Part shown: piece by piece, positions 1 to 64,000 of the stretch
Layout: each line of letters opens with the position of its first letter
Numbering within the stretch: position 1 is the first letter of the stretch
Source: Patescibacteria group bacterium
GTDB taxonomy: Bacteria; Patescibacteriota; Minisyncoccia; Moranbacterales; GWC2-37-73
Assembly (NCBI GenBank): GCA_022709545.1
Contig: JAKLIP010000003.1
Span: forward strand, 1-64,000
DNA: 64,000 bases
Reading direction: 5' to 3'
The notes under the pieces: generated by a model
Databases searched by the model: none
What the model saw: only the letters and a program-made list of their open reading frames with translations
What the model was told of the DNA's origin: nothing
Made by a program: the position numbers and the translations under genes

Positions 1-212
1 AGACGATTCCACTCATTATTAAAATCGCTGAAAATGATATTGAAGTTATTTTTTTCATTTTGTATTTGAATCCCCCTTTGGAAAATAGGTTAGGAACTTG
101 TTTCTAGGTTAATTTTACAATGAAATTGGATATGGTGCAAGTATAAAAATGTAGCTATTTTTTTAAATAAACTTGCTTTTTTATTTTCATTGCCTATATT
201 ATAAAATAGCTT
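1..212. other. Left-edge noncoding stretch with miaA promoter
   Basis: I see no convincing gene in these bases. Short open frames run off the left edge (one ends with TAG near 105) but match nothing I recognise. The right part holds a candidate promoter for miaA: TTGCTT at 173-178 and TATTAT at 197-202 (18-bp spacer), or TATATT at 195-200 (16-bp spacer). Transcription would start around 207, leaving a leader of only a few bases before the ATG at 213. Confidence 0.45.
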
Positions 213-1121
213 ATGAAAAAGTTAACTTTACCCAAAATAATCGTTCTTTTAGGTCCTACTGCATCAGGAAAATCGGATATTGCTATTAAGCTTGCCCAGG
301 AATTTAACGGGGAAATAATTTCTGCTGACAGCCGGCAAGTTTATCGCGGGATGAATATTGGTTCTGGCAAGGTAACAGAAGCGGAACAGAAAATGGCAAT
401 TCATCATATGCTTGATATTGCCGACCCTAATGATGAGTTTAATATTTCACATTTCAAAAAATCAGCGGAAAAAATAATTAAAGATATTTTAAAGCGGAAA
501 AAATTGCCCATTATTTGCGGAGGTACCGGATTCTGGATCAAGGCTATTGTTGATAATTTGCAGTTGCCGGAAGTGAAACCAGATAAAAAGTTGCGTAACT
601 TGTTAAGCAACAAATCAGCCGAAGAACTTTTTAAAATGCTAAGAAAGCTTGATCCAGAAAGAGCGGAAAGTATTGATCCAAAAAATAAAGTGCGCTTAAT
701 TCGCGCCATTGAAATCTGTGAAACATTAGGTACTGTTCCGAAAATGACAACTGCCGATAAAGAGTCAAGGAAATATGAATTTTTACAAATTAGCATCAAC
801 GTGCCGAAAAAAATTTTAACTGAAAAAATAAAAAAACGCCTAGAGCAACGTTTTAAACAAGGGATGATTGAAGAAGTGCAGAATCTGAATAAAAATGGTG
901 TTTCCTGGGAACGCTTGGAATATTTCGGCCTGGAATACCGCTGGATCGCCAGATATCTTCAAAATAAAGTTTCTCTTTCGGAAATGAAAGAAAAACTTTA
1001 TTTTGATATCATACACTATGCCAAGCGTCAGATGACATGGTTCAAGAAAGATAAAAGAATTCTATGGCTGAAAGATTATAGAGAGATTAAAAAAGAAATA
1101 ATGCAATTTCTAAAACACTAA
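213..1121 (+). CDS. miaA: tRNA dimethylallyltransferase MiaA
   Basis: MiaA transfers a dimethylallyl group to N6 of A37 in tRNAs that read codons starting with U; the product is the precursor of ms2i6A. The 302-residue length is normal for the family. The P-loop GPTASGKS lies at residues 14-21, followed by DSRQVYRG at 39-46, which binds the tRNA substrate, and a GGTGFWIKAI segment near residue 104. The ATG at 213 is the only sensible start. There is no SD, and a promoter ends about 10 bases upstream, so the leader is very short. The gene is monocistronic and meets the next gene tail to tail with a 4-base overlap. I see no miaB in the window. The family assignment is secure. Confidence 0.96.
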   Translation: MKKLTLPKIIVLLGPTASGKSDIAIKLAQEFNGEIISADSRQVYRGMNIGSGKVTEAEQKMAIHHMLDIADPNDEFNISHFKKSAEKIIKDILKRKKLPIICGGTGFWIKAIVDNLQLPEVKPDKKLRNLLSNKSAEELFKMLRKLDPERAESIDPKNKVRLIRAIEICETLGTVPKMTTADKESRKYEFLQISINVPKKILTEKIKKRLEQRFKQGMIEEVQNLNKNGVSWERLEYFGLEYRWIARYLQNKVSLSEMKEKLYFDIIHYAKRQMTWFKKDKRILWLKDYREIKKEIMQFLKH

Positions 1122-1471
1122 TCTTTAGAATTTACTTCATCTTCCAATATTCCCTCTTCAAAAGATTTAGTCATATAAGCAACTCCGGAAGCAAACTTTT
1201 CAGCAGCATTTTCTTCTAATATTTCAATTTCTTTAGGAGATAGTGGAAGTTTTGATGAAACTTCAGTTTCTACAAATCCTTCTATGTCATTAGCCAACAA
1301 AGCTTTTTGGATTTGTTTATCATTAAGATCCGTCATCTTCAACTTGGAACGCACTTTAGCTATAACCCTCTCTAGGGGGCTGCCTTCTAAAACACTTTCC
1401 CTGAAATCATCTCCGGTTTCTATTCCATTACCCTTTGCTGGATTTTCAAAAATACTTTTTCCATTAAGCAT
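1118..1471 (-). CDS. Hypothetical 117-residue acidic protein
   Basis: I do not recognise this protein. It is 117 residues, soluble, rich in Glu, Lys and Leu, with no signal peptide, no membrane segment and no cysteines. The central part (residues about 25-75) looks helical. The gene lies 17 bases downstream of gatB in the same direction, so it is probably the last gene of the tmk-mazG-gatB transcript, although no function in amidation is implied. Its stop overlaps the end of miaA by 4 bases in the convergent direction. The start is the ATG at 1471, preceded only by A and T bases. It is probably real, because the frame is clean and fills the gap exactly. Confidence 0.6.
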   Translation of the reverse strand: MLNGKSIFENPAKGNGIETGDDFRESVLEGSPLERVIAKVRSKLKMTDLNDKQIQKALLANDIEGFVETEVSSKLPLSPKEIEILEENAAEKFASGVAYMTKSFEEGILEDEVNSKD

Positions 1472-1488
1472 AGATTTAAAAAAAATTA

Positions 1489-2955
1489 TTATTTTATTTT
1501 TTTACGAAGTAGTTCCATAACCATTCCTGGGTTAGCTTTTCCTTTGGTTTCCTTCATAATTTGTCCAACCAAAAACTGCAAAGCATTTTGCTTACCGGAT
1601 TTATAATCTTCAACTGATTTTGCATTAGCTTCAAGTACACTTTCAACGGCAGCTTCCAGTTCGGATGCATCCTGCATTTGCCCCAGATTTTTTTCTTCAA
1701 TAATTTGAGACGGATCACCGCCTGTATGATACATATCTTTTAAAACTTTTTGAGCTGCACTTGAATTAATTTTTCCGTCAGCGATCAATCCGATAAGTTC
1801 TGCATAATTTTCTGGAGTTATTTTCAAGTCCTTTACATCATGTTTATTTTCAACCAAGTGCTTGCGCAATTCTGAAATAATATAGTTAGTTGCCAGCTTG
1901 ATAACCCTCTCTTCTGGAGATTTAATTTCATGGGATAAAATTTTTTCTTTTATTTCACCTATCACCTGTTCAAAATATTCAGCCAGATCATTTTGTGCCG
2001 TAAGAATGGCGATGTCATCATTATCAAGACTGTATTCTGAAGCAAATCTTTTTTCTTTAGCGTCCGGAAGCTCGGGAAGTCTTGTCTTTAAATTCTTAAT
2101 GTATTGCTGAGTAAATTCCATGGGCGGAATATCCGGTTCCGGAAAATATCTGTAATCATGAGCCGACTCTTTTTTTCTCTGCGAAACGGTAACATTTTTC
2201 ACACTGTCCCAACCGCGTGTCTCCTGCACAACTTTATCGCCCTTTTCTAAAATTTCTTTTTGCCTTTCAATTTCATAATTTATGGCTTTTTCGACGAAAC
2301 GGAATGAGTTTATATTTTTTACTTCAACTTTCGTTCCACTTAATTTATTTTCTCCTTCCTTGTGCAGAGACAGATTAACTTCGCAGCGCATATTCCCCTT
2401 TTCCATGTCAGCATCAGAAATTCCCAGATAACGGCAAATCTGTTGCAGCTTAGTGCAGAATAATCTAGCTTGTTCCCCATTTTCAAAATCAGGTTCAGTT
2501 ACTAATTCCATAAGAGGCACTCCGGCGCGATTAAAATCAACCAGGGTATAATCAGCTCCCTTGGGATGGATAAGTTTGCCTGTGTCTTCTTCTAAATGTA
2601 TGCGAGTTATACCAATTTCTTTTCCATTTATATTGATACGCCCCTTTCCGCAAAGCGGTTGATCATATTGGGATATTTGATAGCCCTTAGGCAGGTCGGG
2701 ATAAAAATAATTCTTACGGTCGAACTTTGATTTAACATTTATTTCGCAATTCAGGGCTAATCCAGCCAGTTGCACAAATTCAATTGCCTGTTGATTAGGA
2801 ACAGGTAAAGTCCCCGGCTGGCCCGTGCAAACTGGACAAATATGTATATTTGGTTTTTTTTCTAAGCCTAAACCATTTTTGGAATTACAAAACATTTTGG
2901 AATGAGTTTTTAGTTCCACATGAACTTCCATGCCAATTGTTGGTATATATTTCAT
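1489..2955 (-). CDS. gatB: Aspartyl/glutamyl-tRNA amidotransferase subunit B
   Basis: GatB is the kinase and tRNA-binding subunit of the GatCAB complex, which converts Glu-tRNA(Gln) (and often Asp-tRNA(Asn)) into the amidated form. The 488-residue length is standard. The N-terminal part shows the family cysteines in CNSKN and CPVCTGQPG, then GVPLMELVTEPD, and FPEPDIPP in the cradle domain. The C-terminal helical and YqeY-like part ends normally. gatA and gatC are not in the window. The gene follows mazG by 35 bases in an AT-only gap without SD. The organism therefore probably lacks a glutaminyl-tRNA synthetase, which is an inference from the family. Confidence 0.96.
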   Translation of the reverse strand: MKYIPTIGMEVHVELKTHSKMFCNSKNGLGLEKKPNIHICPVCTGQPGTLPVPNQQAIEFVQLAGLALNCEINVKSKFDRKNYFYPDLPKGYQISQYDQPLCGKGRININGKEIGITRIHLEEDTGKLIHPKGADYTLVDFNRAGVPLMELVTEPDFENGEQARLFCTKLQQICRYLGISDADMEKGNMRCEVNLSLHKEGENKLSGTKVEVKNINSFRFVEKAINYEIERQKEILEKGDKVVQETRGWDSVKNVTVSQRKKESAHDYRYFPEPDIPPMEFTQQYIKNLKTRLPELPDAKEKRFASEYSLDNDDIAILTAQNDLAEYFEQVIGEIKEKILSHEIKSPEERVIKLATNYIISELRKHLVENKHDVKDLKITPENYAELIGLIADGKINSSAAQKVLKDMYHTGGDPSQIIEEKNLGQMQDASELEAAVESVLEANAKSVEDYKSGKQNALQFLVGQIMKETKGKANPGMVMELLRKKIK

Positions 2956-2990
2956 AAAATTGAAAATATAATATATTTATAATTCTTTAA

Positions 2991-3320
2991 TTATCGATTA
3001 TCTCCATCTCCATGCAATTTTCCCCTTTCCATTCTATCATATAGTTTTTTTATATTCTTTTCTGCAACTTCATCTAATGATAACCCAAGCTCTGTTGAAA
3101 GCTGAGATAAATACCATAAAACATCCCCGAGTTCCTTTTCTATGGCTTCTTTAGTTTCATCATCTACTTTGCCATCCTTATCTCTAAATATTTTCTTGAT
3201 TTTTCCTAAAACTTCCCCGGCTTCATCGCCCAATCCTAATGCCGGATATACAAAACTTTCTCCAATTTTAGGATAAATTGCTGTTTTTCTAGATTTTTCC
3301 TGATACTCCTTAAAATCCAT
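2991..3320 (-). CDS. MazG-like nucleotide pyrophosphohydrolase
   Basis: This 109-residue all-alpha protein belongs to the MazG/iMazG/dUTPase-2 superfamily, which hydrolyses NTPs or dNTPs to the monophosphate and PPi using Mg2+. The metal-binding pattern is visible as GDEAGEV near residue 31 followed by EKELGDVLWYLS near residue 65 (ExxE...ExxD). It is a single-domain form, so substrate choice cannot be read from sequence. It lies 9 bases downstream of tmk and near dCMP deaminase and the ThyX-like genes, so cleaning of dUTP or dCTP is a plausible role (inference). The start lacks an SD and is preceded by an A-rich tract. Confidence 0.85.
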   Translation of the reverse strand: MDFKEYQEKSRKTAIYPKIGESFVYPALGLGDEAGEVLGKIKKIFRDKDGKVDDETKEAIEKELGDVLWYLSQLSTELGLSLDEVAEKNIKKLYDRMERGKLHGDGDNR

Positions 3321-3329
3321 ATTTTTTAT

Positions 3330-3926
3330 TTATAATAATATTCCAACTATTCCTTTTATATCATCATGAACATTTTTTATTTCCTGATTAGCGTTTACTT
3401 CGGCCCAATTATATTTTCCGGAAAGAAGCTTGTGGAAATTCTTGCAAATCGTAATTCTCTCGGCCTCCATTTCATTACGATGGTCTTTTTCCACAGCTGT
3501 CAAAAATCTATTGCCGTTCATCAAAATCGATAAATCTTCCTTTAATAAATTCTTATTTATTTCTTCCAGATATTCAAGATCTCCTCCCCAGGTAAGCCCC
3601 CAGGCTATTCCGGTACCTATATAATCTTCCGCCACTATCCATTCGCCATTTTCTAATCTTCTTTTTAATGTTCCTTCATATCTTGACCTGTTATCGGCAT
3701 ATTTTTTCTGAAGTTCATGAGTTGAAAGTTCGTTTTTTTCTCTAAATTCAGGATCACGTAAATATTTATAGATAAAAGGACCTTCTGGTTCTAAATCATA
3801 AACTGGATATTTTAATCTCGAAACGTTTTTGCTCTTTTCTTTAAGATATTCGACTAAAAGTTCAACTTGGGTAGTTTTGCCAATACCATTAATGCCATAT
3901 ATTGCAATGAATTTACCTTTTTCCAT
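3330..3926 (-). CDS. tmk: Thymidylate kinase (dTMP kinase family)
   Basis: The protein phosphorylates dTMP to dTDP and completes the thymidylate route encoded upstream. The P-loop GINGIGKTTQ lies near residues 11-20. A NRSRYE segment and EDYIGTGIAWG stand where the family has its DR(Y/H) substrate motif. I chose the ATG at 3926 (198 residues, protein beginning MEKGKFIAIYG) rather than an open-frame extension to 4007. The extension would run through the terminator hairpin of the upstream gene and upstream of a good promoter at 3955-3982. The C-terminal LID region is atypical, so another dNMP kinase activity cannot be excluded. It is first in the unit tmk-mazG-gatB. Confidence 0.85.
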   Translation of the reverse strand: MEKGKFIAIYGINGIGKTTQVELLVEYLKEKSKNVSRLKYPVYDLEPEGPFIYKYLRDPEFREKNELSTHELQKKYADNRSRYEGTLKRRLENGEWIVAEDYIGTGIAWGLTWGGDLEYLEEINKNLLKEDLSILMNGNRFLTAVEKDHRNEMEAERITICKNFHKLLSGKYNWAEVNANQEIKNVHDDIKGIVGILL

Positions 3927-3954
3927 ATTATATTTTTTATTCCATTTCAGAGCT

Positions 3955-3982
3955 ATTTTAGCATAAAAAAAACCAAAGTAAA
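3955..3982 (-). promoter_or_regulatory. Promoter of tmk-mazG-gatB
   Basis: Reading leftward: -35 TTTACT (3977-3982), 16-bp spacer, -10 TAAAAT (3955-3960) preceded by TGC, i.e. an extended -10. The -35 hexamer lies within the T-rich tail of the terminator at 3984-4011, so end and start signals are fused. Confidence 0.6.
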
Positions 3983-3983
3983 A

Positions 3984-4011
3984 GCCATTGCAAAACATGT
4001 TTTGCAATGGC
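3984..4011 (-). terminator. Terminator after the first ThyX-like gene
   Basis: A perfect 28-base palindrome (arms GCCATTGCAAAACA and its complement) followed leftward by TTTTAC and further T-rich sequence. It lies 22 bases beyond the stop codon at 4034. On the other strand T-rich sequence also follows, so it could act in both directions. Confidence 0.85.
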
Positions 4012-4033
4012 TTTAATATTTTTTTAAAAAATT

Positions 4034-5389
4034 TTAAATATTTCTTTCTGGAAAATAGTCTCCAATCAGACGTAATTCAATATCACGTCCACAATAACGA
4101 AGTCCTTCAATGCATTTTCCTGCTCGGTAGCAAGGTGGCTCGAAAATTTGAAGAAGTTTTTCATATTTTTCTCCTTTTTTCTGAATCGCCAAACGCAACA
4201 TTCTTCCTAGATGGTAAATCTCCTCCTGCGCACAGAAACAGAGACGCTTGCCTTGTTCATGGGCAACAGCATTGAATGATCCGCGTTTTTTGTAGGTCAC
4301 CATGGCGCCGTAGGGAGCCAAAATCATGGCCAGCGAATTTGGAATATTCTGAGAAACACTCAGCCATTGGTTCATTAATCCAAGTGCTTCTTTTTCCATT
4401 TTCATTCTGCGTAAAATTGGCGGCAGATAGAAATTGCCGGTAAATTTCGGTTCACCTCTGCCAATAGTGCGATGCCTCTGATCTTGACCCATGGTAGCAG
4501 CAGAAATTTCTATTTTTGTTCTGATGCCTCCAGTATTGTTGTTCATGGTATCAGGCAGGAAATGCAAGAGATCAATGGGATACATAATCTCTGACGGTGG
4601 CAAAACAAAATCTTCGATGCCTTCAATGTTCAAAAGCTTAAGTGAAGGTTTGTATTTTATTTTTATCGAATCTGCTGATGGCATCTTCATTTCCCATTGT
4701 TTTGGAAATTTCCGCTGGAACATAAAATCAACTTCCGGAAATTTTCTCAGGATCTTTTTAACCATCTCATCTGTTATATGTCGCATAGACGGCGTCCAGG
4801 CAGAATGATACATGGAAAACAATGAGACCAAGTCTACAGAAAAGTCCACACCAGTTGGGAAAATCAAAGAAATAAACATCCGCATTTGCTCCTGCGCGAT
4901 TTTTGGGGCATTTGCGTCCAAATTTCCGGCAGAAACAAGAGGACGTTCTTTTTTGATTAATTCAGTGGAAATTTCCGTTGCTTTTCCTATATTCTGGTGA
5001 TAAATCATAACTCCTTTTTTGATATATCCCAGAACATTCTTAATTTCACGCTCATTCACTTCCGGCCAAAATGTTCTGATATATTTCTTTATTTCTCTGA
5101 AATTCGGTTCCAAAAACATTTTAGCGCAATAGCGTCCGCTTCTTTGATCGGTGTTGTAAAACGGATTAGCCAAATGCATTCCAAAAGTTATGTCGCCAAT
5201 AGACACTCCTTCAATATCAAAACTGTAAAGATTATGTTCCAGTGTAGTATGATGGCTGGGTCCAAAAAGTCTTCCTTCGACATCAATCATGTCTCCCCAT
5301 TTAGGAGGCTTTGATTGATAGCATTTTCTCGCCGCATGTGAAGCTTTTACAAGCGGCCTAGCATTGGGATTTAACCTTATTTTAAACAT
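4034..5389 (-). CDS. Double-length ThyX-like protein, copy 1
   Basis: This 451-residue protein is about twice the length of ordinary flavin-dependent thymidylate synthase (about 220-250). The N-terminal half has HHTTLEH at 46-52, like the ThyX substrate helix, and TDQRSGRY at 80-87 in place of the signature RHRxxSxNExSxRY. The C-terminal half carries an RHR (305-307, within GQDQRHRTIG) followed by FTGNFYLPP. The signature is thus divided between the two halves. It has its own promoter, one of the few true SD sites (AAGGAGGT, 5 bases before ATG) and a terminator, and lies between the second ThyX-like gene and tmk. Function in dUMP methylation is likely but which copy is catalytic is not clear from sequence. 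Confidence 0.75.
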   Translation of the reverse strand: MFKIRLNPNARPLVKASHAARKCYQSKPPKWGDMIDVEGRLFGPSHHTTLEHNLYSFDIEGVSIGDITFGMHLANPFYNTDQRSGRYCAKMFLEPNFREIKKYIRTFWPEVNEREIKNVLGYIKKGVMIYHQNIGKATEISTELIKKERPLVSAGNLDANAPKIAQEQMRMFISLIFPTGVDFSVDLVSLFSMYHSAWTPSMRHITDEMVKKILRKFPEVDFMFQRKFPKQWEMKMPSADSIKIKYKPSLKLLNIEGIEDFVLPPSEIMYPIDLLHFLPDTMNNNTGGIRTKIEISAATMGQDQRHRTIGRGEPKFTGNFYLPPILRRMKMEKEALGLMNQWLSVSQNIPNSLAMILAPYGAMVTYKKRGSFNAVAHEQGKRLCFCAQEEIYHLGRMLRLAIQKKGEKYEKLLQIFEPPCYRAGKCIEGLRYCGRDIELRLIGDYFPERNI

Positions 5390-5402
5390 AATTACCTCCT
5401 TG

Positions 5403-5412
5403 ACCTATAGGT
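5403..5412 (-). promoter_or_regulatory. Palindrome next to the SD of ThyX-like copy 1
   Basis: The 10-base perfect palindrome ACCTATAGGT lies in the leader between the promoter and the SD AAGGAGGT. It could be a small operator or a chance occurrence. It is listed because this is one of only four genes here with a strong SD. Confidence 0.25.
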
Positions 5413-5436
5413 TTTGTATTTGTAAAAAACTGCCTA

Positions 5437-5465
5437 ATTCTTACAGTTATCTATGGTTTTGTCAA
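5437..5465 (-). promoter_or_regulatory. Promoter of ThyX-like copy 1
   Basis: Leftward -35 TTGACA (5460-5465), 17-bp spacer, -10 AAGAAT (5437-5442). Transcription would start near 5430 and give a leader of about 40 bases that contains the SD. Confidence 0.6.
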
Positions 5466-5495
5466 TCCAAAAAATTATTTTTTGAAAAACAAAAA

Positions 5496-5520
5496 CCGCC
5501 TCAGATTTACTCTGAAGCGG
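5496..5520 (-). terminator. Terminator after ThyX-like copy 2
   Basis: Ten-base-pair GC-containing stem (CCGCTTCAGA with CCGCCTCAGA complement, one wobble) with a 5-base loop, followed leftward by TTTTTGTTTTT. It lies 12 bases past the stop at 5533. Confidence 0.85.
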
Positions 5521-5532
5521 ATAATTATTTTT

Positions 5533-6882
5533 TTATTTCTCTACAATATCCTGCTGTCCCCTTCTTATATCAAACCTGTTTGGTTCTTCATCCAGATGAA
5601 GCACCAGTCCATCCTTGGCAAAAAGTTCCTTGAGGCTTTTTATCATTTTCAAAATCTGCTCTACCAATGTCGGATGTACAAATCTTGTAGACCTGAGCTC
5701 AACCAGATAAACCAAGGCTTTCAAATCTCCTGCCAGTCTGCAAGGCACTTTATATCCCATGGCGACATAGTATTGCATTCCTTCCTCGCTGACGCCCAAT
5801 TTCTTTATTTTTTCTTCCTGTGATTTTATAAATTCTTCTGTTTTTTCTCGAAGATTATCCGGCAAAGATTTCAGATACCATTCATTGAATCCGTGAGATA
5901 AATTCAAAAGTGGCATTCTTTGCACAATAGCGCGATGTCTTTGCAGGTCACGAAAAGATCCGAAATCCAAAAGAAATTCATATCCTACCATTCCGCATTC
6001 AGCGATTGCCATCGGCAGCTCTGTTTTTATCGGTCGAGATTCCAAAACATTTTTATACTCTGAAAGCATTTTTCTATCAACATTGTCATACAGCAAAGTG
6101 AAATCCCTGAGTGAATCATTTTTATAATAATATTTTCCCTGCATCCATTTTTTATTGTAATCTTCGGTATTAGCGAACCTTTCCTGCCCAAAAGAACTGG
6201 TATACATATCCCTTAGGGCTTCTTCTGTTTTTTCTGCGATGTCCCTGATTTCTTTGAGAGGATGATGACGCAAAAGCATCAATTCATCTGCAAATTGCCT
6301 AAAATTCATCCTCCAAGCCACATTTGTTGTGGCGCCTGCCGGCAGAAAAGATCGAGTTATATCAAAAGCTCTGGCCATTATGGCTTTGTCATATATTTTT
6401 TGATCTTCATCATTGTTTTTCGGAAATTGTTTTTTTAGATGTTCGCGTACCGGATCCTGAGAATCTAAATAAAACTTTCTCCAATTTTCCAGAATTTCTT
6501 CTCCTTCTTTGGTTCCAGCAGGATTCAAAAATTTCTGATCAGAAAAATCAACATATCGAGTGGAAGCTTCCTGACCAGAATATAGTCTCCAATCTTGTAT
6601 GGCTTTAGCAGCCAGCATAGAAATACCTTCAACAAAAACTGTTGCACTTCCGCAATCCCCTATAGATTTATGTCCATATCCAACATAGAATCTTTCCATA
6701 AAATTTTCAGCACCTTTTTCTTCAAGAACACTGAGGTGATTTTTTATTCCGCCTGTTGAACGAGAATGCAACGCCTGAAGCATTGCTTCTGCTTGTCCGT
6801 CAATTTTAGCTTCCGTATTAAGTACAAGAACAAATCCATTATCTGATAATTTTTTTATTATATGTTTTTCGAGAATATTCAT
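5533..6882 (-). CDS. Double-length ThyX-like protein, copy 2
   Basis: This 449-residue protein has two ThyX-like halves. The N-terminal half matches ThyX well: YGHKSIGD at 69-76, FVEGISML, then RLYSGQEASTRY at 99-110, which is the second part of the signature, with Asp-Trp replacing the first Arg-His of RHR. Residues about 170-215 resemble the conserved LP...NxR...EIR region. The C-terminal half supplies an RHR at 315-317 in DLQRHRAIVQRM. Double-length ThyX is known from chlamydiae and occurs in CPR genomes. Having two such genes side by side with different retained motifs is unusual. The gene overlaps no neighbour, has no SD and is last in the unit dCMP deaminase-kinase-ThyX. Confidence 0.82.
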   Translation of the reverse strand: MNILEKHIIKKLSDNGFVLVLNTEAKIDGQAEAMLQALHSRSTGGIKNHLSVLEEKGAENFMERFYVGYGHKSIGDCGSATVFVEGISMLAAKAIQDWRLYSGQEASTRYVDFSDQKFLNPAGTKEGEEILENWRKFYLDSQDPVREHLKKQFPKNNDEDQKIYDKAIMARAFDITRSFLPAGATTNVAWRMNFRQFADELMLLRHHPLKEIRDIAEKTEEALRDMYTSSFGQERFANTEDYNKKWMQGKYYYKNDSLRDFTLLYDNVDRKMLSEYKNVLESRPIKTELPMAIAECGMVGYEFLLDFGSFRDLQRHRAIVQRMPLLNLSHGFNEWYLKSLPDNLREKTEEFIKSQEEKIKKLGVSEEGMQYYVAMGYKVPCRLAGDLKALVYLVELRSTRFVHPTLVEQILKMIKSLKELFAKDGLVLHLDEEPNRFDIRRGQQDIVEK

Positions 6883-6889
6883 AACAATT

Positions 6890-7444
6890 TCACTGTAAAT
6901 TTTCTTTTATTATTTTTTCAATCTGATTATATAAATCAACAAATGTTCCATTGTTATCCACAATATAATTTGCATAATTCTTCAAGTCACGAATCTGTGA
7001 TTCTGATTCATCCTGATTTGATTTTTCAAATTCACTAAATGACTTCTTATCATCATCCGAATTTTCTTCTCTTTTAATTATACGTTCGTATCGGATTTTA
7101 ATATCAGTCTCTACATAAATAAGTTTGAAATGAGGAACATTTTCGAGGTATAAAATATCTGACATCCTGCGCACTCCATCTACTACAACTACCTCATGAC
7201 TGTCATCAAGAGTGTCCTTATACATAACCTTAGAAAGCAAATCTTCTCCAAAATTTTTACGAAGACTGGTTGAAATTATTTGCAAATTATCACGAGATTG
7301 TTCTATATGGAGCCTGTCTAATACATCACGCAAAACAGTCGAGAAACGGTGCGAGCTTCCTCTGTGTTCTCCGACTATGTGTTTTGCAATTGTTCCTTTT
7401 CCACATCCCATTTCGCCAGCAAGACCTAGTATTAATTTAGCCAT
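6890..7444 (-). CDS. AAA-type nucleotide kinase (dephospho-CoA kinase/dNMP kinase-like)
   Basis: A 184-residue P-loop kinase with GEMGCGKGT at residues about 10-18. A DVLDRL region and SLRKNFGED follow, then VVVVDGVRR (the DGxR region seen in UPF0200 and dephospho-CoA kinase-like proteins) and a basic LID-like IIKREEN segment. Candidate substrates are dNMPs or dephospho-CoA. Its place between dCMP deaminase and a ThyX-like gene, with 7 bases to the latter and 21 to the former, favours a nucleotide role (inference). Residues about 130-150 are Ser/Asp/Glu rich. No SD. A canonical CoaE is usually about 200 residues and differs in its C-terminal part. Confidence 0.65.
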   Translation of the reverse strand: MAKLILGLAGEMGCGKGTIAKHIVGEHRGSSHRFSTVLRDVLDRLHIEQSRDNLQIISTSLRKNFGEDLLSKVMYKDTLDDSHEVVVVDGVRRMSDILYLENVPHFKLIYVETDIKIRYERIIKREENSDDDKKSFSEFEKSNQDESESQIRDLKNYANYIVDNNGTFVDLYNQIEKIIKENLQ

Positions 7445-7465
7445 ATTTTTTTATTTTTTATTTAA

Positions 7466-7957
7466 TTACATGTTTTCGTATTTTTGGATCTCATTGTTCA
7501 CTAATTCATATTGCACTCCAGCTTCTTTAAAAACTTCCTTGCTTCTTTCTCCGGCATGATAATCCATATTGGCCACAACTCTCTTGATTCCCGCATTAAT
7601 TATTACTTTAGCGCATGTATAGCACGGGGTCATATGACAATAGAGAGTTGATCCTTCTAAGGAAACCCCAAAACGAGCAGCATTTGCTATGGCATTTAAT
7701 TCAGCATGCGAAGTTCTTATACAGTGTTGGGTTTCATGGCCATCAGCGTGCCTTACTGTATGCATCTCATGACCGATTTCATCACAGTGATCAATGCCTA
7801 TTGGAGAACCAACATAGCCAGTAGCTAAAATTCTTCTGTCTTTAGTGATAACACAACCAGATCTTCCTCTGTCGCATGTCCCCCTTGAGCCAACTAGTTC
7901 GACTATTTTCAGAAAATATTCATCCCATGATGGACGTACGTATTTTTCTTCTTTCAT
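7466..7957 (-). CDS. dCMP deaminase
   Basis: This zinc enzyme deaminates dCMP to dUMP, the ThyX substrate. The active-site motif SHAELNAI supplies the His ligand and the proton-shuttle Glu. PCYTCAKVI supplies the two Cys ligands. An upstream CDRGRSGCVI segment with extra Cys/His between residues 28 and 80 is typical of the dCMP deaminase branch rather than cytidine deaminase or TadA. Length 163 is normal. It is first in the unit with the kinase and ThyX-like copy 2 and has its own promoter at 7993-8021. The leader is about 30 A/T-rich bases without SD. Confidence 0.92.
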   Translation of the reverse strand: MKEEKYVRPSWDEYFLKIVELVGSRGTCDRGRSGCVITKDRRILATGYVGSPIGIDHCDEIGHEMHTVRHADGHETQHCIRTSHAELNAIANAARFGVSLEGSTLYCHMTPCYTCAKVIINAGIKRVVANMDYHAGERSKEVFKEAGVQYELVNNEIQKYENM

Positions 7958-7992
7958 ATTTAATATAAGATAAAAATTATATCTGCTTTTTT

Positions 7993-8021
7993 ATTGTACA
8001 CATTAAATTTTATAAGGTCAA
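7993..8021 (-). promoter_or_regulatory. Promoter of the dCMP deaminase unit
   Basis: Leftward -35 TTGACC (8016-8021), 17-bp spacer, -10 TACAAT (7993-7998). Start of transcription is expected near 7986. Confidence 0.65.
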
Positions 8022-8054
8022 AGCTGAATAAAATTTAACAAAACAAACAAAAAA

Positions 8055-8072
8055 GGTACCTACAAAGGTACC
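8055..8072 (-). terminator. Terminator of the secE-nusG-rplK-rplA operon
   Basis: GGTACC, 6-base loop, GGTACC, flanked by an A-tract on one side and a T-tract on the other, 21 bases past the rplA stop. With the outer A/T pairs the stem grows to about 12 bp. It can also stop rightward transcription. Confidence 0.85.
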
Positions 8073-8093
8073 TTTTTTTCTTTTTTTGCTAGA

Positions 8094-8771
8094 CTATAAA
8101 TTAACTTTCATTGATGGTCCCATTGTCGAACAAATAGAAATAGAAATTATGTATTTTCCTTTTACTCCTGCTGGCTTAGCCTTATTAACAGCCTCTATGA
8201 AAGTAGTATAATTTTCCTCTAATTTTTTGATCTCGAAAGAACTTTTTCCTATAACTTGATGAACAACTCCTGAGGCATCATTTTTAAAACTTAATTTTCC
8301 TTTTTTAAGCATTTCTACAGTTTCTTTAATTTTATCGGAAACAGTTTCAGTTTTAGGACTTGGCATCAATCCACGTGGCCCAAGAATTTTTGCTGCCGGG
8401 GCAAGTTTAGGCATCATTTCTGGGCTGGCAACCAAAACATCAAATCCATCAATTTTTCCCTGTTTTATTTTTTCAATAAAATCTTCAGCACCTACAATAT
8501 CAGCACCAGCTTCTTTAGCTTCTTTAGCTTTCGTTGAAGTTACAACTGCAATTTTCTTTGTTTTTCCAATTCCGTGTGGCAAAACAACAGCTGCGCGAAC
8601 CTGTTGGTCTCCTTTTTTTGTATCCAGACCCAATTTTATGTGAACTTCTACTGATTCATCGAATTTTGCAATTTTTCCTTCCTTTATAAGAGTCAGGGCT
8701 TCCGTAATAAGATAAGTTTTATTCTTATCCACTTTTTCAGAAATAGCTCTGTATTTTTTTCCTCTTTTCAT
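8094..8771 (-). CDS. rplA: 50S ribosomal protein L1
   Basis: L1 binds 23S rRNA at the L1 stalk and in many bacteria represses its own operon. I start at the ATG at 8771 (225 residues, MKRGKKYRAI), which matches the normal L1 N-terminus. An in-frame GTG at 8801 would add ten residues not seen in the family. The RGLMPSPK motif and the KGKYIISISICSTMGPS end are characteristic. It is last in secE-nusG-rplK-rplA and is followed by a strong terminator, so rplJ and rplL, which often follow, lie elsewhere. L1 is missing in some CPR lineages, so its presence is a useful taxonomic character. Confidence 0.95.
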   Translation of the reverse strand: MKRGKKYRAISEKVDKNKTYLITEALTLIKEGKIAKFDESVEVHIKLGLDTKKGDQQVRAAVVLPHGIGKTKKIAVVTSTKAKEAKEAGADIVGAEDFIEKIKQGKIDGFDVLVASPEMMPKLAPAAKILGPRGLMPSPKTETVSDKIKETVEMLKKGKLSFKNDASGVVHQVIGKSSFEIKKLEENYTTFIEAVNKAKPAGVKGKYIISISICSTMGPSMKVNL

Positions 8772-8838
8772 ATTTTTTGTGTGGTCATAATGTCCTGTCA
8801 CTTATAAATGACGCGACTCCCACTTTGTTATAAATAAA

Positions 8839-9261
8839 TTATTCTATTTTAATTCCCATTGACCTGGCTGTACCAGCTACAATTTTCATTGCACCTTCAA
8901 CATCATTAGCATTAAGATCAACCATTTTTTTCTTTGCAATTTCTTCCAGCTGAGCCTTAGTAACTTTACCTACTTTATCTTTCAGTGGGTTGGCAGCTCC
9001 TTTTCCTATGCCAGCTGCCTTTTTCAAAAGTTCAGCTGCCGGAGCAGTTTTCATGATGAAATCAAAAGAGCGATCTTCATATACCGTAATTTCAACAGGA
9101 ACAACTTCGCCCATTTTATCTTTTGTAGCATCATTAAAGCGAGTACAAAATTCCTGAATTGCAATTCCGTGCTGTCCTAGAACCGGACCAATTGGAGGTG
9201 CAGGATTAGCTTTTCCTCCAACAACTTGGAGCTTGATAATTATTTTAATTTTCTTTGCCAT
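8839..9261 (-). CDS. rplK: 50S ribosomal protein L11
   Basis: L11 (140 residues, normal length) forms the GTPase-associated centre with 23S rRNA. The N-terminal domain has the proline-rich [14 protein letters not shown] segment, the switch helix that contacts factors, and the C-terminal RNA-binding domain ends in [11 protein letters not shown]. It sits 24 bases after nusG and 67 bases before the rplA start. There is no SD. Confident assignment. Confidence 0.97.
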
Positions 9262-9285
9262 AATATTAATTTAACATTAGTTGAT

Positions 9286-9831
9286 TTATATCTTACTTAC
9301 TTGTAAGAAATCCAGTTCTACTGGGGTTTCACGTCCAAAAATTGAAACGAGAACTTTAACTTTTCCTTTGTCTTCATCAAACTCCTGAACTTTTCCGTCA
9401 AAATCTTTAAATGGCCCTTCATTTATCTTTATTGAGTCTCCTGCTTTCAGATCTATCTTATATTTCGGCTCAGCTACACCCATCCTCTTTTTCAACATTT
9501 CTATTTCATGAGGATCAACCGGCGTAGGAGTTGTCCCGAGTCCAATAAATCCGGTAACATTAGGCGTATTGCGAACCACATACCATGAAGCATCTGTAAC
9601 AACCATATTAACCAAAACATACCCGGGATAAATTCTCTCTTCAAAAACCGTCCTTTTACCATTTTTAATTTTAATTTTATTTTCCTTTGGAACCATTACA
9701 TCAAAAATAAGATCCTGCATATCCATGGATTCTATGCGTTGTTTAAGGTTACGAGCAACATTATCTTCGTAGCCAGAATATGTATGAATCACATACCAAG
9801 CTCGGCCGTGATGTTGTGTTTGTTTTGCCAT
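9286..9831 (-). CDS. nusG: Transcription antitermination factor NusG
   Basis: NusG binds RNA polymerase and links it to Rho or the ribosome. The NGN domain is seen from WYVIHTYSGYEDNVARNL onwards. The PGYVLV strand is followed by VRNTPNVTGFIG, and the KOW domain at residues about 130-165 contains GPFKDFDGKVQEF. Length 181 is typical. It lies between secE (20-base gap) and rplK, the classical order. No SD. Confidence 0.97.
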   Translation of the reverse strand: MAKQTQHHGRAWYVIHTYSGYEDNVARNLKQRIESMDMQDLIFDVMVPKENKIKIKNGKRTVFEERIYPGYVLVNMVVTDASWYVVRNTPNVTGFIGLGTTPTPVDPHEIEMLKKRMGVAEPKYKIDLKAGDSIKINEGPFKDFDGKVQEFDEDKGKVKVLVSIFGRETPVELDFLQVSKI

Positions 9832-9851
9832 TTTTGTAATTTAACTACTTA

Positions 9852-10037
9852 TTATTTTAAAATAAATGTTCTTAGGGCGTATCCAAAAACAGAATCTAAA
9901 CCACCAAGAAAACCAGCTACTGCCAAACTTACAGCCACAACCAGCAAGGTGTAATTTATAGTTTGTTTTTTTGAAGGCCAATTTACTTTCATAAGTTCGT
10001 CTTTAGCCTCCTGCACAAATGTAACAATTTTGTTCAT
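9852..10037 (-). CDS. secE: Preprotein translocase subunit SecE
   Basis: A 61-residue single-span SecE of the short bacterial type, part of the SecYEG channel. An amphipathic N-terminal stretch (ELMKVNWPSKKQT, the conserved cytosolic motif) is followed by one membrane helix at residues about 29-55. It is first in secE-nusG-rplK-rplA, expressed from the promoter at 10084-10112. The mRNA would begin with the GC hairpin at 10056-10072. Confidence 0.95.
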   Translation of the reverse strand: MNKIVTFVQEAKDELMKVNWPSKKQTINYTLLVVAVSLAVAGFLGGLDSVFGYALRTFILK

Positions 10038-10055
10038 ATTTTTAGGGTTTTTTAA

Positions 10056-10072
10056 AAAGCCCCTGGGGCTTT
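10056..10072 (-). terminator. Terminator of tRNA-Ile, at the 5' end of the secE mRNA
   Basis: AAAGCCCC/GGGGCTTT hairpin followed leftward by TTTTTAAAAAA. It lies 47 bases beyond the tRNA-Ile 3' end. Because the secE promoter is predicted to start near 10077, the same hairpin would also form the first structure of the secE mRNA. Confidence 0.7.
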
Positions 10073-10083
10073 CTTATGGTTTA

Positions 10084-10112
10084 AACATACATTATTAAAC
10101 GTTTGCTGTCAA
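10084..10112 (-). promoter_or_regulatory. Promoter of secE-nusG-rplK-rplA
   Basis: Leftward -35 TTGACA (10107-10112, consensus), 17-bp spacer, -10 TATGTT (10084-10089). It sits directly behind the tRNA-Ile gene and gives a leader of about 40 bases. Confidence 0.65.
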
Positions 10113-10118
10113 ATTGTG

Positions 10119-10192
10119 TGGGCGATCGGGGACTTGAACCTCGGACCTCGTCATTATCAGTGACGCGCTCTAACCAGCTGAGCTAATCGCCC
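10119..10192 (-). tRNA. tRNA-Ile (anticodon GAU)
   Basis: A 74-base cloverleaf. The acceptor stem GGGCGAT pairs with ATCGCCC, the D-arm contains AGCTCAGCTGGTTAGAGC, and the anticodon stem CGTCA/TGACG encloses loop CTGATAA with anticodon GAT (plus-strand 10156-10158). The T-arm has GGTTCAAGTCC. The discriminator base is A and CCA is not encoded. This tRNA reads AUC/AUU and fits the specifier and acceptor-end contacts of the T-box at 34917-35126. Confidence 0.97.
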
Positions 10193-10238
10193 TTAATATG
10201 AACTATACTGTGAACCTTTCTTTCATTGTTTGAGTCAA

Positions 10239-10267
10239 ATTATAATAGATGACAGAAATTAAAACAA
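10239..10267 (-). promoter_or_regulatory. Promoter of tRNA-Ile
   Basis: Leftward -35 TTGTTT (10262-10267), 17-bp spacer, -10 TATAAT (10239-10244), giving a 5' leader of about 40 bases. The -35 lies inside the downstream arm of the terminator hairpin at 10261-10284. Confidence 0.65.
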
Positions 10268-10284
10268 GATTTTATTCTTGTTTT
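10261..10284 (-). terminator. Terminator hairpin upstream of tRNA-Ile
   Basis: AAAACAAGA, 6-base loop, TCTTGTTTT. Leftward reading ends in TTTTAATTT. It ends either the surface-protein transcript (stop at 10458) or a short transcript from the promoter at 10317-10345. Confidence 0.6.
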
Positions 10285-10316
10285 ACAGAGAAAATCCATA
10301 AATTAAGAACTGCTTT

Positions 10317-10345
10317 ATTATATACTGTCAAAATAAAACCGGCAA
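10317..10345 (-). promoter_or_regulatory. Promoter without a gene (candidate small RNA)
   Basis: Leftward -35 TTGCCG (10340-10345), 17-bp spacer, -10 TATAAT (10317-10322). The predicted start near 10310 is only about 25 bases before the terminator hairpin, so it would give an RNA of about 50-55 bases with no reading frame. It may instead be an extra, weak promoter of tRNA-Ile. I see nothing else in the 265 bases between 10193 and 10457. Confidence 0.35.
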
Positions 10346-10457
10346 GAGATATGTTGATTTATTACTGCCTGTAATTTTAGCCGTATCCCAATGACTTTAT
10401 TATCGCACAAAGAGAAATTCTTGGTATTATAAAGTTAGTATTAGCTCAAAATTTTGG

Positions 10458-11411
10458 TTACTGTCCGCAAATGTTCGACGCTGTGCCGCCGCAAGCAACA
10501 GACATCGTACCAGCGCTATTCCAAGTCCCATTATAACACTCCCTAATATCATAACTACTTCCAGCACCAGGACAGGCATATACAAAAGTAAGAACATTGC
10601 AATGTGCACCGTTGCTGTAAGTTTTTGAACCATAAGTGCAAAGCTGGGGAGTTGCTTCACATACCACTGTTCCGTCAGAGTTGATGGTCCGAATAGCTAA
10701 GCCCGCAGCGCAAGTACCCGTTACTCTTCTTTGTAAATAAGTTGTGTCAGCTGAAATAGTTCCAGTAGTCGTAATCGGACCTCCAGTTAATCCTGTTCCG
10801 GTACTTAACTGAGTAACAGTTCCTGTTCCGCCACTAATAGTTTTCCATGAAGCTAAACCGTTAGCATCAGAAGTTAACACTTTGCCTACACCCTGGGTTC
10901 CGTCAGTAATTTTAATTTTCCCAATTAAATCCAATTTAGCTGCGGGTGTTGTTGTGCCGATACCAACGATACCATCAAAAACAGCATTGCTATAACCACG
11001 TAAGGCTCCATTGATTCCCAAAGCTCCAGCTTTAATTTGAGAAGAATTATCCGTAAGAATATCATCATTTGCATTTATATCACCCGTATTATTAATAGTG
11101 GTACCAGAAATAGAAATACCTGTGCCAGCATTGTAAGTTGTCCCACCGCCACTCGGCCAAGTGCTTCTGCAGTCACTTCCAATACAAAGACTGGTTTTCC
11201 CTTGCACTGATCCTTCTGCGCTAATTGAACCAGAGGAGCCAAAAGAACCGATTTTAATTTGGGGAGTGCCACTGGTATTTATCGGCGCTCCAATGTTTCC
11301 TTCTGGAGCTATTGTAGTTGGTTCAGTCCAAGCTTTGACAAATTGCAAGGAAACACCAAACATTATTCCAACAACAATAACGCTCGTCCAATAAGTAATG
11401 TTTTTGATCAT
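10458..11411 (-). CDS. Secreted tail-fibre-like protein of the AWTEP family, copy 1
   Basis: A 317-residue exported protein. Residues 1-28 are a signal/anchor (KNITYWTSVIVVGIMFGV) ending in KAWTEPTTIAPEGNIGAPINTS, a constant head shared with the genes at 39778 and 40748. Next come Gly/Ser/Thr-rich beta segments. A VGIGTTTPAAKLDLIGKIKI-like cassette with GVGKVLTSDANGLASW follows, as in phage tail fibres and Bacteroidetes surface proteins. The last 80 residues are Cys-containing. It is likely cell-surface or pilus-like; the exact role is unknown. Base composition is richer in GC than its neighbours. No SD. Confidence 0.7.
   Translation of the reverse strand: MIKNITYWTSVIVVGIMFGVSLQFVKAWTEPTTIAPEGNIGAPINTSGTPQIKIGSFGSSGSISAEGSVQGKTSLCIGSDCRSTWPSGGGTTYNAGTGISISGTTINNTGDINANDDILTDNSSQIKAGALGINGALRGYSNAVFDGIVGIGTTTPAAKLDLIGKIKITDGTQGVGKVLTSDANGLASWKTISGGTGTVTQLSTGTGLTGGPITTTGTISADTTYLQRRVTGTCAAGLAIRTINSDGTVVCEATPQLCTYGSKTYSNGAHCNVLTFVYACPGAGSSYDIRECYNGTWNSAGTMSVACGGTASNICGQ
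10851..10973 (-). repeat. KLD-cassette repeat, copy A
   Basis: A stretch of about 120 bases encoding the VGIGTTTPAAKLDLIGK...SDANGLASW cassette. It resembles the copies at 40995-41126 and 41705-41838 at the DNA level. It marks a modular unit shared between two surface genes 30 kb apart. Confidence 0.6.
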
Positions 11412-11536
11412 GTTTTTGTTTTAAGAATTTAGTGAAATATGCTGGTATTTTACCATATAATTTAAATTTCACGAAATCTTTCTAAACTCTCTATAATTAA
11501 GAATACAGGCAGGATTCTGCGGTTAAAACAAAAAAC

Positions 11537-11554
11537 ACTATCTGAAAAGATAGT
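11537..11554 (-). terminator. Terminator after tRNA-Ala
   Basis: ACTATC, 6-base loop, GATAGT, followed leftward by GTTTTTTGTTTT. It lies about 90 bases past the tRNA-Ala 3' end and ahead of the surface gene at 10458-11411. Confidence 0.7.
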
Positions 11555-11642
11555 ATCTTAATTGAATATTTATTAAAGGTGTGTTCAAACCTTTACTTAG
11601 ACCTTGGTAAAGCCATTAGTAGGGTATTTAAACATGGATTTG

Positions 11643-11715
11643 TGGACCGGACAGGACTTGAACCCGCTACCTCCTCAGTGCAAATGAGGCGCTCTACCAG
11701 GTGAGCTACCGGCCC
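11643..11715 (-). tRNA. tRNA-Ala (anticodon UGC)
   Basis: A 73-base cloverleaf. The acceptor stem GGGCCGG pairs with CCGGTCC, including the G3-U70 wobble that identifies alanine tRNA. The anticodon stem CCTCA/TGAGG has loop TTTGCAC, anticodon TGC (plus-strand 11680-11682). The T-arm has GGTTCAAGTCC and the discriminator is A. CCA is not encoded. Confidence 0.97.
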
Positions 11716-11738
11716 AAAAATAAAAACAACTAAAAACC

Positions 11739-11767
11739 ATTATACACCGGCATAACCCGCTTGTCCA
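11739..11767 (-). promoter_or_regulatory. Promoter of tRNA-Ala
   Basis: Leftward -35 TGGACA (11762-11767), 17-bp spacer, -10 TATAAT (11739-11744); start about 17 bases before the mature 5' end. Confidence 0.7.
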
Positions 11768-11777
11768 TACTTCCCGG

Positions 11778-12596
11778 TCACTTTGTAAAATAAACCATTA
11801 TTACAATCATAGCTAGCACTAACCTGTACCAAAAAAATGGAGCGTAACCAACTTTCTGAATAAAGCACAGCATATATTTAATAGCCAGATATCCGCTTAC
11901 GGCAGCCGCTAAAATACCCAATAAAATAGGAACATTAATCCCTGTTTTAAAAAGTTCCGGGATTTTAAAAATTGCCGCCCCAAAAATTATTGGCGTGGAA
12001 AGGAGAAAAGAAAATCTAGCCGCCTGCTCTCTAGATAAACCGCAAGCCAAAGCTGCTGTCATAGTGGCGCCTGATCTGGAAACCCCAGGAATAATAGCTA
12101 CGGCCTGTGAAAGTCCTATAATAATCGCGTCTTTAAAACTAGTGTTTTGTATATCCTTTTTATGGATTGCGTATCTATCAACTAAATATAAAATCAGACC
12201 GACTATGCTCAAAGTAAAAGCTATAATCAGAGGATGGCGAAAAGCTTGTTCGGCTTGAGTCTCGAGTAAAAATCCAAAAATAGCTCCCGGAACAGATGCA
12301 ATAACCAAAAGCCACAATAAGCTAGCTGAATAATTTTTAGTTTCATTAATCTTTAGCTTAAAGTTTGTGTGAAAAATATTATTTGATGCTACTGAAAAAA
12401 TTTCCAGCCAATCTTTCCAAAAAAATCCTATGACTGCAATGAGCGTTCCTATGTGAAGTGCCACATCAAAAGAAAGTCCTGGATCCTGCCAGCCAAAAAA
12501 ATACGGTGCCAAAATCAGATGCGCAGTTGAAGAAATCGGCAAAAATTCTCCAAGTCCCTGAATGATTCCTAAAATTGTCGACTGAAAAATTTCCAT
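11778..12596 (-). CDS. uppP: Undecaprenyl-diphosphatase
   Basis: The 272-residue BacA/UppP-type membrane phosphatase recycles undecaprenyl diphosphate for peptidoglycan and glycan export. The two family motifs are present: GLGEFLPISSTAHL near residue 15 and PGVSRSGATM near residue 170. Six to eight membrane helices are seen. The start at 12596 lies 2 bases after the stop of the methyltransferase gene at 12599, so the two are probably cotranscribed and translationally coupled. It has no SD. Confidence 0.95.
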   Translation of the reverse strand: MEIFQSTILGIIQGLGEFLPISSTAHLILAPYFFGWQDPGLSFDVALHIGTLIAVIGFFWKDWLEIFSVASNNIFHTNFKLKINETKNYSASLLWLLVIASVPGAIFGFLLETQAEQAFRHPLIIAFTLSIVGLILYLVDRYAIHKKDIQNTSFKDAIIIGLSQAVAIIPGVSRSGATMTAALACGLSREQAARFSFLLSTPIIFGAAIFKIPELFKTGINVPILLGILAAAVSGYLAIKYMLCFIQKVGYAPFFWYRLVLAMIVIMVYFTK

Positions 12597-12598
12597 GA

Positions 12599-13294
12599 CT
12601 ATTTTTTACCAATCAATAAAATATTTCTTTTATCTATTATCTCACATTTCTCCACCTTAAATCCAGCGTCAGAGAATAATTTACGCAATTCTCTTTTTGT
12701 AAAAGCATGATGATATCTTTGAAATTTTTTGCCCTCATTATCAGTAAAAGAAACATAACAATCATTCCAGTCCATATTCCTATCCCCTTTTAATTTACCC
12801 AACCAGTTTTTAAAAATATTTTTTATATATTTTTTTTGCCACAAATTCCAAGTTGTGATAATAATATATCCTTCTTTTTTTATAATTCTGTATAATTCTT
12901 TAGCGACATCTTCTCGATATTTTTTAGATGGAAAATGATGAAAGACTGCAATAGAAAAAATTATGTTGAAAGATTCGCTTGGCAATGATAGACTATCAGA
13001 ATTAGATATCTTTTGAAAATTATTGGCTTTATTAGGATATTTTTCCTTAGCAGTATTAATAAGCTTTTCTGAGATATCTATACCCAAATAGTCGATTTTT
13101 TTATTAAAAAATAGCTCTAAAAGGCGTCCATTGCCGCAGCCGAAATCTAGCACTTTCTCCCCTTCTTTGGCATAATCAGCGATAAATTCCAATCCGCGCC
13201 AAAAATATTTCCTGGTTTCAGAAAATTTTTCCGCCATCGAATTATACCCATGCTCAGTTTCTTTTAATATTTTTTCTTTGATTTTTTGATCCAT
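12599..13294 (-). CDS. Trm9/ALKBH8-like tRNA wobble-uridine methyltransferase
   Basis: A 231-residue class I SAM methyltransferase. Motif I is VLDFGCGNGR (48-57). Around it the protein matches Trm9-family hallmarks: FSETRKYFW (24-32), SIAVFHHF (114-121), an Ile-rich strand ending TTWNLWQ, and the late RYHHAF...EL segment corresponding to YYHLY...EL of Trm9. Trm9 methylates cm5U34, the product of Elp3, to mcm5U34. The gene is head to head with an Elp3 gene, and the start codons are 16 bases apart. I use the ATG at 13294; an ATG at 13312 would overlap the elp3 start. It could instead be an unrelated small-molecule methyltransferase, but context and motifs favour tRNA. Confidence 0.72.
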   Translation of the reverse strand: MDQKIKEKILKETEHGYNSMAEKFSETRKYFWRGLEFIADYAKEGEKVLDFGCGNGRLLELFFNKKIDYLGIDISEKLINTAKEKYPNKANNFQKISNSDSLSLPSESFNIIFSIAVFHHFPSKKYREDVAKELYRIIKKEGYIIITTWNLWQKKYIKNIFKNWLGKLKGDRNMDWNDCYVSFTDNEGKKFQRYHHAFTKRELRKLFSDAGFKVEKCEIIDKRNILLIGKK

Positions 13295-13310
13295 ATGAAT
13301 AAAAACAACC

Positions 13311-14897
13311 ATGCTTAAAGATTACGATAATTATATAAAAAGTGCAATTAAACAGCTTCCGGAATCACGGGCTGATTTTTTGCAACTAAAAAAGAAACTT
13401 TCCAAAAAATACAAACTTCCTATTCCTACTAACGCCGATTTGCGCAACAGATATAATGAGCTTCTAAAAAAGAAAAGGATAATGGGATCAGAAAAATTTG
13501 AAAAATTACTTTTGAGCCGCGCTATCCGGACTGAGTCCGGCGTGGCTGTGGTAGCAGTCCTCACCAAATCATATCCCTGTCCCGGAAAATGTATATATTG
13601 TCCAAGCGAAAAAGATATGCCAAAAAGCTATCTTTCCAATGAGCCGGCTGTTATGCGCGCTATTGATGCTGATTTTGATCCATATAGACAAGTTCAAAAT
13701 CGTTTGCGTTCATTGGAGCTCAATGGCCATGCTACAGATAAAATAGAGTTGATAGTTATGGGAGGAACATTTTCTTACCTTCCTAGTTATTATCAAAAAT
13801 ATTTTATATGGCAATGCTTTAAAGCTTGCAACGAATTCGAACGAAAAATCAAAAAACAAAAAGCAAAAATTAAAACCAAGGGAGAATTACTAAATAAATA
13901 TTTGTCAAAAGAACAGAAAAAAAATGAAAAAGCTAAACACAGAATTATCGGGTTGACCTTAGAAACACGTCCTGATTTTATAAATGAAAAAGAAATAAAA
14001 AATTTCAGGAATCTCGGCTGTACTCGCGTGGAACTGGGTGTGCAGAGCATTTTTGATGATATTTTAAAAAAAAATAAGCGCGGTCATTCTGTAACTGAGA
14101 CGATTTGCGCCACAAAACTCTTGAAAGACGCGGGCTTTAAAATTAATTATCATATAATGCCTGGACTGCCTGGATCAAGTCCAAAACATGATTTTAAAAT
14201 GTTTAAAGAACTATTTTCTAATCCTAATTTCCAGCCGGACATGCTGAAAATCTATCCAACAGTCGTCCTTAGAAACAGCCAACTTTTTAAATTATGGAAA
14301 AATAACTCATACAAGCCACTTTCGGACAATAAATTTGAGAAATTTGTTTTAAAAATAAAAAATGAAGTTATTCCCCCTTATGTCCGCATTGCCCGGCTTG
14401 TACGTGATGTTCCAACTTCTTCTATAATTGCTGGACCTACAGTTTCCAATTTGAGACAAATTATTATCCCGGAGTCACATTGTCCGTGCATTCGTTGCCG
14501 TGAAGTACGAAGCGGATATGAAATAAAAGAAAAAATTGTTTTAAATAGAATTGATTATCCAGCATCGGATGGATATGAAATATTTTTACAATATATTTCA
14601 CCAGATAAGAAAAAATTATTTGCACTTCTTCGCCTGCGCATCACATCAGAAAAAAAAGCCATTATCCGCGAAGTGCATACTTATGGCAAAATGGAAAAAA
14701 TAAACCAGAAAAATAAAAAATCCCCACAACACATAGGACTAGGCAAGAAACTAGTAGCTGAAGCCGAAAAAATTGCCAAAAAAGAATTTAAGATAGACAA
14801 TATATCAGTTATTTCTGGCATCGGTGTTAGATATTATTACCGAAAACTCGGCTATAAACTAAAAGACACTTATATGGTAAAATATATTGGTAAATAA
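13311..14897 (+). CDS. Elp3-type tRNA uridine(34) acetyltransferase (radical SAM + GNAT)
   Basis: A 528-residue single-protein Elp3. The radical SAM domain has the cluster motif C90-x3-C94-x2-C97 after RTESGVAVVAV. It is followed by MGGTF, LTLETRPD, RVELGVQS, KRGHSV and YHIMPGLPG, all in family order. A zinc-site region CPCIRCREV lies before the C-terminal GNAT domain, which has the acetyl-CoA loop QHIGLG at 473-478 and SGIGVRYYYRKLGY. Both halves appear intact. Elp3 builds cm5U34 on tRNA; archaeal and some bacterial enzymes act without other Elongator subunits. It is followed 22 bases later by a yjbQ gene. The ATG at 13311 has no SD. Confidence 0.93.
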   Translation: MLKDYDNYIKSAIKQLPESRADFLQLKKKLSKKYKLPIPTNADLRNRYNELLKKKRIMGSEKFEKLLLSRAIRTESGVAVVAVLTKSYPCPGKCIYCPSEKDMPKSYLSNEPAVMRAIDADFDPYRQVQNRLRSLELNGHATDKIELIVMGGTFSYLPSYYQKYFIWQCFKACNEFERKIKKQKAKIKTKGELLNKYLSKEQKKNEKAKHRIIGLTLETRPDFINEKEIKNFRNLGCTRVELGVQSIFDDILKKNKRGHSVTETICATKLLKDAGFKINYHIMPGLPGSSPKHDFKMFKELFSNPNFQPDMLKIYPTVVLRNSQLFKLWKNNSYKPLSDNKFEKFVLKIKNEVIPPYVRIARLVRDVPTSSIIAGPTVSNLRQIIIPESHCPCIRCREVRSGYEIKEKIVLNRIDYPASDGYEIFLQYISPDKKKLFALLRLRITSEKKAIIREVHTYGKMEKINQKNKKSPQHIGLGKKLVAEAEKIAKKEFKIDNISVISGIGVRYYYRKLGYKLKDTYMVKYIGK

Positions 14898-14919
14898 TAA
14901 ATTATTTATTAAGTAGTTT

Positions 14920-15363
14920 ATGAAAATAAAAAATGAAATAATAAAATTAAAGACTGCTACCACAATGGATTTTATCGATATCACCGATAAAATACAGACA
15001 AAAATAAAAAAAGTCGGCATTAAAAATGGTATCATCAACGTTCAGAGTTTGCATACTACTATGGCTGTCATTGTTAATGAAGCTGAACCATTACTTATTT
15101 CAGATATAAAAAATCTTCTTGAAAAAATAGCGCCACGTAAACATGCATATATGCATGATAATTTTAAAATTCGTAAAGTTAACATGTGCGATGGTGAATG
15201 CAGGAATGGTCATTCTCACAGCAAGGCAATCCATCTGCCAACTTCAGTTATAATGAATATTATTGGAAATAAACTCCAACTTGGCCAATGGCAAAGAGTT
15301 TTTGCTGTAGAATTAGATCGGTCTCGTTCACGTGAAATTGCTTTGCAAATTATCGGAAAATAG
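14920..15363 (+). CDS. YjbQ/UPF0047 family protein
   Basis: A 147-residue protein of the YjbQ family, known for weak thiamine-phosphate-synthase-like activity and of unsettled role. Conserved features are HTTMAVIVNEAEPLL near residue 46 and the metal-site region NGHSHSKAIHLPTS near residue 98. LGQWQRVFAVELD and the REIALQIIGK end complete the family pattern. It is in the elp3 transcript (22-base gap). Its stop meets the rlmN stop tail to tail with one base between. Confidence 0.9.
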   Translation: MKIKNEIIKLKTATTMDFIDITDKIQTKIKKVGIKNGIINVQSLHTTMAVIVNEAEPLLISDIKNLLEKIAPRKHAYMHDNFKIRKVNMCDGECRNGHSHSKAIHLPTSVIMNIIGNKLQLGQWQRVFAVELDRSRSREIALQIIGK

Positions 15364-15364
15364 A

Positions 15365-16408
15365 TTATTTTTTGCCAGTTCCCGCTAATTGCCCGCAGGC
15401 GCCTCGGATTTCTTCCCCGAGGCTTTTTCTTATAGTCACACCGATATGATATTTCTCCAGTTCTTTCTTGAAAAGATACGTTTTATTTCTGGAAGATGGA
15501 ATCATATTTTCCCTACTTGTTTCCGGAGTCGGATTGAAACGAATCAAATTAACATGTAGAAGATGATTGTTATTTATGGATTTAATATAGTCTGCTAATT
15601 TTTTAGCATCTTTATGGCTATCATTTATGTTTTCTAACATTATGTATTCAAGGAAAACTTTTCTTTTTATGATCTGGAAATATTTTTGCAAAGCTTTTCT
15701 CAAAGATTCTAAGTTATATCTGACGTTTATCGGCATGAATTGGCTGCGCTTATTGTCTTCGGTAAAATGCAGAGAAACCGCCAGATTTATTTGCGGAAAT
15801 TCGTGCGCCATTTTTTGAATGCCATCAGAAATTCCGGCCGTTGAAACAGAAATGCTGCGCGATCCAAATCCAAAAAGTTTTTTGTCAGTCAGAATTTTTA
15901 TGCTTTCCGAAACCTGATCCCAATTCAAAAAAGGCTCGCCCATGCCCATAAAAACAATGTTGGAAATATCGCTTCTATTTTTTGATTTAAAATACTGACG
16001 CCAAAATAAAACTTGATCAGTAATTTCTTCAGCAGTCAAATTTCTTTCAAAACCCATTTTTCCGGTAGCACAGAATTTGCATCCAATCGGACAACCGACC
16101 TGGCAGGAAACACAAATTGACCACGTATTAGGTTTTGGAGAAATAAGTACCGATTCAATAAAACTTCCATCTGCAAGTTCCAACAGAACCTCTGCTGAAT
16201 TTCCATCCTTTGATTTTGAAACTTTTTTTGATTTAAAAGATAAAATTTTTATTTCTTTTTCCAATTTTTCTCTTAAATTCAATGGTAAATTTGTGATTTC
16301 TGACCATGTCGAAACGCCGTCCTGATATAAAGCTTTTTTTATCTGTTCCAGCCGAAATTTCGGATGGTTATTGTCTATTAAAAATTGTTCGAGTTTATTT
16401 ATATCCAT
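15365..16408 (-). CDS. rlmN: Dual-specificity RNA methyltransferase RlmN
   Basis: This radical SAM enzyme methylates C2 of A2503 in 23S rRNA and A37 in some tRNAs. Cluster cysteines are C106, C110 and C113 (GCPIGCKFC). The C-terminal catalytic Cys338 is in GACGQLAG, and GMGEPFLN plus the VSLH region are present. Length 347 is normal. Cfr is less likely because the overall layout is the housekeeping form. It stands alone, preceded by the terminator of the upstream gene. Confidence 0.95.
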   Translation of the reverse strand: MDINKLEQFLIDNNHPKFRLEQIKKALYQDGVSTWSEITNLPLNLREKLEKEIKILSFKSKKVSKSKDGNSAEVLLELADGSFIESVLISPKPNTWSICVSCQVGCPIGCKFCATGKMGFERNLTAEEITDQVLFWRQYFKSKNRSDISNIVFMGMGEPFLNWDQVSESIKILTDKKLFGFGSRSISVSTAGISDGIQKMAHEFPQINLAVSLHFTEDNKRSQFMPINVRYNLESLRKALQKYFQIIKRKVFLEYIMLENINDSHKDAKKLADYIKSINNNHLLHVNLIRFNPTPETSRENMIPSSRNKTYLFKKELEKYHIGVTIRKSLGEEIRGACGQLAGTGKK

Positions 16409-16454
16409 ACAAAAATAGTATCTTACATGTCTTATTTAATCAAATATAATTAAA

Positions 16455-16486
16455 ATCCCTTGGATTATGAAAACAATCCAAGGGAT
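16455..16486 (-). terminator. Terminator of the orphan gene 16505-16954
   Basis: A 12-bp perfect stem (ATCCCTTGGATT) with an 8-base loop, followed leftward by TTTAATTATATTTG, starting about 20 bases past the stop codon. Confidence 0.85.
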
Positions 16487-16504
16487 GATTTGAAGCAAAA
16501 AAAT

Positions 16505-16954
16505 TTAAATACTTTGAGGAAAAATAAAACGGCAGTATACAAAATTGGGAACTCCGATCATTCTCATGCGAAGATCCAGTTCGTCAACCCGTAAGTCGAT
16601 GCTACCTTTTCTCGGCTGGAGTGACTTTATTATTTTAAAATATCCACCAAAATTAACCAAAAAGCATGTGGAGCCTTTTATGGTCAGCAGATTGGGATAT
16701 TCCTCAATAAATGATTTCACTTGATCCTCAAAAAGGCAATATTTTTCGAGATCTCCAGTGTATATTTCGCCTAAATTTAAAACTCCCTTCAAGTCGTAAG
16801 CTGCCACAAAAATCTTTTTTGATTTCCTTTTTTTAATAGGAAATTCTTGAACACCCGGCCAAATAATTCCGGAAGTTTTTAAATCAGCCAATCTCCCTGA
16901 TCCTAAACACTTGGGGATAAGAATTTTATCTTTAAAAATCTCCAAATTATTCAT
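16505..16954 (-). CDS. Orphan 149-residue protein with consensus promoter and SD
   Basis: I do not recognise the family. The protein is soluble, basic, with mixed alpha/beta composition. It has two short KK/RK clusters (about 40-47), an acidic middle and a C-terminal segment RVDELDLRMRM. There is no signal peptide or membrane segment. The expression signals are unusually strong for this region: a perfect TTGACA-17-TATAAT promoter, GGAGG 7 bases before the ATG, and a long terminator stem. This suggests an abundant single-gene product. The predicted start at 16954 is fixed by the SD. Confidence 0.75.
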   Translation of the reverse strand: MNNLEIFKDKILIPKCLGSGRLADLKTSGIIWPGVQEFPIKKRKSKKIFVAAYDLKGVLNLGEIYTGDLEKYCLFEDQVKSFIEEYPNLLTIKGSTCFLVNFGGYFKIIKSLQPRKGSIDLRVDELDLRMRMIGVPNFVYCRFIFPQSI

Positions 16955-16998
16955 TACCTTTCCTCCTTTTTTATTTAAGAACTATTTTTATTTTTAAT

Positions 16999-17032
16999 TT
17001 GACATTATATGCTTTGGTTTTTATATTGTCAA
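16999..17032. promoter_or_regulatory. Symmetric bidirectional promoter
   Basis: Leftward: -35 TTGACA (17027-17032), 17-bp spacer, -10 TATAAT (17004-17009), a perfect consensus serving the orphan gene. Rightward on the same DNA: -35 TTGACA (16999-17004), 17-bp spacer, -10 TATATT (17022-17027). Each -10 overlaps the opposite -35, because the segment is an imperfect inverted repeat. Rightward transcription would run antisense into glmS. Confidence 0.6.
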
Positions 17033-17036
17033 TATC

Positions 17037-18869
17037 TCATTCTACAGTTACACTTTTTGCTAAGTTTCTTGGTTTATCAACGTCTAATCCCTTCAGGATT
17101 CCCACATAATAAGCAAAAAATTGCAGAGGGACAACAGAAAGAATCGGCGTCAGCATTTCCAGTGTTTTGGGAATATAAATAACATCATCTGCTATTTTTT
17201 TGATTTCTTTATCTCCTTCTGTAGCAATAGCAATTATTTTTCCACTCCGCGCCTTTATTTCCTGCATGCCGGATATATTTTTTTCATATACGCTGTCTTT
17301 AGGAGAAATAAAAAATACCGGAAAATTTTTATCAATAAGCGCAATGGTTCCGTGTTTCATTTCTCCTGAAGCATAACCTTCAGCATGGATATAGGAAATT
17401 TCTTTTATTTTTAAAGCACCCTCTAAAGCAATCGGAAAATTATATTTTCTGCCAAGATATAAAAAATCTTTATAGCCTACATATTTCTTGGCAATTTTTT
17501 TAATATCCCTAGATTGCCTTAATACTTTTTCAATAAGCTTTGGCATCTTATTAATTTCAGCCGTAATTCTTTTACCCATAGTGAATGACATATCCCTTTG
17601 CCGTCCTAGAAATACAGTTAACAATGCTAGAATAGAAAGTTGTGAAGTAAAAGCTTTAGTTGAAGCTACTCCGATTTCAGGTCCAGCATGATTATAGACT
17701 CCAGCCACAGTTTCACGGGCTATGGTAGATCCGACAGTATTGACTATGCCCAAGGTTATAGCGCCTTTGTTTTCCGCTTCACGGATAGCTGCCAAGGTAT
17801 CGGCTGTCTCGCCCGATTGAGAAATGGCAATGACAGCTGTATTTTTATTCAGGAGCGACTTGCGATAACGAAATTCGCTAGCGTATTCAACTTCAACCGG
17901 AATTCCGGCATATTCTTCCAACATATATTCTCCAATAAGGCCGGCATTGTATGACGTGCCGCAACTGACAATTATTATCCTCTTTATGTCGGCTAATTCC
18001 TCTTTGACATCCCTGAGGCCTCCTAATTTTACCATTCCTTCTTTTTCAACCACTCTTCCTCTCGTGGCATCAAGAATAGAATTTGGCTGCTCAAAAATTT
18101 CTTTCAGCATAAAATGGTCAAATCCCTGTTTTTCAGCTTTTTCCAGGGACCAATCGAGTTTAGTAGCTTCTTTTGATATGGCTTCATTTTTTGTATTTAC
18201 AACTTCACAATTTTCTTTAGTGATAACAGCAACTTCACCATCTTCTATGAAAATAACTTTATCAGTATGCCTGACTATAGCAGAAACATCTGAAGCAATA
18301 ATATATTCTTCATCTCCTACGCCGATAACTAATGGGCTACCTAATCGAGCTACAATTATTTTATCTGGCTCTTTTTTATTTATTACTGCTAAACCATAAG
18401 TACCTCTCAATAATTTTAGTACTTGCAATACTGAATTTTTGAAATCAAATTTTTTGTTAAATTCTTCAATCAAATGAACAATTACCTCCGTGTCTGTTTC
18501 GGATGAAAATTTATGTTTTTTCTTAATTAAATCACTTTTGAGTTCCTGATAATTTTCAACAATTCCATTATGCACCAAAAAGATATTTTCATGACAATCA
18601 AAGTGAGGATGGGAATTCATATTACAAGGCTTACCATGAGTAGCCCAACGCGTGTGTGCAATGCCTATAGTGCTTGAAATATTGTTTCCATTAAGCTTGT
18701 CTTCCAGATTAGATACTTTACCGACAGATTTTATAGTTTTTATTTTTAAATCATTATCAATAACAGAAATACCGGCGCTATCATATCCTCTGTATTCAAG
18801 ACGTTTCAAGCCTTCAATTAAAATTGGCACAGATTCTTTTTTGCCTATATATCCAACTATTCCGCACAT
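17037..18869 (-). CDS. glmS: Glutamine-fructose-6-phosphate aminotransferase (isomerizing)
   Basis: GlmS makes glucosamine-6-phosphate from fructose-6-phosphate and glutamine, the entry to UDP-GlcNAc. The N-terminal glutaminase begins MCGIVGYIG (Cys2 nucleophile). Two SIS domains follow, with SGETADT and HAEGYASGEMKHG, and the conserved AKSVTVE end is present. Length 610 is typical. It is last in the long folD-to-glmS unit, 18 bases behind the PAP2 gene, so there is no room for a glmS ribozyme. The leftward promoter of the next gene overlaps its stop region. Confidence 0.97.
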   Translation of the reverse strand: MCGIVGYIGKKESVPILIEGLKRLEYRGYDSAGISVIDNDLKIKTIKSVGKVSNLEDKLNGNNISSTIGIAHTRWATHGKPCNMNSHPHFDCHENIFLVHNGIVENYQELKSDLIKKKHKFSSETDTEVIVHLIEEFNKKFDFKNSVLQVLKLLRGTYGLAVINKKEPDKIIVARLGSPLVIGVGDEEYIIASDVSAIVRHTDKVIFIEDGEVAVITKENCEVVNTKNEAISKEATKLDWSLEKAEKQGFDHFMLKEIFEQPNSILDATRGRVVEKEGMVKLGGLRDVKEELADIKRIIIVSCGTSYNAGLIGEYMLEEYAGIPVEVEYASEFRYRKSLLNKNTAVIAISQSGETADTLAAIREAENKGAITLGIVNTVGSTIARETVAGVYNHAGPEIGVASTKAFTSQLSILALLTVFLGRQRDMSFTMGKRITAEINKMPKLIEKVLRQSRDIKKIAKKYVGYKDFLYLGRKYNFPIALEGALKIKEISYIHAEGYASGEMKHGTIALIDKNFPVFFISPKDSVYEKNISGMQEIKARSGKIIAIATEGDKEIKKIADDVIYIPKTLEMLTPILSVVPLQFFAYYVGILKGLDVDKPRNLAKSVTVE

Positions 18870-18887
18870 ATTTTTTATTTTAAAAAA

Positions 18888-19430
18888 TTAAAATATTTTT
18901 AAAATTTCTAATGCTAGATAACCGTAAAATAATCCCAAAACTACCCCTGCTAAAATATCACTTGGATAATGCATGCCATTACGAATGCGCGACCATCCCA
19001 TAACTAAAACTGAAATTACTGCAAAAGGAAAAGTTGATTTGTAAAAATAAGTGAGCACCATCAATCCTCCAACAAGACTGGCCATATGGGAAGATGGGAA
19101 TGATGCATCCATGAATTTTTTTCCAATGGCTCGTATTTCTTCAGGATAGGCTTTATATGGACGTACTCTTTCAAATAAAAACTTTTTTACTCCCCATTTA
19201 AAAATGCCTTCGCTGATTATAAAATGTATTATGAAAACTATAGCCAAACCAAAACAGACAAAAAGACCTATGAATGAGTCGCGAATTATCAAAAAAATTC
19301 CAATAACTACCCAAACTGTTATTAGCAATGGTACGTTGCTAATAATAGAGCTTAATAAATCTAAAGTTTTTGATTTATGCTGATTAAGTATTTTTACAAT
19401 TTTTTTTTCAAATTCATGCATATTTTTCAT
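18888..19430 (-). CDS. PAP2-superfamily membrane phosphatase
   Basis: A 180-residue lipid phosphatase-like protein with several membrane helices. The three active-site motifs are present: KKFLFERVRPY (KxxxxxxRP), PSSHMAS (PSGH) and SRIRNGMHYPSD (SRxxxxxHxxxD). Likely substrates are undecaprenyl diphosphate or phosphatidic/phosphatidylglycerol phosphates. A true UppP is also present at 11778. I place the start at the ATG at 19430, which overlaps the Nramp stop as ATGA and so implies translational coupling. An open-frame extension to 19520 lies wholly inside the Nramp gene. Confidence 0.88.
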   Translation of the reverse strand: MKNMHEFEKKIVKILNQHKSKTLDLLSSIISNVPLLITVWVVIGIFLIIRDSFIGLFVCFGLAIVFIIHFIISEGIFKWGVKKFLFERVRPYKAYPEEIRAIGKKFMDASFPSSHMASLVGGLMVLTYFYKSTFPFAVISVLVMGWSRIRNGMHYPSDILAGVVLGLFYGYLALEILKIF

Positions 19431-20899
19431 ATAAGTTGTGAAGCAATCATTGCTAAAATAGCAACAGTCATTGCAATAACCGCAAACCATCCGAAAAATT
19501 TTACCCAGGCAGGATGGCATTCATCACCCATTATTTTTGGATCATTTCCAATTTTCATAATTAGATACATGAGCGGAACAGCTATGACACCATTAAGAAA
19601 TGCCGCATAATACAACGCTTTGATTGGATTTAGGCCAAAAAAATTAATGAATGCACCGAAAATAATGGATAGCGCAATAATAAAATAAAAACCCTTTGCT
19701 TGCAAAAACTTCATTTCTAATCCTTCTTCCCATTCAAGGATTTCAGTAAGAGCATAAGCTCCGCTACCAGCCAAAACTGGAACCGCCAAGAGACCTGTAC
19801 CTATAATTCCTAATGCAAAAAGCAAAGCTGCGTGCTTTCCAGCCAGTGGCGCTAATGCCAAAGCCGCGTCTTGCGCTGAATTGACATTTGTTATGCCATT
19901 TGCAAAAAGTACTTGCGCGGTTGTCAGCACTATAAAGAAAAAAACTATATTAGCCAAGAACATCCCTGTATAAACATCTGTGCGCATGTGGGAGATGCGG
20001 CTATATATTCCCTTTTTGCTTTTCCGATAATTTTTAAGCAATTTATTTTCTTCTACCTCTTCTGACGCCTGCCAAAAAAACAAATAAGGAGTGATTGTTG
20101 TGCCAAAAACCGCTATCATTGCAAATAAATATTTTTGATCAAAAATAAATTGTGGAATTAAAGAATTTTTAAAAATCAAAACCCAGTCAGGATTGATAAG
20201 AAAGCCTGTAATTACATAGGCAAATACAGAAATGGTAAGCAGCTTAAGTACTCTTACATAAAGATGATATTGCACAAAAATTTCTAGCAGAGTTATACCC
20301 GCCGCAAGCAAAGCAATTATTATATAGTAATTAAAGTTAGTAAACATTCCTATTGCCGCAGCCATAGCTCCAAGATCAGCACCAATATTGGCGATATTCG
20401 CAACTATGAGCAAAATTACAGCACTAAGCACAATTTTCCGATTATAATGAGTTTTTAGAACTCCAGCCAGACCTTTATTAGTAACTACTCCTATGCGAGC
20501 ACATGCCTCTTGAATAGCAGTCATTATAGGTAAAAGCCAAGCAGCCATCCATATAATAGATAAACCAAAGGCTGCACCAACTGATGAATATGTGCCAATT
20601 CCTGATGGATCATCATCTGAAGCTCCGGTTATAAGTCCAGGACCTAAAGCTTTCACAAAAAGACGGGCTTTATTCAATGGTGTTCCGATGAATTTTTTAG
20701 CAATAGCTACTTCTGGGGCTGTAATGCGCAAAGTTCCATCAAGTGCCTTCACGGCTTCGACCTCTCCCCAAACAATAAGCTTCTTCGCCAAAATTAAAGG
20801 TATGCCCAATTCTTTTCGAAATTCTGAAAGAGTTAGGGTTTTTTCATTATCTTTTTTCTCTAACTGAACAATACTGTTTTTTAAATTATTTTTTTGCAT
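19427..20899 (-). CDS. Nramp-related divalent metal transporter with N-terminal HTH-like domain
   Basis: A 490-residue SLC11/Nramp-fold transporter with about 11 helices. In TM1 the classic DPGN is replaced by DPSG (SDDDPSGIGTYS), and in TM6 the MPH region reads TPYLFFWQASEEVE. Asn and Met ligands that select Mn2+/Fe2+ are therefore missing. Nramp relatives of this kind may carry Mg2+ or other ions (inference). Residues about 20-75 precede the membrane part and read like an excisionase/MerR-type winged helix (LTLSEFRKELGIPL...GTLRITAPEVA). The gene overlaps the HAD gene upstream by 14 bases and ends with an ATGA overlap with PAP2. Confidence 0.82.
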   Translation of the reverse strand: MQKNNLKNSIVQLEKKDNEKTLTLSEFRKELGIPLILAKKLIVWGEVEAVKALDGTLRITAPEVAIAKKFIGTPLNKARLFVKALGPGLITGASDDDPSGIGTYSSVGAAFGLSIIWMAAWLLPIMTAIQEACARIGVVTNKGLAGVLKTHYNRKIVLSAVILLIVANIANIGADLGAMAAAIGMFTNFNYYIIIALLAAGITLLEIFVQYHLYVRVLKLLTISVFAYVITGFLINPDWVLIFKNSLIPQFIFDQKYLFAMIAVFGTTITPYLFFWQASEEVEENKLLKNYRKSKKGIYSRISHMRTDVYTGMFLANIVFFFIVLTTAQVLFANGITNVNSAQDAALALAPLAGKHAALLFALGIIGTGLLAVPVLAGSGAYALTEILEWEEGLEMKFLQAKGFYFIIALSIIFGAFINFFGLNPIKALYYAAFLNGVIAVPLMYLIMKIGNDPKIMGDECHPAWVKFFGWFAVIAMTVAILAMIASQLI

Positions 20900-21539
20900 T
20901 TTCTTTTATTATTTTTAAAACTGTTCTCAAATTATTAGCAGAGAAATCACAATATTTATTTTTTTTGTCTCCATATCTTCCTTCTTTTCTTCTAATTAAA
21001 AATGTTTTAGAAAAATGATATTTATTTTTAACTTCTTCTAAAAAACTTACTCTATCATCAATAAAATAGAAACTTTCCCTTGATTTTCCTATTATTTTTC
21101 CAATAGCCCTACTCTTTTCGGCATAAGCAACAACAATAATTTTGTTAAAATATTTTTCTATCCCAGAATTCTTAATTTTTTCCTTTTGAAAATTATTTGT
21201 TCCAAAAGACAGAATAAAAATATCTTTTTTTCCCATTTTATTAAGAAACTTATCCACGTCTTTGAAAATATATTTTTTTGTATTCTTTACAAGAACATTA
21301 AAATCTTTTTCCAATTGTTTAGTATCTATCTTTATTTTTTTCTTAATTTTTTTAAATTGGAGCGATGGACTATATGAAAACATATTTCCATAATTTGTTT
21401 TGGAAATTTTATCCTCGCTTTGGTATGTTTCATAAAAAATATTTTTGGATATTCCATGTTTTTGGAAAATTACTTCTATGTCTTCAATAAATTTTTTTGT
21501 GTTAAATAACACATCGTCAAAATCAATAAAAACTTTCAT
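20886..21539 (-). CDS. HAD-superfamily hydrolase
   Basis: A 217-residue haloacid dehalogenase-like protein. Motif I is FIDFDDVLFNT (nucleophile and acid Asp), motif II is ILSFGT, the motif III Lys lies in EKSRAIGK, and motif IV is FIDDR. A helical cap occupies residues about 18-90. Substrate is unknown; phosphosugar or nucleotide phosphatase activity is likely for such proteins. It starts with an ATGA-type overlap after yvcK and overlaps the Nramp start by 14 bases. It is much more AT-rich than its neighbours, with long Lys/Ile/Phe runs. Confidence 0.8.
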   Translation of the reverse strand: MKVFIDFDDVLFNTKKFIEDIEVIFQKHGISKNIFYETYQSEDKISKTNYGNMFSYSPSLQFKKIKKKIKIDTKQLEKDFNVLVKNTKKYIFKDVDKFLNKMGKKDIFILSFGTNNFQKEKIKNSGIEKYFNKIIVVAYAEKSRAIGKIIGKSRESFYFIDDRVSFLEEVKNKYHFSKTFLIRRKEGRYGDKKNKYCDFSANNLRTVLKIIKENAKK

Positions 21540-22537
21540 CGTTTTTTATTTAAAATATTCATTAAAATTTTAGCTAATTTTTCGCTATCATGACGTATGA
21601 AAGATCTTTTTTTTGCCAAATAATCAGCCTTAGAATACTTCGGTTTTTCAGCGCTTAAAAGATCGGCACAGATTATTTTCTTTTTTTCTTCTGCATCACA
21701 ATTGGTTTTTAATTTTATAAGAAGCTGCCTTTGACTAGCATATTTTTTCACTAAATTCTCTCTAGGTTTTTTTGAATTAAAAGTAGCATAATCAATTCTT
21801 TCTTTTCCTATAAACTTATTTAGAGAAGTAATATAATCTTCTAAACTGAAGTTTTCTGTCTGACCTTTTTTATTAACTAAATTACAGTTAAAAACAACCT
21901 TGGCTTTTGATTTTATAATAGCTTCCGAAATACCTTTTACTAATAAATTAGGTACTATACTGCAATAATAGTTTCCTGGACCAATAACGATCATATCGGC
22001 TTTTAATATTTTTTGAATGGCTTTTTTGTTGGCTTTGGCTTTGGGGGTAAGATATATTTTTTTTATTCCCTTTTTTTCTATTTCAAAACTATGATTTATT
22101 TCATTTTCGCCTTTTAATGTCTTACCATTTTTAAGTTGAATAAAAAGATTAACATCTTGATCTGTCACTGGAACCACCTCTCCTTTTACATTTAATATTT
22201 TGGAAGCCGTTTCTATTCCTTTCGAGAATTTGCCATCTATTTTTTCTAGTGCAGAAATAAAAAGATTACCAAAACTGTGCCCCTTAAGTGCTCCTTTTTC
22301 GAAACGATAATTCATTAAATTTCTAAGTTCTTTGGAAGATTCTGAAAGCGCCACTAAGCACTGCCTGACATCTCCTGGCGGCAAAACTCCGAGTTCATCT
22401 CTTAATACCCCCGTCGATCCTCCATCATCCACCATGGAAACTACAGCAGAAATATCTACTGGATATTTTTTCAAACCGTTTAAAAGAGTGAAGCTGCCAG
22501 TTCCTCCTCCGATTGTAACGATCTTTTTCCTTGCCAT
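21536..22537 (-). CDS. yvcK: YvcK/CofD-like (gluconeogenesis factor family)
   Basis: The 333-residue protein has the YvcK pattern: GGGTGSFTLLNGLK near residue 9, VDDGGSTGVLR, LPPGDVRQCL, GHSFGNLF and VIGPGNYYCSI. YvcK binds UDP-GlcNAc and helps direct carbon into the cell wall; it is not the F420 enzyme CofD, whose partners are absent here. The operon also holds a sugar nucleotidyltransferase 2 bases upstream and glmS downstream, which fits a UDP-GlcNAc sensor role. The stop overlaps the HAD start. Confidence 0.9.
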   Translation of the reverse strand: MARKKIVTIGGGTGSFTLLNGLKKYPVDISAVVSMVDDGGSTGVLRDELGVLPPGDVRQCLVALSESSKELRNLMNYRFEKGALKGHSFGNLFISALEKIDGKFSKGIETASKILNVKGEVVPVTDQDVNLFIQLKNGKTLKGENEINHSFEIEKKGIKKIYLTPKAKANKKAIQKILKADMIVIGPGNYYCSIVPNLLVKGISEAIIKSKAKVVFNCNLVNKKGQTENFSLEDYITSLNKFIGKERIDYATFNSKKPRENLVKKYASQRQLLIKLKTNCDAEEKKKIICADLLSAEKPKYSKADYLAKKRSFIRHDSEKLAKILMNILNKKR

Positions 22538-22539
22538 AG

Positions 22540-23220
22540 CTAAATAAATTTATCTATAACTTCTTCGGCTTTCTTTATGTCTTCGGGATAACCAACTGGC
22601 AACCATTGCAAAGCCTGCAAAATCTTTACTGGATAATCTTGCGCCATTTTGGCCAAAGTTTGAGGAAGACCAAATTCAGTTTCACTAATGGGAACCAGGT
22701 CATAATCAAAAAATTTCTCATTTAATACAAAGGCGTTTGTACTAATTAAAGCTTTTTCTTTTAATTGAGGCTTTTCTATTATTTCAATCAGATGACCACT
22801 TTCATCAGTTTTTAAAACACCAAATCTCGTTGAATCTTCAACTTCGAAAGCTAAAATTGCCAATTCATAATTCAGAAGATCCTTTAGATCTTCTTTATAA
22901 TAAAGATCGTCTCCCATAACCACCATAAACTTGCCTTTTAATAAATCTTTGCAGGTATGCACTGCCCCGCCGGTGCCGTTTAATTTTTCCTGCACAACAT
23001 ATTTGATTTTTCGTCCATTGAACTCATCTCCGAAATATTTCTGAATCTGGTCACCAAGATGATTAATAACAATAATAACTTCGTCAACAATTTCTGGCAA
23101 AAAATTTATAGTATACTCCAAAATTGGTTTTTCCTTAACTAAAAGCATCGCCTTGGGAATATCATACGTTAATGGTTGCATCCGTGTTCCCTTTCCAGCG
23201 GCTAAAATCACTGCTTGCAT
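22540..23220 (-). CDS. Sugar-1-phosphate nucleotidyltransferase
   Basis: A 226-residue GT-A-fold nucleotidyltransferase with LAAGKGTRMQPLT at 6-18, PKAMLLV, NGTGGAVH, the metal site VMGDD and IEKPQ. There is no left-handed beta-helix acetyltransferase domain, so it is not a full GlmU. It could be a glucose-1-phosphate, mannose-1-phosphate or MurNAc-1-phosphate nucleotidyltransferase. It sits 12 bases after leuS and 2 before yvcK. The role in envelope sugar supply is inferred. Confidence 0.85.
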   Translation of the reverse strand: MQAVILAAGKGTRMQPLTYDIPKAMLLVKEKPILEYTINFLPEIVDEVIIVINHLGDQIQKYFGDEFNGRKIKYVVQEKLNGTGGAVHTCKDLLKGKFMVVMGDDLYYKEDLKDLLNYELAILAFEVEDSTRFGVLKTDESGHLIEIIEKPQLKEKALISTNAFVLNEKFFDYDLVPISETEFGLPQTLAKMAQDYPVKILQALQWLPVGYPEDIKKAEEVIDKFI

Positions 23221-23232
23221 AATTTTTTATTT

Positions 23233-25665
23233 TTAACTGATTACGATATTTATTAGTCTGCCAGCAACAAAAATTATTTTCTTTATTTCTTTGCCTTCAA
23301 TAAATGACTTTATCTTCTCCCTTTCCAAGGCTGTTTCTTTGGCTTCGTCTTCCGTCACGTCTGGTGCCACAAAAATTTTGTCACGTAATTTTCCATTTAC
23401 CTGTACAACCATCTCTATTTCTTCTTCTTTGAGATATTTTTCGTCAGCCTCTGGCCATTTTTCTTTAAATATTGATTCTTTATTACCCAATTGTGACCAA
23501 AGCTCTTCAGTTATATGTGGAGCAAAAGGGCTAAGAACAGTCAGGAATAATTTATATTCAGAAGCCATTAAAACCTTTTCTTTTTCCATGGCATTTACTA
23601 AAATCATCATTTGTGAAATTGCAGTATTAAATCTAAAGTTTTCAATATCTTCTGTAACTTTCTTTATAGTTTTATTGAGCAATATTTGAACATTATTATC
23701 TGCTATGTTTTGATCGCTGATTTTTGATTGTAAATTCCAAACTTTTTCTAAAAATCTCACGATACCAATTATTCCCTTTGTATTCCATGGTTTCATAGCT
23801 TCTAGTGGACCCATAAACATTTCGAACATCCTAAGTGCATCAGCGCCATATTCATCCACAACTTTGTCCGGGTTAATGACATTGCCGAAAGACTTAGACA
23901 TTTTACGACTGTCTTCAGCTAAAATTATGCCTTGGTGTCTTAGCTTTAAAAATGGTTCATCAAAGTTAACATAGCCTAAGTTATGCAAAACCTTGGTAAA
24001 AAATCTGGCATAAAGCAGGTGTAAAACTGAATGTTCCGCTCCTCCGACATACAAATCAACCGGCAACCATTGCTTCAGCATTTCCAGACTAGCAAATTCT
24101 TTGTCATTTTTTGGATCACTATAACGCAGATAATACCAAGATGAACAAACAAATGTGTCCATAGTATCTGATTCTCTTCTGGCTTTTTCGCCACAATTAG
24201 GACATTTAACATCATGGAATTTTTTAGATTTCACTAATGGTGATTCGCCTGTCGGCATGAAGTCAACATCATCCGAAAGCAGAACCGGCAGATTTTTTTC
24301 CAGTGCTGGAACTTCACCGCATTTATCACAATAAATTATTGGAATTGGAGCACCCCAATATCTTTGACGCGAAACTAACCAGTCCCGCAATTTGTAGTTT
24401 ACAGTTCCATGACCAATTCCCTCTTTTTCCAGCCACTGGGTTAGTTTTTTACGGGCTTCTTCTGATGTTAAATCATTATACTCGCCAGAATTTACTAAAA
24501 TACCATCTTCCGTATAAGCCCTTTTTTCAATTGATGATTCTCCTTCTCTGCTTTTTATGACTTCTTCTATTTTTAAATTAAACTTCTTGGCAAATTCATA
24601 ATCTCTTTCATCATGAGCCGGCACAGCCATGACTGCGCCTGTGCCATAGTGCGCTAATACAAAATCAGATACAAAAAGCGGAATTTCTTCTTTCGTAAAT
24701 GGATTAATAACTTTCATTCCCTTTAATTCAATGCCTGTTTTTTCCTTAGTTTCTGAAATTCTTTGCAGTTCCGATTTTTTCTTAGCTTCAGCAACGTATT
24801 TTTTAACTTCTTTCCAATTCAAGATCTGAGATTTAAGATCTGAAATTACTTTATGTTCAGGAGCAATCAGGGCAAAAGTCATACCAAAAACTGTATCTAA
24901 GCGTGTGGTAAAAACTTCCAGATATTTATCTGTGTCGATAATCTGCATTTTAAACTGTGCGCCTTCTGATTTGTTTATCCAATTTTTCTGCGCTAATTTT
25001 GTTGACTCCGGCCAGTCAACTTTATCCAATCCATTAATAAGTCCGGATGTTTTTCCTTTATCTTCAACAAAATCAGTAATCTTAAAAAACCACTGTTCCA
25101 TATCTTTCTGAATAACTTGATTCTTACATCTTTCACAGATTCCACTTTCTGCTTGTTCATTAGCTAAAACCGTCTGACAAGATTCACACCAGTTTACCTT
25201 GGCTTTTTTCTTATAAGCTAATCCGTTTTTATAAAGCAGAAGAAAAAACCACTGCGTCCATTTATAATATTCCGGATCAGCTGAACAAATTTCTCGCGAC
25301 CAATCATAAGAAAAACCCATTCTGTTCATTTGTCCCTTGAAAGTCGCAATGGCTTTTCTAGTTGTTTCTAATGGATGAATTTTTGTTTTAATTGCGTAGT
25401 TTTCTGCCGGCAATCCAAAAGCGTCCCAGCCTTGAGGATGCAGAACATTTAGGCCTTTCATCCTTGAATATCTGGAAAGAATATCGGTCGCCGTATAACT
25501 TTCCACATGTCCGACATGCAAACCATCTCCTGATGGATATGGAAACATATCTAAAATATATTTTTTTTCTTTTTTTGAATCATTTTCAGCAAAATATAGC
25601 TCTGGGTTTTTCCCCCAGTAATCTTGCCATTTTTGTTCAATTTTTTTATGATCGTATTTTTTCAT
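23233..25665 (-). CDS. leuS: Leucyl-tRNA synthetase
   Basis: LeuRS, 810 residues (normal 800-880), class Ia. The HIGH site is in PSGDGLHVGHVESY (about 43-56). A zinc-finger-like CESC...CERC pair lies near residue 160, and the CP1 editing domain is between about 220 and 420. KMSKS is in DSRKMSKSFGN near residue 590. A second Cys-rich insert (CDKCGE, CPNCGE) lies near residues 460-500. The C-terminal domain is present. No T-box or other leader is seen; it follows folD by 31 bases. Confidence 0.97.
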   Translation of the reverse strand: MKKYDHKKIEQKWQDYWGKNPELYFAENDSKKEKKYILDMFPYPSGDGLHVGHVESYTATDILSRYSRMKGLNVLHPQGWDAFGLPAENYAIKTKIHPLETTRKAIATFKGQMNRMGFSYDWSREICSADPEYYKWTQWFFLLLYKNGLAYKKKAKVNWCESCQTVLANEQAESGICERCKNQVIQKDMEQWFFKITDFVEDKGKTSGLINGLDKVDWPESTKLAQKNWINKSEGAQFKMQIIDTDKYLEVFTTRLDTVFGMTFALIAPEHKVISDLKSQILNWKEVKKYVAEAKKKSELQRISETKEKTGIELKGMKVINPFTKEEIPLFVSDFVLAHYGTGAVMAVPAHDERDYEFAKKFNLKIEEVIKSREGESSIEKRAYTEDGILVNSGEYNDLTSEEARKKLTQWLEKEGIGHGTVNYKLRDWLVSRQRYWGAPIPIIYCDKCGEVPALEKNLPVLLSDDVDFMPTGESPLVKSKKFHDVKCPNCGEKARRESDTMDTFVCSSWYYLRYSDPKNDKEFASLEMLKQWLPVDLYVGGAEHSVLHLLYARFFTKVLHNLGYVNFDEPFLKLRHQGIILAEDSRKMSKSFGNVINPDKVVDEYGADALRMFEMFMGPLEAMKPWNTKGIIGIVRFLEKVWNLQSKISDQNIADNNVQILLNKTIKKVTEDIENFRFNTAISQMMILVNAMEKEKVLMASEYKLFLTVLSPFAPHITEELWSQLGNKESIFKEKWPEADEKYLKEEEIEMVVQVNGKLRDKIFVAPDVTEDEAKETALEREKIKSFIEGKEIKKIIFVAGRLINIVIS

Positions 25666-25696
25666 GTGTTTATACTACCATAAATAAAGACTTTTA

Positions 25697-26515
25697 TCAA
25701 TTATTTTCCTTTTGTTGAGCCTTAAAAGCCAAATATACGTTTTCCAAAAGACAGGCAATTGTGACAGGGCCTACTCCTCCTGGAACAGGAGACAAAAAAC
25801 CATTTTTTTCTTCTACTGAAGCAAAATCAACATCTCCTATAACTTTCCCATTAAATTTTTCAATTCCACCATCAATTACAATGGCTTTGTCTTTAAGCAT
25901 TTCTCCTTTTAATAATCCACAATGTCCAACAGCGCTTATTACAATATCAGCTTTTCTGATTTTATTCATATTTTCAGACATATTTTTTGCAATAAGATAT
26001 TCTGTTTGAATGTTATTTTTTAAAAGCATTTTTGCCATAGTCTGTCCAAATTCATCAGAATTAGCAATAACTATTGCTTTTTTTCTTTCTAAATTTTCTC
26101 CGCTGCTTTCCAGCAATAATAAAATTGCCTGAGGAAAAACAGGACTGAGTGCACTTTTACCGGAAAAGCCGTCGGCATCTTTTCTCGGATCGATATTGGA
26201 TATTATTTTTTTAGCATTAAGAATTCTTGGCAAAGGCATTTGTACAATCATTCCGTGAATGTTCTTATCATTATTTATTTTTTGTATAAGATCTATAACT
26301 TTATTTTCAGAAATATTTTCTTCCAAATCAAATCTTTGAAAATTTATGCCTATTTCCCTGGCTTTTTTTTCTTTAAGCGAAACATAAAGATGCGAAGCCT
26401 CGTCTTTTCCAACCAGAATAACAGCCATCCCTGGTTTTTTGTTGCTCATTGAAATATCGCTTTTTAAGCGATTCAGAATTTTATCGGCAATTGGTTTTCC
26501 ATATAACAATATCAT
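25697..26515 (-). CDS. folD: Methylenetetrahydrofolate dehydrogenase/cyclohydrolase FolD
   Basis: FolD (272 residues) interconverts 5,10-methylene-THF and 10-formyl-THF using NADP+, supplying the one-carbon unit that ThyX needs. The Tyr and Lys active-site pair is in SHLYVSLKEKKA, QMPLP and DADGF are present, and the C-terminal PVPGGVGPVT loop is intact. The nucleotide-binding motif normally written GxSxxVGxP is changed to ANSDEFGQTM, so the dehydrogenase half may have altered cofactor use. It is first in the long operon down to glmS, with a promoter at 26549-26578. Confidence 0.92.
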   Translation of the reverse strand: MILLYGKPIADKILNRLKSDISMSNKKPGMAVILVGKDEASHLYVSLKEKKAREIGINFQRFDLEENISENKVIDLIQKINNDKNIHGMIVQMPLPRILNAKKIISNIDPRKDADGFSGKSALSPVFPQAILLLLESSGENLERKKAIVIANSDEFGQTMAKMLLKNNIQTEYLIAKNMSENMNKIRKADIVISAVGHCGLLKGEMLKDKAIVIDGGIEKFNGKVIGDVDFASVEEKNGFLSPVPGGVGPVTIACLLENVYLAFKAQQKENN

Positions 26516-26548
26516 TTTTTAGTTTATGGCTATATTTATTATTTTTTA

Positions 26549-26578
26549 ATTATACCCTTTAAAAACAAAAAGGGGCAA
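26549..26578 (-). promoter_or_regulatory. Promoter of the folD-to-glmS operon
   Basis: Leftward -35 TTGCCC (26573-26578), 18-bp spacer, -10 TATAAT (26549-26554). Leader about 27 bases, A/T only, no SD. Confidence 0.55.
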
Positions 26579-26639
26579 ATGTTTTTTATTTTTTTAAAAC
26601 ATAAAAAATAGCAAAGAAAAATTTAACACAAAAATAGAG

Positions 26640-26666
26640 AAAAATCGGTATTGATACCGATTTTTC
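26640..26666 (-). terminator. Terminator after tgt
   Basis: AAAAATCGGTA, TTGA loop, TACCGATTTTT: 11-bp perfect stem 24 bases past the tgt stop, followed leftward by TCTCTATTTTTG. The symmetric A/T ends could allow action in both directions. Confidence 0.8.
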
Positions 26667-26690
26667 AACTTACCAAAACATTAACACTCC

Positions 26691-27797
26691 TTACTGTAAC
26701 TTTTTCATTAATTCCAGATAAAAATTTAGGTTATGCAATGAAGCTAATTTCAAAAAAAGAGGATCCTTTGATTTAATTAAGTGATTAAGGTAAGCTTTAG
26801 TATAATTTTGGCAAGCATAGCAATTGCAATTTTTATCAATAGGTGTAAAATCATTCCTGAATTTTTCATTTCTGATATTTATTGTTTTATAAAAATCCTT
26901 TTTTTGTATGTCTTCTTTTTTCCAAATAAATAACCTACCGTGCCTTCCTTCCCTTGTTGGAATAACACAGTCAAACATATCCCATCCCATATGCACACAT
27001 TTAACAATATCTTCTGGAGTTCCTACACCTAAGGCAAATCGCAATGATTTTTCAGGAATAAGATCAGCAGTAAATTCCAAAACGTCTTTTAAAAATTTTC
27101 CTCCACTGTCAACGTGCCTAGCTCCAAATCCATAACCGTCAAATCCTATTTTTATAAGATTTTCTGTACAATATTTCCTTAAATCCTTATATTCCCCTCC
27201 TTGAATAACCCCAAAAAGAAGTGGTCGATTTTTTTGTTTTATTTTTCTTTTTTCAATCTGTTTTCCATATTCAACTTTACATCTTTTGGCCCAAGAAATT
27301 GTCCTTTCTACTGATTTTTTTATTTTTTCTTTGCTGTAATTATTTGGCGGTGGGTCATCCAAGCAAACCATCATATCTACCCCTAAATCAAACTGTATTT
27401 GCATGGCTTTCTCTGGCGTTAATTCATGCCTTAATCCATCCAAGGGCGATTTAAAAATAACCTTTTTATCAGTAATTTTGCCCATTTTTGGATTTTTATG
27501 AATAAGGGAAAAAACCTGGTAACCTCCACTATCTGATAGAAGTGGATTATTCCAATTCATGAATTTATGGATACCACCCGACTTAGTTATAGTTTTAATC
27601 CCAGGCTGAAGGTATAAATGATAGGTATTTACAACCATAGGACCCATGCCAATTTTTTTTAAATCATTCTCGGAAAGAGACCTAACAAAACCCCTGGTTG
27701 CGTCAGGCATAAAAAACGGGGTTTTAATAACTCCGTTTTTAGTATATAAAATACCCTTGCGATGCTTTTTTTGTTGCGATAATAATTTAATTCCCAT
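26691..27797 (-). CDS. tgt: tRNA-guanine transglycosylase with altered base-binding loop
   Basis: Tgt (368 residues) exchanges guanine 34 in GUN-anticodon tRNAs for a 7-deazaguanine. The SDSGGYQVF region, the GVIQGG motif and the nucleophile region MFDCVIPTREGRHG are present, as is the zinc site CxCxxC...H (CNCYACQ...LHNLNF). The loop that reads GGLAVGE in bacterial enzymes, which grips preQ1, reads GARHVDS here, although flanking GFDGYG and ALGVGTPED align well. This suggests a different incoming base or mode of use. The queuosine precursor genes are not in the window. The start at 27797 has no SD. Confidence 0.9.
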   Translation of the reverse strand: MGIKLLSQQKKHRKGILYTKNGVIKTPFFMPDATRGFVRSLSENDLKKIGMGPMVVNTYHLYLQPGIKTITKSGGIHKFMNWNNPLLSDSGGYQVFSLIHKNPKMGKITDKKVIFKSPLDGLRHELTPEKAMQIQFDLGVDMMVCLDDPPPNNYSKEKIKKSVERTISWAKRCKVEYGKQIEKRKIKQKNRPLLFGVIQGGEYKDLRKYCTENLIKIGFDGYGFGARHVDSGGKFLKDVLEFTADLIPEKSLRFALGVGTPEDIVKCVHMGWDMFDCVIPTREGRHGRLFIWKKEDIQKKDFYKTINIRNEKFRNDFTPIDKNCNCYACQNYTKAYLNHLIKSKDPLFLKLASLHNLNFYLELMKKLQ

Positions 27798-27852
27798 GAG
27801 ATAACATCATAATCAATACGTTAGAACGTATAGAATAAATTTAATTATTAGA

Positions 27853-29763
27853 TTACTTGATGACCTTACCGGCATACCCTACCTTGGGATCTTCTGAAAG
27901 CTGAGTATTTTTTTTCTCTTTTTTTATGTTTATATTTTGTCCTGTAAAACTATCGGTTGCGCTTAAAACAGATTCATTGAGAAGTGTAATGAACTGACCA
28001 AATTGGTTTAGCTGTGGAGTTATTTCAACTTGAAATGCAACTTCTCGTTTAGGCTTTAAAACTCCCGTCGCCGCATTTATATCACCAGCATCCCAAATAA
28101 CCTCGTTAGTTCTTTCATTGTATGAAATTTTCTCACCTTCTGGATATACTTTTCCGGTCCAGCGTACTCCCGATGGCAATGATGATATTATTTTTGTATT
28201 AGAAATATCATTGGAAATATTATCAACCAACCAATGCAAAGAGAAAGTAGTTGGTGATCCCACCTTGATAGGCATAGGACCCGTATTTGAAATCTTTGAA
28301 TCATTATAAAATCCTTGGACATTAAAAAGTACTTTTGATGAAAGTTTCAGCTTTAAAACATCACTGCCTATGATCTTATTCGCATTATTGGTCACTGGAA
28401 TATCTGGGCTATCTATTTTTGCAACAGAAGAAACTATAAAGTTTTTGTCAGATTCTTTTTCTACAGGAATCATTATTTTTACAGGGATTGAAAAGCCAAC
28501 TGATCCTGATGCCTGAGGACTAATATTTTTTAGCTCTGGAATTTCTGATGCTTTCCAGGTTATTAACCCTGTTTGTTCGGAATAAGATCCTCTGTCTACT
28601 TTTATTTTTGAAAAATCAAGAATATTTCCCTTAATTTGAGCGGTTATAATAGCATCACGAAGACCCACAGAACCAGTATTTACATACTGGATTACATAAG
28701 AAAGTTTTTCTCCAGCATAAATAAAGTTTGAATCTTTTTTATATAAAGATTGATTTATTGTAAGAATAGGAGAAATTATGTTAGTTTTATATTCTTGTTT
28801 ATCAAAAATTGAAAAATTTCCATCCTCTCCAATGTGCCCGAGTGAGACAGAAATAGTTTCTTGATCTCCACTTTTGCCTTCAAGCTGACCATGAATTATT
28901 ATTTTTCCGCTTTGCCCTGCTTCTAGGCTCAGTATATACCAATATGCATTTTTTTCAGATGGGTTTGGTTGCGCATCATTAAATTCAAATCCCTGAGGAA
29001 AATCAACCCTGATTTGTAAATCACTTATATTTTTTATATCATTGTTTTTATACTCAATCACATACTCAACTTCATTTCCACTAACTATTTCTTGCGGAGC
29101 CATTATATTAATTGAAATTGGTGAACCAGCTATTCTTACGCTAATTTCACTTTCCGTTGAAAGACTTTCTGAAGAATTAGCTGGAGTAAAAATAAGAGAT
29201 GCATGCATATTAGCAGGAAAATCTTTGGGGGCATAAAAATTTCCCTTGAAATCAACCGTTCCTTCATTTTTTGGTTCTATAGTGCCTATATTTATCAGAC
29301 TTGAACCAAGGCTTAGGTATTTAACATTTACATTGTCAGATGATGGCTGAAAATTTTCAGTATAAGTTAATTTAATCTCAACATTTTTCAAGGCAATACG
29401 ATTATCATTTTTATAATGTATTGTGTACTTAGTGGGTGCAGTGCTATCAACTTCCCTAGGTCCGTCAATATACACCGAAACCCGATCTTGATTAAATGCA
29501 CTTTTTTTCCACCAATTATAAGTAAAATATCCAGCTAAAGAAATAATAAACAATAAAATGACTGATGAAATTATCAATATCATTTTTTTTTGTTCAGGCG
29601 AAAGGCCTTTTTTGGGCCTGCTCCAGTTTTGTTGTTCGTCAAAAGGACTAGGTTGTTCGGGAAGAGATTTGTTGGGATTATATTCGTTCCTTTCCTGGAT
29701 GCGCTCAGGAACTACATTTGAATCATATTTATACAGTTCTTTATTGAGATCATTTAGAGACAT
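27853..29763 (-). CDS. Anchored beta-sandwich repeat protein
   Basis: A 636-residue protein with a cytosolic Pro/Gln/Glu-rich N-terminal tail (1-60), one membrane helix (61-83) and a large outer part. The outer part has four or so DUF11/CARDB-like beta-sandwich modules, recognisable by recurring (Y/V)xI(H/E/Q)YxN and (L/I)(R/K)(D/N)(V/A)xI patterns after starts such as YIDGPREV, NIMAPQEIV and LSYVIQYVNTG. No cysteines are needed for the fold. Likely a surface stalk or adhesin; function unknown. It is located between tgt and recO, spaced 55 and 66 bases, and has no SD. Confidence 0.75.
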   Translation of the reverse strand: MSLNDLNKELYKYDSNVVPERIQERNEYNPNKSLPEQPSPFDEQQNWSRPKKGLSPEQKKMILIISSVILLFIISLAGYFTYNWWKKSAFNQDRVSVYIDGPREVDSTAPTKYTIHYKNDNRIALKNVEIKLTYTENFQPSSDNVNVKYLSLGSSLINIGTIEPKNEGTVDFKGNFYAPKDFPANMHASLIFTPANSSESLSTESEISVRIAGSPISINIMAPQEIVSGNEVEYVIEYKNNDIKNISDLQIRVDFPQGFEFNDAQPNPSEKNAYWYILSLEAGQSGKIIIHGQLEGKSGDQETISVSLGHIGEDGNFSIFDKQEYKTNIISPILTINQSLYKKDSNFIYAGEKLSYVIQYVNTGSVGLRDAIITAQIKGNILDFSKIKVDRGSYSEQTGLITWKASEIPELKNISPQASGSVGFSIPVKIMIPVEKESDKNFIVSSVAKIDSPDIPVTNNANKIIGSDVLKLKLSSKVLFNVQGFYNDSKISNTGPMPIKVGSPTTFSLHWLVDNISNDISNTKIISSLPSGVRWTGKVYPEGEKISYNERTNEVIWDAGDINAATGVLKPKREVAFQVEITPQLNQFGQFITLLNESVLSATDSFTGQNINIKKEKKNTQLSEDPKVGYAGKVIK

Positions 29764-29829
29764 AATTTTTTGTATATTTTTTTATTTTATACCTGTTTTT
29801 ATAATACCATAAAATGAGTGTTTTTCAAG

Positions 29830-30549
29830 TTAATTGTTCCACCTCAAAAACTCATTAACTACCAAAAGAGTGCTGTCACAATCTTCTTTAGTAGCCTGTA
29901 TTTTTGCCAAAGTATTCATTTTATTTTGTAAAAACAATCGTATCATTTTTATAGCATTGGCACGTACAATAATTGCCGCATCTTGGTTTTTTTCAGCACA
30001 AGAAAAACACAATGTTCCCCCATGTTTTGCATTAAATATGGGTGAACTCTCGGAAAGTTTTTTACTGCAAACAACACATGAATTTACTTCTATGGTATAC
30101 CCAAGTTCGGACAATAGTTTGACGATGAAGCCTAATTTTAGCAGAACATGCTTTTTCTTGTCTTTATTAACAGCACAAATATTAACAGTTTCTAAATAAT
30201 TTTTAAGAAGTTCAAAAATAAAACGATCCGGATTTTCAAAATCAACCAATTTCTCAAATAAACCCAACGCAGAAAAAACTTCCAGAATTGCTTCACTTTC
30301 ACTTTTTACGGCTGTGAAATTATTTTCAACAATAGATCCAGTAATTTTTCCAATTCCTTTGGTTTTAATGATAGTTATGTCTGCCAAAGTTATATTTTCA
30401 AGCATAGAAGCTAATTTGGCATTAGATTTTCTAACTCCTTTAGCCAGGGATTTTATTTTCCCACCTTCAAGAGTATAAATCGTATATGTACGATCAGTTT
30501 CCCCTACATCACGTTTATTCAAAATAATTCCAGTATATTTATATTCCAT
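29830..30549 (-). CDS. recO: DNA repair protein RecO
   Basis: RecO (239 residues) loads RecA onto SSB-coated DNA in the RecFOR pathway and anneals strands. The N-terminal OB fold begins YKYTGIILNKRDVGE and contains LAKGVRKSNAK. The C-terminal helical domain has the zinc-like CVVC...CFSC pairs near residues 157-180. Length is typical. It is the only RecFOR component here. AT-only leader. Confidence 0.93.
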   Translation of the reverse strand: MEYKYTGIILNKRDVGETDRTYTIYTLEGGKIKSLAKGVRKSNAKLASMLENITLADITIIKTKGIGKITGSIVENNFTAVKSESEAILEVFSALGLFEKLVDFENPDRFIFELLKNYLETVNICAVNKDKKKHVLLKLGFIVKLLSELGYTIEVNSCVVCSKKLSESSPIFNAKHGGTLCFSCAEKNQDAAIIVRANAIKMIRLFLQNKMNTLAKIQATKEDCDSTLLVVNEFLRWNN

Positions 30550-30590
30550 ATCTTAATTATAAGCATAAAATTATGTTTAGGCCAAAGAAA

Positions 30591-30613
30591 AAGGCCTTGT
30601 TTTGCAAGACCTT
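30591..30613 (-). terminator. Terminator of the T-box operon
   Basis: AAGGTCTTG, 5-base loop, CAAGGCCTT with one wobble pair, followed leftward by TTTCTTTGG, 5 bases past the stop of the 58-residue gene. Confidence 0.8.
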
Positions 30614-30617
30614 ATAC

Positions 30618-30794
30618 TTAATCAAATAAGCGACCAATAAACTTAAATGGCAAACCGAGCACACAAGAAGCTGCGAGAGCAATTAAAAGTATTACGGCAA
30701 AAATCCATAAAACAGGATTTCTACCACAGCTTTTCGTCCAATCTTCTATGGCGCTCATGAAAGTTTCCCATTCTTCTTCGAGAATTTTTTTCAT
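30618..30794 (-). CDS. Small single-span membrane protein, 58 residues
   Basis: A short gene that is easy to miss. The 58-residue protein has an amphipathic acidic N-terminus (KKILEEEWETFM), a KSCGRN turn, then one hydrophobic helix (about residues 27-50, WIFAVILLIALAASCVLG) and a basic end. The start at 30794 is fixed by a strong SD, AAAGGAGG, 6 bases before the ATG. The gene begins 13 bases after the ileS stop and is followed at once by a terminator, so it belongs to the T-box-controlled transcript. Function unknown. Confidence 0.78.
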   Translation of the reverse strand: MKKILEEEWETFMSAIEDWTKSCGRNPVLWIFAVILLIALAASCVLGLPFKFIGRLFD

Positions 30795-30807
30795 GTATCC
30801 TCCTTTT

Positions 30808-33753
30808 TTAGGCTTTCTTTATTTGCAATTTTATTTTTTCATCATCAATTTTAGCCTCTTTTTCGAGATCAAAATTGCTTAATTCTTCTGACTTTATATC
30901 TTTGGCTAAAACTTCTTTGGCTATTAAATTCTTAAATTTTTTAAAGACCTGAAACATTCCAGTATAGCCCAAAAATATGCGATTGTCAACCTCGTAACCT
31001 GCTTCTTTGCGCATTTCTTGGATAAAACGAATGATTTCCCTGGCTTGACCTTCCAGTTTTAAATCTTCAGTGATTTCAGTATTTAATTCCAAATTTTCTT
31101 TAATACTTTTGTCAAAAGAAGCATTTTTTACATTAACTTCTTCTTTTATAATTTCTATAAGCTCTTTTCTTATATCGTGATTTTTAAATTTTAAATCAAG
31201 AAGCGGCTGTCTTACTTTTATTCCTGCTCTAGCACGAAGCTGCAGGGCTTCCGTGATTATATTTCTTGTTTTTTCCATTTCTCCATTCAGCCCTTCATCG
31301 ATTAAATTTTTATCTGCAATTGGAAACTCTGCTAGATGCACAGACTCTTCTACGGTTAAATTCCTATAAATTTCTTCCGAAATAAACGGACAAAATGGCG
31401 CCATTAATTTAGATAACTCTACTAGTACATAATGCAGGGTCTGATAAGCCTGGTTTTTGTCATCATCATCCTCTGATTTCCAAAATCTTTTGCGACTCCT
31501 GCGTATATACCAATTGGAAAGATTATCAATGAATTTTTCAATTGCATAAGCTGAATTGTACATATCGTAATCTCCTAGCTTTTTATCAACATTCTCAATA
31601 AGAATATTAAGCTCGGAAATTATCCATTTATCTAATAGATTGGTAACTTTTGCATTATTTTTTACAGAAGGTTCGAACTTGTCGATATTCGCATACATCA
31701 CAAAAAAGGAATAGGAATTCCAAAGCATGCGGAAAACCCTGTTCATTATGTCTCTTAAGTTTTTAACATCAAATTTTTTAGTCATTCCTGGCTGATTGAC
31801 GGTATAAAGGAAATACCTCAGCATATCAGCTGAAAATTCATCCATAATTTTCATCGGATCCACAATATTACCTTTGGACTTGCTCATTTTTTTACCTTTT
31901 GCATCAACAATGTGCCCTAGGCAAATAACATTTTTGAAAGCTCTGCCTTCTGGAACTTTGCCGGCTTTCCATAAAAGATTAGCAATGGCATGTAGCGTGT
32001 AAAACCAGCCACGAGTTTGGTCGATTGCTTCAGAAATAAAATCAGCTGGAAAATATTTTCCATTTTCAATTTTTTTCTTATCTTCATCATTGGCACCATT
32101 AGGATAATGAAATTGTGCCAATGGCATTGATCCACTGTCAAACCAAACGTCCAGCACTTCTGACGTTCTTATCATTTCCTTACCGCAAGAACATTTTATT
32201 TTTATGTCATCAATAAAAGGCTTATGTAAATCTTCTATTTTTATGCCAGATGCGCTTTCCAATTCTTTCTGGGATTCAATCACTTTTATTTCCCCGCATT
32301 CACATTGCCAAAGTGGTAGCGGTGTTCCCCAATAACGTTCGCGAGAAATAGCCCAGTCCTTAACACCACGCAACCATTCGCCAAATCGCCCCTCTTTAAT
32401 ATATTCAGGAATCCAGTTTATATTTTCGTTATTTTTTACTAAATCATCAGATAATTCGCTCATACGAATAAACCAAGATGGTTTTGCATAGTAAATAAGC
32501 GGGGTGTCACAGCGCCAACAGAAAGGATATTCATGTTCATACAGCTCTTCTTGTAAAAATAATCCTCTTTTTTTCAAATCTTCAACAATCAATTCATCGA
32601 CTTCAAATTTTCCGACAACATTTTTCTTTTTTACTGGAATTCCTTCTCCAGGAACATCAAAACCGACTATTATTTTTCCTTCTTCGTCAACAGTCAGCAC
32701 TGTAGGCAAGTTATTTTCCCTGCCCACATTAGCATCATCTTCTCCGAAAGCTGGAGCGATATGAACTACTCCTGTTCCATCTGTTGTGGAAACAAAATCA
32801 CCATGGATTATTTTATAAGCATTTTTTTCTTTAGATACACTGTAAAGTGGTTCATATTTCAGATCTAATAAATCCTTTCCTGAAATATCCTTGATTATTT
32901 CATATTTTGAATTTTTTAATACTTCTTCTATCCTGTTTTTGGCCAAAATAAAAAAATTATTTTTATCAATTTTTACTTTGCAATAAGTTACACCAGTATT
33001 TATTGCTAATGCCACGTTGCTTGGCAATGTCCAAGGTGTTGTTGTCCAGGCTAAAACATAGGTGTCTTTTTCTTCTGTAAGCTTAAATTTTATATAAACA
33101 GAATTATCTTTAATCGTCTGGTAGCCCTGGGCAACTTCATGTGAAGAAAGTGCAGTTCCACAGCGGTAGCAATAGGGTATGACTTTATGCCCTTTATATA
33201 CAAGACTTTCTCCTTTTTTGTTTTTGGCCTTAAAAATCTGCGCAATTACCCACCAGACCGATTCAATATATTTATTTTCATAAGTTATATATGGGTTTTT
33301 CATATCCACCCAATAACCCATGCGCCTTGTTAATTTTTCCCACAGATCTTTATATTCCCAGACTGATTCTTTGCATTTTTTATTAAATTCAATAATGCTC
33401 TGCCTTTTGTCTCCTGGTACTATATTCTCAATATCTTGTTTATTTTTGAGACCTAAAGCTTTTTCCACTTGCAGTTCAACTGGTAATCCGTGCGTATCCC
33501 AGCCAGCTTTTCTTTCCACCCTGAAACCTTTCATGGTTTTATACCTTGGCACAACATCTTTGAATGCCCGCGCTAAAACGTGATGAAGACCAGGAGTTCC
33601 ATTAGCTGTCGGAGGACCTTCATAGAAAATAAAAGATTTCTCGGGAGAATTTTTTTCTACTGACTTTTCAAATATTTTATTTTCCTCCCAAAACTTCAGG
33701 ATTTCTTCTTCCATTTTTGGAAAACTTTGTTTGGCATCAACTTTTTTAAACAT
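30808..33753 (-). CDS. ileS: Isoleucyl-tRNA synthetase (type 2-like)
   Basis: IleRS of 981 residues, class Ia. The HIGH site is in TANGTPGLHHVLA (about 49-61). The editing domain contains TTPWTLPSN and GTGVVHIAPAFGEDD, the catalytic core has WFDSGSMPLAQFHYP, and KMSKS is in GKKMSKSKGN near residue 620. The SMPLAQFHYP form and the long C-terminal part resemble eukaryotic and type 2 bacterial enzymes. Expression is predicted to be controlled by the T-box leader 1.2 kb upstream, read through the glycosyltransferase gene (31-base gap). Confidence 0.97.
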   Translation of the reverse strand: MFKKVDAKQSFPKMEEEILKFWEENKIFEKSVEKNSPEKSFIFYEGPPTANGTPGLHHVLARAFKDVVPRYKTMKGFRVERKAGWDTHGLPVELQVEKALGLKNKQDIENIVPGDKRQSIIEFNKKCKESVWEYKDLWEKLTRRMGYWVDMKNPYITYENKYIESVWWVIAQIFKAKNKKGESLVYKGHKVIPYCYRCGTALSSHEVAQGYQTIKDNSVYIKFKLTEEKDTYVLAWTTTPWTLPSNVALAINTGVTYCKVKIDKNNFFILAKNRIEEVLKNSKYEIIKDISGKDLLDLKYEPLYSVSKEKNAYKIIHGDFVSTTDGTGVVHIAPAFGEDDANVGRENNLPTVLTVDEEGKIIVGFDVPGEGIPVKKKNVVGKFEVDELIVEDLKKRGLFLQEELYEHEYPFCWRCDTPLIYYAKPSWFIRMSELSDDLVKNNENINWIPEYIKEGRFGEWLRGVKDWAISRERYWGTPLPLWQCECGEIKVIESQKELESASGIKIEDLHKPFIDDIKIKCSCGKEMIRTSEVLDVWFDSGSMPLAQFHYPNGANDEDKKKIENGKYFPADFISEAIDQTRGWFYTLHAIANLLWKAGKVPEGRAFKNVICLGHIVDAKGKKMSKSKGNIVDPMKIMDEFSADMLRYFLYTVNQPGMTKKFDVKNLRDIMNRVFRMLWNSYSFFVMYANIDKFEPSVKNNAKVTNLLDKWIISELNILIENVDKKLGDYDMYNSAYAIEKFIDNLSNWYIRRSRKRFWKSEDDDDKNQAYQTLHYVLVELSKLMAPFCPFISEEIYRNLTVEESVHLAEFPIADKNLIDEGLNGEMEKTRNIITEALQLRARAGIKVRQPLLDLKFKNHDIRKELIEIIKEEVNVKNASFDKSIKENLELNTEITEDLKLEGQAREIIRFIQEMRKEAGYEVDNRIFLGYTGMFQVFKKFKNLIAKEVLAKDIKSEELSNFDLEKEAKIDDEKIKLQIKKA

Positions 33754-33784
33754 AAAATTAAATAAAAAATAAGTTATATTTATT

Positions 33785-34903
33785 TTAGCCTGCCCAATAC
33801 CAATTTACAAATAAATAAGTGTTCATAGCCATTAGCATTGCTGAAACTATTATCCAAGAGTATTTTAGTATTTCGCTCTTGATAGAACCTCCTAAAATAT
33901 AAATAGGAAATAATATTAAAATATACCTTCCTATACTCATTAATGTCCCCGTAGCAAAAGCAACTAATATTGTACTAGCCATATATATTGCATAGGGATA
34001 TTTTTTTATTTTTAAAAGATATAACGATACTCCTAAACTGAAAATTGAATATATAATATCTAGATAAAAATTTGATAGAGAAGCGTTGGATAAAAATACA
34101 AAATGATCTTTGTTAAAAGTAAATGACCTTCCCCATGCATTTTCAATCTTAAAAAATAAAAGTGGATCTCCAAAAAATACCCAGTGATATGCAAAAAACA
34201 ATAATAACCCTGTCGGTATAAGCAGTAGCGGTAATGACTTTTTCAATCCTTGCAAATTTATTCCTTCATTTATAAGAACTTGAACGACGAGTGGCAAAAA
34301 AATTAATATTCCTGTCACCCTGGTAAGTGAAGCTAAAAAACCTATAATGCCTGCCAAAAAATATTTCTTCTTAAAGGTAAAATAAAAAGCTCCCAATGAA
34401 AGGAATAAGAATAGTGATTCTGTATATACCGCATTCAAGAAAAAAGCTGTTGGGAAAATAAGTAGCAAAAAAACGGAAAATAATGGATCTGATTCTTTGT
34501 GAAATTCTCTTATCATCTTAGCCATGAGCATGCAAGATAAAACAAGGAAAATGCTACTAACTATCCATCCAGCAAAAGCAATGTTACCCAAGCTAAACAT
34601 AGATATTATCTTAACAAGTAGCGGATACAATGGTAAAAAAACTAAATTAGAAAGAGTATCGTCCGCTTTTCTCTCATATCCGTTCTCAATTAAATTTATA
34701 TACCAATTAGAATCCCAGCGTGAATGAATATTAATAATGTTCCATGACTTGTGCTGGTTATATCTTTCTGCACTAATCCAAGAATAAGCATCGTCTGCTT
34801 TTAGATTTAGCCTATTTACTGCCAATAAGCCAGCGGCATTTACAACAATCAGCCAGATTATGGATAATAGCAAAATATTATTTTTCATCATTATTTTAAA
34901 CAT
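33785..34903 (-). CDS. PIG-V-like membrane glycosyltransferase
   Basis: A 372-residue polytopic membrane protein with about 9-10 helices. It matches the PIG-V/GT76-like mannosyltransferase pattern: RWDSNWYINLIENGY in the first outer loop, FLPLYPLLVK, FPTAFFLNAVYTES, an SLTRVTG segment and GRYILILFPIYI. Such enzymes use polyprenyl-phosphate-linked sugars on the outer face of the membrane. It is the first gene after the T-box terminator. The ATG at 34903 is 16 bases downstream of the U-tract. Its coupling to ileS is unusual. Confidence 0.8.
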   Translation of the reverse strand: MFKIMMKNNILLLSIIWLIVVNAAGLLAVNRLNLKADDAYSWISAERYNQHKSWNIINIHSRWDSNWYINLIENGYERKADDTLSNLVFLPLYPLLVKIISMFSLGNIAFAGWIVSSIFLVLSCMLMAKMIREFHKESDPLFSVFLLLIFPTAFFLNAVYTESLFLFLSLGAFYFTFKKKYFLAGIIGFLASLTRVTGILIFLPLVVQVLINEGINLQGLKKSLPLLLIPTGLLLFFAYHWVFFGDPLLFFKIENAWGRSFTFNKDHFVFLSNASLSNFYLDIIYSIFSLGVSLYLLKIKKYPYAIYMASTILVAFATGTLMSIGRYILILFPIYILGGSIKSEILKYSWIIVSAMLMAMNTYLFVNWYWAG

Positions 34904-34916
34904 ACTTTGTTGTTAA

Positions 34917-35126
34917 ATAAAAAACATCCTTAAAAAGTTATAAGGACGCTTCTGCGTGGTACCACCTTATTTTTCCCATCAAAAATATAACGGGACTTAA
35001 TTTGTGCTATTACGGGCTTACCCGATGAGTTCTACTTGCCGCTCAAAGCCTTTAGCTAGGACGGATTTCTTCTCACAGCTGCCTTATTTTACGGCAATAG
35101 AGTGATGTCTCTATTATGGCTTTTAT
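34917..35126 (-). promoter_or_regulatory. T-box riboswitch (isoleucine) with very short Stem I
   Basis: RNA reads leftward. Near the 5' end a 6-bp hairpin ATAGAG-ACATCA-CTCTAT (35097-35114) presents AUC (35104-35106), an Ile codon, in its loop. Stem II is TTGCCG with CGGCAA. Further hairpins (CGGGTAAGCCCG; TCCC...GGGA) lead to the T-box core AAGGTGGTACCACG (UGGU bulge at 34956-34966). The antiterminator ATAAGG...TCCTTAT is mutually exclusive with a terminator GTCCTTA...TTAAGGAT plus TTTTTT (34919-34950). UGGU fits the NCCA end of a tRNA whose discriminator is A, as in tRNA-Ile(GAU) at 10119-10192. It controls the glycosyltransferase-ileS-58-residue gene unit. Confidence 0.88.
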
Positions 35127-35132
35127 ACGCTT

Positions 35133-35160
35133 ATTATAACTAAAAAAAATAAAAAATCAA
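35133..35160 (-). promoter_or_regulatory. Promoter of the T-box operon
   Basis: Leftward -35 TTGATT (35155-35160), 16-bp spacer, -10 TATAAT (35133-35138). Start predicted near 35126, about 12 bases before the specifier hairpin. Confidence 0.7.
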
Positions 35161-35172
35161 ACCCAGAATCAT

Positions 35173-35652
35173 TCATGTTCTATACACATGTTTACACTTA
35201 TCATAAGATTCCCAACTGGTTCTTATTTCATCCTGTATCCCGTTTATGAAATCAACATCATTTAAATTATCCAGTGACTGCCACTTCCATTGTGAAAATT
35301 CTTTAGGATTTATTTGTGGCCCTTTCCCATTCACATATTTGTCAAAAAAACAGACAAATCTCACTCCTGGAATCTTTTTTTGTTCTAATTGCGGAGTTTC
35401 AATTTCATATATTCCAGAAACAATAGTTTTATCTACAACAACTCCAAGTTCATCAGCTATTTGTCTTTTGACTGCTTCTTCGAAGTTTTCCCCTGGAAAG
35501 ACTTGCCCTCCCCCACATTCCCATTTCCCAGGATAAAGTTCCCGATCATTATTCCTTTTAGCAATCAAGATTTCTATATTATTTTTAGTTTCCCTAAAAC
35601 ACATCCCGGCTACATGAACTTCAATTAGATGTCTCTTTTCTTCCCGCGACAT
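35173..35652 (-). CDS. Nudix-fold protein with altered Nudix box
   Basis: A 159-residue Nudix-fold protein beginning HLIEVHVAGMCF. The box G-x5-E-x7-REUxEExGU reads GQVFPGE, seven residues, then RQIADELGV, so the first Glu of REUxEE is Gln and the second is Asp; one metal-binding Glu remains. Activity may be reduced or changed. Nudix proteins clean up modified nucleotides or act on nucleotide sugars; the substrate here is not predictable. It lies 50 bases downstream of the GT4 gene, with that gene's terminator between them, and ends just before the T-box promoter. Confidence 0.8.
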   Translation of the reverse strand: MSREEKRHLIEVHVAGMCFRETKNNIEILIAKRNNDRELYPGKWECGGGQVFPGENFEEAVKRQIADELGVVVDKTIVSGIYEIETPQLEQKKIPGVRFVCFFDKYVNGKGPQINPKEFSQWKWQSLDNLNDVDFINGIQDEIRTSWESYDKCKHVYRT

Positions 35653-35671
35653 AAAATTATTTTTTTAAAAA

Positions 35672-35706
35672 TAAAAATAGCAAAAATTGTTTTCTCGCTA
35701 TTTTTT
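35672..35706 (-). terminator. Terminator after the GT4 gene
   Basis: AAAAAATAGC...GCTATTTTT stem with a 15-base loop, overlapping the GT4 stop and followed leftward by ATTTTTAAAAAA. It is weaker than the others because the stem is A/T-rich. Confidence 0.5.
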
Positions 35707-36874
35707 AATTTTTATTAAAACTTTTATAGATTTTTAATGTTTCCAAAGCTGTTTTATCCCAATTATATTTCTTTGCCTGTTCAAGCCCTTTTGCACGATA
35801 TTGTCCACGAAGACTTTCATCACCCGCAAAAAGAGTTATGGCTTCAGCCAATTCTTCTGTATTAAGTGGATTAATAAAATATGAGGCATCACCAGCTAAT
35901 TCTGGGAGAGATGCCACTTTCGAGATAATTGCTGGCGTTTGAGTTGCAAAGGCTTCTAGCACTGTCATGCCAAATCCTTCATAAAGCGAGGGCATAACGA
36001 AAAATTCAGCTCCATGAAACAATGGTACCAATTCATCGCCAACCACATATCCAGTAAATATAACATCCTTAGCCAGTCCTAAATCTTTGATTATCTGCTG
36101 ATATTCTTGCGATAACCATCCGCGTTTTCCTGCTAAAACTAACTGATAATCGAATTTATTAGATTTTTTCTGTTTCTGTTTACGCTTAAAAATAGAGAAA
36201 GCTTCCAGTAAGCGTGAGATATTTTTTGAAGGCTCAAGGGTTCCTAAAAAAAGTATGTATTTTTTATTGATTCCATATTTTCCTAAAACTTTATTTTCAT
36301 CCATATTCGGCTGGGTGAAGAATCTTTCATCCAAACCGCTATAAATAACGGATATTTTTTCATCACTTACATTTAAAAATTTTTTAACATCATTTTTTAA
36401 AGATTCAGAAACCGCAATAATTTTATCGGCTTTGCGAGCCATAAGTTTATTTATAACCCTATCTCGCGCTCTTTTTACTGCTGGTATATATTGAGGGATA
36501 TTGAAGATTGCCATGTCGTGAAATGTTACAACTGTTTTACCTGAATAACTCATTGGGATCCTATTATAAGAAGACGTGGTATGTAAAACATCTAGCTTTT
36601 CTTTTTGCAGAGTAGCTGTGCCTAAAATTTCATTATAGGCCCCTGGCAGATATTTTTTATAATCAGAAAAGGGATAGAATTTTATCTGGACATTTGGTTT
36701 TGTGAACTTCTTAACATCTTTTTCACGCACACGAAAATCAAAGAAAATTACATACTCATTTTCTGTATCATTTTTCAGCAAGTGACGGATGAGCTGGTAC
36801 GTATAATGTCCGATACCTATAGCATCCCCTTTTTCGGGATTTAATATGGATCTAGCATCAATTCCTATTCGCAT
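35705..36874 (-). CDS. GT4-family glycosyltransferase
   Basis: A 389-residue GT-B enzyme that transfers a sugar from a nucleotide donor. The N-terminal half starts MRIGIDARSIL with the GIGHYTYQL acceptor loop. The C-terminal half has FLGTLEPSKNISRLLEAF, then VVGDELVPLFHGAEFFV and the donor-binding motif PSLYEGFGMTVLEA. I start at the ATG at 36874; an extension to 36913 would overlap the argS coding region and lacks family support. Probably involved in wall or exported glycan synthesis. It follows argS by 13 bases. Confidence 0.9.
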   Translation of the reverse strand: MRIGIDARSILNPEKGDAIGIGHYTYQLIRHLLKNDTENEYVIFFDFRVREKDVKKFTKPNVQIKFYPFSDYKKYLPGAYNEILGTATLQKEKLDVLHTTSSYNRIPMSYSGKTVVTFHDMAIFNIPQYIPAVKRARDRVINKLMARKADKIIAVSESLKNDVKKFLNVSDEKISVIYSGLDERFFTQPNMDENKVLGKYGINKKYILFLGTLEPSKNISRLLEAFSIFKRKQKQKKSNKFDYQLVLAGKRGWLSQEYQQIIKDLGLAKDVIFTGYVVGDELVPLFHGAEFFVMPSLYEGFGMTVLEAFATQTPAIISKVASLPELAGDASYFINPLNTEELAEAITLFAGDESLRGQYRAKGLEQAKKYNWDKTALETLKIYKSFNKN

Positions 36875-36887
36875 ATATTTGTTATTT

Positions 36888-38471
36888 TTACATTTTAGTC
36901 GGCGCACTGACACCTATCAAATTCAGGACTTCTGATAATACAATTCTAACAGAATTCACCAATAAAAGTCTACTCTTTGTTAATTCATAATTTTCTTCAT
37001 CAATAACTCTGCACGCATCATAGAAAGAATGAAATCTATCAGCTAAATTAATTGCATAATGCGGTAATTTATGAACTTCATAGCTGAAAGAAATTTCTTC
37101 AACTAATTCCGGGAACTTATTCAATTCTTTTATAAGACCTATCTCTTTTTCGTGCGTTAATAAGGATAAATCTGCTTTATCCTGAATTTTAGATTTATTT
37201 AAAATACTACATATTCTGGCATGAGCATATTGCACATAAAATACAGGGTTTTTTTGGGAACGTTCTTTAGCTAAGCTTAAGTCAAAATTCATATGTGTGT
37301 CTGGAGAATATAAAAGAAAGAAAAATCTAGTAACATCATGGCCTATTTCTTCAATAAGATCATCAATATACACGACATTGCCAGCGCGTTTGCTCATTCT
37401 GGCTTCTTGACCATCTTTTATAAGGCGCACCATCTGAGATATAATGACACGGAAATCACCAATAAAACCAAGCGTTTTAGCTAAAGCGCGAAGACGAGTA
37501 ATATATCCATGATGATCAGCTCCGAGTCCTATAATAATTTTCTTGAAACCTCTTTCGATCTTATTCAGCATATATCCGGCATCACCTGCTAAATAGGCTT
37601 TTTGCCCATTACTTTTTATTAAAACTCTATCCTTTTCGTCACCAAACTCAGTTGTTTTAAGCCAAACAGCCCCCTCTGATTCATAAGTTAAATTTTTGTC
37701 TTTCAAAAGTTCAATTGCCCTTTCAATATATTTTTTTTCTTGAATTTCTTTTTCATTCATCCATATATCAAAAGAAATGTGCATTTTTTCAGATGTTGTT
37801 TTTTTGATTTTTTTTAAAATTTGATCAGCAGCTTTTTCTCCTGCCTCTCTTATATTGGAAATATTTCCGTATGTTTTATTTAATTCATCAATATATTCTC
37901 CAACATAAGTAGCTTCTCCGTCTTTTAGCACGCTATGGCCCAACTTCTCAATTTGCTCTCCGGCATCGTTTACGTAATATTCATTAATAACCTCGAAGCC
38001 AGCTTTTTTAAGGACCCTTGAAATAGAATCGCCATAAAAACCACCTCGGCCATTGCCCAAATGCAGTGGCCCCGTCGGATTAGCAGAGATAAACTCATTG
38101 TTTACTTTAACCCCATTGCCATCTTTTGAATTTCCAAAATTATTTTTTTCACTATTTATTTTCCTGACAACTTCTTGCAAATATTTTTTTGATAGATGAA
38201 AATTTATGTATCCCGGAACTGCAATCTCTATTTTATCAAAATGTTCTATTCTATTTTTTATAATTTTTTGCTTGATTTGTTCTGCTATTTCTAGCGGATT
38301 TTTTTTATTTTTTTTACCTAAAATCATGCATATATTTGAAGTATAATCTCCAAATTTTTCATTTTTAGGATAATCAATAATAATATCAGAAATATTAAAA
38401 TCAAGATAAACTTGATCTTCTTTCATGCTTAAAATAGCGTCTTTTATAATTCTTTTGATGTTTTTCTTCAT
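36888..38471 (-). CDS. argS: Arginyl-tRNA synthetase
   Basis: ArgRS (527 residues) of class Ia. It has an N-terminal Add-1 domain, then the HIGH-equivalent ANPTGPLHLGNGRGG (about 110-124) and KMSKS-equivalent ARMSKRAGNVV (about 360). FYVQYAHARICSI opens the anticodon-binding domain, which ends NLIGVSAPTKM. The -10 element TATAAT ends only 6 bases before the ATG, so the mRNA is predicted to be leaderless. It heads the argS-GT4 unit. Confidence 0.97.
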   Translation of the reverse strand: MKKNIKRIIKDAILSMKEDQVYLDFNISDIIIDYPKNEKFGDYTSNICMILGKKNKKNPLEIAEQIKQKIIKNRIEHFDKIEIAVPGYINFHLSKKYLQEVVRKINSEKNNFGNSKDGNGVKVNNEFISANPTGPLHLGNGRGGFYGDSISRVLKKAGFEVINEYYVNDAGEQIEKLGHSVLKDGEATYVGEYIDELNKTYGNISNIREAGEKAADQILKKIKKTTSEKMHISFDIWMNEKEIQEKKYIERAIELLKDKNLTYESEGAVWLKTTEFGDEKDRVLIKSNGQKAYLAGDAGYMLNKIERGFKKIIIGLGADHHGYITRLRALAKTLGFIGDFRVIISQMVRLIKDGQEARMSKRAGNVVYIDDLIEEIGHDVTRFFFLLYSPDTHMNFDLSLAKERSQKNPVFYVQYAHARICSILNKSKIQDKADLSLLTHEKEIGLIKELNKFPELVEEISFSYEVHKLPHYAINLADRFHSFYDACRVIDEENYELTKSRLLLVNSVRIVLSEVLNLIGVSAPTKM

Positions 38472-38477
38472 ATACTA

Positions 38478-38505
38478 ATTATACATGGTCAGGCTTTTTG
38501 GGCAA
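38478..38505 (-). promoter_or_regulatory. argS promoter predicting a leaderless mRNA
   Basis: Leftward -35 TTGCCC (38500-38505), 16-bp spacer, -10 TATAAT (38478-38483). The ATG begins at 38471, seven bases from the -10, i.e. at the expected transcription start. The -35 follows directly on the T-tract of the terminator at 38511-38538. Confidence 0.65.
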
Positions 38506-38510
38506 TAGAA

Positions 38511-38538
38511 AAATGCCCCAACTGGTAGGGGCATTTTT
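38511..38538 (-). terminator. Terminator of the Cys-rich secreted gene
   Basis: AAATGCCCC, 10-base loop, GGGGCATTT, followed leftward by TTCTATTG; 12 bases past the stop at 38551. T-rich tails on both sides. Confidence 0.85.
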
Positions 38539-38550
38539 TATAAATTCTAT

Positions 38551-39696
38551 TTATTCTTCCGTCCAAATACCTGGGCCTACTGGGCCGGAACATTTCTTGG
38601 TTCCATAGGCGTTAGAAATACATCCATTATCGCAAGTTTTGCCTTTGCAGGTGTTTTTTTCACAACCATTTGAGACACAGCAGGCACCGTCAGTTTTGAC
38701 GCCATCCATAAGCTTGCAGCCATTATTGCATTGCTTGCCTTGGCAGGTTCTTTGCTCGCAGTTATCTGCCTGACAGCAGCTCTGGTTGGTATAGGAACCA
38801 TTTAAGCTTCCATCCGTGCATTGTCTAGTTTCTTTGACACACTCTGATCCATAAGGTGCATAGCTGTCTTTATAGGCGTCGACTGAACTGCCGCTAGCTA
38901 CAGTTGTGCCCCAAGGCGTGGTGCAGGGACAAGGTGCTACGCTGCAGTTTTGGTTGGTGGCTGTTCCGCTCAAGACTCCATTGGTGCAGGTTCTATTTTG
39001 TTTGACACTATCACAGGATGATCCGCAGGCTACTGAACTTGAGGAGTAGGCATCAACTGATTGACCATTATCTATTGTTCCCCCCCAAGGCAGAGTACAA
39101 GTAGGATAAACAGTAGGACCAGTTGAGCTACCACTGAAATTAATCCACCCTAACTCATCTGACCAAGCATACCCACTCAGTTTTCCATCTGATGCAACTA
39201 ATACTCCATATTTAGACCCGTTTTGGGCTGTACCATTTAGTTTTATCCAACCTAGCCATCCTCCTGAATTACCAACTTTATAGGCATCTGCAATGCTCAC
39301 TATCCTTGCCCAGCCTTGCAAAGTGTTATCAGCAACACGTTTTGACACACAATTACCATCAGGACAGCCACTGAGATATCCGCCAGAATTATCAAAGGCA
39401 ATATACCCCAAATTTTCGCTCCAGGCATATCCGCTCAAATCACCTCCAGAAGAAGAAGTTGGTATATTTAAGCCATAAGAAACACTACCTCCTGCCCCTG
39501 AATTTATATTATTAGCGCTAATCCAGCCAACACCCGTCTTATTCCCAGCTCCGTCATCGCTTCCTCCCCAAAGCCAACCTGATCCGTTTTCTGATGTTCC
39601 GGCATTTACTTTTAAAATGCTTGCTACAGCAAAAATCATGCAAAAAACAATTGCTGCTATTCCATATTTGATTAAAAATTTTTTTTGTTTTGACAT
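38551..39696 (-). CDS. Secreted Cys-rich protein with GYAWS repeats
   Basis: A 381-residue exported protein. The signal peptide is at 1-32 (basic start, FLIKYGIAAIVFCMIFAVAS, cleavage near VNAG). Residues about 33-190 hold several (G)YAWSxxLG(W/Y)I(A/N)F units (GYAWSENLGYIAF, GYAWSDELGWINF) and GWISANN. The final 180 residues contain about 35 cysteines. They include two CTxPWGxT(I/V)xxGxSVDAY units and short CxGKxCxNGC knots, probably disulfide-bonded. Likely a surface or released protein; function unknown. It is rich in GC relative to its surroundings. No SD. Confidence 0.75.
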   Translation of the reverse strand: MSKQKKFLIKYGIAAIVFCMIFAVASILKVNAGTSENGSGWLWGGSDDGAGNKTGVGWISANNINSGAGGSVSYGLNIPTSSSGGDLSGYAWSENLGYIAFDNSGGYLSGCPDGNCVSKRVADNTLQGWARIVSIADAYKVGNSGGWLGWIKLNGTAQNGSKYGVLVASDGKLSGYAWSDELGWINFSGSSTGPTVYPTCTLPWGGTIDNGQSVDAYSSSSVACGSSCDSVKQNRTCTNGVLSGTATNQNCSVAPCPCTTPWGTTVASGSSVDAYKDSYAPYGSECVKETRQCTDGSLNGSYTNQSCCQADNCEQRTCQGKQCNNGCKLMDGVKTDGACCVSNGCEKNTCKGKTCDNGCISNAYGTKKCSGPVGPGIWTEE

Positions 39697-39777
39697 AAGT
39701 TAAAATTAATAAATATTTTAAAAATTAATTTTTAATAAAAAGTATAATCCGGAATATTTAATTTAATTTTTTATTAT

Positions 39778-40725
39778 TTAATAACATCCTCTTTCAGTAA
39801 TAGTTGCTGTGCAAGTTGAAGTATCATATGCCGAACATGTATAATCAAACCAATAATTTATGTATCTATAATTATCGACTTTGCATGTTTCCGCAGAAGC
39901 ATTACTGAATACATGACTACCAGTAGTGCAAGAAACGGCTGGACATTTTGAAACATTATTAGTTGTTCCATTACAAGTTTTTACAGTAGTAGTTGAATAA
40001 TTTTTATATGATGACCATCCACTTGGACAACTGCTTTGAGAAAATTTACAAAAATTCTTATCTCCATCACTCACCAAGATTCCACCTGCACTAGTACAAT
40101 CATCAGTAGAATGATATGTTCCATAAAGAAATATTCTCCCTGAATTGTTTGTGCAACGAATATAAGCTGTCACGTCTGTACAACCTATATTCATACATTG
40201 CCATCCATTTTCTCCAATGGGCCTGCCCCCATAACCAGAAGAGTCACTATCATCGCATACATCTCTTCCCCAGCAACCGCCACCTACCATCGTATCACCG
40301 CTAAAGCAATATATAGGATCAGTGGTTTTAACTTCTCTAGTATAGAGAGGTCCTATGGTAGTACCCGCGTTTCCACTGATACTCATTTCGCTCAACCACT
40401 TACCAGTACTTCTCAAATAAACATCGTTAACGTCTATGTTTCCGCTAGCGCCTTTATCTGGATTTGGGGTTTGTGTCCCAACTCCCACATTACCATGAAC
40501 AAAAAGACTGTTTAAAACATCTAAAAATGCTCCGCTAACACCCAAGCTTCCTGCCTTGTTTTGGAGAATATCACTTGTATTTATTGGGGCGCCAACATTG
40601 CCATCTGGAGCTGTTGCAGTCGGTTCAGTCCAAGCTTTGGCAAATTGAATGACACAACCAAGAGTTATTCCGATTATAGCTACGCTTACCCAATATGAGA
40701 TACCCTTCGTTGTTTTTAATTTCAT
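39778..40725 (-). CDS. Secreted AWTEP-family protein, copy 2
   Basis: A 315-residue exported protein sharing the family head: a signal/anchor (GISYWVSVAIIGITLGCVIQF) ending in KAWTEPTATAPDGNVGAPINTS, then KAGSLGVSGAFLD and one HGNVGVGTQTP unit. The remaining 200 residues differ from the relatives, with about 18 cysteines and many Ser, Thr, Gly and Tyr. The constant head with a variable, disulfide-rich tail suggests a displayed module. It is 22 bases downstream of copy 3, same direction. Confidence 0.7.
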   Translation of the reverse strand: MKLKTTKGISYWVSVAIIGITLGCVIQFAKAWTEPTATAPDGNVGAPINTSDILQNKAGSLGVSGAFLDVLNSLFVHGNVGVGTQTPNPDKGASGNIDVNDVYLRSTGKWLSEMSISGNAGTTIGPLYTREVKTTDPIYCFSGDTMVGGGCWGRDVCDDSDSSGYGGRPIGENGWQCMNIGCTDVTAYIRCTNNSGRIFLYGTYHSTDDCTSAGGILVSDGDKNFCKFSQSSCPSGWSSYKNYSTTTVKTCNGTTNNVSKCPAVSCTTGSHVFSNASAETCKVDNYRYINYWFDYTCSAYDTSTCTATITERGCY

Positions 40726-40747
40726 AATTTATATTTTATTCAAAAAA

Positions 40748-42448
40748 TTACTGTAAAAGTTCTGAATGCCATGTATTATTACTATTTACATATTGATAAC
40801 TACTACAACCTGCTGGTGCTGATGTTTGACAAACTCCGTCTCCTGAAGTCAGATAGAAGTTAGGTATAGCCGTACTTGCTATAACACCATTAACGCACTT
40901 TACAGCAAATGTTATAGCTCCTTCGACACTACCCTCATTATCCCCAAAACAAGTACATCTCCAACCACTCCAAGCACATGACCCGCCTGCGGACTGCCAT
41001 GAAGCTAATCCACTAGCGTCAGAAGTCAACACCTTACCTGCACCTTGGGTTCCGTCAGTGATTTTAACCTTGCCACTAATGTCCAGTTTAGCAGTAGGAC
41101 TGGTTGTACCGATACCGACATTGCCGGCAAAATAACTCTTAGGTCCAGCTCCGTAAAAATCATGACCAGTAGATGTTCCTTTTCCATAAATACCTATAAT
41201 TCCAGTACCAACAACACCATAGTTGCCTCCGTTAGCAACGACGGCATATCCTCCACCAGTAGCATAAACTCCATAATCACTACCCCAAGCATTAACACCA
41301 GTAACACCTTCTCCGCGGATACCGGTTGGTCCATAACCATAAATACCATAAGTACTGCCATTTCCGTATACACCGTATATACCGCCTTGACCAACAACGC
41401 CAACAGCATCAGAACCAACGTTTCCGTAACCATAAACACCCCTAGAACCCTCGCCTCTAACACCGAGTCCATAAGAAGCACTGTTTTTCCCATAGACACC
41501 AGCTCCGTTTTGATTGCCAGCAGTGCTATAACCTTCAACGCCATAAGTTCCTGTACCATATATGGCAGCATTACTATCTCCACCGCTTCCCACGGAAAGT
41601 TTAGATAAAGGACTAGTTGTGCCAACTCCAACATTGCCATTATTATAATAAATCGATGTTCCATTTGTTACCCATTGACTTGAACCGCCACCAGCTGCTG
41701 GCGTTTGCCACGAAGCTAAACCATTGGCATCGGAAGTCAACACCTTGCCTGCACCCTGGGTTCCGTCAGTAATTTTAACCTTGCCGCTAATATCCAGTTT
41801 AGCAGTAGGACTGGTTGTGCCAACTCCAACATTGCCGGCGCTATTCAATGTCATGTAAGGCGAAGTGTAGGATGGGCCAATATAATAATAATTTAAGGAA
41901 TCAGCTGCACCAAAGACCCCAAAACCTCCTCTATTTGTGTTTGAGCTGCCTCTAAAAAAATAACCCATATTCCATCCACCAGTATCACCTTTTATACTAA
42001 TACTTCCAACATTATTGCCAGTAGGACTAAATATTATAGGCCTAGGTCCATTAACCGTTACAATACCATTATTTCCTAAAATCAAGGGTGAAATTCCAGT
42101 TGTTCTGTCAAAAAAAGAAATATTCCCATCATCCCCTCCGCTAGGATATATTTCCCATTGATGTCCTCCGCTGTAATAGGTCGTATCGGTATTTCTGAAA
42201 ACTACGCGGTTTGAACCGCCATAATTACCATCTACAAGCACCGTTCCCTTAACTTGCAATGCACCTGTTACGCCTAAAGATCCATTTTTAACTTGAGGAG
42301 CCGTACCAGTATTTATTGGCGCGCCAACATTACCATTTGGCGCTGTTGCAGTCGGTTCAGTCCAAGCTCTGGCAAACTGAACGGTACAGCCAACAATTGT
42401 CGCAATTATAGCTATACTTGCCCAGTATGTAATATTTTTTGTTTTCAT
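40748..42448 (-). CDS. Secreted AWTEP-family protein, copy 3, with YGVxG repeats
   Basis: A 566-residue exported protein with the same head (KNITYWASIAIIATIVGCT...RAWTEPTATAP). The middle holds two KLDISGKVKITDG cassettes, each followed by GKVLTSDA(N/S)GLASW. Between them lie about 15 short YG(V/I)xGxG-type units (about nt 41160-41560), a pattern expected to form a beta-helical fibre as in phage tail fibres. The last 75 residues carry a few cysteines. It probably forms a trimeric or fibrous surface structure (inference). Confidence 0.72.
   Translation of the reverse strand: MKTKNITYWASIAIIATIVGCTVQFARAWTEPTATAPNGNVGAPINTGTAPQVKNGSLGVTGALQVKGTVLVDGNYGGSNRVVFRNTDTTYYSGGHQWEIYPSGGDDGNISFFDRTTGISPLILGNNGIVTVNGPRPIIFSPTGNNVGSISIKGDTGGWNMGYFFRGSSNTNRGGFGVFGAADSLNYYYIGPSYTSPYMTLNSAGNVGVGTTSPTAKLDISGKVKITDGTQGAGKVLTSDANGLASWQTPAAGGGSSQWVTNGTSIYYNNGNVGVGTTSPLSKLSVGSGGDSNAAIYGTGTYGVEGYSTAGNQNGAGVYGKNSASYGLGVRGEGSRGVYGYGNVGSDAVGVVGQGGIYGVYGNGSTYGIYGYGPTGIRGEGVTGVNAWGSDYGVYATGGGYAVVANGGNYGVVGTGIIGIYGKGTSTGHDFYGAGPKSYFAGNVGIGTTSPTAKLDISGKVKITDGTQGAGKVLTSDASGLASWQSAGGSCAWSGWRCTCFGDNEGSVEGAITFAVKCVNGVIASTAIPNFYLTSGDGVCQTSAPAGCSSYQYVNSNNTWHSELLQ
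40995..41126 (-). repeat. KLD-cassette repeat, copy B
   Basis: About 130 bases encoding VGIGTTSPTAKLDISGK through GLASW. It is nearly the same at the DNA level as copy C (41705-41838) and similar to copy A at 10851-10973. Direct orientation with copy C, 710 bases apart within one gene, offers a substrate for recombination. Confidence 0.7.
41705..41838 (-). repeat. KLD-cassette repeat, copy C
   Basis: Second copy in the same gene. Long stretches are identical to copy B (for example the 20 bases around GTTGACTTC and TTTAGCAGTAGGACTGGTTG on the plus strand), with mostly third-position changes elsewhere. Confidence 0.7.
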
Positions 42449-42478
42449 TTATTTATTTTTTATTTAATTATTATTGTT

Positions 42479-43129
42479 TTATTTTATGGTATTAGCAATA
42501 GATGTTACATCCACATTGGCATCGGTTACTATACTAGGAATTTCTTGTGCATCTATCTGAATAGCTATAAATTCTTTTTTATTCTTTATGTTTTCATTAG
42601 CCATAACTGTGATATTTTGATTTTCCTTAAGCTCTGATAATTTTATCTCTTTATTTTCAAAAGGACTTGGAGACAATGGTATATTTTCTATTTGAGAAGG
42701 ATCGTTTTTAACCTGTAGCTGTTTCATTTTTTCATCAAAAGCATCCATTTCCTTCTTAAATTGAGCTGGATCTTTTTCAAAAACTAAATTTATTTTGGTG
42801 TTTGAATCAACTGTAACTGTCCTAATGTCTGCTTTTGAATCTGATAAATAATTGGCTGAACTAATTTTAAATGTCAATTTATTGCCGTCTATTTTTTGAA
42901 TTGTACCACTGACAATTTTTGTTTCTTTATCAGACAGCAAGTTTGATGGCTGATTAATGGCATTGCCATTGATCCTATTTACTCCATAATTAGCAGAAGA
43001 GAGACACGATGTTTGACTGGAAATTTTTAATCCAACCATAATTCCTAATGAAAAAATTATCACAATTATCAAAACTCCAATTATTCCAATCAAAATTTTA
43101 TTTGAAATGTTTTCGTATTTATTTGACAT
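42479..43129 (-). CDS. Membrane-anchored protein, DUF5666-like outer domain
   Basis: A 216-residue protein with a short inner tail, one membrane helix (about 11-35) and an outer domain. Residues about 70-110 read VSGTIQKIDGNKLTFKI...RTVTVDSNTKI, like the small OB/beta-barrel domain often called DUF5666. A charged helical stretch (FKKEMDAFDEKMKQL) and a second strand-rich part (ENQNITVMANENI) follow. Function unknown. It lies 30 bases upstream of the AWTEP gene at 40748 and may be cotranscribed. Confidence 0.65.
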   Translation of the reverse strand: MSNKYENISNKILIGIIGVLIIVIIFSLGIMVGLKISSQTSCLSSANYGVNRINGNAINQPSNLLSDKETKIVSGTIQKIDGNKLTFKISSANYLSDSKADIRTVTVDSNTKINLVFEKDPAQFKKEMDAFDEKMKQLQVKNDPSQIENIPLSPSPFENKEIKLSELKENQNITVMANENIKNKKEFIAIQIDAQEIPSIVTDANVDVTSIANTIK

Positions 43130-43233
43130 TTTTTTATATTTAAATTATTTATTTTTTAATTACTTTAATAAATATTCAAGTTATTCTGTTTTTGGCAATT
43201 TTTTACATTTTTTATAAAAATTGTCTTAAAAGA

Positions 43234-43560
43234 TTATAATTCTTTTAATTTTTCATTAATTTCCTCTTCTGTTTGGACATCTTGCTTTATGTCTGATTTC
43301 TCGCGGATATTATCCAATTCTTTTATTTGTTTTTCCACTTCTTCCTGTGTTGGAGCAGAAACTCCCTGTTGCTTTCTCAACTCATCCATTTCCTGAAGTT
43401 GCTGCTGGGTTTTTAAATCAATCGCTGAAGTTTGGTTTTCATTTTGAACTTGCGAATTTGTTTCTTTTTCACTATATGCATTTAAAAGAATTACACCTAC
43501 AATAATAAGGGTTATGACTGCTATACCAATTAGTATAGCCATTTGTTGTTTTTTGTTCAT
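43234..43560 (-). CDS. Small membrane protein with coiled-coil tail
   Basis: A 108-residue protein. A membrane helix at residues about 8-28 (MAILIGIAVITLIIVGVILL) is followed by a Gln/Glu/Lys-rich segment with heptad-like spacing (LQEMDELRKQ, VEKQIKELDNIREK, EEEINEKLKEL), probably a coiled coil. No family recognised. It has its own promoter at 43605-43613 and stands at the head of the surface-gene block. Confidence 0.65.
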   Translation of the reverse strand: MNKKQQMAILIGIAVITLIIVGVILLNAYSEKETNSQVQNENQTSAIDLKTQQQLQEMDELRKQQGVSAPTQEEVEKQIKELDNIREKSDIKQDVQTEEEINEKLKEL

Positions 43561-43604
43561 TTTTTATTTTTTAATTTTATTTAAAAAGAGTCTTTTATAT
43601 TAAA

Positions 43605-43613
43605 ATTATACCA
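43605..43613 (-). promoter_or_regulatory. Extended -10 promoter of the 43234-43560 gene
   Basis: Leftward TGG-TATAAT (TATAAT at 43605-43610 with the TGn extension). No good -35. Start predicted near 43598, leader about 38 bases. Confidence 0.45.
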
Positions 43614-43675
43614 CTTCAATCGAAAATAATAAAATATAGAAAAAGTTTAGTTATGCACAGTTTAATTATAAAAAA

Positions 43676-43697
43676 CATGCCCCTGCTATTGGCATGC
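43676..43697 (-). terminator. Terminator after rsmI
   Basis: CATGCC, 10-base loop, GGCATG, then TTTTTTAT leftward; 24 bases past the rsmI stop. Confidence 0.8.
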
Positions 43698-43720
43698 TTA
43701 TAAAATAAATTTGATATTAT

Positions 43721-44389
43721 TTAATATATAATAATTGTAAATTCTCCCTTTAGTTTACTCGGATTTTTTGTAAAATATTCAGAAACTTCAGCAAAATTCC
43801 CGCGTATAATTTCTTCGAATAGCTTGGTCATTTCGCGTCCTATTATTATATGCTTATTCAAGCCATTTTTTTTCAATAATTCAATATTTTTTAAAATTCG
43901 ATGCGGAGAATCATAATACACAGCAGGATATTTAGTTTCAGATAATAATTTAAAAAATTTCTCTCTTCCCTTTTTATGAGGAGGAAAGCCTAAAAAAACA
44001 AACTGCTGCATATCTACCCCGGCTATACTTATGAGAGTAGTCATGGCTGCTACTCCGGGAATTGGTATGACATCAATATCTTCCGCAATGGCTGCGGCTA
44101 CAAGTTTATTGCCTGGATCAGAAATTCCTGGAGTTCCAGCATCACTAGCGTAAGCTATATTCTTTCCGGCATTAAGTTCCGATATAATTCTATCAAATCT
44201 AATCTTTCCACTGTGTTGATGCAAGGAAACAAGAGGTTTGGATATGTTATAATGAGAAAGCAATTTACTTGTCACTCTGGTATCTTCGCACGCAATCAGA
44301 TCAGACTCTTTTAAAGTACTAAGAGCTCTCAGTGTAATATCTTCCAGATTGCCAATAGGAGTGGCTATAATATGTAAAATTCCTTTCAT
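43721..44389 (-). CDS. rsmI: 16S rRNA (cytidine-2'-O)-methyltransferase RsmI
   Basis: RsmI methylates the ribose of C1402 in 16S rRNA. The tetrapyrrole-methylase fold is recognisable from ATPIGNLEDITLRAL near residue 9. CEDTRVTSKLL, SLHQHS, SDAGTPGISDPG and PIPGVAAMTTLIS follow. Length 222 is shorter than the usual 280, lacking the C-terminal extension, which is common in reduced genomes. It is divergent from the next gene with 20 bases between start codons. Confidence 0.93.
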   Translation of the reverse strand: MKGILHIIATPIGNLEDITLRALSTLKESDLIACEDTRVTSKLLSHYNISKPLVSLHQHSGKIRFDRIISELNAGKNIAYASDAGTPGISDPGNKLVAAAIAEDIDVIPIPGVAAMTTLISIAGVDMQQFVFLGFPPHKKGREKFFKLLSETKYPAVYYDSPHRILKNIELLKKNGLNKHIIIGREMTKLFEEIIRGNFAEVSEYFTKNPSKLKGEFTIIIY

Positions 44390-44409
44390 AATTCTATAAA
44401 AACAATAAT

Positions 44410-44877
44410 ATGATATTAACTACTCATGCTTTGATCGGAGCTGCCTTGGGTAAAAATATTCCGAATCCATGGATCATAGTTACCATTGTTATTCCGCTTC
44501 ATTTTCTAATGGATCATTTTAGACACGGAGAATATATTGAATCACCTCATAAAAAAACGAGTATTAAAAATATTTGGTGGAAAGCTTTATTAGATTTCAG
44601 TATTGGAATGTTATTCCTTTTTTGTTTTATAAATTATAAAAATTTTGACTATACAGCCATACGCAATATAATTTTAGGAACATTTTTTTCATTATTTCCT
44701 GATATGCTGACAGTGCTGTACTGGATTCTTCGCTGGCCTTTTCTTAAAAAAATTCACGATTTTCATGTTTGGTGCCACAAGTATCCACCTTTTTCCAGTG
44801 AAAGACAATGGAATTTAAGAAATGCACTTAATGATATTACTTTCTCAGTGTTAGCTTTGTTATTGCTTCTTTTTTAA
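44410..44877 (+). CDS. Small YdjM/DUF457-like membrane protein
   Basis: A 155-residue membrane protein with about four helices. Conserved-looking His/Asp residues include TTHALIGAALGK at the start, HFLMDHFRHG near residue 31, FPDMLTVLYW near residue 96 and FHVWCHK near residue 118. This resembles the YdjM/DUF457 group of putative membrane metal-dependent hydrolases. The role is unknown. A TATAAA lies 9 bases before the ATG, so the leader should be only a few bases. It is convergent with the second uvrA. Confidence 0.6.
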   Translation: MILTTHALIGAALGKNIPNPWIIVTIVIPLHFLMDHFRHGEYIESPHKKTSIKNIWWKALLDFSIGMLFLFCFINYKNFDYTAIRNIILGTFFSLFPDMLTVLYWILRWPFLKKIHDFHVWCHKYPPFSSERQWNLRNALNDITFSVLALLLLLF

Positions 44878-44896
44878 ATTTTATAATTACAATCTT

Positions 44897-47692
44897 TTAA
44901 AGATATTTTGCCGTCCAGCTTTTCTTATCTTTTTTGAGCTTGTCAGGAGTACCTTCAAATGTAATATACCCCCCAGATTCTCCACCATCAGGACCGAGTT
45001 CAATAACCCAATCTGCGTCTTTTATCACATCCAGGTTGTGTTCAACCACAATAACTGTATTCCCTTTATCCACTAATGCATTCAAAACTGATAATAACTT
45101 CTTTATGTCTTCAAAATGAAGCCCGGCAGTAGGTTCATCTAAAATATACAAGGTGTTGCCAGTTGATTTACGTGCTAATTCTGTAGCTAACTTTATGCGT
45201 TGCGCTTCCCCGCCAGAAAGGTTAGTGGCGCTTTGGCCAAGTTTCAAATATCCCAAGCCCACATCTTCCATTGTTTTTAATTTTTCTGAAATTAAGGGAT
45301 TGCGAGTAAAAAATTTGAGAGCTAATCTTACATCCATGTCTAAAATCTGCGCAATATTAAATCCTTTGTATTCTATCTCTAGTGTTTTTTTACTAAATCT
45401 TGTGCCATCGCAAGCTTCACATTTTACATATACATCAGGAAGCAGATGCATTTCGATTTTTTTAAGTCCTTCCCCTTGGCAAACTTCGCAGCGTCCACCT
45501 TTCATATTAAAGCTGAATCGGCTAGCAGTGTACCCTCTATTTTTTGCTTCCTCCGTTTCAGCAAACAAATCACGTATATGTGAAAACACTCCTGTATATG
45601 TAGCCGCATTTGAACGCGGAGTTCTTCCGATAGGAGCTTGATTTATACTGATAACTTTTTTAATATTCTCAAAGCCTTTTATTTTTTTATGTTTGCCAGG
45701 AAGTTCCTTAGTTCCGTAAAAATGGCGGGAAAGAGCTTTGGATAGAATATCTTTCACCAGAGTAGACTTTCCACTACCTGAAACTCCGCAAATTGAAACT
45801 AATTTCTGAAGTGGGATCTTTATGTCTATTTTTTTAAGATTATGCTCCTCTGCATCTAGAATTTCTATAAATTTTCCACTGCCATTCCGGTATTTATTTT
45901 TATTGGAAACTTTTTTCTTTTTAGATAGGTACTGAGCTGTAATATTATTAGAATTCAAAAGTTTTTTATAATTACCTTCAAAAACAACGACTCCGCCTTC
46001 TTCTCCTGCTCCAGGTCCCATATCAATAATCCAGTCTGCTGATTTTATTATGCTTTCATCGTGTTCTACAACAATAATTGAATTTCCCACACTTTGAAGT
46101 TTTTTCATGGTATCTATAAGTTTTTCAGTATCACGATTATGAAGTCCTATAGATGGTTCATCTAAAACATACACTATGCCCATCAACTGAGAATTGAGTT
46201 GTGCTGCTAGTCTTATGCGTTGCGCTTCTCCGCCGGAAATAGTTTGAGCGCTTCTTCCAAGATTCAAGTATTCCAATCCTACATTTTTGAGTGATGCGAG
46301 CCTACCAATAATTTCACGTATTATAGAACGACTTATCTCTTTTTCTTGGCTGTTTTGATCCCATTTTTCCCAGTTTTTAAAAAATTCATCCAAACAATCA
46401 ATACTCATCAAAACTAAATCATTAATATTTTTTCCTTGAACTTCAACAGCCAAAAATTCTCTTTTCAGTCTTTTGCCACCACAGGCTTCACATACATGTT
46501 CGGTCATATATTTTTCAATTTCAGCACGTACATAATCAGATTTTGTTTCAAAATATTTATTTTCAAGCATCGGTATAACTCCACTGAATTCTTCATCTCC
46601 GTAAAGAACTACTCTCAGTTGCTGTTCTGAGAGTTTTTTAACAGGAACATTCATTGAAAATTTATATTTCTTCGAAACATCTTTCAATATCATCAGCTGG
46701 GAATTCTGTCCGCTAATTTTTCCGCCTGATTTACTCCATGGTTGTATCGCACCTTCCATAAGAGAAAGGTTTTTATTAGGAATAACCAATTCCTCATTAA
46801 CTTTTAATATATAACCTAAACCACTGCACACACTGCATGCTCCTTCTGGACTATTGAAAGAAAAGTGTCTGGGGGTTATTTCTTTTATTTTAATTCCACA
46901 ATTGCTGCAGAAAAAATCCTGGTTATAATTGCTTTCTTTAGAATTATCAAAAAGTACTTTCATTGAATTCCCCCCTATTTTCATAGCTGTTTCTATTGAA
47001 TCAGCTATTCTTTCAATATCTGGATTCTTTTTATCCAAAACAATCCTGTCGATGACCACTTCTATTTCTGCGTTGTTATATTCATCAATCGACATTAGAG
47101 CTTCAGCAACAGGAATAATTTTCTCTTTTATTCTAATTCTTGCATATCCCATTTGCTGAATATGTTTTAAGGCATCTCTGCTGTTCATGCTATCTTTTGG
47201 TTTCGACAGAATAGCAATTTGGGTATTATGAGAAAATGACAAAATTTCATCTAAAATTTCTTTATTAGAACGTTTTTGCATAGATGTTCCACATTGCGGA
47301 CAATGAGGTATTCCGACTTTGGCAAATAAAATTCTTAGATAATCATAGATTTCTGTAAGAGTTCCGACTGTTGAGCGAGGTGAACGAGAAATGCTTTTTT
47401 GGTCAATAGATATTGGCGGACTCAAATTCTCAATTTTATCTACATCTGGCTTTATTGATGGATCAAGAAAATTCCTGGCATATGAAGAGAGGCTTTCCAT
47501 ATAACGACGATTGCCTTCGGCGTAGATCGTATCAAAAGCTAAAGAGGACTTTCCTGATCCAGAAAGTCCAGTAATTACAACAAATTTGTCACGCGGGATA
47601 TCAACATCTATATTTTTAAGATTATTTACGCGTGCACCCTTGATAATGATGTCGCCTGTATTCTTTCTCGTAGAAGATTTTTTTGAAGACAT
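44897..47692 (-). CDS. UvrA paralogue (second UvrA of the window)
   Basis: A 931-residue UvrA-like protein with two ABC ATPase modules and the full set of inserts. Walker [11 protein letters not shown] is near residue 38 and [10 protein letters not shown] near residue 637; the signature stretches [11 protein letters not shown] and [11 protein letters not shown] are present. Zinc pairs are CPQC, CSNC...CSVC and CEVC...CEAC. The UvrB-binding region between the first zinc pair and the next is kept, unlike the short UvrA2 of Deinococcus. It is about 65% identical to the other UvrA over the first 120 residues (my count by eye). It has a promoter nearly the same as that of uvrB. It may be a damage-specific or backup recognition subunit. 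Confidence 0.9.
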
Positions 47693-47727
47693 ATTTTATA
47701 TAAGCATTAAATACTCGCTAATTAAAA

Positions 47728-47756
47728 ATGATACCAGAAAAAACGATAATTGTAAA
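47728..47756 (-). promoter_or_regulatory. Promoter of the second uvrA, shared with uvrB
   Basis: Leftward -35 TTTACA (47751-47756), 17-bp spacer, -10 TATCAT (47728-47733). The spacer ATTATCGTTTTTTCTGG matches that of uvrB in 13 of 17 positions, far more than unrelated promoters here. Confidence 0.65.
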
Positions 47757-47792
47757 CCCCTAAACTATTGCACTAGAAAGTCTTTTTTATTT

Positions 47793-49055
47793 TTAAATTA
47801 AAGCATTCTTTTTTCTTATTTTTCTATGAAAATTAATAGCGAAACGATGTGCTTCATCCATTATGCCTTTTATTAAGTTTTTATCATCTAAAATTTCTTC
47901 GATTTCATTTGAAATTTGAGAATTTAAAATTGATTTATCATTGGAAATTTTTATTTTGACATTTTTTCTCATTGGCCCCTTGGCTACCGCTGCAATCGAT
48001 ACAGCAAGACCCATTTTTTTATGCAACAGCCTATCAGCCATATTGAGATGCCCAATCCCTCCATCCAGAAGAATAAGGTCAGGCATGGGCCATTCATTAT
48101 TGAATCTCCTAATTAAAATTTCCCGCATCATTTTCACATCATCTATCCCAGCCACAGTTTTTATCCTGAATTTCCTATATTGTGATTTGTCAGGCTTATT
48201 GTTTGAAAAAACAACCATGCTGCCAACTGCATTTGTTCCTGAAATATTTGAGATATCATAAGCTTCGATTCTAAAAATTCTTGGTTCGTGGTTCGTGGTT
48301 CGCGTATTTTCTTCAAAATCTTTTGTGATTAGAGCAATATCGCGGATATGTTGCAAGGCGAAAATTTTATTGCGAAGCTCCGCTGCTTTTTCAAATTCAT
48401 GTTTTTTGGCTTCCGTTTGCATTTCTTTTTCTAAGGTATTAATCAATCCTTTCTTTTTGCCAGCCAAGATCATCCTTATATTGCGAATATTAGCCATATA
48501 ATCTTTTCCAGAAATAGCGCCTGCATAGGGTCCGGGACAAAGTCCTATCTGGAAGTCTAGACAGCCATTTTCGGATTGTTGTTTATTCAAATGAAAAGGA
48601 AATATATGGCGTATTATTTTAAGCGCAATTTCCATCTGCTTTTTGGAAGTATAAGGGCCGAATGTATATCTGGTAATATTTTTATTTTTACCCAAATCAG
48701 TTTTGCGCAATATGATAACCCTGGGAAATTTTTCTTTCGTAATCACAAAATAAGAAAATGATTTGCCGTCTTTAAGGTCTATATTGTATTTTGGCTGGTG
48801 TTTTTTAATCAGATTGCTTTCCAATATCAAAGCTTCCAAAACTGAGTCTGTTTGTTGGGTTTTTATATCCGCAACCTGCCTGACCATGGAAAGGATTCTT
48901 TCGCCTCTTACGTCCCGTCCCTGGAAATATGATTTGACCCGGCTGCGCAAACTGGTAGCTTTGCCGATATAAAGGATTTTTCCAAATTTATCTTTAAAGA
49001 TATACACTCCGGGTTCAGTTGGCAGTTTATTTATTTTTTCTTTAATTTTTGACAT
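47793..49055 (-). CDS. uvrC: UvrABC endonuclease subunit UvrC, short form
   Basis: UvrC makes both incisions around the lesion. The GIY-YIG nuclease is at residues 14-33 ([17 protein letters not shown]). The UVR helix pair that binds UvrB is near residue 200 ([15 protein letters not shown]). The RNase H-like nuclease has [23 protein letters not shown] and [12 protein letters not shown]. The 420 residues stop right after this, so the tandem HhH domain (about 60 residues), which helps DNA binding and 5' incision, is missing. There is no sign of a frameshift, because the stop is followed by A/T-rich noncoding DNA. Confidence 0.94.
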
Positions 49056-49165
49056 TTTTCTAAAAATATATAAAATTCAAAATTGTAGTCCTTTAAAAGT
49101 TATGTAGCCAAATAATATTACAATTAAACATATAAAAATACAATGTAAAGGGGAGGAATGTGATT

Positions 49166-49576
49166 ATGTGTATGATGTATGCAGTAACAATGAAAAAGGA
49201 AATTGTATCGTCTAAACCATGTGTTAAAAATGGAAGCTCGAAAGTTATAAATTATCTGTTAGACAAATTTGGGGCGCAAAATCTATTTTTTTGCCGCCCA
49301 GGAGACAAATGCATGTTCGTTTGTCCAAGAGAAAATGTACCCTTTGAGGTGCATGAAACAATTGAGTTTTTTGAAAATTTCGGAGGATTCATGAAAGGAA
49401 TTATTGATCCTGGAATTTACAGGATTAGCCTGCATGACCAAAGAGAAACTTCGCATTATCTGATTTTGGAAAAATACGAGAATCAGAAATGGAAAGAATT
49501 TGCCGGACTTTGCGGGGGATGGACTAATGGACTTATGATTGACTGGCGCGGCATTCGTCCGGTTCAAATTAATTAA
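49166..49576 (+). CDS. Orphan 136-residue cytosolic protein with SD
   Basis: I do not recognise the family. The protein has six cysteines, mostly in the first half (CMM, KPCVKN, FFCRPGDKCMFVC), and aromatic C-terminal strands (GWTNGLMIDWRG). No signal or membrane segment is seen. The start is the ATG at 49166, 9 bases after GGGGAGG; a GTG at 49160 in the same frame is too close. It has its own terminator (49602-49633) and lies alone, rightward, between uvrC and uvrA. Whether it takes part in repair is unknown. Confidence 0.7.
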   Translation: MCMMYAVTMKKEIVSSKPCVKNGSSKVINYLLDKFGAQNLFFCRPGDKCMFVCPRENVPFEVHETIEFFENFGGFMKGIIDPGIYRISLHDQRETSHYLILEKYENQKWKEFAGLCGGWTNGLMIDWRGIRPVQIN

Positions 49577-49601
49577 GGGAAATTCTATCACCAATTATCC
49601 T

Positions 49602-49633
49602 ATAGCGCAGCGCTTATCCAAGCTCTGCGCTAT
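49602..49633 (+). terminator. Terminator of the orphan gene 49166-49576
   Basis: ATAGCGCAG...CTGCGCTAT, 9-bp perfect GC-rich stem with a 14-base loop, followed by TTTATTTTC, 25 bases past the stop. Confidence 0.85.
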
Positions 49634-49667
49634 TTTATTTTCAAAAAAGCTTCTGATATAAATTACT

Positions 49668-52562
49668 TTATTTTTTCTTCAGCACGTCCTTCAGATATTT
49701 TGCCGTATAGCTTTCTTTATGGTATTTGGCAATTTCTTCCGGCGGACCTGTAACAACAATTCGCCCGCCATTGTCGCCTCCTTCCGGACCCATATCAATG
49801 ATCCAATCGGCTGTTTTGATGACATCCATATTATGTTCGATTACGACAACGCTGTTTCCCGCATCAACCAAGCGGTTCAAAACATTAAGTAATTTTTTTA
49901 TGTCCTCAAAATGCAACCCGGTTGTCGGCTCATCTAAAATATACAAAGTATCTCCGGTCGCGCGCCGCGAAAGTTCCGCCGCCAGTTTTATCCTTTGCGC
50001 TTCCCCGCCAGAAAGAGTGGTCGCGCTCTGTCCTAGTTCAATATAGCCCAATCCCACTTCCTCCAACACTGCAAGTGGATCGTGTATTTTAGGGAAAGCT
50101 TCAAAAAATTTAACGCCTTCAGAAACTGTCATTTTCAAAACTTCAGCAATATTTTTCCCTTTATATTTAACTTGCAAAGTTTCCCTATTATATCTTTTCC
50201 CATTGCAAACATCGCAGGGCAAATAGACATCTGGCATAAACTGCATTTCTATTTTCAAAAATCCTTCACCGTTGCAATTATCACATCGCCCGCCGTGAAT
50301 GTTGAACGAAAATCTTCCCGGACCATAACCGCGCATTTTGGCATCTTTCGTCTGAGCAAACAGTTCGCGTATCGGCGTAAAAAGTCCCGTATATGTCGCC
50401 GGATTGGAACGCGGAGTTCTTCCAATTGGCGACTGATCGATCATAATCACTTTGTCTATATTTTCAATGCCAATTATTTCTTTGTGCCTGCCCGGCGCAT
50501 CCAATGAGCGGTGCAATTTATTGGCCAATGCCCTATATAATGTTTCTTCAACCAAGGTTGATTTTCCGGATCCTGAAACTCCGGTCACGCAAGTAAAAAC
50601 TTTCAGTGGAAATTCCGCCACAATATTTTTTAAATTATGTTCTCCGGCTCCGCGAACTACAATTCTTTTTTTCTTATTTGCATCTCTTCGAAATTTTGGA
50701 ATTTCTATTTCCAGTTCTCCCCGCAAATATTTTCCGGTCAAAGACTTTAGATTATTAATAACTTCCTCAGGCGTTCCTTCGGCCACAATTTCCCCGCCAT
50801 GTTTTCCGGCTCCTGGTCCGATATCCACCAGCCAATCAGCCGAGCGCATCATTTCCTCATCGTGTTCAATGACAATCAAAGTATTTCCTATTTTTTGAAG
50901 TTGACGGAGCGTTTCGATGAGTTTCGCGTTATCGCGCGCGTGGAGACCAATTGATGGTTCATCCAAAATATACAAAACCCCGACCAATTGCGAACCTATT
51001 TGCGAAGCCAGACGAATTCTTTGTGATTCTCCTCCTGACAATGAATAGGCAGCCCGATGCAATGTCAGATAATCCAATCCGACATTATTGAGAAAAACCA
51101 ACCGTGCAATAATTTCCTTTAGAATTCTGCCGGCAATCAATTCTTCGCGATGCGTTAATTTTAAATTCTGAAAAAAATTCAAACATTCGCGGATACTCAT
51201 GATTGATGCTTCATATATGTTTTTGTTTCCTACTGTAACAAATAAAACTTCTTTCTTATATCTGGCGCCTTTACAGGTTGAGCATGGTTTCTGCGACATA
51301 TATTTTTCAATCCCTTCGCGAACTGCATCGGATTCGGTTTTAAAATAACGATCCTGCAGGAAACCAACTATTCCCCGCCACTGCATATAGAACTTCCAGT
51401 TAGTGCCGGTTTTGGCGCGAATTGTTATTGGGATTTCTTCCGCTTTTTCCTCAGAAACCATGCTTTCATGATCAGCTGTTCCATAAAGAAGCAGATCTAG
51501 CTTTCTTTTAGGCATGTCGCGCAATCTGGCATTGTCAGGAATATTGAAATATCTGACTACTGACAAAATAACGCCGCCGTAGTAATTATTTTTTTTGAAA
51601 TTCCAGGGTGCCAAACCGCCTTCAGCGATTGTCTTATTTGTGTCAGGCATGACTCTTTCAATATCTATCTCTTTTTTAAACCCCAGCCCCTCGCAAGCTG
51701 GACAGGCACCATATGGAGAATTGAACGAGAACAGCCTCGGCTCCATTTCAGGAAATTCTACATCGTGCAAAGGACAAGATAACTTTTGATTAAAAACAAC
51801 TTCGTTTTTTGCTTGTTTGCTGTTTTTTGTTTCCTGATTACTGATTTTTACCAATCCTTCGGACATTTTCAGTGCTTTTTCAACACCCTCAAATATTCGG
51901 CTTAAATTTTCAGCCTTTACTTCGATTCTGTCGACAATAAGATCGATGTTATGTTTCTTGTATCGTTCCAGTTTTATCTCTTTGAAATTTTCCAGTTTAT
52001 ATAATTTTCCATTAACAATAGCTTCAGAAAAACCTCGTTTCCACATGTCATCAAGCAAGGTTAAATATTCACCTTTTCTTTCGCGCACAATTGGAGAAAT
52101 AATTTCGATTAAGCGTGTTTCATTTTTATCGCCCATTTCCAAGATACGATCAACAATTTCATCGGTTGAAATTTTTGAAATTTCCTGTCCGCAAACAGGG
52201 CAATGCGGAATTCCGATTTTAGCATAAAGAAGACGCAGATAGTCATGGATTTCTGTCACCGTTCCGACTGTGGAACGCGGATTATGCGAAGCAGACTTTT
52301 GATCAATTGAAATAGCCGGCGACAGACCTTCAATATAGTCCACGTCCGGTTTATCCATTTGGCCCAAAAACTGGCGAGCATAACTGGAAAGGCTTTCCAG
52401 ATATCTCCTCTGCCCCTCGGCAAAAATGGTATCAAAAGCCAGCGTAGATTTTCCTGAACCGGAAATTCCCGTAAATACAATGAATTTATTGCGTGGGAGC
52501 TCTAGATCAATGTTTTTCAAATTATGTTCGCGCGCACCTTTTATTATAATTTTGTCTTCCAT
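49668..52562 (-). CDS. uvrA: UvrABC damage-recognition ATPase UvrA
   Basis: The 964-residue canonical UvrA. Walker A motifs are [10 protein letters not shown] (near 32) and [10 protein letters not shown] (near 660). Zinc modules are CPVC, CPLH...CPAC and CDNC...CDVC. The signature stretches are [11 protein letters not shown] and [11 protein letters not shown], and the UvrB-binding domain is near residues 120-250. It follows uvrB by 28 bases and is read from the uvrB promoter. The DNA of the first third and the last third is noticeably richer in GC than most of the window. Confidence 0.97.
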
Positions 52563-52590
52563 AAACTATTATTATTAAACATGGCAAATT

Positions 52591-54549
<1,959 letters not shown>

Positions 54550-54595
54550 ATATCATTTTATTATCCTTGCATACTATATATCTTGCTAAATATGA

Positions 54596-54624
54596 ATAAT
54601 ATAAGAAAAAATGATTATTGTAAA
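54596..54624 (-). promoter_or_regulatory. Promoter of uvrB-uvrA, shared with the second uvrA
   Basis: Leftward -35 TTTACA (54619-54624), 17-bp spacer, -10 TATTAT (54596-54601), leader about 40 bases. Together with the copy at 47728-47756 it shares GGTTTACAAT and the central ATC.TTTTTTCT. Confidence 0.65.
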
Positions 54625-54650
54625 CCTAATTATTTATTGATTGATATAAA

Positions 54651-54680
54651 ATCAGGCACTGCTGATAAGCAGTGCCTGAT
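54651..54680 (-). terminator. Terminator of the 54721-56697 surface gene
   Basis: ATCAGGCACTGCT, 4-base loop, exact complement: a 13-bp perfect stem followed leftward by TTTATATC, 41 bases past the stop. Confidence 0.85.
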
Positions 54681-54720
54681 TAAAGAATAAACATTCTAAA
54701 AGGTTTTGGGAGATTTTATT

Positions 54721-56697
54721 TTAGGCTCTTTTTCTTCTCATCCGCAACCAATTTACTATAAGAATAAATATTACAACACCCAAGAAAGCGTACCACCAAA
54801 ATTGTCCTGATGATTTTGGTTTTTCTTCTGTTTCGCTAGAAACAGTATTTTTGGACTCAGTTCCCAAAACTTCACCTACATCTTCATTTTTATTATTTAT
54901 TTCTGCCGCCAAAACTTGTTTTGTGTTACTGTTCAGGCTATTTGCATTTTCTCCGATAACAATGTCTTCGGACAATATTTCAGTGCCTTCATCGTTTATA
55001 ATAATATCTGACCCCGTTTCTGTTGGAATTTCTATAGAGATAACCTTTGCATCACTATTGTTCCCGACTTCATCCAGACTAACAAATTTATAATAATATT
55101 TCTCTCCTCTCTTCACGTTTTGATCAGTATAGTTTTCATCATTTTTTTCATTTTTAGCAATCCGCGAGTTATTATCAATTTTAAAATCCTTGCTCTTCCC
55201 TTTGTATATATAAACCATATCTATATCAGAGTCATCAGCATTCCAACTAAGATTTACAAAAACATTTTCACTATCATATTTTGCATCCAAATCACTGATT
55301 TCATTAGGATCTTCTGCATCCACTTTGATTTCTTTTTCACCTATAAAGCTGTAATTTGAAGCTTTGTCTATACTTCTGTAATAAAGTTTCCATGTTCCGT
55401 TATCTATAGTAATTGGATCAGTATAATTTAGCCATGTTCCTGAGTTACTATTTAATTGATATTCTATTCCTTCTACATCATAATTATCGCTTGCAGTCAG
55501 AGTTATTTTTGGTTTGCTTTTATACCACCCATTATTACCATCGTTTTCTGCAGGATAAATTGACGCAAATACTTCGGGCTTAGTCATATCATAAACTATA
55601 TTAATAGAATAGGAGTTTGATGTGCTGTAATCATTATAAACAGCCTTAGAATAAACCCCATAAATTCCTTCAGGAATTGTTACTGGAATTTTATAATTCC
55701 AAGCTCCTTTTCCATTAGCATGAACTGCTGTTTCGCCTTCCTGCCAATTTGTCCCATTCCAATAGTTAATTTCTTCTGAACCGAAAGATTTGTGCGATAT
55801 TTTTAGTTCAATATATTTAACGCCAGAAGCCTTCTCTATCGCAATGCCAGAAATTGACCCATCCCAAACATTAGTAGCTATTAAGCCTTTATCACCAAGA
55901 TTAAAGGTCGTTATATAATTGCCAATCAAACCTAAACTCATCTTAAATGTATGGCTATGGTCTTCTAACATGGTGTTGCCTGCATTGTCTTTGGCTTTAG
56001 AAACATATATTGAATTGATTCCGTTCTTCAGGTTATCATAAGGACAATCAAAACAAAAAGTTCTGGCATCACTATCGCCACAATTGTCTACATCCTGAGT
56101 ATGTGAAAGCAAAAAAACAGAAGACCTGACAGACACTTCTGGAATATTGTCTATACCTTCATTAAAAGTAATTTTTATGGTCGGTATAGTTGAACCCAAA
56201 TAGGAAAACTGATCATAAGTTTTGCCATCTGAACTGATATTTTTTATTGAAGGCCTAACGGTATCCACATTAAATGTGTGTGTATTATCTTCAGCCATTT
56301 TATTTTCTATATCATCCTGGGCTTCAGAAATATATATAACCTTCTTTTCTTGAGTTGAAGAGGGTACATTATATTTAAAACAAAAAGTCTTGCTATCACC
56401 ATCATCACAATCATTAACATTTTGTGCGAATATGGGACTGTAAATGTAAGCCGGAGATGGTATTGGAGATATTGGAAGAAAAAGAGAAGGTGATGATATT
56501 ACTGATATTCTCGGTTTATTAATTATATCTTCATCAAAATCAACTCTGACAACTGGGTCATCTGAATCCAAATTATAAGTTTCACCATCTGAACTGACGT
56601 TTACAACTGAAGGCCCAGATACAGCTTCGGCTGCTTTAAAAAAAATGAAAATTCCAAAAACAATAACCACAAATAAGATTGCTTTTTTATTTTTCAT
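54721..56697 (-). CDS. Anchored surface protein with Ig/FnIII-like modules
   Basis: A 658-residue exported protein. The signal peptide is at 1-26 (KKAILFVVIVFGIFIFFKA). Two Ig-like modules with VSSDGETYN/ISSDGKTYD starts and CDDGDSKTFCF/CGDSDARTFCF hairpins follow. An OmpL47-like module (WYKSKPKITLTASDNYDVEGIEY) and an FnIII-like module (residues about 470-560, VNLSWNADDSDIDMVYIY) come next. The end is a low-complexity stretch, then SSGQFWWY, one helix and RMRRKRA. The last 200 residues are closely related to the end of the 2211-residue protein next door. Likely displayed on the cell surface. Confidence 0.78.
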   Translation of the reverse strand: MKNKKAILFVVIVFGIFIFFKAAEAVSGPSVVNVSSDGETYNLDSDDPVVRVDFDEDIINKPRISVISSPSLFLPISPIPSPAYIYSPIFAQNVNDCDDGDSKTFCFKYNVPSSTQEKKVIYISEAQDDIENKMAEDNTHTFNVDTVRPSIKNISSDGKTYDQFSYLGSTIPTIKITFNEGIDNIPEVSVRSSVFLLSHTQDVDNCGDSDARTFCFDCPYDNLKNGINSIYVSKAKDNAGNTMLEDHSHTFKMSLGLIGNYITTFNLGDKGLIATNVWDGSISGIAIEKASGVKYIELKISHKSFGSEEINYWNGTNWQEGETAVHANGKGAWNYKIPVTIPEGIYGVYSKAVYNDYSTSNSYSINIVYDMTKPEVFASIYPAENDGNNGWYKSKPKITLTASDNYDVEGIEYQLNSNSGTWLNYTDPITIDNGTWKLYYRSIDKASNYSFIGEKEIKVDAEDPNEISDLDAKYDSENVFVNLSWNADDSDIDMVYIYKGKSKDFKIDNNSRIAKNEKNDENYTDQNVKRGEKYYYKFVSLDEVGNNSDAKVISIEIPTETGSDIIINDEGTEILSEDIVIGENANSLNSNTKQVLAAEINNKNEDVGEVLGTESKNTVSSETEEKPKSSGQFWWYAFLGVVIFILIVNWLRMRRKRA

Positions 56698-56767
56698 ATT
56701 ATTTATATAGTCTGATCCCGCATTAAATGATTTTTTATGCAGAATTTAACAATTTTATTCTTCCTAT

Positions 56768-56776
56768 ATTATATCA
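56768..56776 (-). promoter_or_regulatory. Extended -10 promoter of 54721-56697
   Basis: Leftward TGA-TATAAT (TATAAT at 56768-56773 with TG one base upstream). No clear -35. Leader about 64 bases. Confidence 0.5.
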
Positions 56777-56826
56777 CAGAAAACACAAAAAATACATCCG
56801 GCTAAAACTGGCTCTTGCAAAACAAA

Positions 56827-56854
56827 AAAGTTGAGGTTTCAGAACCTCAACTTT
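56827..56854 (-). terminator. Terminator of the giant surface gene
   Basis: AAAAGTTGAGGTT, short loop, complement, with TTTTTTGTTTTG following leftward, about 30 bases past the stop at 56886. Confidence 0.85.
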
Positions 56855-56885
56855 TCATAATCCTTGTTACAAGAAAATCTTATTC

Positions 56886-59800
56886 TTATTCATCCTTTCT
56901 TTTTAATATCAGCCACAAAACTCCTCCAACTAATACGGCTACTCCTAGCGTAAACCATAGATACCACCAGTTTTGCGATGAAGATGCGGGTTTTGTTTCT
57001 GCAATACTTTTCTTTTTTTGCTGAGATTCTGATCCTAGAGGTTGACCACCTTGATCACTTCCGCTCGGCGTCGTGATTTCATTATTATCTCCAATAGGTT
57101 CCCTCTCGACTACCGCATCAGCTGGCAATGCTTCTGTGCCTTCATAGACTACAGTGGCTTGCCCACCTGCTTTTGGAATTTCAATAGAAATCTTCTCTAC
57201 TTCGCTTTTGTTGCCAGCATCATCCAGCGCAACGAGTTTATAATAATATTTTACCCCTCTTTCAATATCATAATCGGTAAAATCTTCGTCACTATGGTCG
57301 TTTTTAGCAACACGCGAAGAGCTGTTAACTTTGAAATCGCTAGTCGTGCCTCGGTATATATAAACATCTTTTATATCCGAGTCATCAGCATCCCATTCTA
57401 ATTTTACCCCATTGGTATCTTCCTTGTATGTCGCCTGCAAATCTTCAACTTCATCAGGATCATGCGTATCCACTTTTATATGCTTTTCCCCTATTGGGCT
57501 AACATTACCCGCCAAGTCCAGTGCCCTATAGTAAAACATATATTCACCATCATCAATCTCTACAGGAGATGGATAGGTTGTCCATGTTCCTGAAGTTGAA
57601 TCAATCTGATATTCTATCCTGTCTAAGTTCAAATCAACTGCACTCAATGTCACATCTGGTTTGGAAACATACCAGTGATTGTCTCCATCTGGATGGCTAG
57701 GATCAATTTCAAGAGTAACTACTGGAGGAGTTGTGTCCCAAATAAGAGTGAACTCATCATAAGCTGAATTACCCACATTGTCAGTCACTGTAAGTCTAGC
57801 CACATATGTTCCGTCAGTATCAGCAGATATGTCAGTATCTTCAGCATTTGGAGATACAAAAGTTATAGTTCCGGGACCTGAAGTTTGTGTCCAAGAGTAA
57901 GTTGCTATTCCACTGCCATCATCAGAAGCTGTGGCATCTTGAGTAAATAAGGCGTTAACAACTTTGTCCGTCCCGGCATCTACGCTTGGAGGATTTCCAT
58001 CCACTATCCTGGTTATGTGATTCATTCCTCCACCACCCCAATGTTCTACGCTGTCGCGTCCGCGCATCGCAAAATCATATGATACACCATCACTTAGAAG
58101 TCCGCTGAGGTCTGCGATGCAGTTTGATCCATCCCAAGTAGCACTAGACCAACTTGCTGGCCATGCATCTCCAGTTACTCTAAATCTGTATTCACAAGCA
58201 ACGATTGGTGAAACTGAATCTGAAATTGTTCCAGTAAGTGTTGGATTTGCGTTGGTATATGTGCCATCATCCGGACTTATTGTTATTGAATCAGTAGTTG
58301 GATTTGCAGAATCGACTGTGTAAGTTGCTGGTGTTCCTGTTCCTTGATTGCCAACCATGTCATTGACTCTTACGTTTACCGTGTATACTGTTCCATCCGC
58401 AATAGTTGGACTGATGTCTGCTATGCAACGTCCAGTTCCTGAATTGTAAGATCCAGAATACCAATTGGCTCCATCATCCAGGGTGTATTCACAAGTGGTG
58501 ATGTCCAATCCGGAAGCTGCATCTGAAACGTCGGCAATAATACGAAATGTGTCATCACCTCTTACATATGGAGTATAGTTTGTCCATGGAGAAGTTCTTA
58601 CTATTCGAACATTGCTTACTATTGGTGCAGCTGCATCCACTGTTCTAGTTATATTATTTTCCCCGCCTCCGCCATTATGACCTAATGTGTCCGTTGCGCG
58701 GGTTGAAAAATCATACGAAACTCCGTCAGAAAGACCACTAATACTTCCTGTGCATGTTCCAGTTCTTGGATCGCCTGACGGTGTCCATGTTCCACTCATC
58801 CAAGTTGTCCATCCTCCGCTTCCGGAACCAGTCACCCTGTATCTGTATTCACAACTGGTGATTGGTGAAACTGTATCACTAAGCGTACCGGTTATTGTCG
58901 GATCAGCACTGGTATAAATACCATCAGGATCAGGACTAATCGCTATTGAGTCAGTATGTGGTCCTTCGGAATCAACTGTATATACAACAGCGCTTCCTTC
59001 TCCTATATTGCCAACAAGATCAGAGACTCTAATGTTTATTGTAAAAACATCGCCATCCGTAAGGGTTGCTGGGATACTAGCTATGCAACGTCCAGTTCCG
59101 ACATTGTAAGATCCGGCATACCAGTTAGCTCCGTTATCCAGTGTGTATTCGCAAGTGGTAGTATCTAATCCTGAAGCTGCATCTGAAACGTCGGCACGGA
59201 TACGGGTTGTTACGTTTCCATTGATATATGGATAGAAATCGGTTCCACTGCTTTGAACCACAGCTTGAACATTGGTTACGCTTGGCGCAACTGTATCTTT
59301 AGTGAAAGTCCTGGAATCAGTGCCTATATTTCCAGCTGCATCAGTATCACGAACATTCAAAGTAAAGCTTGTTTCGCCAAGTCCGGCAAAATCTGAAAGC
59401 ATAGAAAATGTATCACCAGATGCGCATGATTCCCATGCTCCACCATCTATATTACATTCTTGGGTACCAGGTTCTGAACTTGAGAATGTAAAAACTGATG
59501 TTCCACTGGCATAAGCTGAAACAGCAGGAGTTAAAATTGTTACGGTAGAAGGCACTACGTCTTTAGCGGCTGTATCAAGTCTAGGAGTAGCTGTGTTTCC
59601 AGCTACATCTGAAACTGAACATACAACACCTATTGCTCCATCATTCAAACCTAATAAGGAACCTGAAGAGATGGTTGCAGTATTGCCAGATATTAGCCCT
59701 GACACAGGAATATATGTAAAAGTATCGCTTATTAAACATGCAACTGATTGGCCGTCTTCTACGCCGGTTGTAACTACGTCTATATCAACTCCCGAAGTTG

Positions 59801-62800
59801 CATCTGCTAAGTTCACGTACTCATCGGAACCTAAAGCTACGCTTGATATTGTCGGTACGCCGGTGTCTTTTGTAGCAATATCAATTTCTGGATTAGCCGG
59901 ATTGCCAGCTATGTCGGAAACATTGCAAGTAGAAGTTAATATTCCATCAGCCAAAGAAGTCAACGCTCCGGTAGCTATTGTTACCGCATTACCAGATATA
60001 GTTCCACTTACAGGACCAACCGATCCAGTGCCTGTATCAGTTATGGTGCAGTCAACTTGTTGGCCGTCTTCTGCTCCATTTGTAACTACATCTATATCCA
60101 CTCCCGAGACTGCTTCAGTTGCGTTTACATATCCATCTGCACCGAAGTGTGCAAATGAAAATGTCGGAACGACCGTGTCTTTAGAGGCAGTATCTGTTCC
60201 ATCAACGGCTGGATTTCCGGCCGCATCTGAAACTGAACATGTAGCTGTCAATAATCCATCGCTCAAAGAAGTTAGATCTCCTGTAGCTATGGTGGCTGCA
60301 TTGCCAGATATAGTTCCGCTTACAGGACCAACCGATCCAGTGCCTGTATCAGTTATGGTGCAGTCAACTTGTTGGCCGTCTTCTACGCCGGTTGTAACTA
60401 CATCTATATTAACGCTTGATGTAGCTTCCGCTAAGTTTATGTATTCATCCGAATCCAGAGCTACGCTTGTAAAAGTCGGGGCACTTGTATCTACCGTGAT
60501 ACCTCTCGTTCCATCTACAGCATTAGGATTGCCAGCATTATCTGTAGCAACTGCTGTTAATGTTTCAGCTCCTTCTCCGAAAGCGGTAATTGCTGCTGCA
60601 TCTAAAACATAAGACCAAGTGGTTGAGGTAACAATTGTTGTAGGATTTCCATTTAGGGTAACCGTTGAACCGTCTTCATTTCCGCCAGTCACAGTTACCG
60701 TTGCTGTTTGTTCGGCAGCATTGATAATATCATCAGTAGCAACTACATCGATAGTTGGAGTTGCTGGAGGAGTTGAATCATAAGTGAATGTCAATGTATC
60801 GGAAGCTGAATTTCCTGAATTATCCAAAACAGACAGCTGCAAAGTATAATCTCCATCAACTGAAACTCCGGTAGCATTTGGATCTTCAATGGTTGGATCG
60901 TCAAAAGTTACTGTCCCAGGTCCGGCAGTTTGAGACCATGCATAAGAAGCGACACCAGCGATTGAAGCATCAACTGTAGCATCAAGTGTGACTGGAAGAT
61001 CAGCAGCGGCAGCTACAACATCTGCTCCGGCATCAACAGTTGGTGAACTGTTATCAACCGTTATCGCTGATGAACTTGTTCCGGTAGTTTGAAAAAGTCC
61101 GACATTGTCTCCAACACCCAAAGTAGGTGCGGATCCATCCGAAACAACTATATAATAAGTCCCTTCTCCAGCTGAAGGATTAGGTACGGTTACAGAACCA
61201 GAACAATCTGTTCCCAGATCGCCAAGATCAACATCTCCTCCATCAGCTGCGGTGTCTGTTGACCAATAAGCGTGACATGAAGCTATTCCCGATCCAGTTT
61301 CCGTAAGTGTGGTTGTCACCACGATTGATGCTCCGTCTTTTACTACATTGTCGTCTAAAGCTACGGAAAAGCCTGAAGGATTGGTATTATCTCGATGTAT
61401 GGTTAGTGTTGAAGTTGCTGTATTTCCTGCTGCGTCATAGCAAGTTATCGTGGAGCTTCCATCATATGAATCTAAAGCGCTCCAGGCATAAAGACTGCTA
61501 TAAGGTCCGGGGTTAGCAACATCGCCTCCACCGGCTATATCGCCAGTAGCGGGAAAGTTGACTTTCTGAATTCCTGAACCGCTATCTGTTGCAGCTTCAC
61601 TAACTGTAAAATCTCCGGTTCCGGAAATGTTAGTTGTATAATATATAACATTTCCAACTGCATATTGTTCGTTGGGGTTTGTGCCTTCAGCAATCGTTGG
61701 CTCTGGGCATGTCGGATTGGTAAAGTCAGTTTCAACAGCAGAACCATCACCAATGTTAGCTTTGGTTACAGTTGTTGCATTGTTTCCTGCAGCATCAGTT
61801 GAAACTAATGTAAAATCAAGTCCTGCACCTTCAGTTTCTGAAGCATCCAAAACACGTGTAAGTGTTGCCGTTGTTCCGACTACTGTATTTGTAGTTGTCG
61901 CCTGACCTCCAATAGTACCGGTTACAGTAGTTCCCGCATCTACCGTCGCAGTAACCGTAACAGTATCACCTGATTTAGCTAAAGTTGTTGTAGCATTGTT
62001 TGAGGCAATATGAATACTGGATGGTGTTGTCGGTGCAGCAACATCTTTAGTAGCTGTATCTGTTCCATTAACAGCTGGGTTTCCGGCCGCATCTGAAACT
62101 GAACAAGTGGCTGTCAATAATCCATCGGCTAAAGAAGTTAGGACTCCGGTAGCTATTGTTACCGCATTGCCAGATATAGTTCCGGTTACTGGACCAACTG
62201 ATCCGGCGACTGTATCCGTTATGGTGCAGGAAACTTGTCTGCCATCTTCTACGCCGGTTGTAGTTACATTTATGTTAACCCCGGAAGTTGCTTCCGCTGA
62301 ATTTACATATTCATCAGAGCCCAAAGCTACGCTTGCAAAAGTTGGAGCATTTGCATCAACCGCTAACGTATTACTGTCGTTAAAGTCTGCAACTGTAAGA
62401 TTATTAGTTCCTCCATCTGTCAAATAACAACTTATTGGTAAAGTCCCAGAAGCTCGGTCTGTATCACCAGAGCCAACTACATATGTAAGTGTATATGTAT
62501 AAGGACCGCTACCGCCTGGGCCTGCGAATGTGCCTGCAACATTTTTGCTATTCACAGTGCAAGCACCAACAGTCAAGGTATTTAAAGTTGATGATAGCGT
62601 AATAGTTAGCGTATCTCCGATTTTTGCAGTTCCTGATGAAGGAGAAACTGATGCAGAAACAGAACCAGTGTTAACTGGAGCCATATAGAAAATAGTAAAG
62701 TGATCAATGCCATTCGCCTCAATTGTGTCTTCTTTCACATCAATCTTGTCTTCATCAATCACTTTCAAATCCTCTGGTTCGACTTCTTCCAGTTCATCAG

Positions 62801-63521
62801 CTGATTTTTCTGTGTAAGCAATCTGCACGTCTACATTCTCAGGTTTAGGCAGTGTTAAATCGTATTTGAAAGTTCCATTTTCCATCGATGAGGTGATGTC
62901 ATAAGCTTTGTTGGAAAGCGCACCAAGTGAAGCCATTTCTTCGTCCGTCAAAGTAATTTCTTCAATTTTCAAGTTTCCAGGATTGTCAGGCAATTTAGTA
63001 AAAGTAACCGTTACATCTTCATTTTGGGGAGCTTTATAAGTAACGCCCTTTTCAACCGGTCCGATTTCCGCAGTCTTTCCGTCGTCACTTACATTCCATT
63101 CCGGCTTTTCATCAGAAGCCTCTTCGGTAGAAATGTTTTCTTCATCAGATGCTTCGTCTGATTCTTCTTCCTCAACTATTTCGTTGTCTGATGGCTGGTC
63201 TGTCAGAGATGGAACATTTTCTGCGGCAGGTTCTTCAGCAACAACTGTTTCTTCGGAAGTTGAATCTTTTTCATCATCAACTGTTGTTTCTTCTTTGTCG
63301 GAATCTGAATTAACTTCATCTTCAGAAACAGATCCTGCCTCATCGGCGCTGGCAGATGGTTCATTATCTGCTCCGGCATACATCATGCCCATTGTCAAAA
63401 GATTGATTGAAGACATCTGAATAACAAACATCGGAACCATTATGATTGCCATAATTTTCTTTGCGACCTTCATTTCACTTTTGTTCAGCCTGAGCTGAAA
63501 CATTTTTACGATTTTTTTCAT
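56886..63521 (-). CDS. Giant multi-domain surface protein, 2211 residues
   Basis: This is the largest gene of the window. It has an N-terminal signal/anchor (about 19-48) and an acidic Ser/Glu/Asp-rich stretch (about 50-145). Next comes an Ig/PKD-like array: four bacterial Ig-like units SVALGSDEYVN...EDGQQV (one near 390-490, three in tandem near 1010-1325), two PKD-like units (YAWSQTAGPG, YSWTQTSGPG) and a tandem pair of about 215-residue double modules (nt 57990-59290). An OmpL47-like and an FnIII-like module follow, related to those of the neighbouring 658-residue protein. The end is SSSQNWWY, one helix and LKRKDE. Probably an adhesin or stalk; no enzyme domain seen. Expression comes from tandem promoters 140-215 bases upstream. 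Confidence 0.82.
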   Translation of the reverse strand: MKKIVKMFQLRLNKSEMKVAKKIMAIIMVPMFVIQMSSINLLTMGMMYAGADNEPSASADEAGSVSEDEVNSDSDKEETTVDDEKDSTSEETVVAEEPAAENVPSLTDQPSDNEIVEEEESDEASDEENISTEEASDEKPEWNVSDDGKTAEIGPVEKGVTYKAPQNEDVTVTFTKLPDNPGNLKIEEITLTDEEMASLGALSNKAYDITSSMENGTFKYDLTLPKPENVDVQIAYTEKSADELEEVEPEDLKVIDEDKIDVKEDTIEANGIDHFTIFYMAPVNTGSVSASVSPSSGTAKIGDTLTITLSSTLNTLTVGACTVNSKNVAGTFAGPGGSGPYTYTLTYVVGSGDTDRASGTLPISCYLTDGGTNNLTVADFNDSNTLAVDANAPTFASVALGSDEYVNSAEATSGVNINVTTTGVEDGRQVSCTITDTVAGSVGPVTGTISGNAVTIATGVLTSLADGLLTATCSVSDAAGNPAVNGTDTATKDVAAPTTPSSIHIASNNATTTLAKSGDTVTVTATVDAGTTVTGTIGGQATTTNTVVGTTATLTRVLDASETEGAGLDFTLVSTDAAGNNATTVTKANIGDGSAVETDFTNPTCPEPTIAEGTNPNEQYAVGNVIYYTTNISGTGDFTVSEAATDSGSGIQKVNFPATGDIAGGGDVANPGPYSSLYAWSALDSYDGSSTITCYDAAGNTATSTLTIHRDNTNPSGFSVALDDNVVKDGASIVVTTTLTETGSGIASCHAYWSTDTAADGGDVDLGDLGTDCSGSVTVPNPSAGEGTYYIVVSDGSAPTLGVGDNVGLFQTTGTSSSAITVDNSSPTVDAGADVVAAAADLPVTLDATVDASIAGVASYAWSQTAGPGTVTFDDPTIEDPNATGVSVDGDYTLQLSVLDNSGNSASDTLTFTYDSTPPATPTIDVVATDDIINAAEQTATVTVTGGNEDGSTVTLNGNPTTIVTSTTWSYVLDAAAITAFGEGAETLTAVATDNAGNPNAVDGTRGITVDTSAPTFTSVALDSDEYINLAEATSSVNIDVVTTGVEDGQQVDCTITDTGTGSVGPVSGTISGNAATIATGDLTSLSDGLLTATCSVSDAAGNPAVDGTDTASKDTVVPTFSFAHFGADGYVNATEAVSGVDIDVVTNGAEDGQQVDCTITDTGTGSVGPVSGTISGNAVTIATGALTSLADGILTSTCNVSDIAGNPANPEIDIATKDTGVPTISSVALGSDEYVNLADATSGVDIDVVTTGVEDGQSVACLISDTFTYIPVSGLISGNTATISSGSLLGLNDGAIGVVCSVSDVAGNTATPRLDTAAKDVVPSTVTILTPAVSAYASGTSVFTFSSSEPGTQECNIDGGAWESCASGDTFSMLSDFAGLGETSFTLNVRDTDAAGNIGTDSRTFTKDTVAPSVTNVQAVVQSSGTDFYPYINGNVTTRIRADVSDAASGLDTTTCEYTLDNGANWYAGSYNVGTGRCIASIPATLTDGDVFTINIRVSDLVGNIGEGSAVVYTVDSEGPHTDSIAISPDPDGIYTSADPTITGTLSDTVSPITSCEYRYRVTGSGSGGWTTWMSGTWTPSGDPRTGTCTGSISGLSDGVSYDFSTRATDTLGHNGGGGENNITRTVDAAAPIVSNVRIVRTSPWTNYTPYVRGDDTFRIIADVSDAASGLDITTCEYTLDDGANWYSGSYNSGTGRCIADISPTIADGTVYTVNVRVNDMVGNQGTGTPATYTVDSANPTTDSITISPDDGTYTNANPTLTGTISDSVSPIVACEYRFRVTGDAWPASWSSATWDGSNCIADLSGLLSDGVSYDFAMRGRDSVEHWGGGGMNHITRIVDGNPPSVDAGTDKVVNALFTQDATASDDGSGIATYSWTQTSGPGTITFVSPNAEDTDISADTDGTYVARLTVTDNVGNSAYDEFTLIWDTTPPVVTLEIDPSHPDGDNHWYVSKPDVTLSAVDLNLDRIEYQIDSTSGTWTTYPSPVEIDDGEYMFYYRALDLAGNVSPIGEKHIKVDTHDPDEVEDLQATYKEDTNGVKLEWDADDSDIKDVYIYRGTTSDFKVNSSSRVAKNDHSDEDFTDYDIERGVKYYYKLVALDDAGNKSEVEKISIEIPKAGGQATVVYEGTEALPADAVVEREPIGDNNEITTPSGSDQGGQPLGSESQQKKKSIAETKPASSSQNWWYLWFTLGVAVLVGGVLWLILKRKDE
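57990..59290 (-). repeat. Tandem double-module repeat in the giant gene
   Basis: Two successive units of about 650 bases (57990-58640 and 58641-59290). Each encodes a TDSI(T/A)ISPD...CEYR(F/Y)RVTG module and an ADVSDAASGLD(I/T)TTCEYTLD module in the same order. Protein similarity is high, indicating a recent duplication. Confidence 0.7.
59545..60485 (-). repeat. Triple tandem Ig-like repeat in the giant gene
   Basis: Three units of about 310 bases (about 59545-59860, 59865-60165, 60170-60485) encoding DEYVN...EDGQQVDCTITD...ISGNA.TIATG.LTSL.DG. A fourth copy lies apart at about 62037-62350. Long identical stretches occur between units, including CTGTATCAGTTATGGTGCAG-type segments. Confidence 0.75.
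62037..62350 (-). repeat. Separate fourth Ig-like repeat copy
   Basis: One unit of the same family as 59545-60485, placed about 1.5 kb upstream in the gene and separated by unlike modules. It is closest to the unit at 60170-60485, sharing GLLTATCSVSDAAGNPAV. Confidence 0.7.
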
Positions 63522-63829
63522 ATTATTTTATATTTTTTAAACTTATTTAATTATTTTTTGAATTTAAAAAACAAGCTAACTAAGACAGACGCTAAACGCA
63601 CCTGCTTAAGTTAGCTTGCTTAAAAAAATTGCGTGAAAAAATATTCACTTTTTTGTTATTTTATGTATTGATTTTATTATAAATAAGCCACTTTGTCAAA
63701 AAAGCACTTATACACACAGCTAATGTGCAATATTACTTTTATAATTTTATCATAAATAAGCCGAATTGTAAAGAATTACTCCTTTAAAATTTCGGCATTT
63801 TACAATATTTTAAAAATTTAAAACATAAC
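63522..63829 (-). promoter_or_regulatory. Leader of the giant gene: tandem promoters and an internal terminator-like hairpin
   Basis: No gene is seen. P1: -35 TTGACA (63694-63699), 17-bp spacer, -10 TAAAAT (63671-63676). P2: -35 TTTACA (63767-63772), 17-bp spacer, -10 TAAAAT (63744-63749). The two share GGCTTATTTAT.ATAAAAT, so one looks like a duplicate of the other. Downstream, CAAGCTAACT(T)AAG pairs across 63572-63618 with a 20-base loop and is followed by TTTTTT (63566-63571), 45 bases before the start codon. It could be an attenuator or end a small RNA of about 100 bases. Confidence 0.6.
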
Positions 63830-63830
63830 A

Positions 63831-63859
63831 AAAAAAGAAGCCTTAGGCCTCTTTTTTTG
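63831..63859 (-). terminator. Bidirectional terminator after the right-edge gene
   Basis: GAGGCC, TAA, GGCTTC (one wobble) between A7 and T7 tracts, about 20 bases past the stop at 63880. Confidence 0.8.
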
Positions 63860-63879
63860 TTATCAGAAATTTATTGGCA

Positions 63880-64000
63880 TTAGTTGCAGCTTCCTCCTTG
63901 AGTTGCAGTCTGATCTGAAGTTGAGGCTCCCTTGACGGCTGCCAGTTTTTTGGAACATTCTGCTGGAGCAACATTGAAAGAATTGCATATTTCCTGCTTA
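63880..64000 (-). CDS. C-terminal end of a Cys-containing protein (cut by the window)
   Basis: The last 39 codons of a leftward gene that starts beyond the right edge. The visible end contains EICNSFNVAPAECSKKLAAV, then a Ser/Thr/Gln/Gly-rich tail ending GGSCN. Three cysteines and the composition suggest an exported protein, but with so little sequence no family can be named. It is followed by a strong terminator. Confidence 0.6.
   Translation of the reverse strand, partial: KQEICNSFNVAPAECSKKLAAVKGASTSDQTATQGGSCN

Follow-up and report, generated by a model that had tools for sequence, protein, structure and literature searches.

A Trm9-like methyltransferase gene divergent from Elp3 in Patescibacteria and a predicted two-enzyme route to mcm5U34 in tRNA

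In the current study, we analysed a 64,000-nt window (G000:C11:1-64000) from a patescibacterial genome of 1.02 Mb, with a completeness of 98% and a contamination of 9.6%. Two genes lie head to head within it. The reverse strand carries a gene for a Trm9-like SAM-dependent methyltransferase (12599-13294; 231 aa from a conserved ATG), a predicted tRNA cm5U34 carboxyl methyltransferase, and the forward strand carries a gene for Elp3, with radical SAM and GNAT domains (13311-14897; 528 aa), the predicted maker of cm5U34. Their divergent start codons flank an intergenic gap of 16 bp (13295-13310). An in-frame ATG further upstream, at 13312, lengthens the methyltransferase ORF to 237 aa (12599-13312, reverse strand) and produces a 2-bp overlap with the Elp3 ORF; we placed the start at the ATG at 13294 (MDQKIK...) because the homologues begin there. 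Both ORFs are present as the initial annotation described them, and the 16-base distance it gave holds when counted from this ATG. The gap measures 0-269 bp in 32 relatives, and a consensus scan of the 16 bp in the window found no sigma-70-like promoter between the two starts. Downstream of Elp3 by 22 bp, and on the same strand, is a YjbQ/UPF0047 gene (14920-15363), which adjoins the pair in only two further loci of the order. Beyond it, on the reverse strand (15365-16408), lies a gene for an RlmN-type radical SAM methyltransferase (321 bits against an RlmN cut-off of 290), which we take for an ordinary RlmN since its score of about 325 bits with the Cfr models is far under the Cfr cut-offs. 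A 2211-aa ORF in a higher-GC stretch of the window (56886-63521, reverse strand) encodes PKD and bacterial Ig-like domains close to its C-terminus.

Elp3 proved as complete as first described. It matches TIGR01211 over its full length (545 bits, cut-off 350) and retains its radical-SAM cysteines (CPGKCIYC), and its alignment to solved Elp3 structures extends to the end of the C-terminal GNAT domain (PDB 6ia8, E 7e-119). Single-protein Elp3 is already known from bacteria and archaea, and the stand-alone archaeal enzyme makes cm5U on tRNA (PMC13315578). The GNAT domain, and the old name histone acetyltransferase that persists in several PDB entries, might suggest that the two proteins act on something other than tRNA, for example by acetylating and methylating a protein. 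The activity of the archaeal enzyme argues against such a target, as does the conservation of Trm9-type tRNA-contact residues in the methyltransferase (see below), and we regard it as extremely improbable.

The methyltransferase itself matches only generic domains in Pfam (PF13489/PF08241), with a SAM motif and a class I fold. It reaches none of the NCBIfam cut-offs; generic models, UbiE, UbiG and BioC among them, appear as weak matches, and its score with the UbiE/COQ5 model TIGR01934 is 48.9 bits against a cut-off of 158. However, the Trm9 hallmarks listed in the initial annotation are all present, namely FSETR...W (residues 30-38), SIAVFHH (120-126), TTWNLWQ and RYHHAF..EL, and a sequence search of the PDB returned Yarrowia Trm9 (5cm2) as the second-best match (1.6e-11). 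A 59-sequence profile, built from the window protein and 58 Elp3-linked sequences and aligned to single sequences with hhalign, scored 203 with yeast Trm9, 212 with human ALKBH8 and 183 with Yarrowia Trm9, in each case end to end. With 14 other methyltransferases, comprising UbiE, UbiG, BioC, CmoA, CmoB, CmoM and others from the same genome, it scored at most 107, mostly over the core only. BLAST scores against yeast Trm9 were 53-87 bits across all the bacterial members; the controls (E. coli UbiG, BioC and CmoB, plus the remaining methyltransferases of the genome) reached no more than 25 bits or gave no match. A plasmid search with the same query returned just two weak matches. The yeast query sequence was validated by its match to 5cm2 (E 1e-70) and by the exact numbering of R29, H115, R241, Y243 and N271.

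Phylogeny points in the same direction. A 48-row tree separated eukaryotic, archaeal and bacterial Trm9-like proteins, the window protein included, from seven outgroups, among them UbiE, BioC, CmoA and CmoM (98/93); archaea and eukaryotes formed a group (100/95) nested inside the Trm9-like proteins. In a 66-row tree, three long-branched outgroups (UbiG and two paralogues) fell within the Trm9-like group. The initial annotation had raised membership in UbiE/COQ5 as the outcome that would overturn its assignment; the 48-row tree favours Trm9, although AU tests rejected neither placement of the window protein with UbiE (p = 0.159) nor placement with the outgroups (p = 0.279). Among named relatives, the nearest comes from Candidatus Moranbacteria (100/99). 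An alignment-based AF2 model (pLDDT 96) brought Trm9 close to the top (5cm2 at Foldseek rank 2, E 5e-15, TMt 0.84), but class I families cannot be told apart by fold alone: in a VIA fold comparison 5cm2 (Z 20.4) was tied with many class I methyltransferases, and we therefore left structure out of the choice of family. Identity with UbiE was rejected on the TIGR01934 and hhalign scores. A chance neighbour of Elp3, that is, a generic small-molecule or quinone methyltransferase of the UbiE, UbiG or BioC type, would account for the purely generic domain matches. It fits poorly with the missed NCBIfam cut-offs, with hhalign scores for Trm9 about two-fold over that for UbiE, with the separation in the 48-row tree, and with a divergent pairing that is kept throughout the phylum while other neighbours change, and we consider it very improbable.

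The trees also revealed a second Trm9-like clade (98/97; L146, L148, L152, L164, L189, L194, L199, L206 and L213), whose members are mostly Patescibacteria or bacteria of no given group, with one from Omnitrophota. They largely keep the contact residues discussed below, three of them follow a RecQ-type helicase gene, and no Elp3 was found in the flanks fetched. Separately, a contig titled Ignavibacteriales SURF_28 (L180) carries a divergent pair whose methyltransferase groups with Komeilibacteria (100/100), reflecting either a misbinned contig or a transfer.

Mutation of R29, H115, R241, Y243 or N271 in yeast Trm9 lowers tRNA affinity and kcat and leaves SAM binding unaffected (PMC5372719). 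The corresponding residues of the window protein are R34, H125, R199, H201 and N230. Equivalents of R29, H115, R241 and N271 are invariant in 26 of 26 members from the order, and among the matches listed across the whole collection they recur at Elp3-linked loci in 61, 56, 53 and 57 of 61 cases, respectively. The control methyltransferases lack this set of four. At the position of Y243, the window protein and its order have His (His201), and 31 of the 61 Elp3-linked members listed from elsewhere have Tyr.

Conservation of the gene pair, whose absence the initial annotation had named as a second outcome that would overturn its reading, was evident at every range. Among 113 relatives in the order, Elp3 and the methyltransferase each occur in 58, and the two apparent exceptions to their co-occurrence are cuts at contig edges: in G024 the Elp3 start sits at a contig end, and in G017 Elp3 stops at the contig edge on the side of the methyltransferase. 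Co-occurrence within the order is therefore without real exception. Across 333 genomes of the phylum, 120 have Elp3, 96 the methyltransferase and 89 both (Fisher p-values for co-occurrence are uncorrected for shared ancestry); in 78 of these 89 the genes are divergent neighbours, less than 600 bp apart in 73. The seven genomes with a methyltransferase only represent weak matches (1e-21 to 1e-25), and two more adjacent pairs (G324 and G404) fall below the cut-off. At least 80 Trm9-like loci, mostly in Patescibacteria with some in archaea, came from a scan across 84,980 species genomes; the scan relied on a single SAM-motif pattern, derived from an alignment in which bacterial rows were plentiful, and is not a census. 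Its matches were confirmed by tblastn with yeast Trm9, Elp3 playing no part in the selection, and among the matches listed Elp3 lies beside the methyltransferase in divergent orientation at 61 loci and in tandem at one (L196, Thermoproteota). The genes flanking the pair in the window are not retained in this way: UppP, YjbQ and RlmN occur at 0, 0 and 1 of the 80 listed loci, respectively, which indicates that the linkage is specific to Elp3 and the methyltransferase. These three were rejected as pathway members, being unconserved at phylum range.

Since the methyltransferase is almost never present without Elp3 and Elp3 is often present without the methyltransferase, the pattern fits a step downstream of Elp3. 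A related possibility is that the methyltransferase acts on tRNA at some other base or carboxylated uridine, the gene order reflecting a shared tRNA-modification regulon. Class I methyltransferases switch substrate easily, and E. coli CmoM, which has the same fold, also methylates a U34 carboxylate, that of cmo5U. Even so, CmoM scores 80 with hhalign, over the core only, versus 183-212 for the Trm9 proteins, and 33 bits by BLAST; the cm5U-contact residues are conserved, and in the phylum survey the methyltransferase depends on the Elp3 gene. We thus think a target other than cm5U34 improbable, if less so than the two alternatives above, and identity with CmoM itself was rejected on its core-only hhalign score.

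The remainder of the genome adds context to a role in modification of cm5U34. MnmE scored over the cut-off in none of the 113 genomes of the order, that of the window included. MnmG was likewise missing from all of these genomes except G076, in which a lone full-length gene (G076:C2:3011-4858) lies in a bin with 8% contamination, and is probably on a foreign contig. The remark that the usual MnmE/MnmG route was not visible therefore extends to the whole genome, but the absence is common to relatives that lack Elp3 and is not specific to the pair; for this reason, replacement of MnmEG by the pair was rejected. MnmA is present in 104 of the 113 genomes, including that of the window, and U34 tRNAs for Lys, Glu, Gln, Arg, Gly, Val, Thr, Ala, Ser and Leu were found together with C34 tRNAs for Lys, Glu and Gln. 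Yeast and human Trm9 require Trm112. No Trm112 (PF03966) was detected over the cut-off in any of the 113 genomes, so we assign the protein to a bacterial Trm9-like branch free of Trm112, with predicted enzymatic activity, rather than to Trm9 proper.

In eukaryotes, Elp3 generates cm5U34, which Trm9 or ALKBH8 methylates to mcm5U34. By analogy, Elp3 alone would install the 5-carboxymethyl group on U34 by SAM radical chemistry with acetyl-CoA, and the divergent Trm9-like enzyme would methylate the carboxylate of cm5U with SAM as the donor, giving mcm5U34, presumably without a Trm112 activator. Because MnmA is present, mcm5s2U34 is the predicted product in the tRNAs for Lys, Glu and Gln, which would combine a side chain of eukaryotic and archaeal type with a bacterial thiolase. 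The bacterial mcm5U34 pathway suggested at the outset thus gains support from Trm9 kinship, contact residues and gene pairing, while we infer the activity, substrate and Trm112 independence of the methyltransferase from its sequence. Overall, we put the probability that Elp3 and the Trm9-like protein form a two-enzyme tRNA wobble-uridine pathway to mcm5U34 or mcm5s2U34 at roughly 85%.

Elp3 genomes without an adjacent methyltransferase provide a further clue. In six of them, belonging to four families, an AsnB-like gene lies directly upstream of Elp3, on the forward strand at L298:4719-5531, L292:2254-3033 and L276:2322-3110, on the reverse strand at L281:2139-2924 and L293:1557-2405, and as a partial gene cut by the contig end at L299:4825-5265 (forward strand). 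The proteins measure about 265-285 aa, and their resemblance to asparagine synthetase B is confined to its synthetase domain (PDB 1ct9, E 5e-22), with the motifs SGGVDS (PP-loop), GxGxDxLFxGY and RPK; none of the six has a glutaminase domain. A profile from five of them produced exactly six matches with E < 1e-50 among the 333 genomes, and three weaker matches, in ORFs of 511-610 aa, have the appearance of conventional synthetases of full length. Both genes occur in family f65, the methyltransferase in five genomes and the AsnB-like gene in two. Since two predicted carboxylate-finishing chemistries share one slot, it can be argued that the slot enzyme acts on the product of Elp3, which would make the AsnB-like protein a candidate ncm5U34 synthase. 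That Patescibacteria finish cm5U34 by interchangeable slot enzymes, a Trm9-like one yielding mcm5U or an AsnB-like amide ligase yielding ncm5U, is a tentative proposal to which we give somewhat less than even odds. If it is true, the amide ligase would represent the first identification of an ncm5U34 synthase in any organism, and asparagine-synthetase-like orphans of eukaryotes, such as yeast YML096W and human ASNSD1, would become candidates for the same role. The ncm5U synthase was not known in any organism in 2019 (PMC6412123) and was still unknown in 2025 (PMC11696611), and in the literature that we covered we found no relevant paper tying Elp3 to asparagine synthetase, CPR or Patescibacteria. 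About a dozen other Elp3 genomes, in family f50 (e.g., L271, L273, L274 and L275), have neither a Trm9-like nor an AsnB-like neighbour.

According to a 2017 review, no genes resembling the Trm112-dependent methyltransferases of eukaryotes were detectable in bacteria (PMC5372719); for Trm9, this negative is overturned by the phylum-wide linkage of a Trm9-like gene with Elp3. The pair predicts mcm5(s2)U34 in bacteria without MnmEG, could serve as a minimal two-protein, Trm112-free model for a pathway with links to human disease, and is relevant to the origin of Trm9; comparison of the Elp3 slot yields, in addition, a concrete ncm5U synthase candidate. Our literature search, which covered few subscription journals or preprints, found no paper describing a bacterial Elp3-Trm9 pair. 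The expectation that the arrangement would be new or little known holds for its presence throughout Patescibacteria, but archaeal Trm9 candidates and the clustering of Elp3 with Trm9 in Sulfolobus are known predictions (PMC5372719).

Compared with known systems, the pair most resembles eukaryotic Elongator with Trm9-Trm112 or ALKBH8, sharing end-to-end homology, the residues R29, H115, R241 and N271, and an Elp3 partner. Unlike Elongator, the bacterial Elp3 stands alone, without Elp1-2 or Elp4-6; unlike eukaryotic Trm9, the methyltransferase is without Trm112, has His for Y243 in this order, and lacks the long insert before the RYYH motif. Thiolation would presumably depend on MnmA and not on Urm1/Ncs6. 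In the predicted archaeal Elp3-Trm9 system, too, Elp3 is a single protein whose gene is linked to a Trm9-like one, in tandem at L196, whereas the bacterial pair is head to head, occurs throughout Patescibacteria and lacks Trm112 in this order. E. coli CmoA/CmoB/CmoM (mcmo5U34) likewise employs a class I methyltransferase to form a U34-carboxylate methyl ester, as predicted here, but from another starting chemistry and with similarity at the fold level only. Finally, the bacterial MnmE/MnmG/MnmC route modifies the same nucleotide, U34, but MnmE and MnmG are absent here and, the G076 MnmG excepted, in the order.
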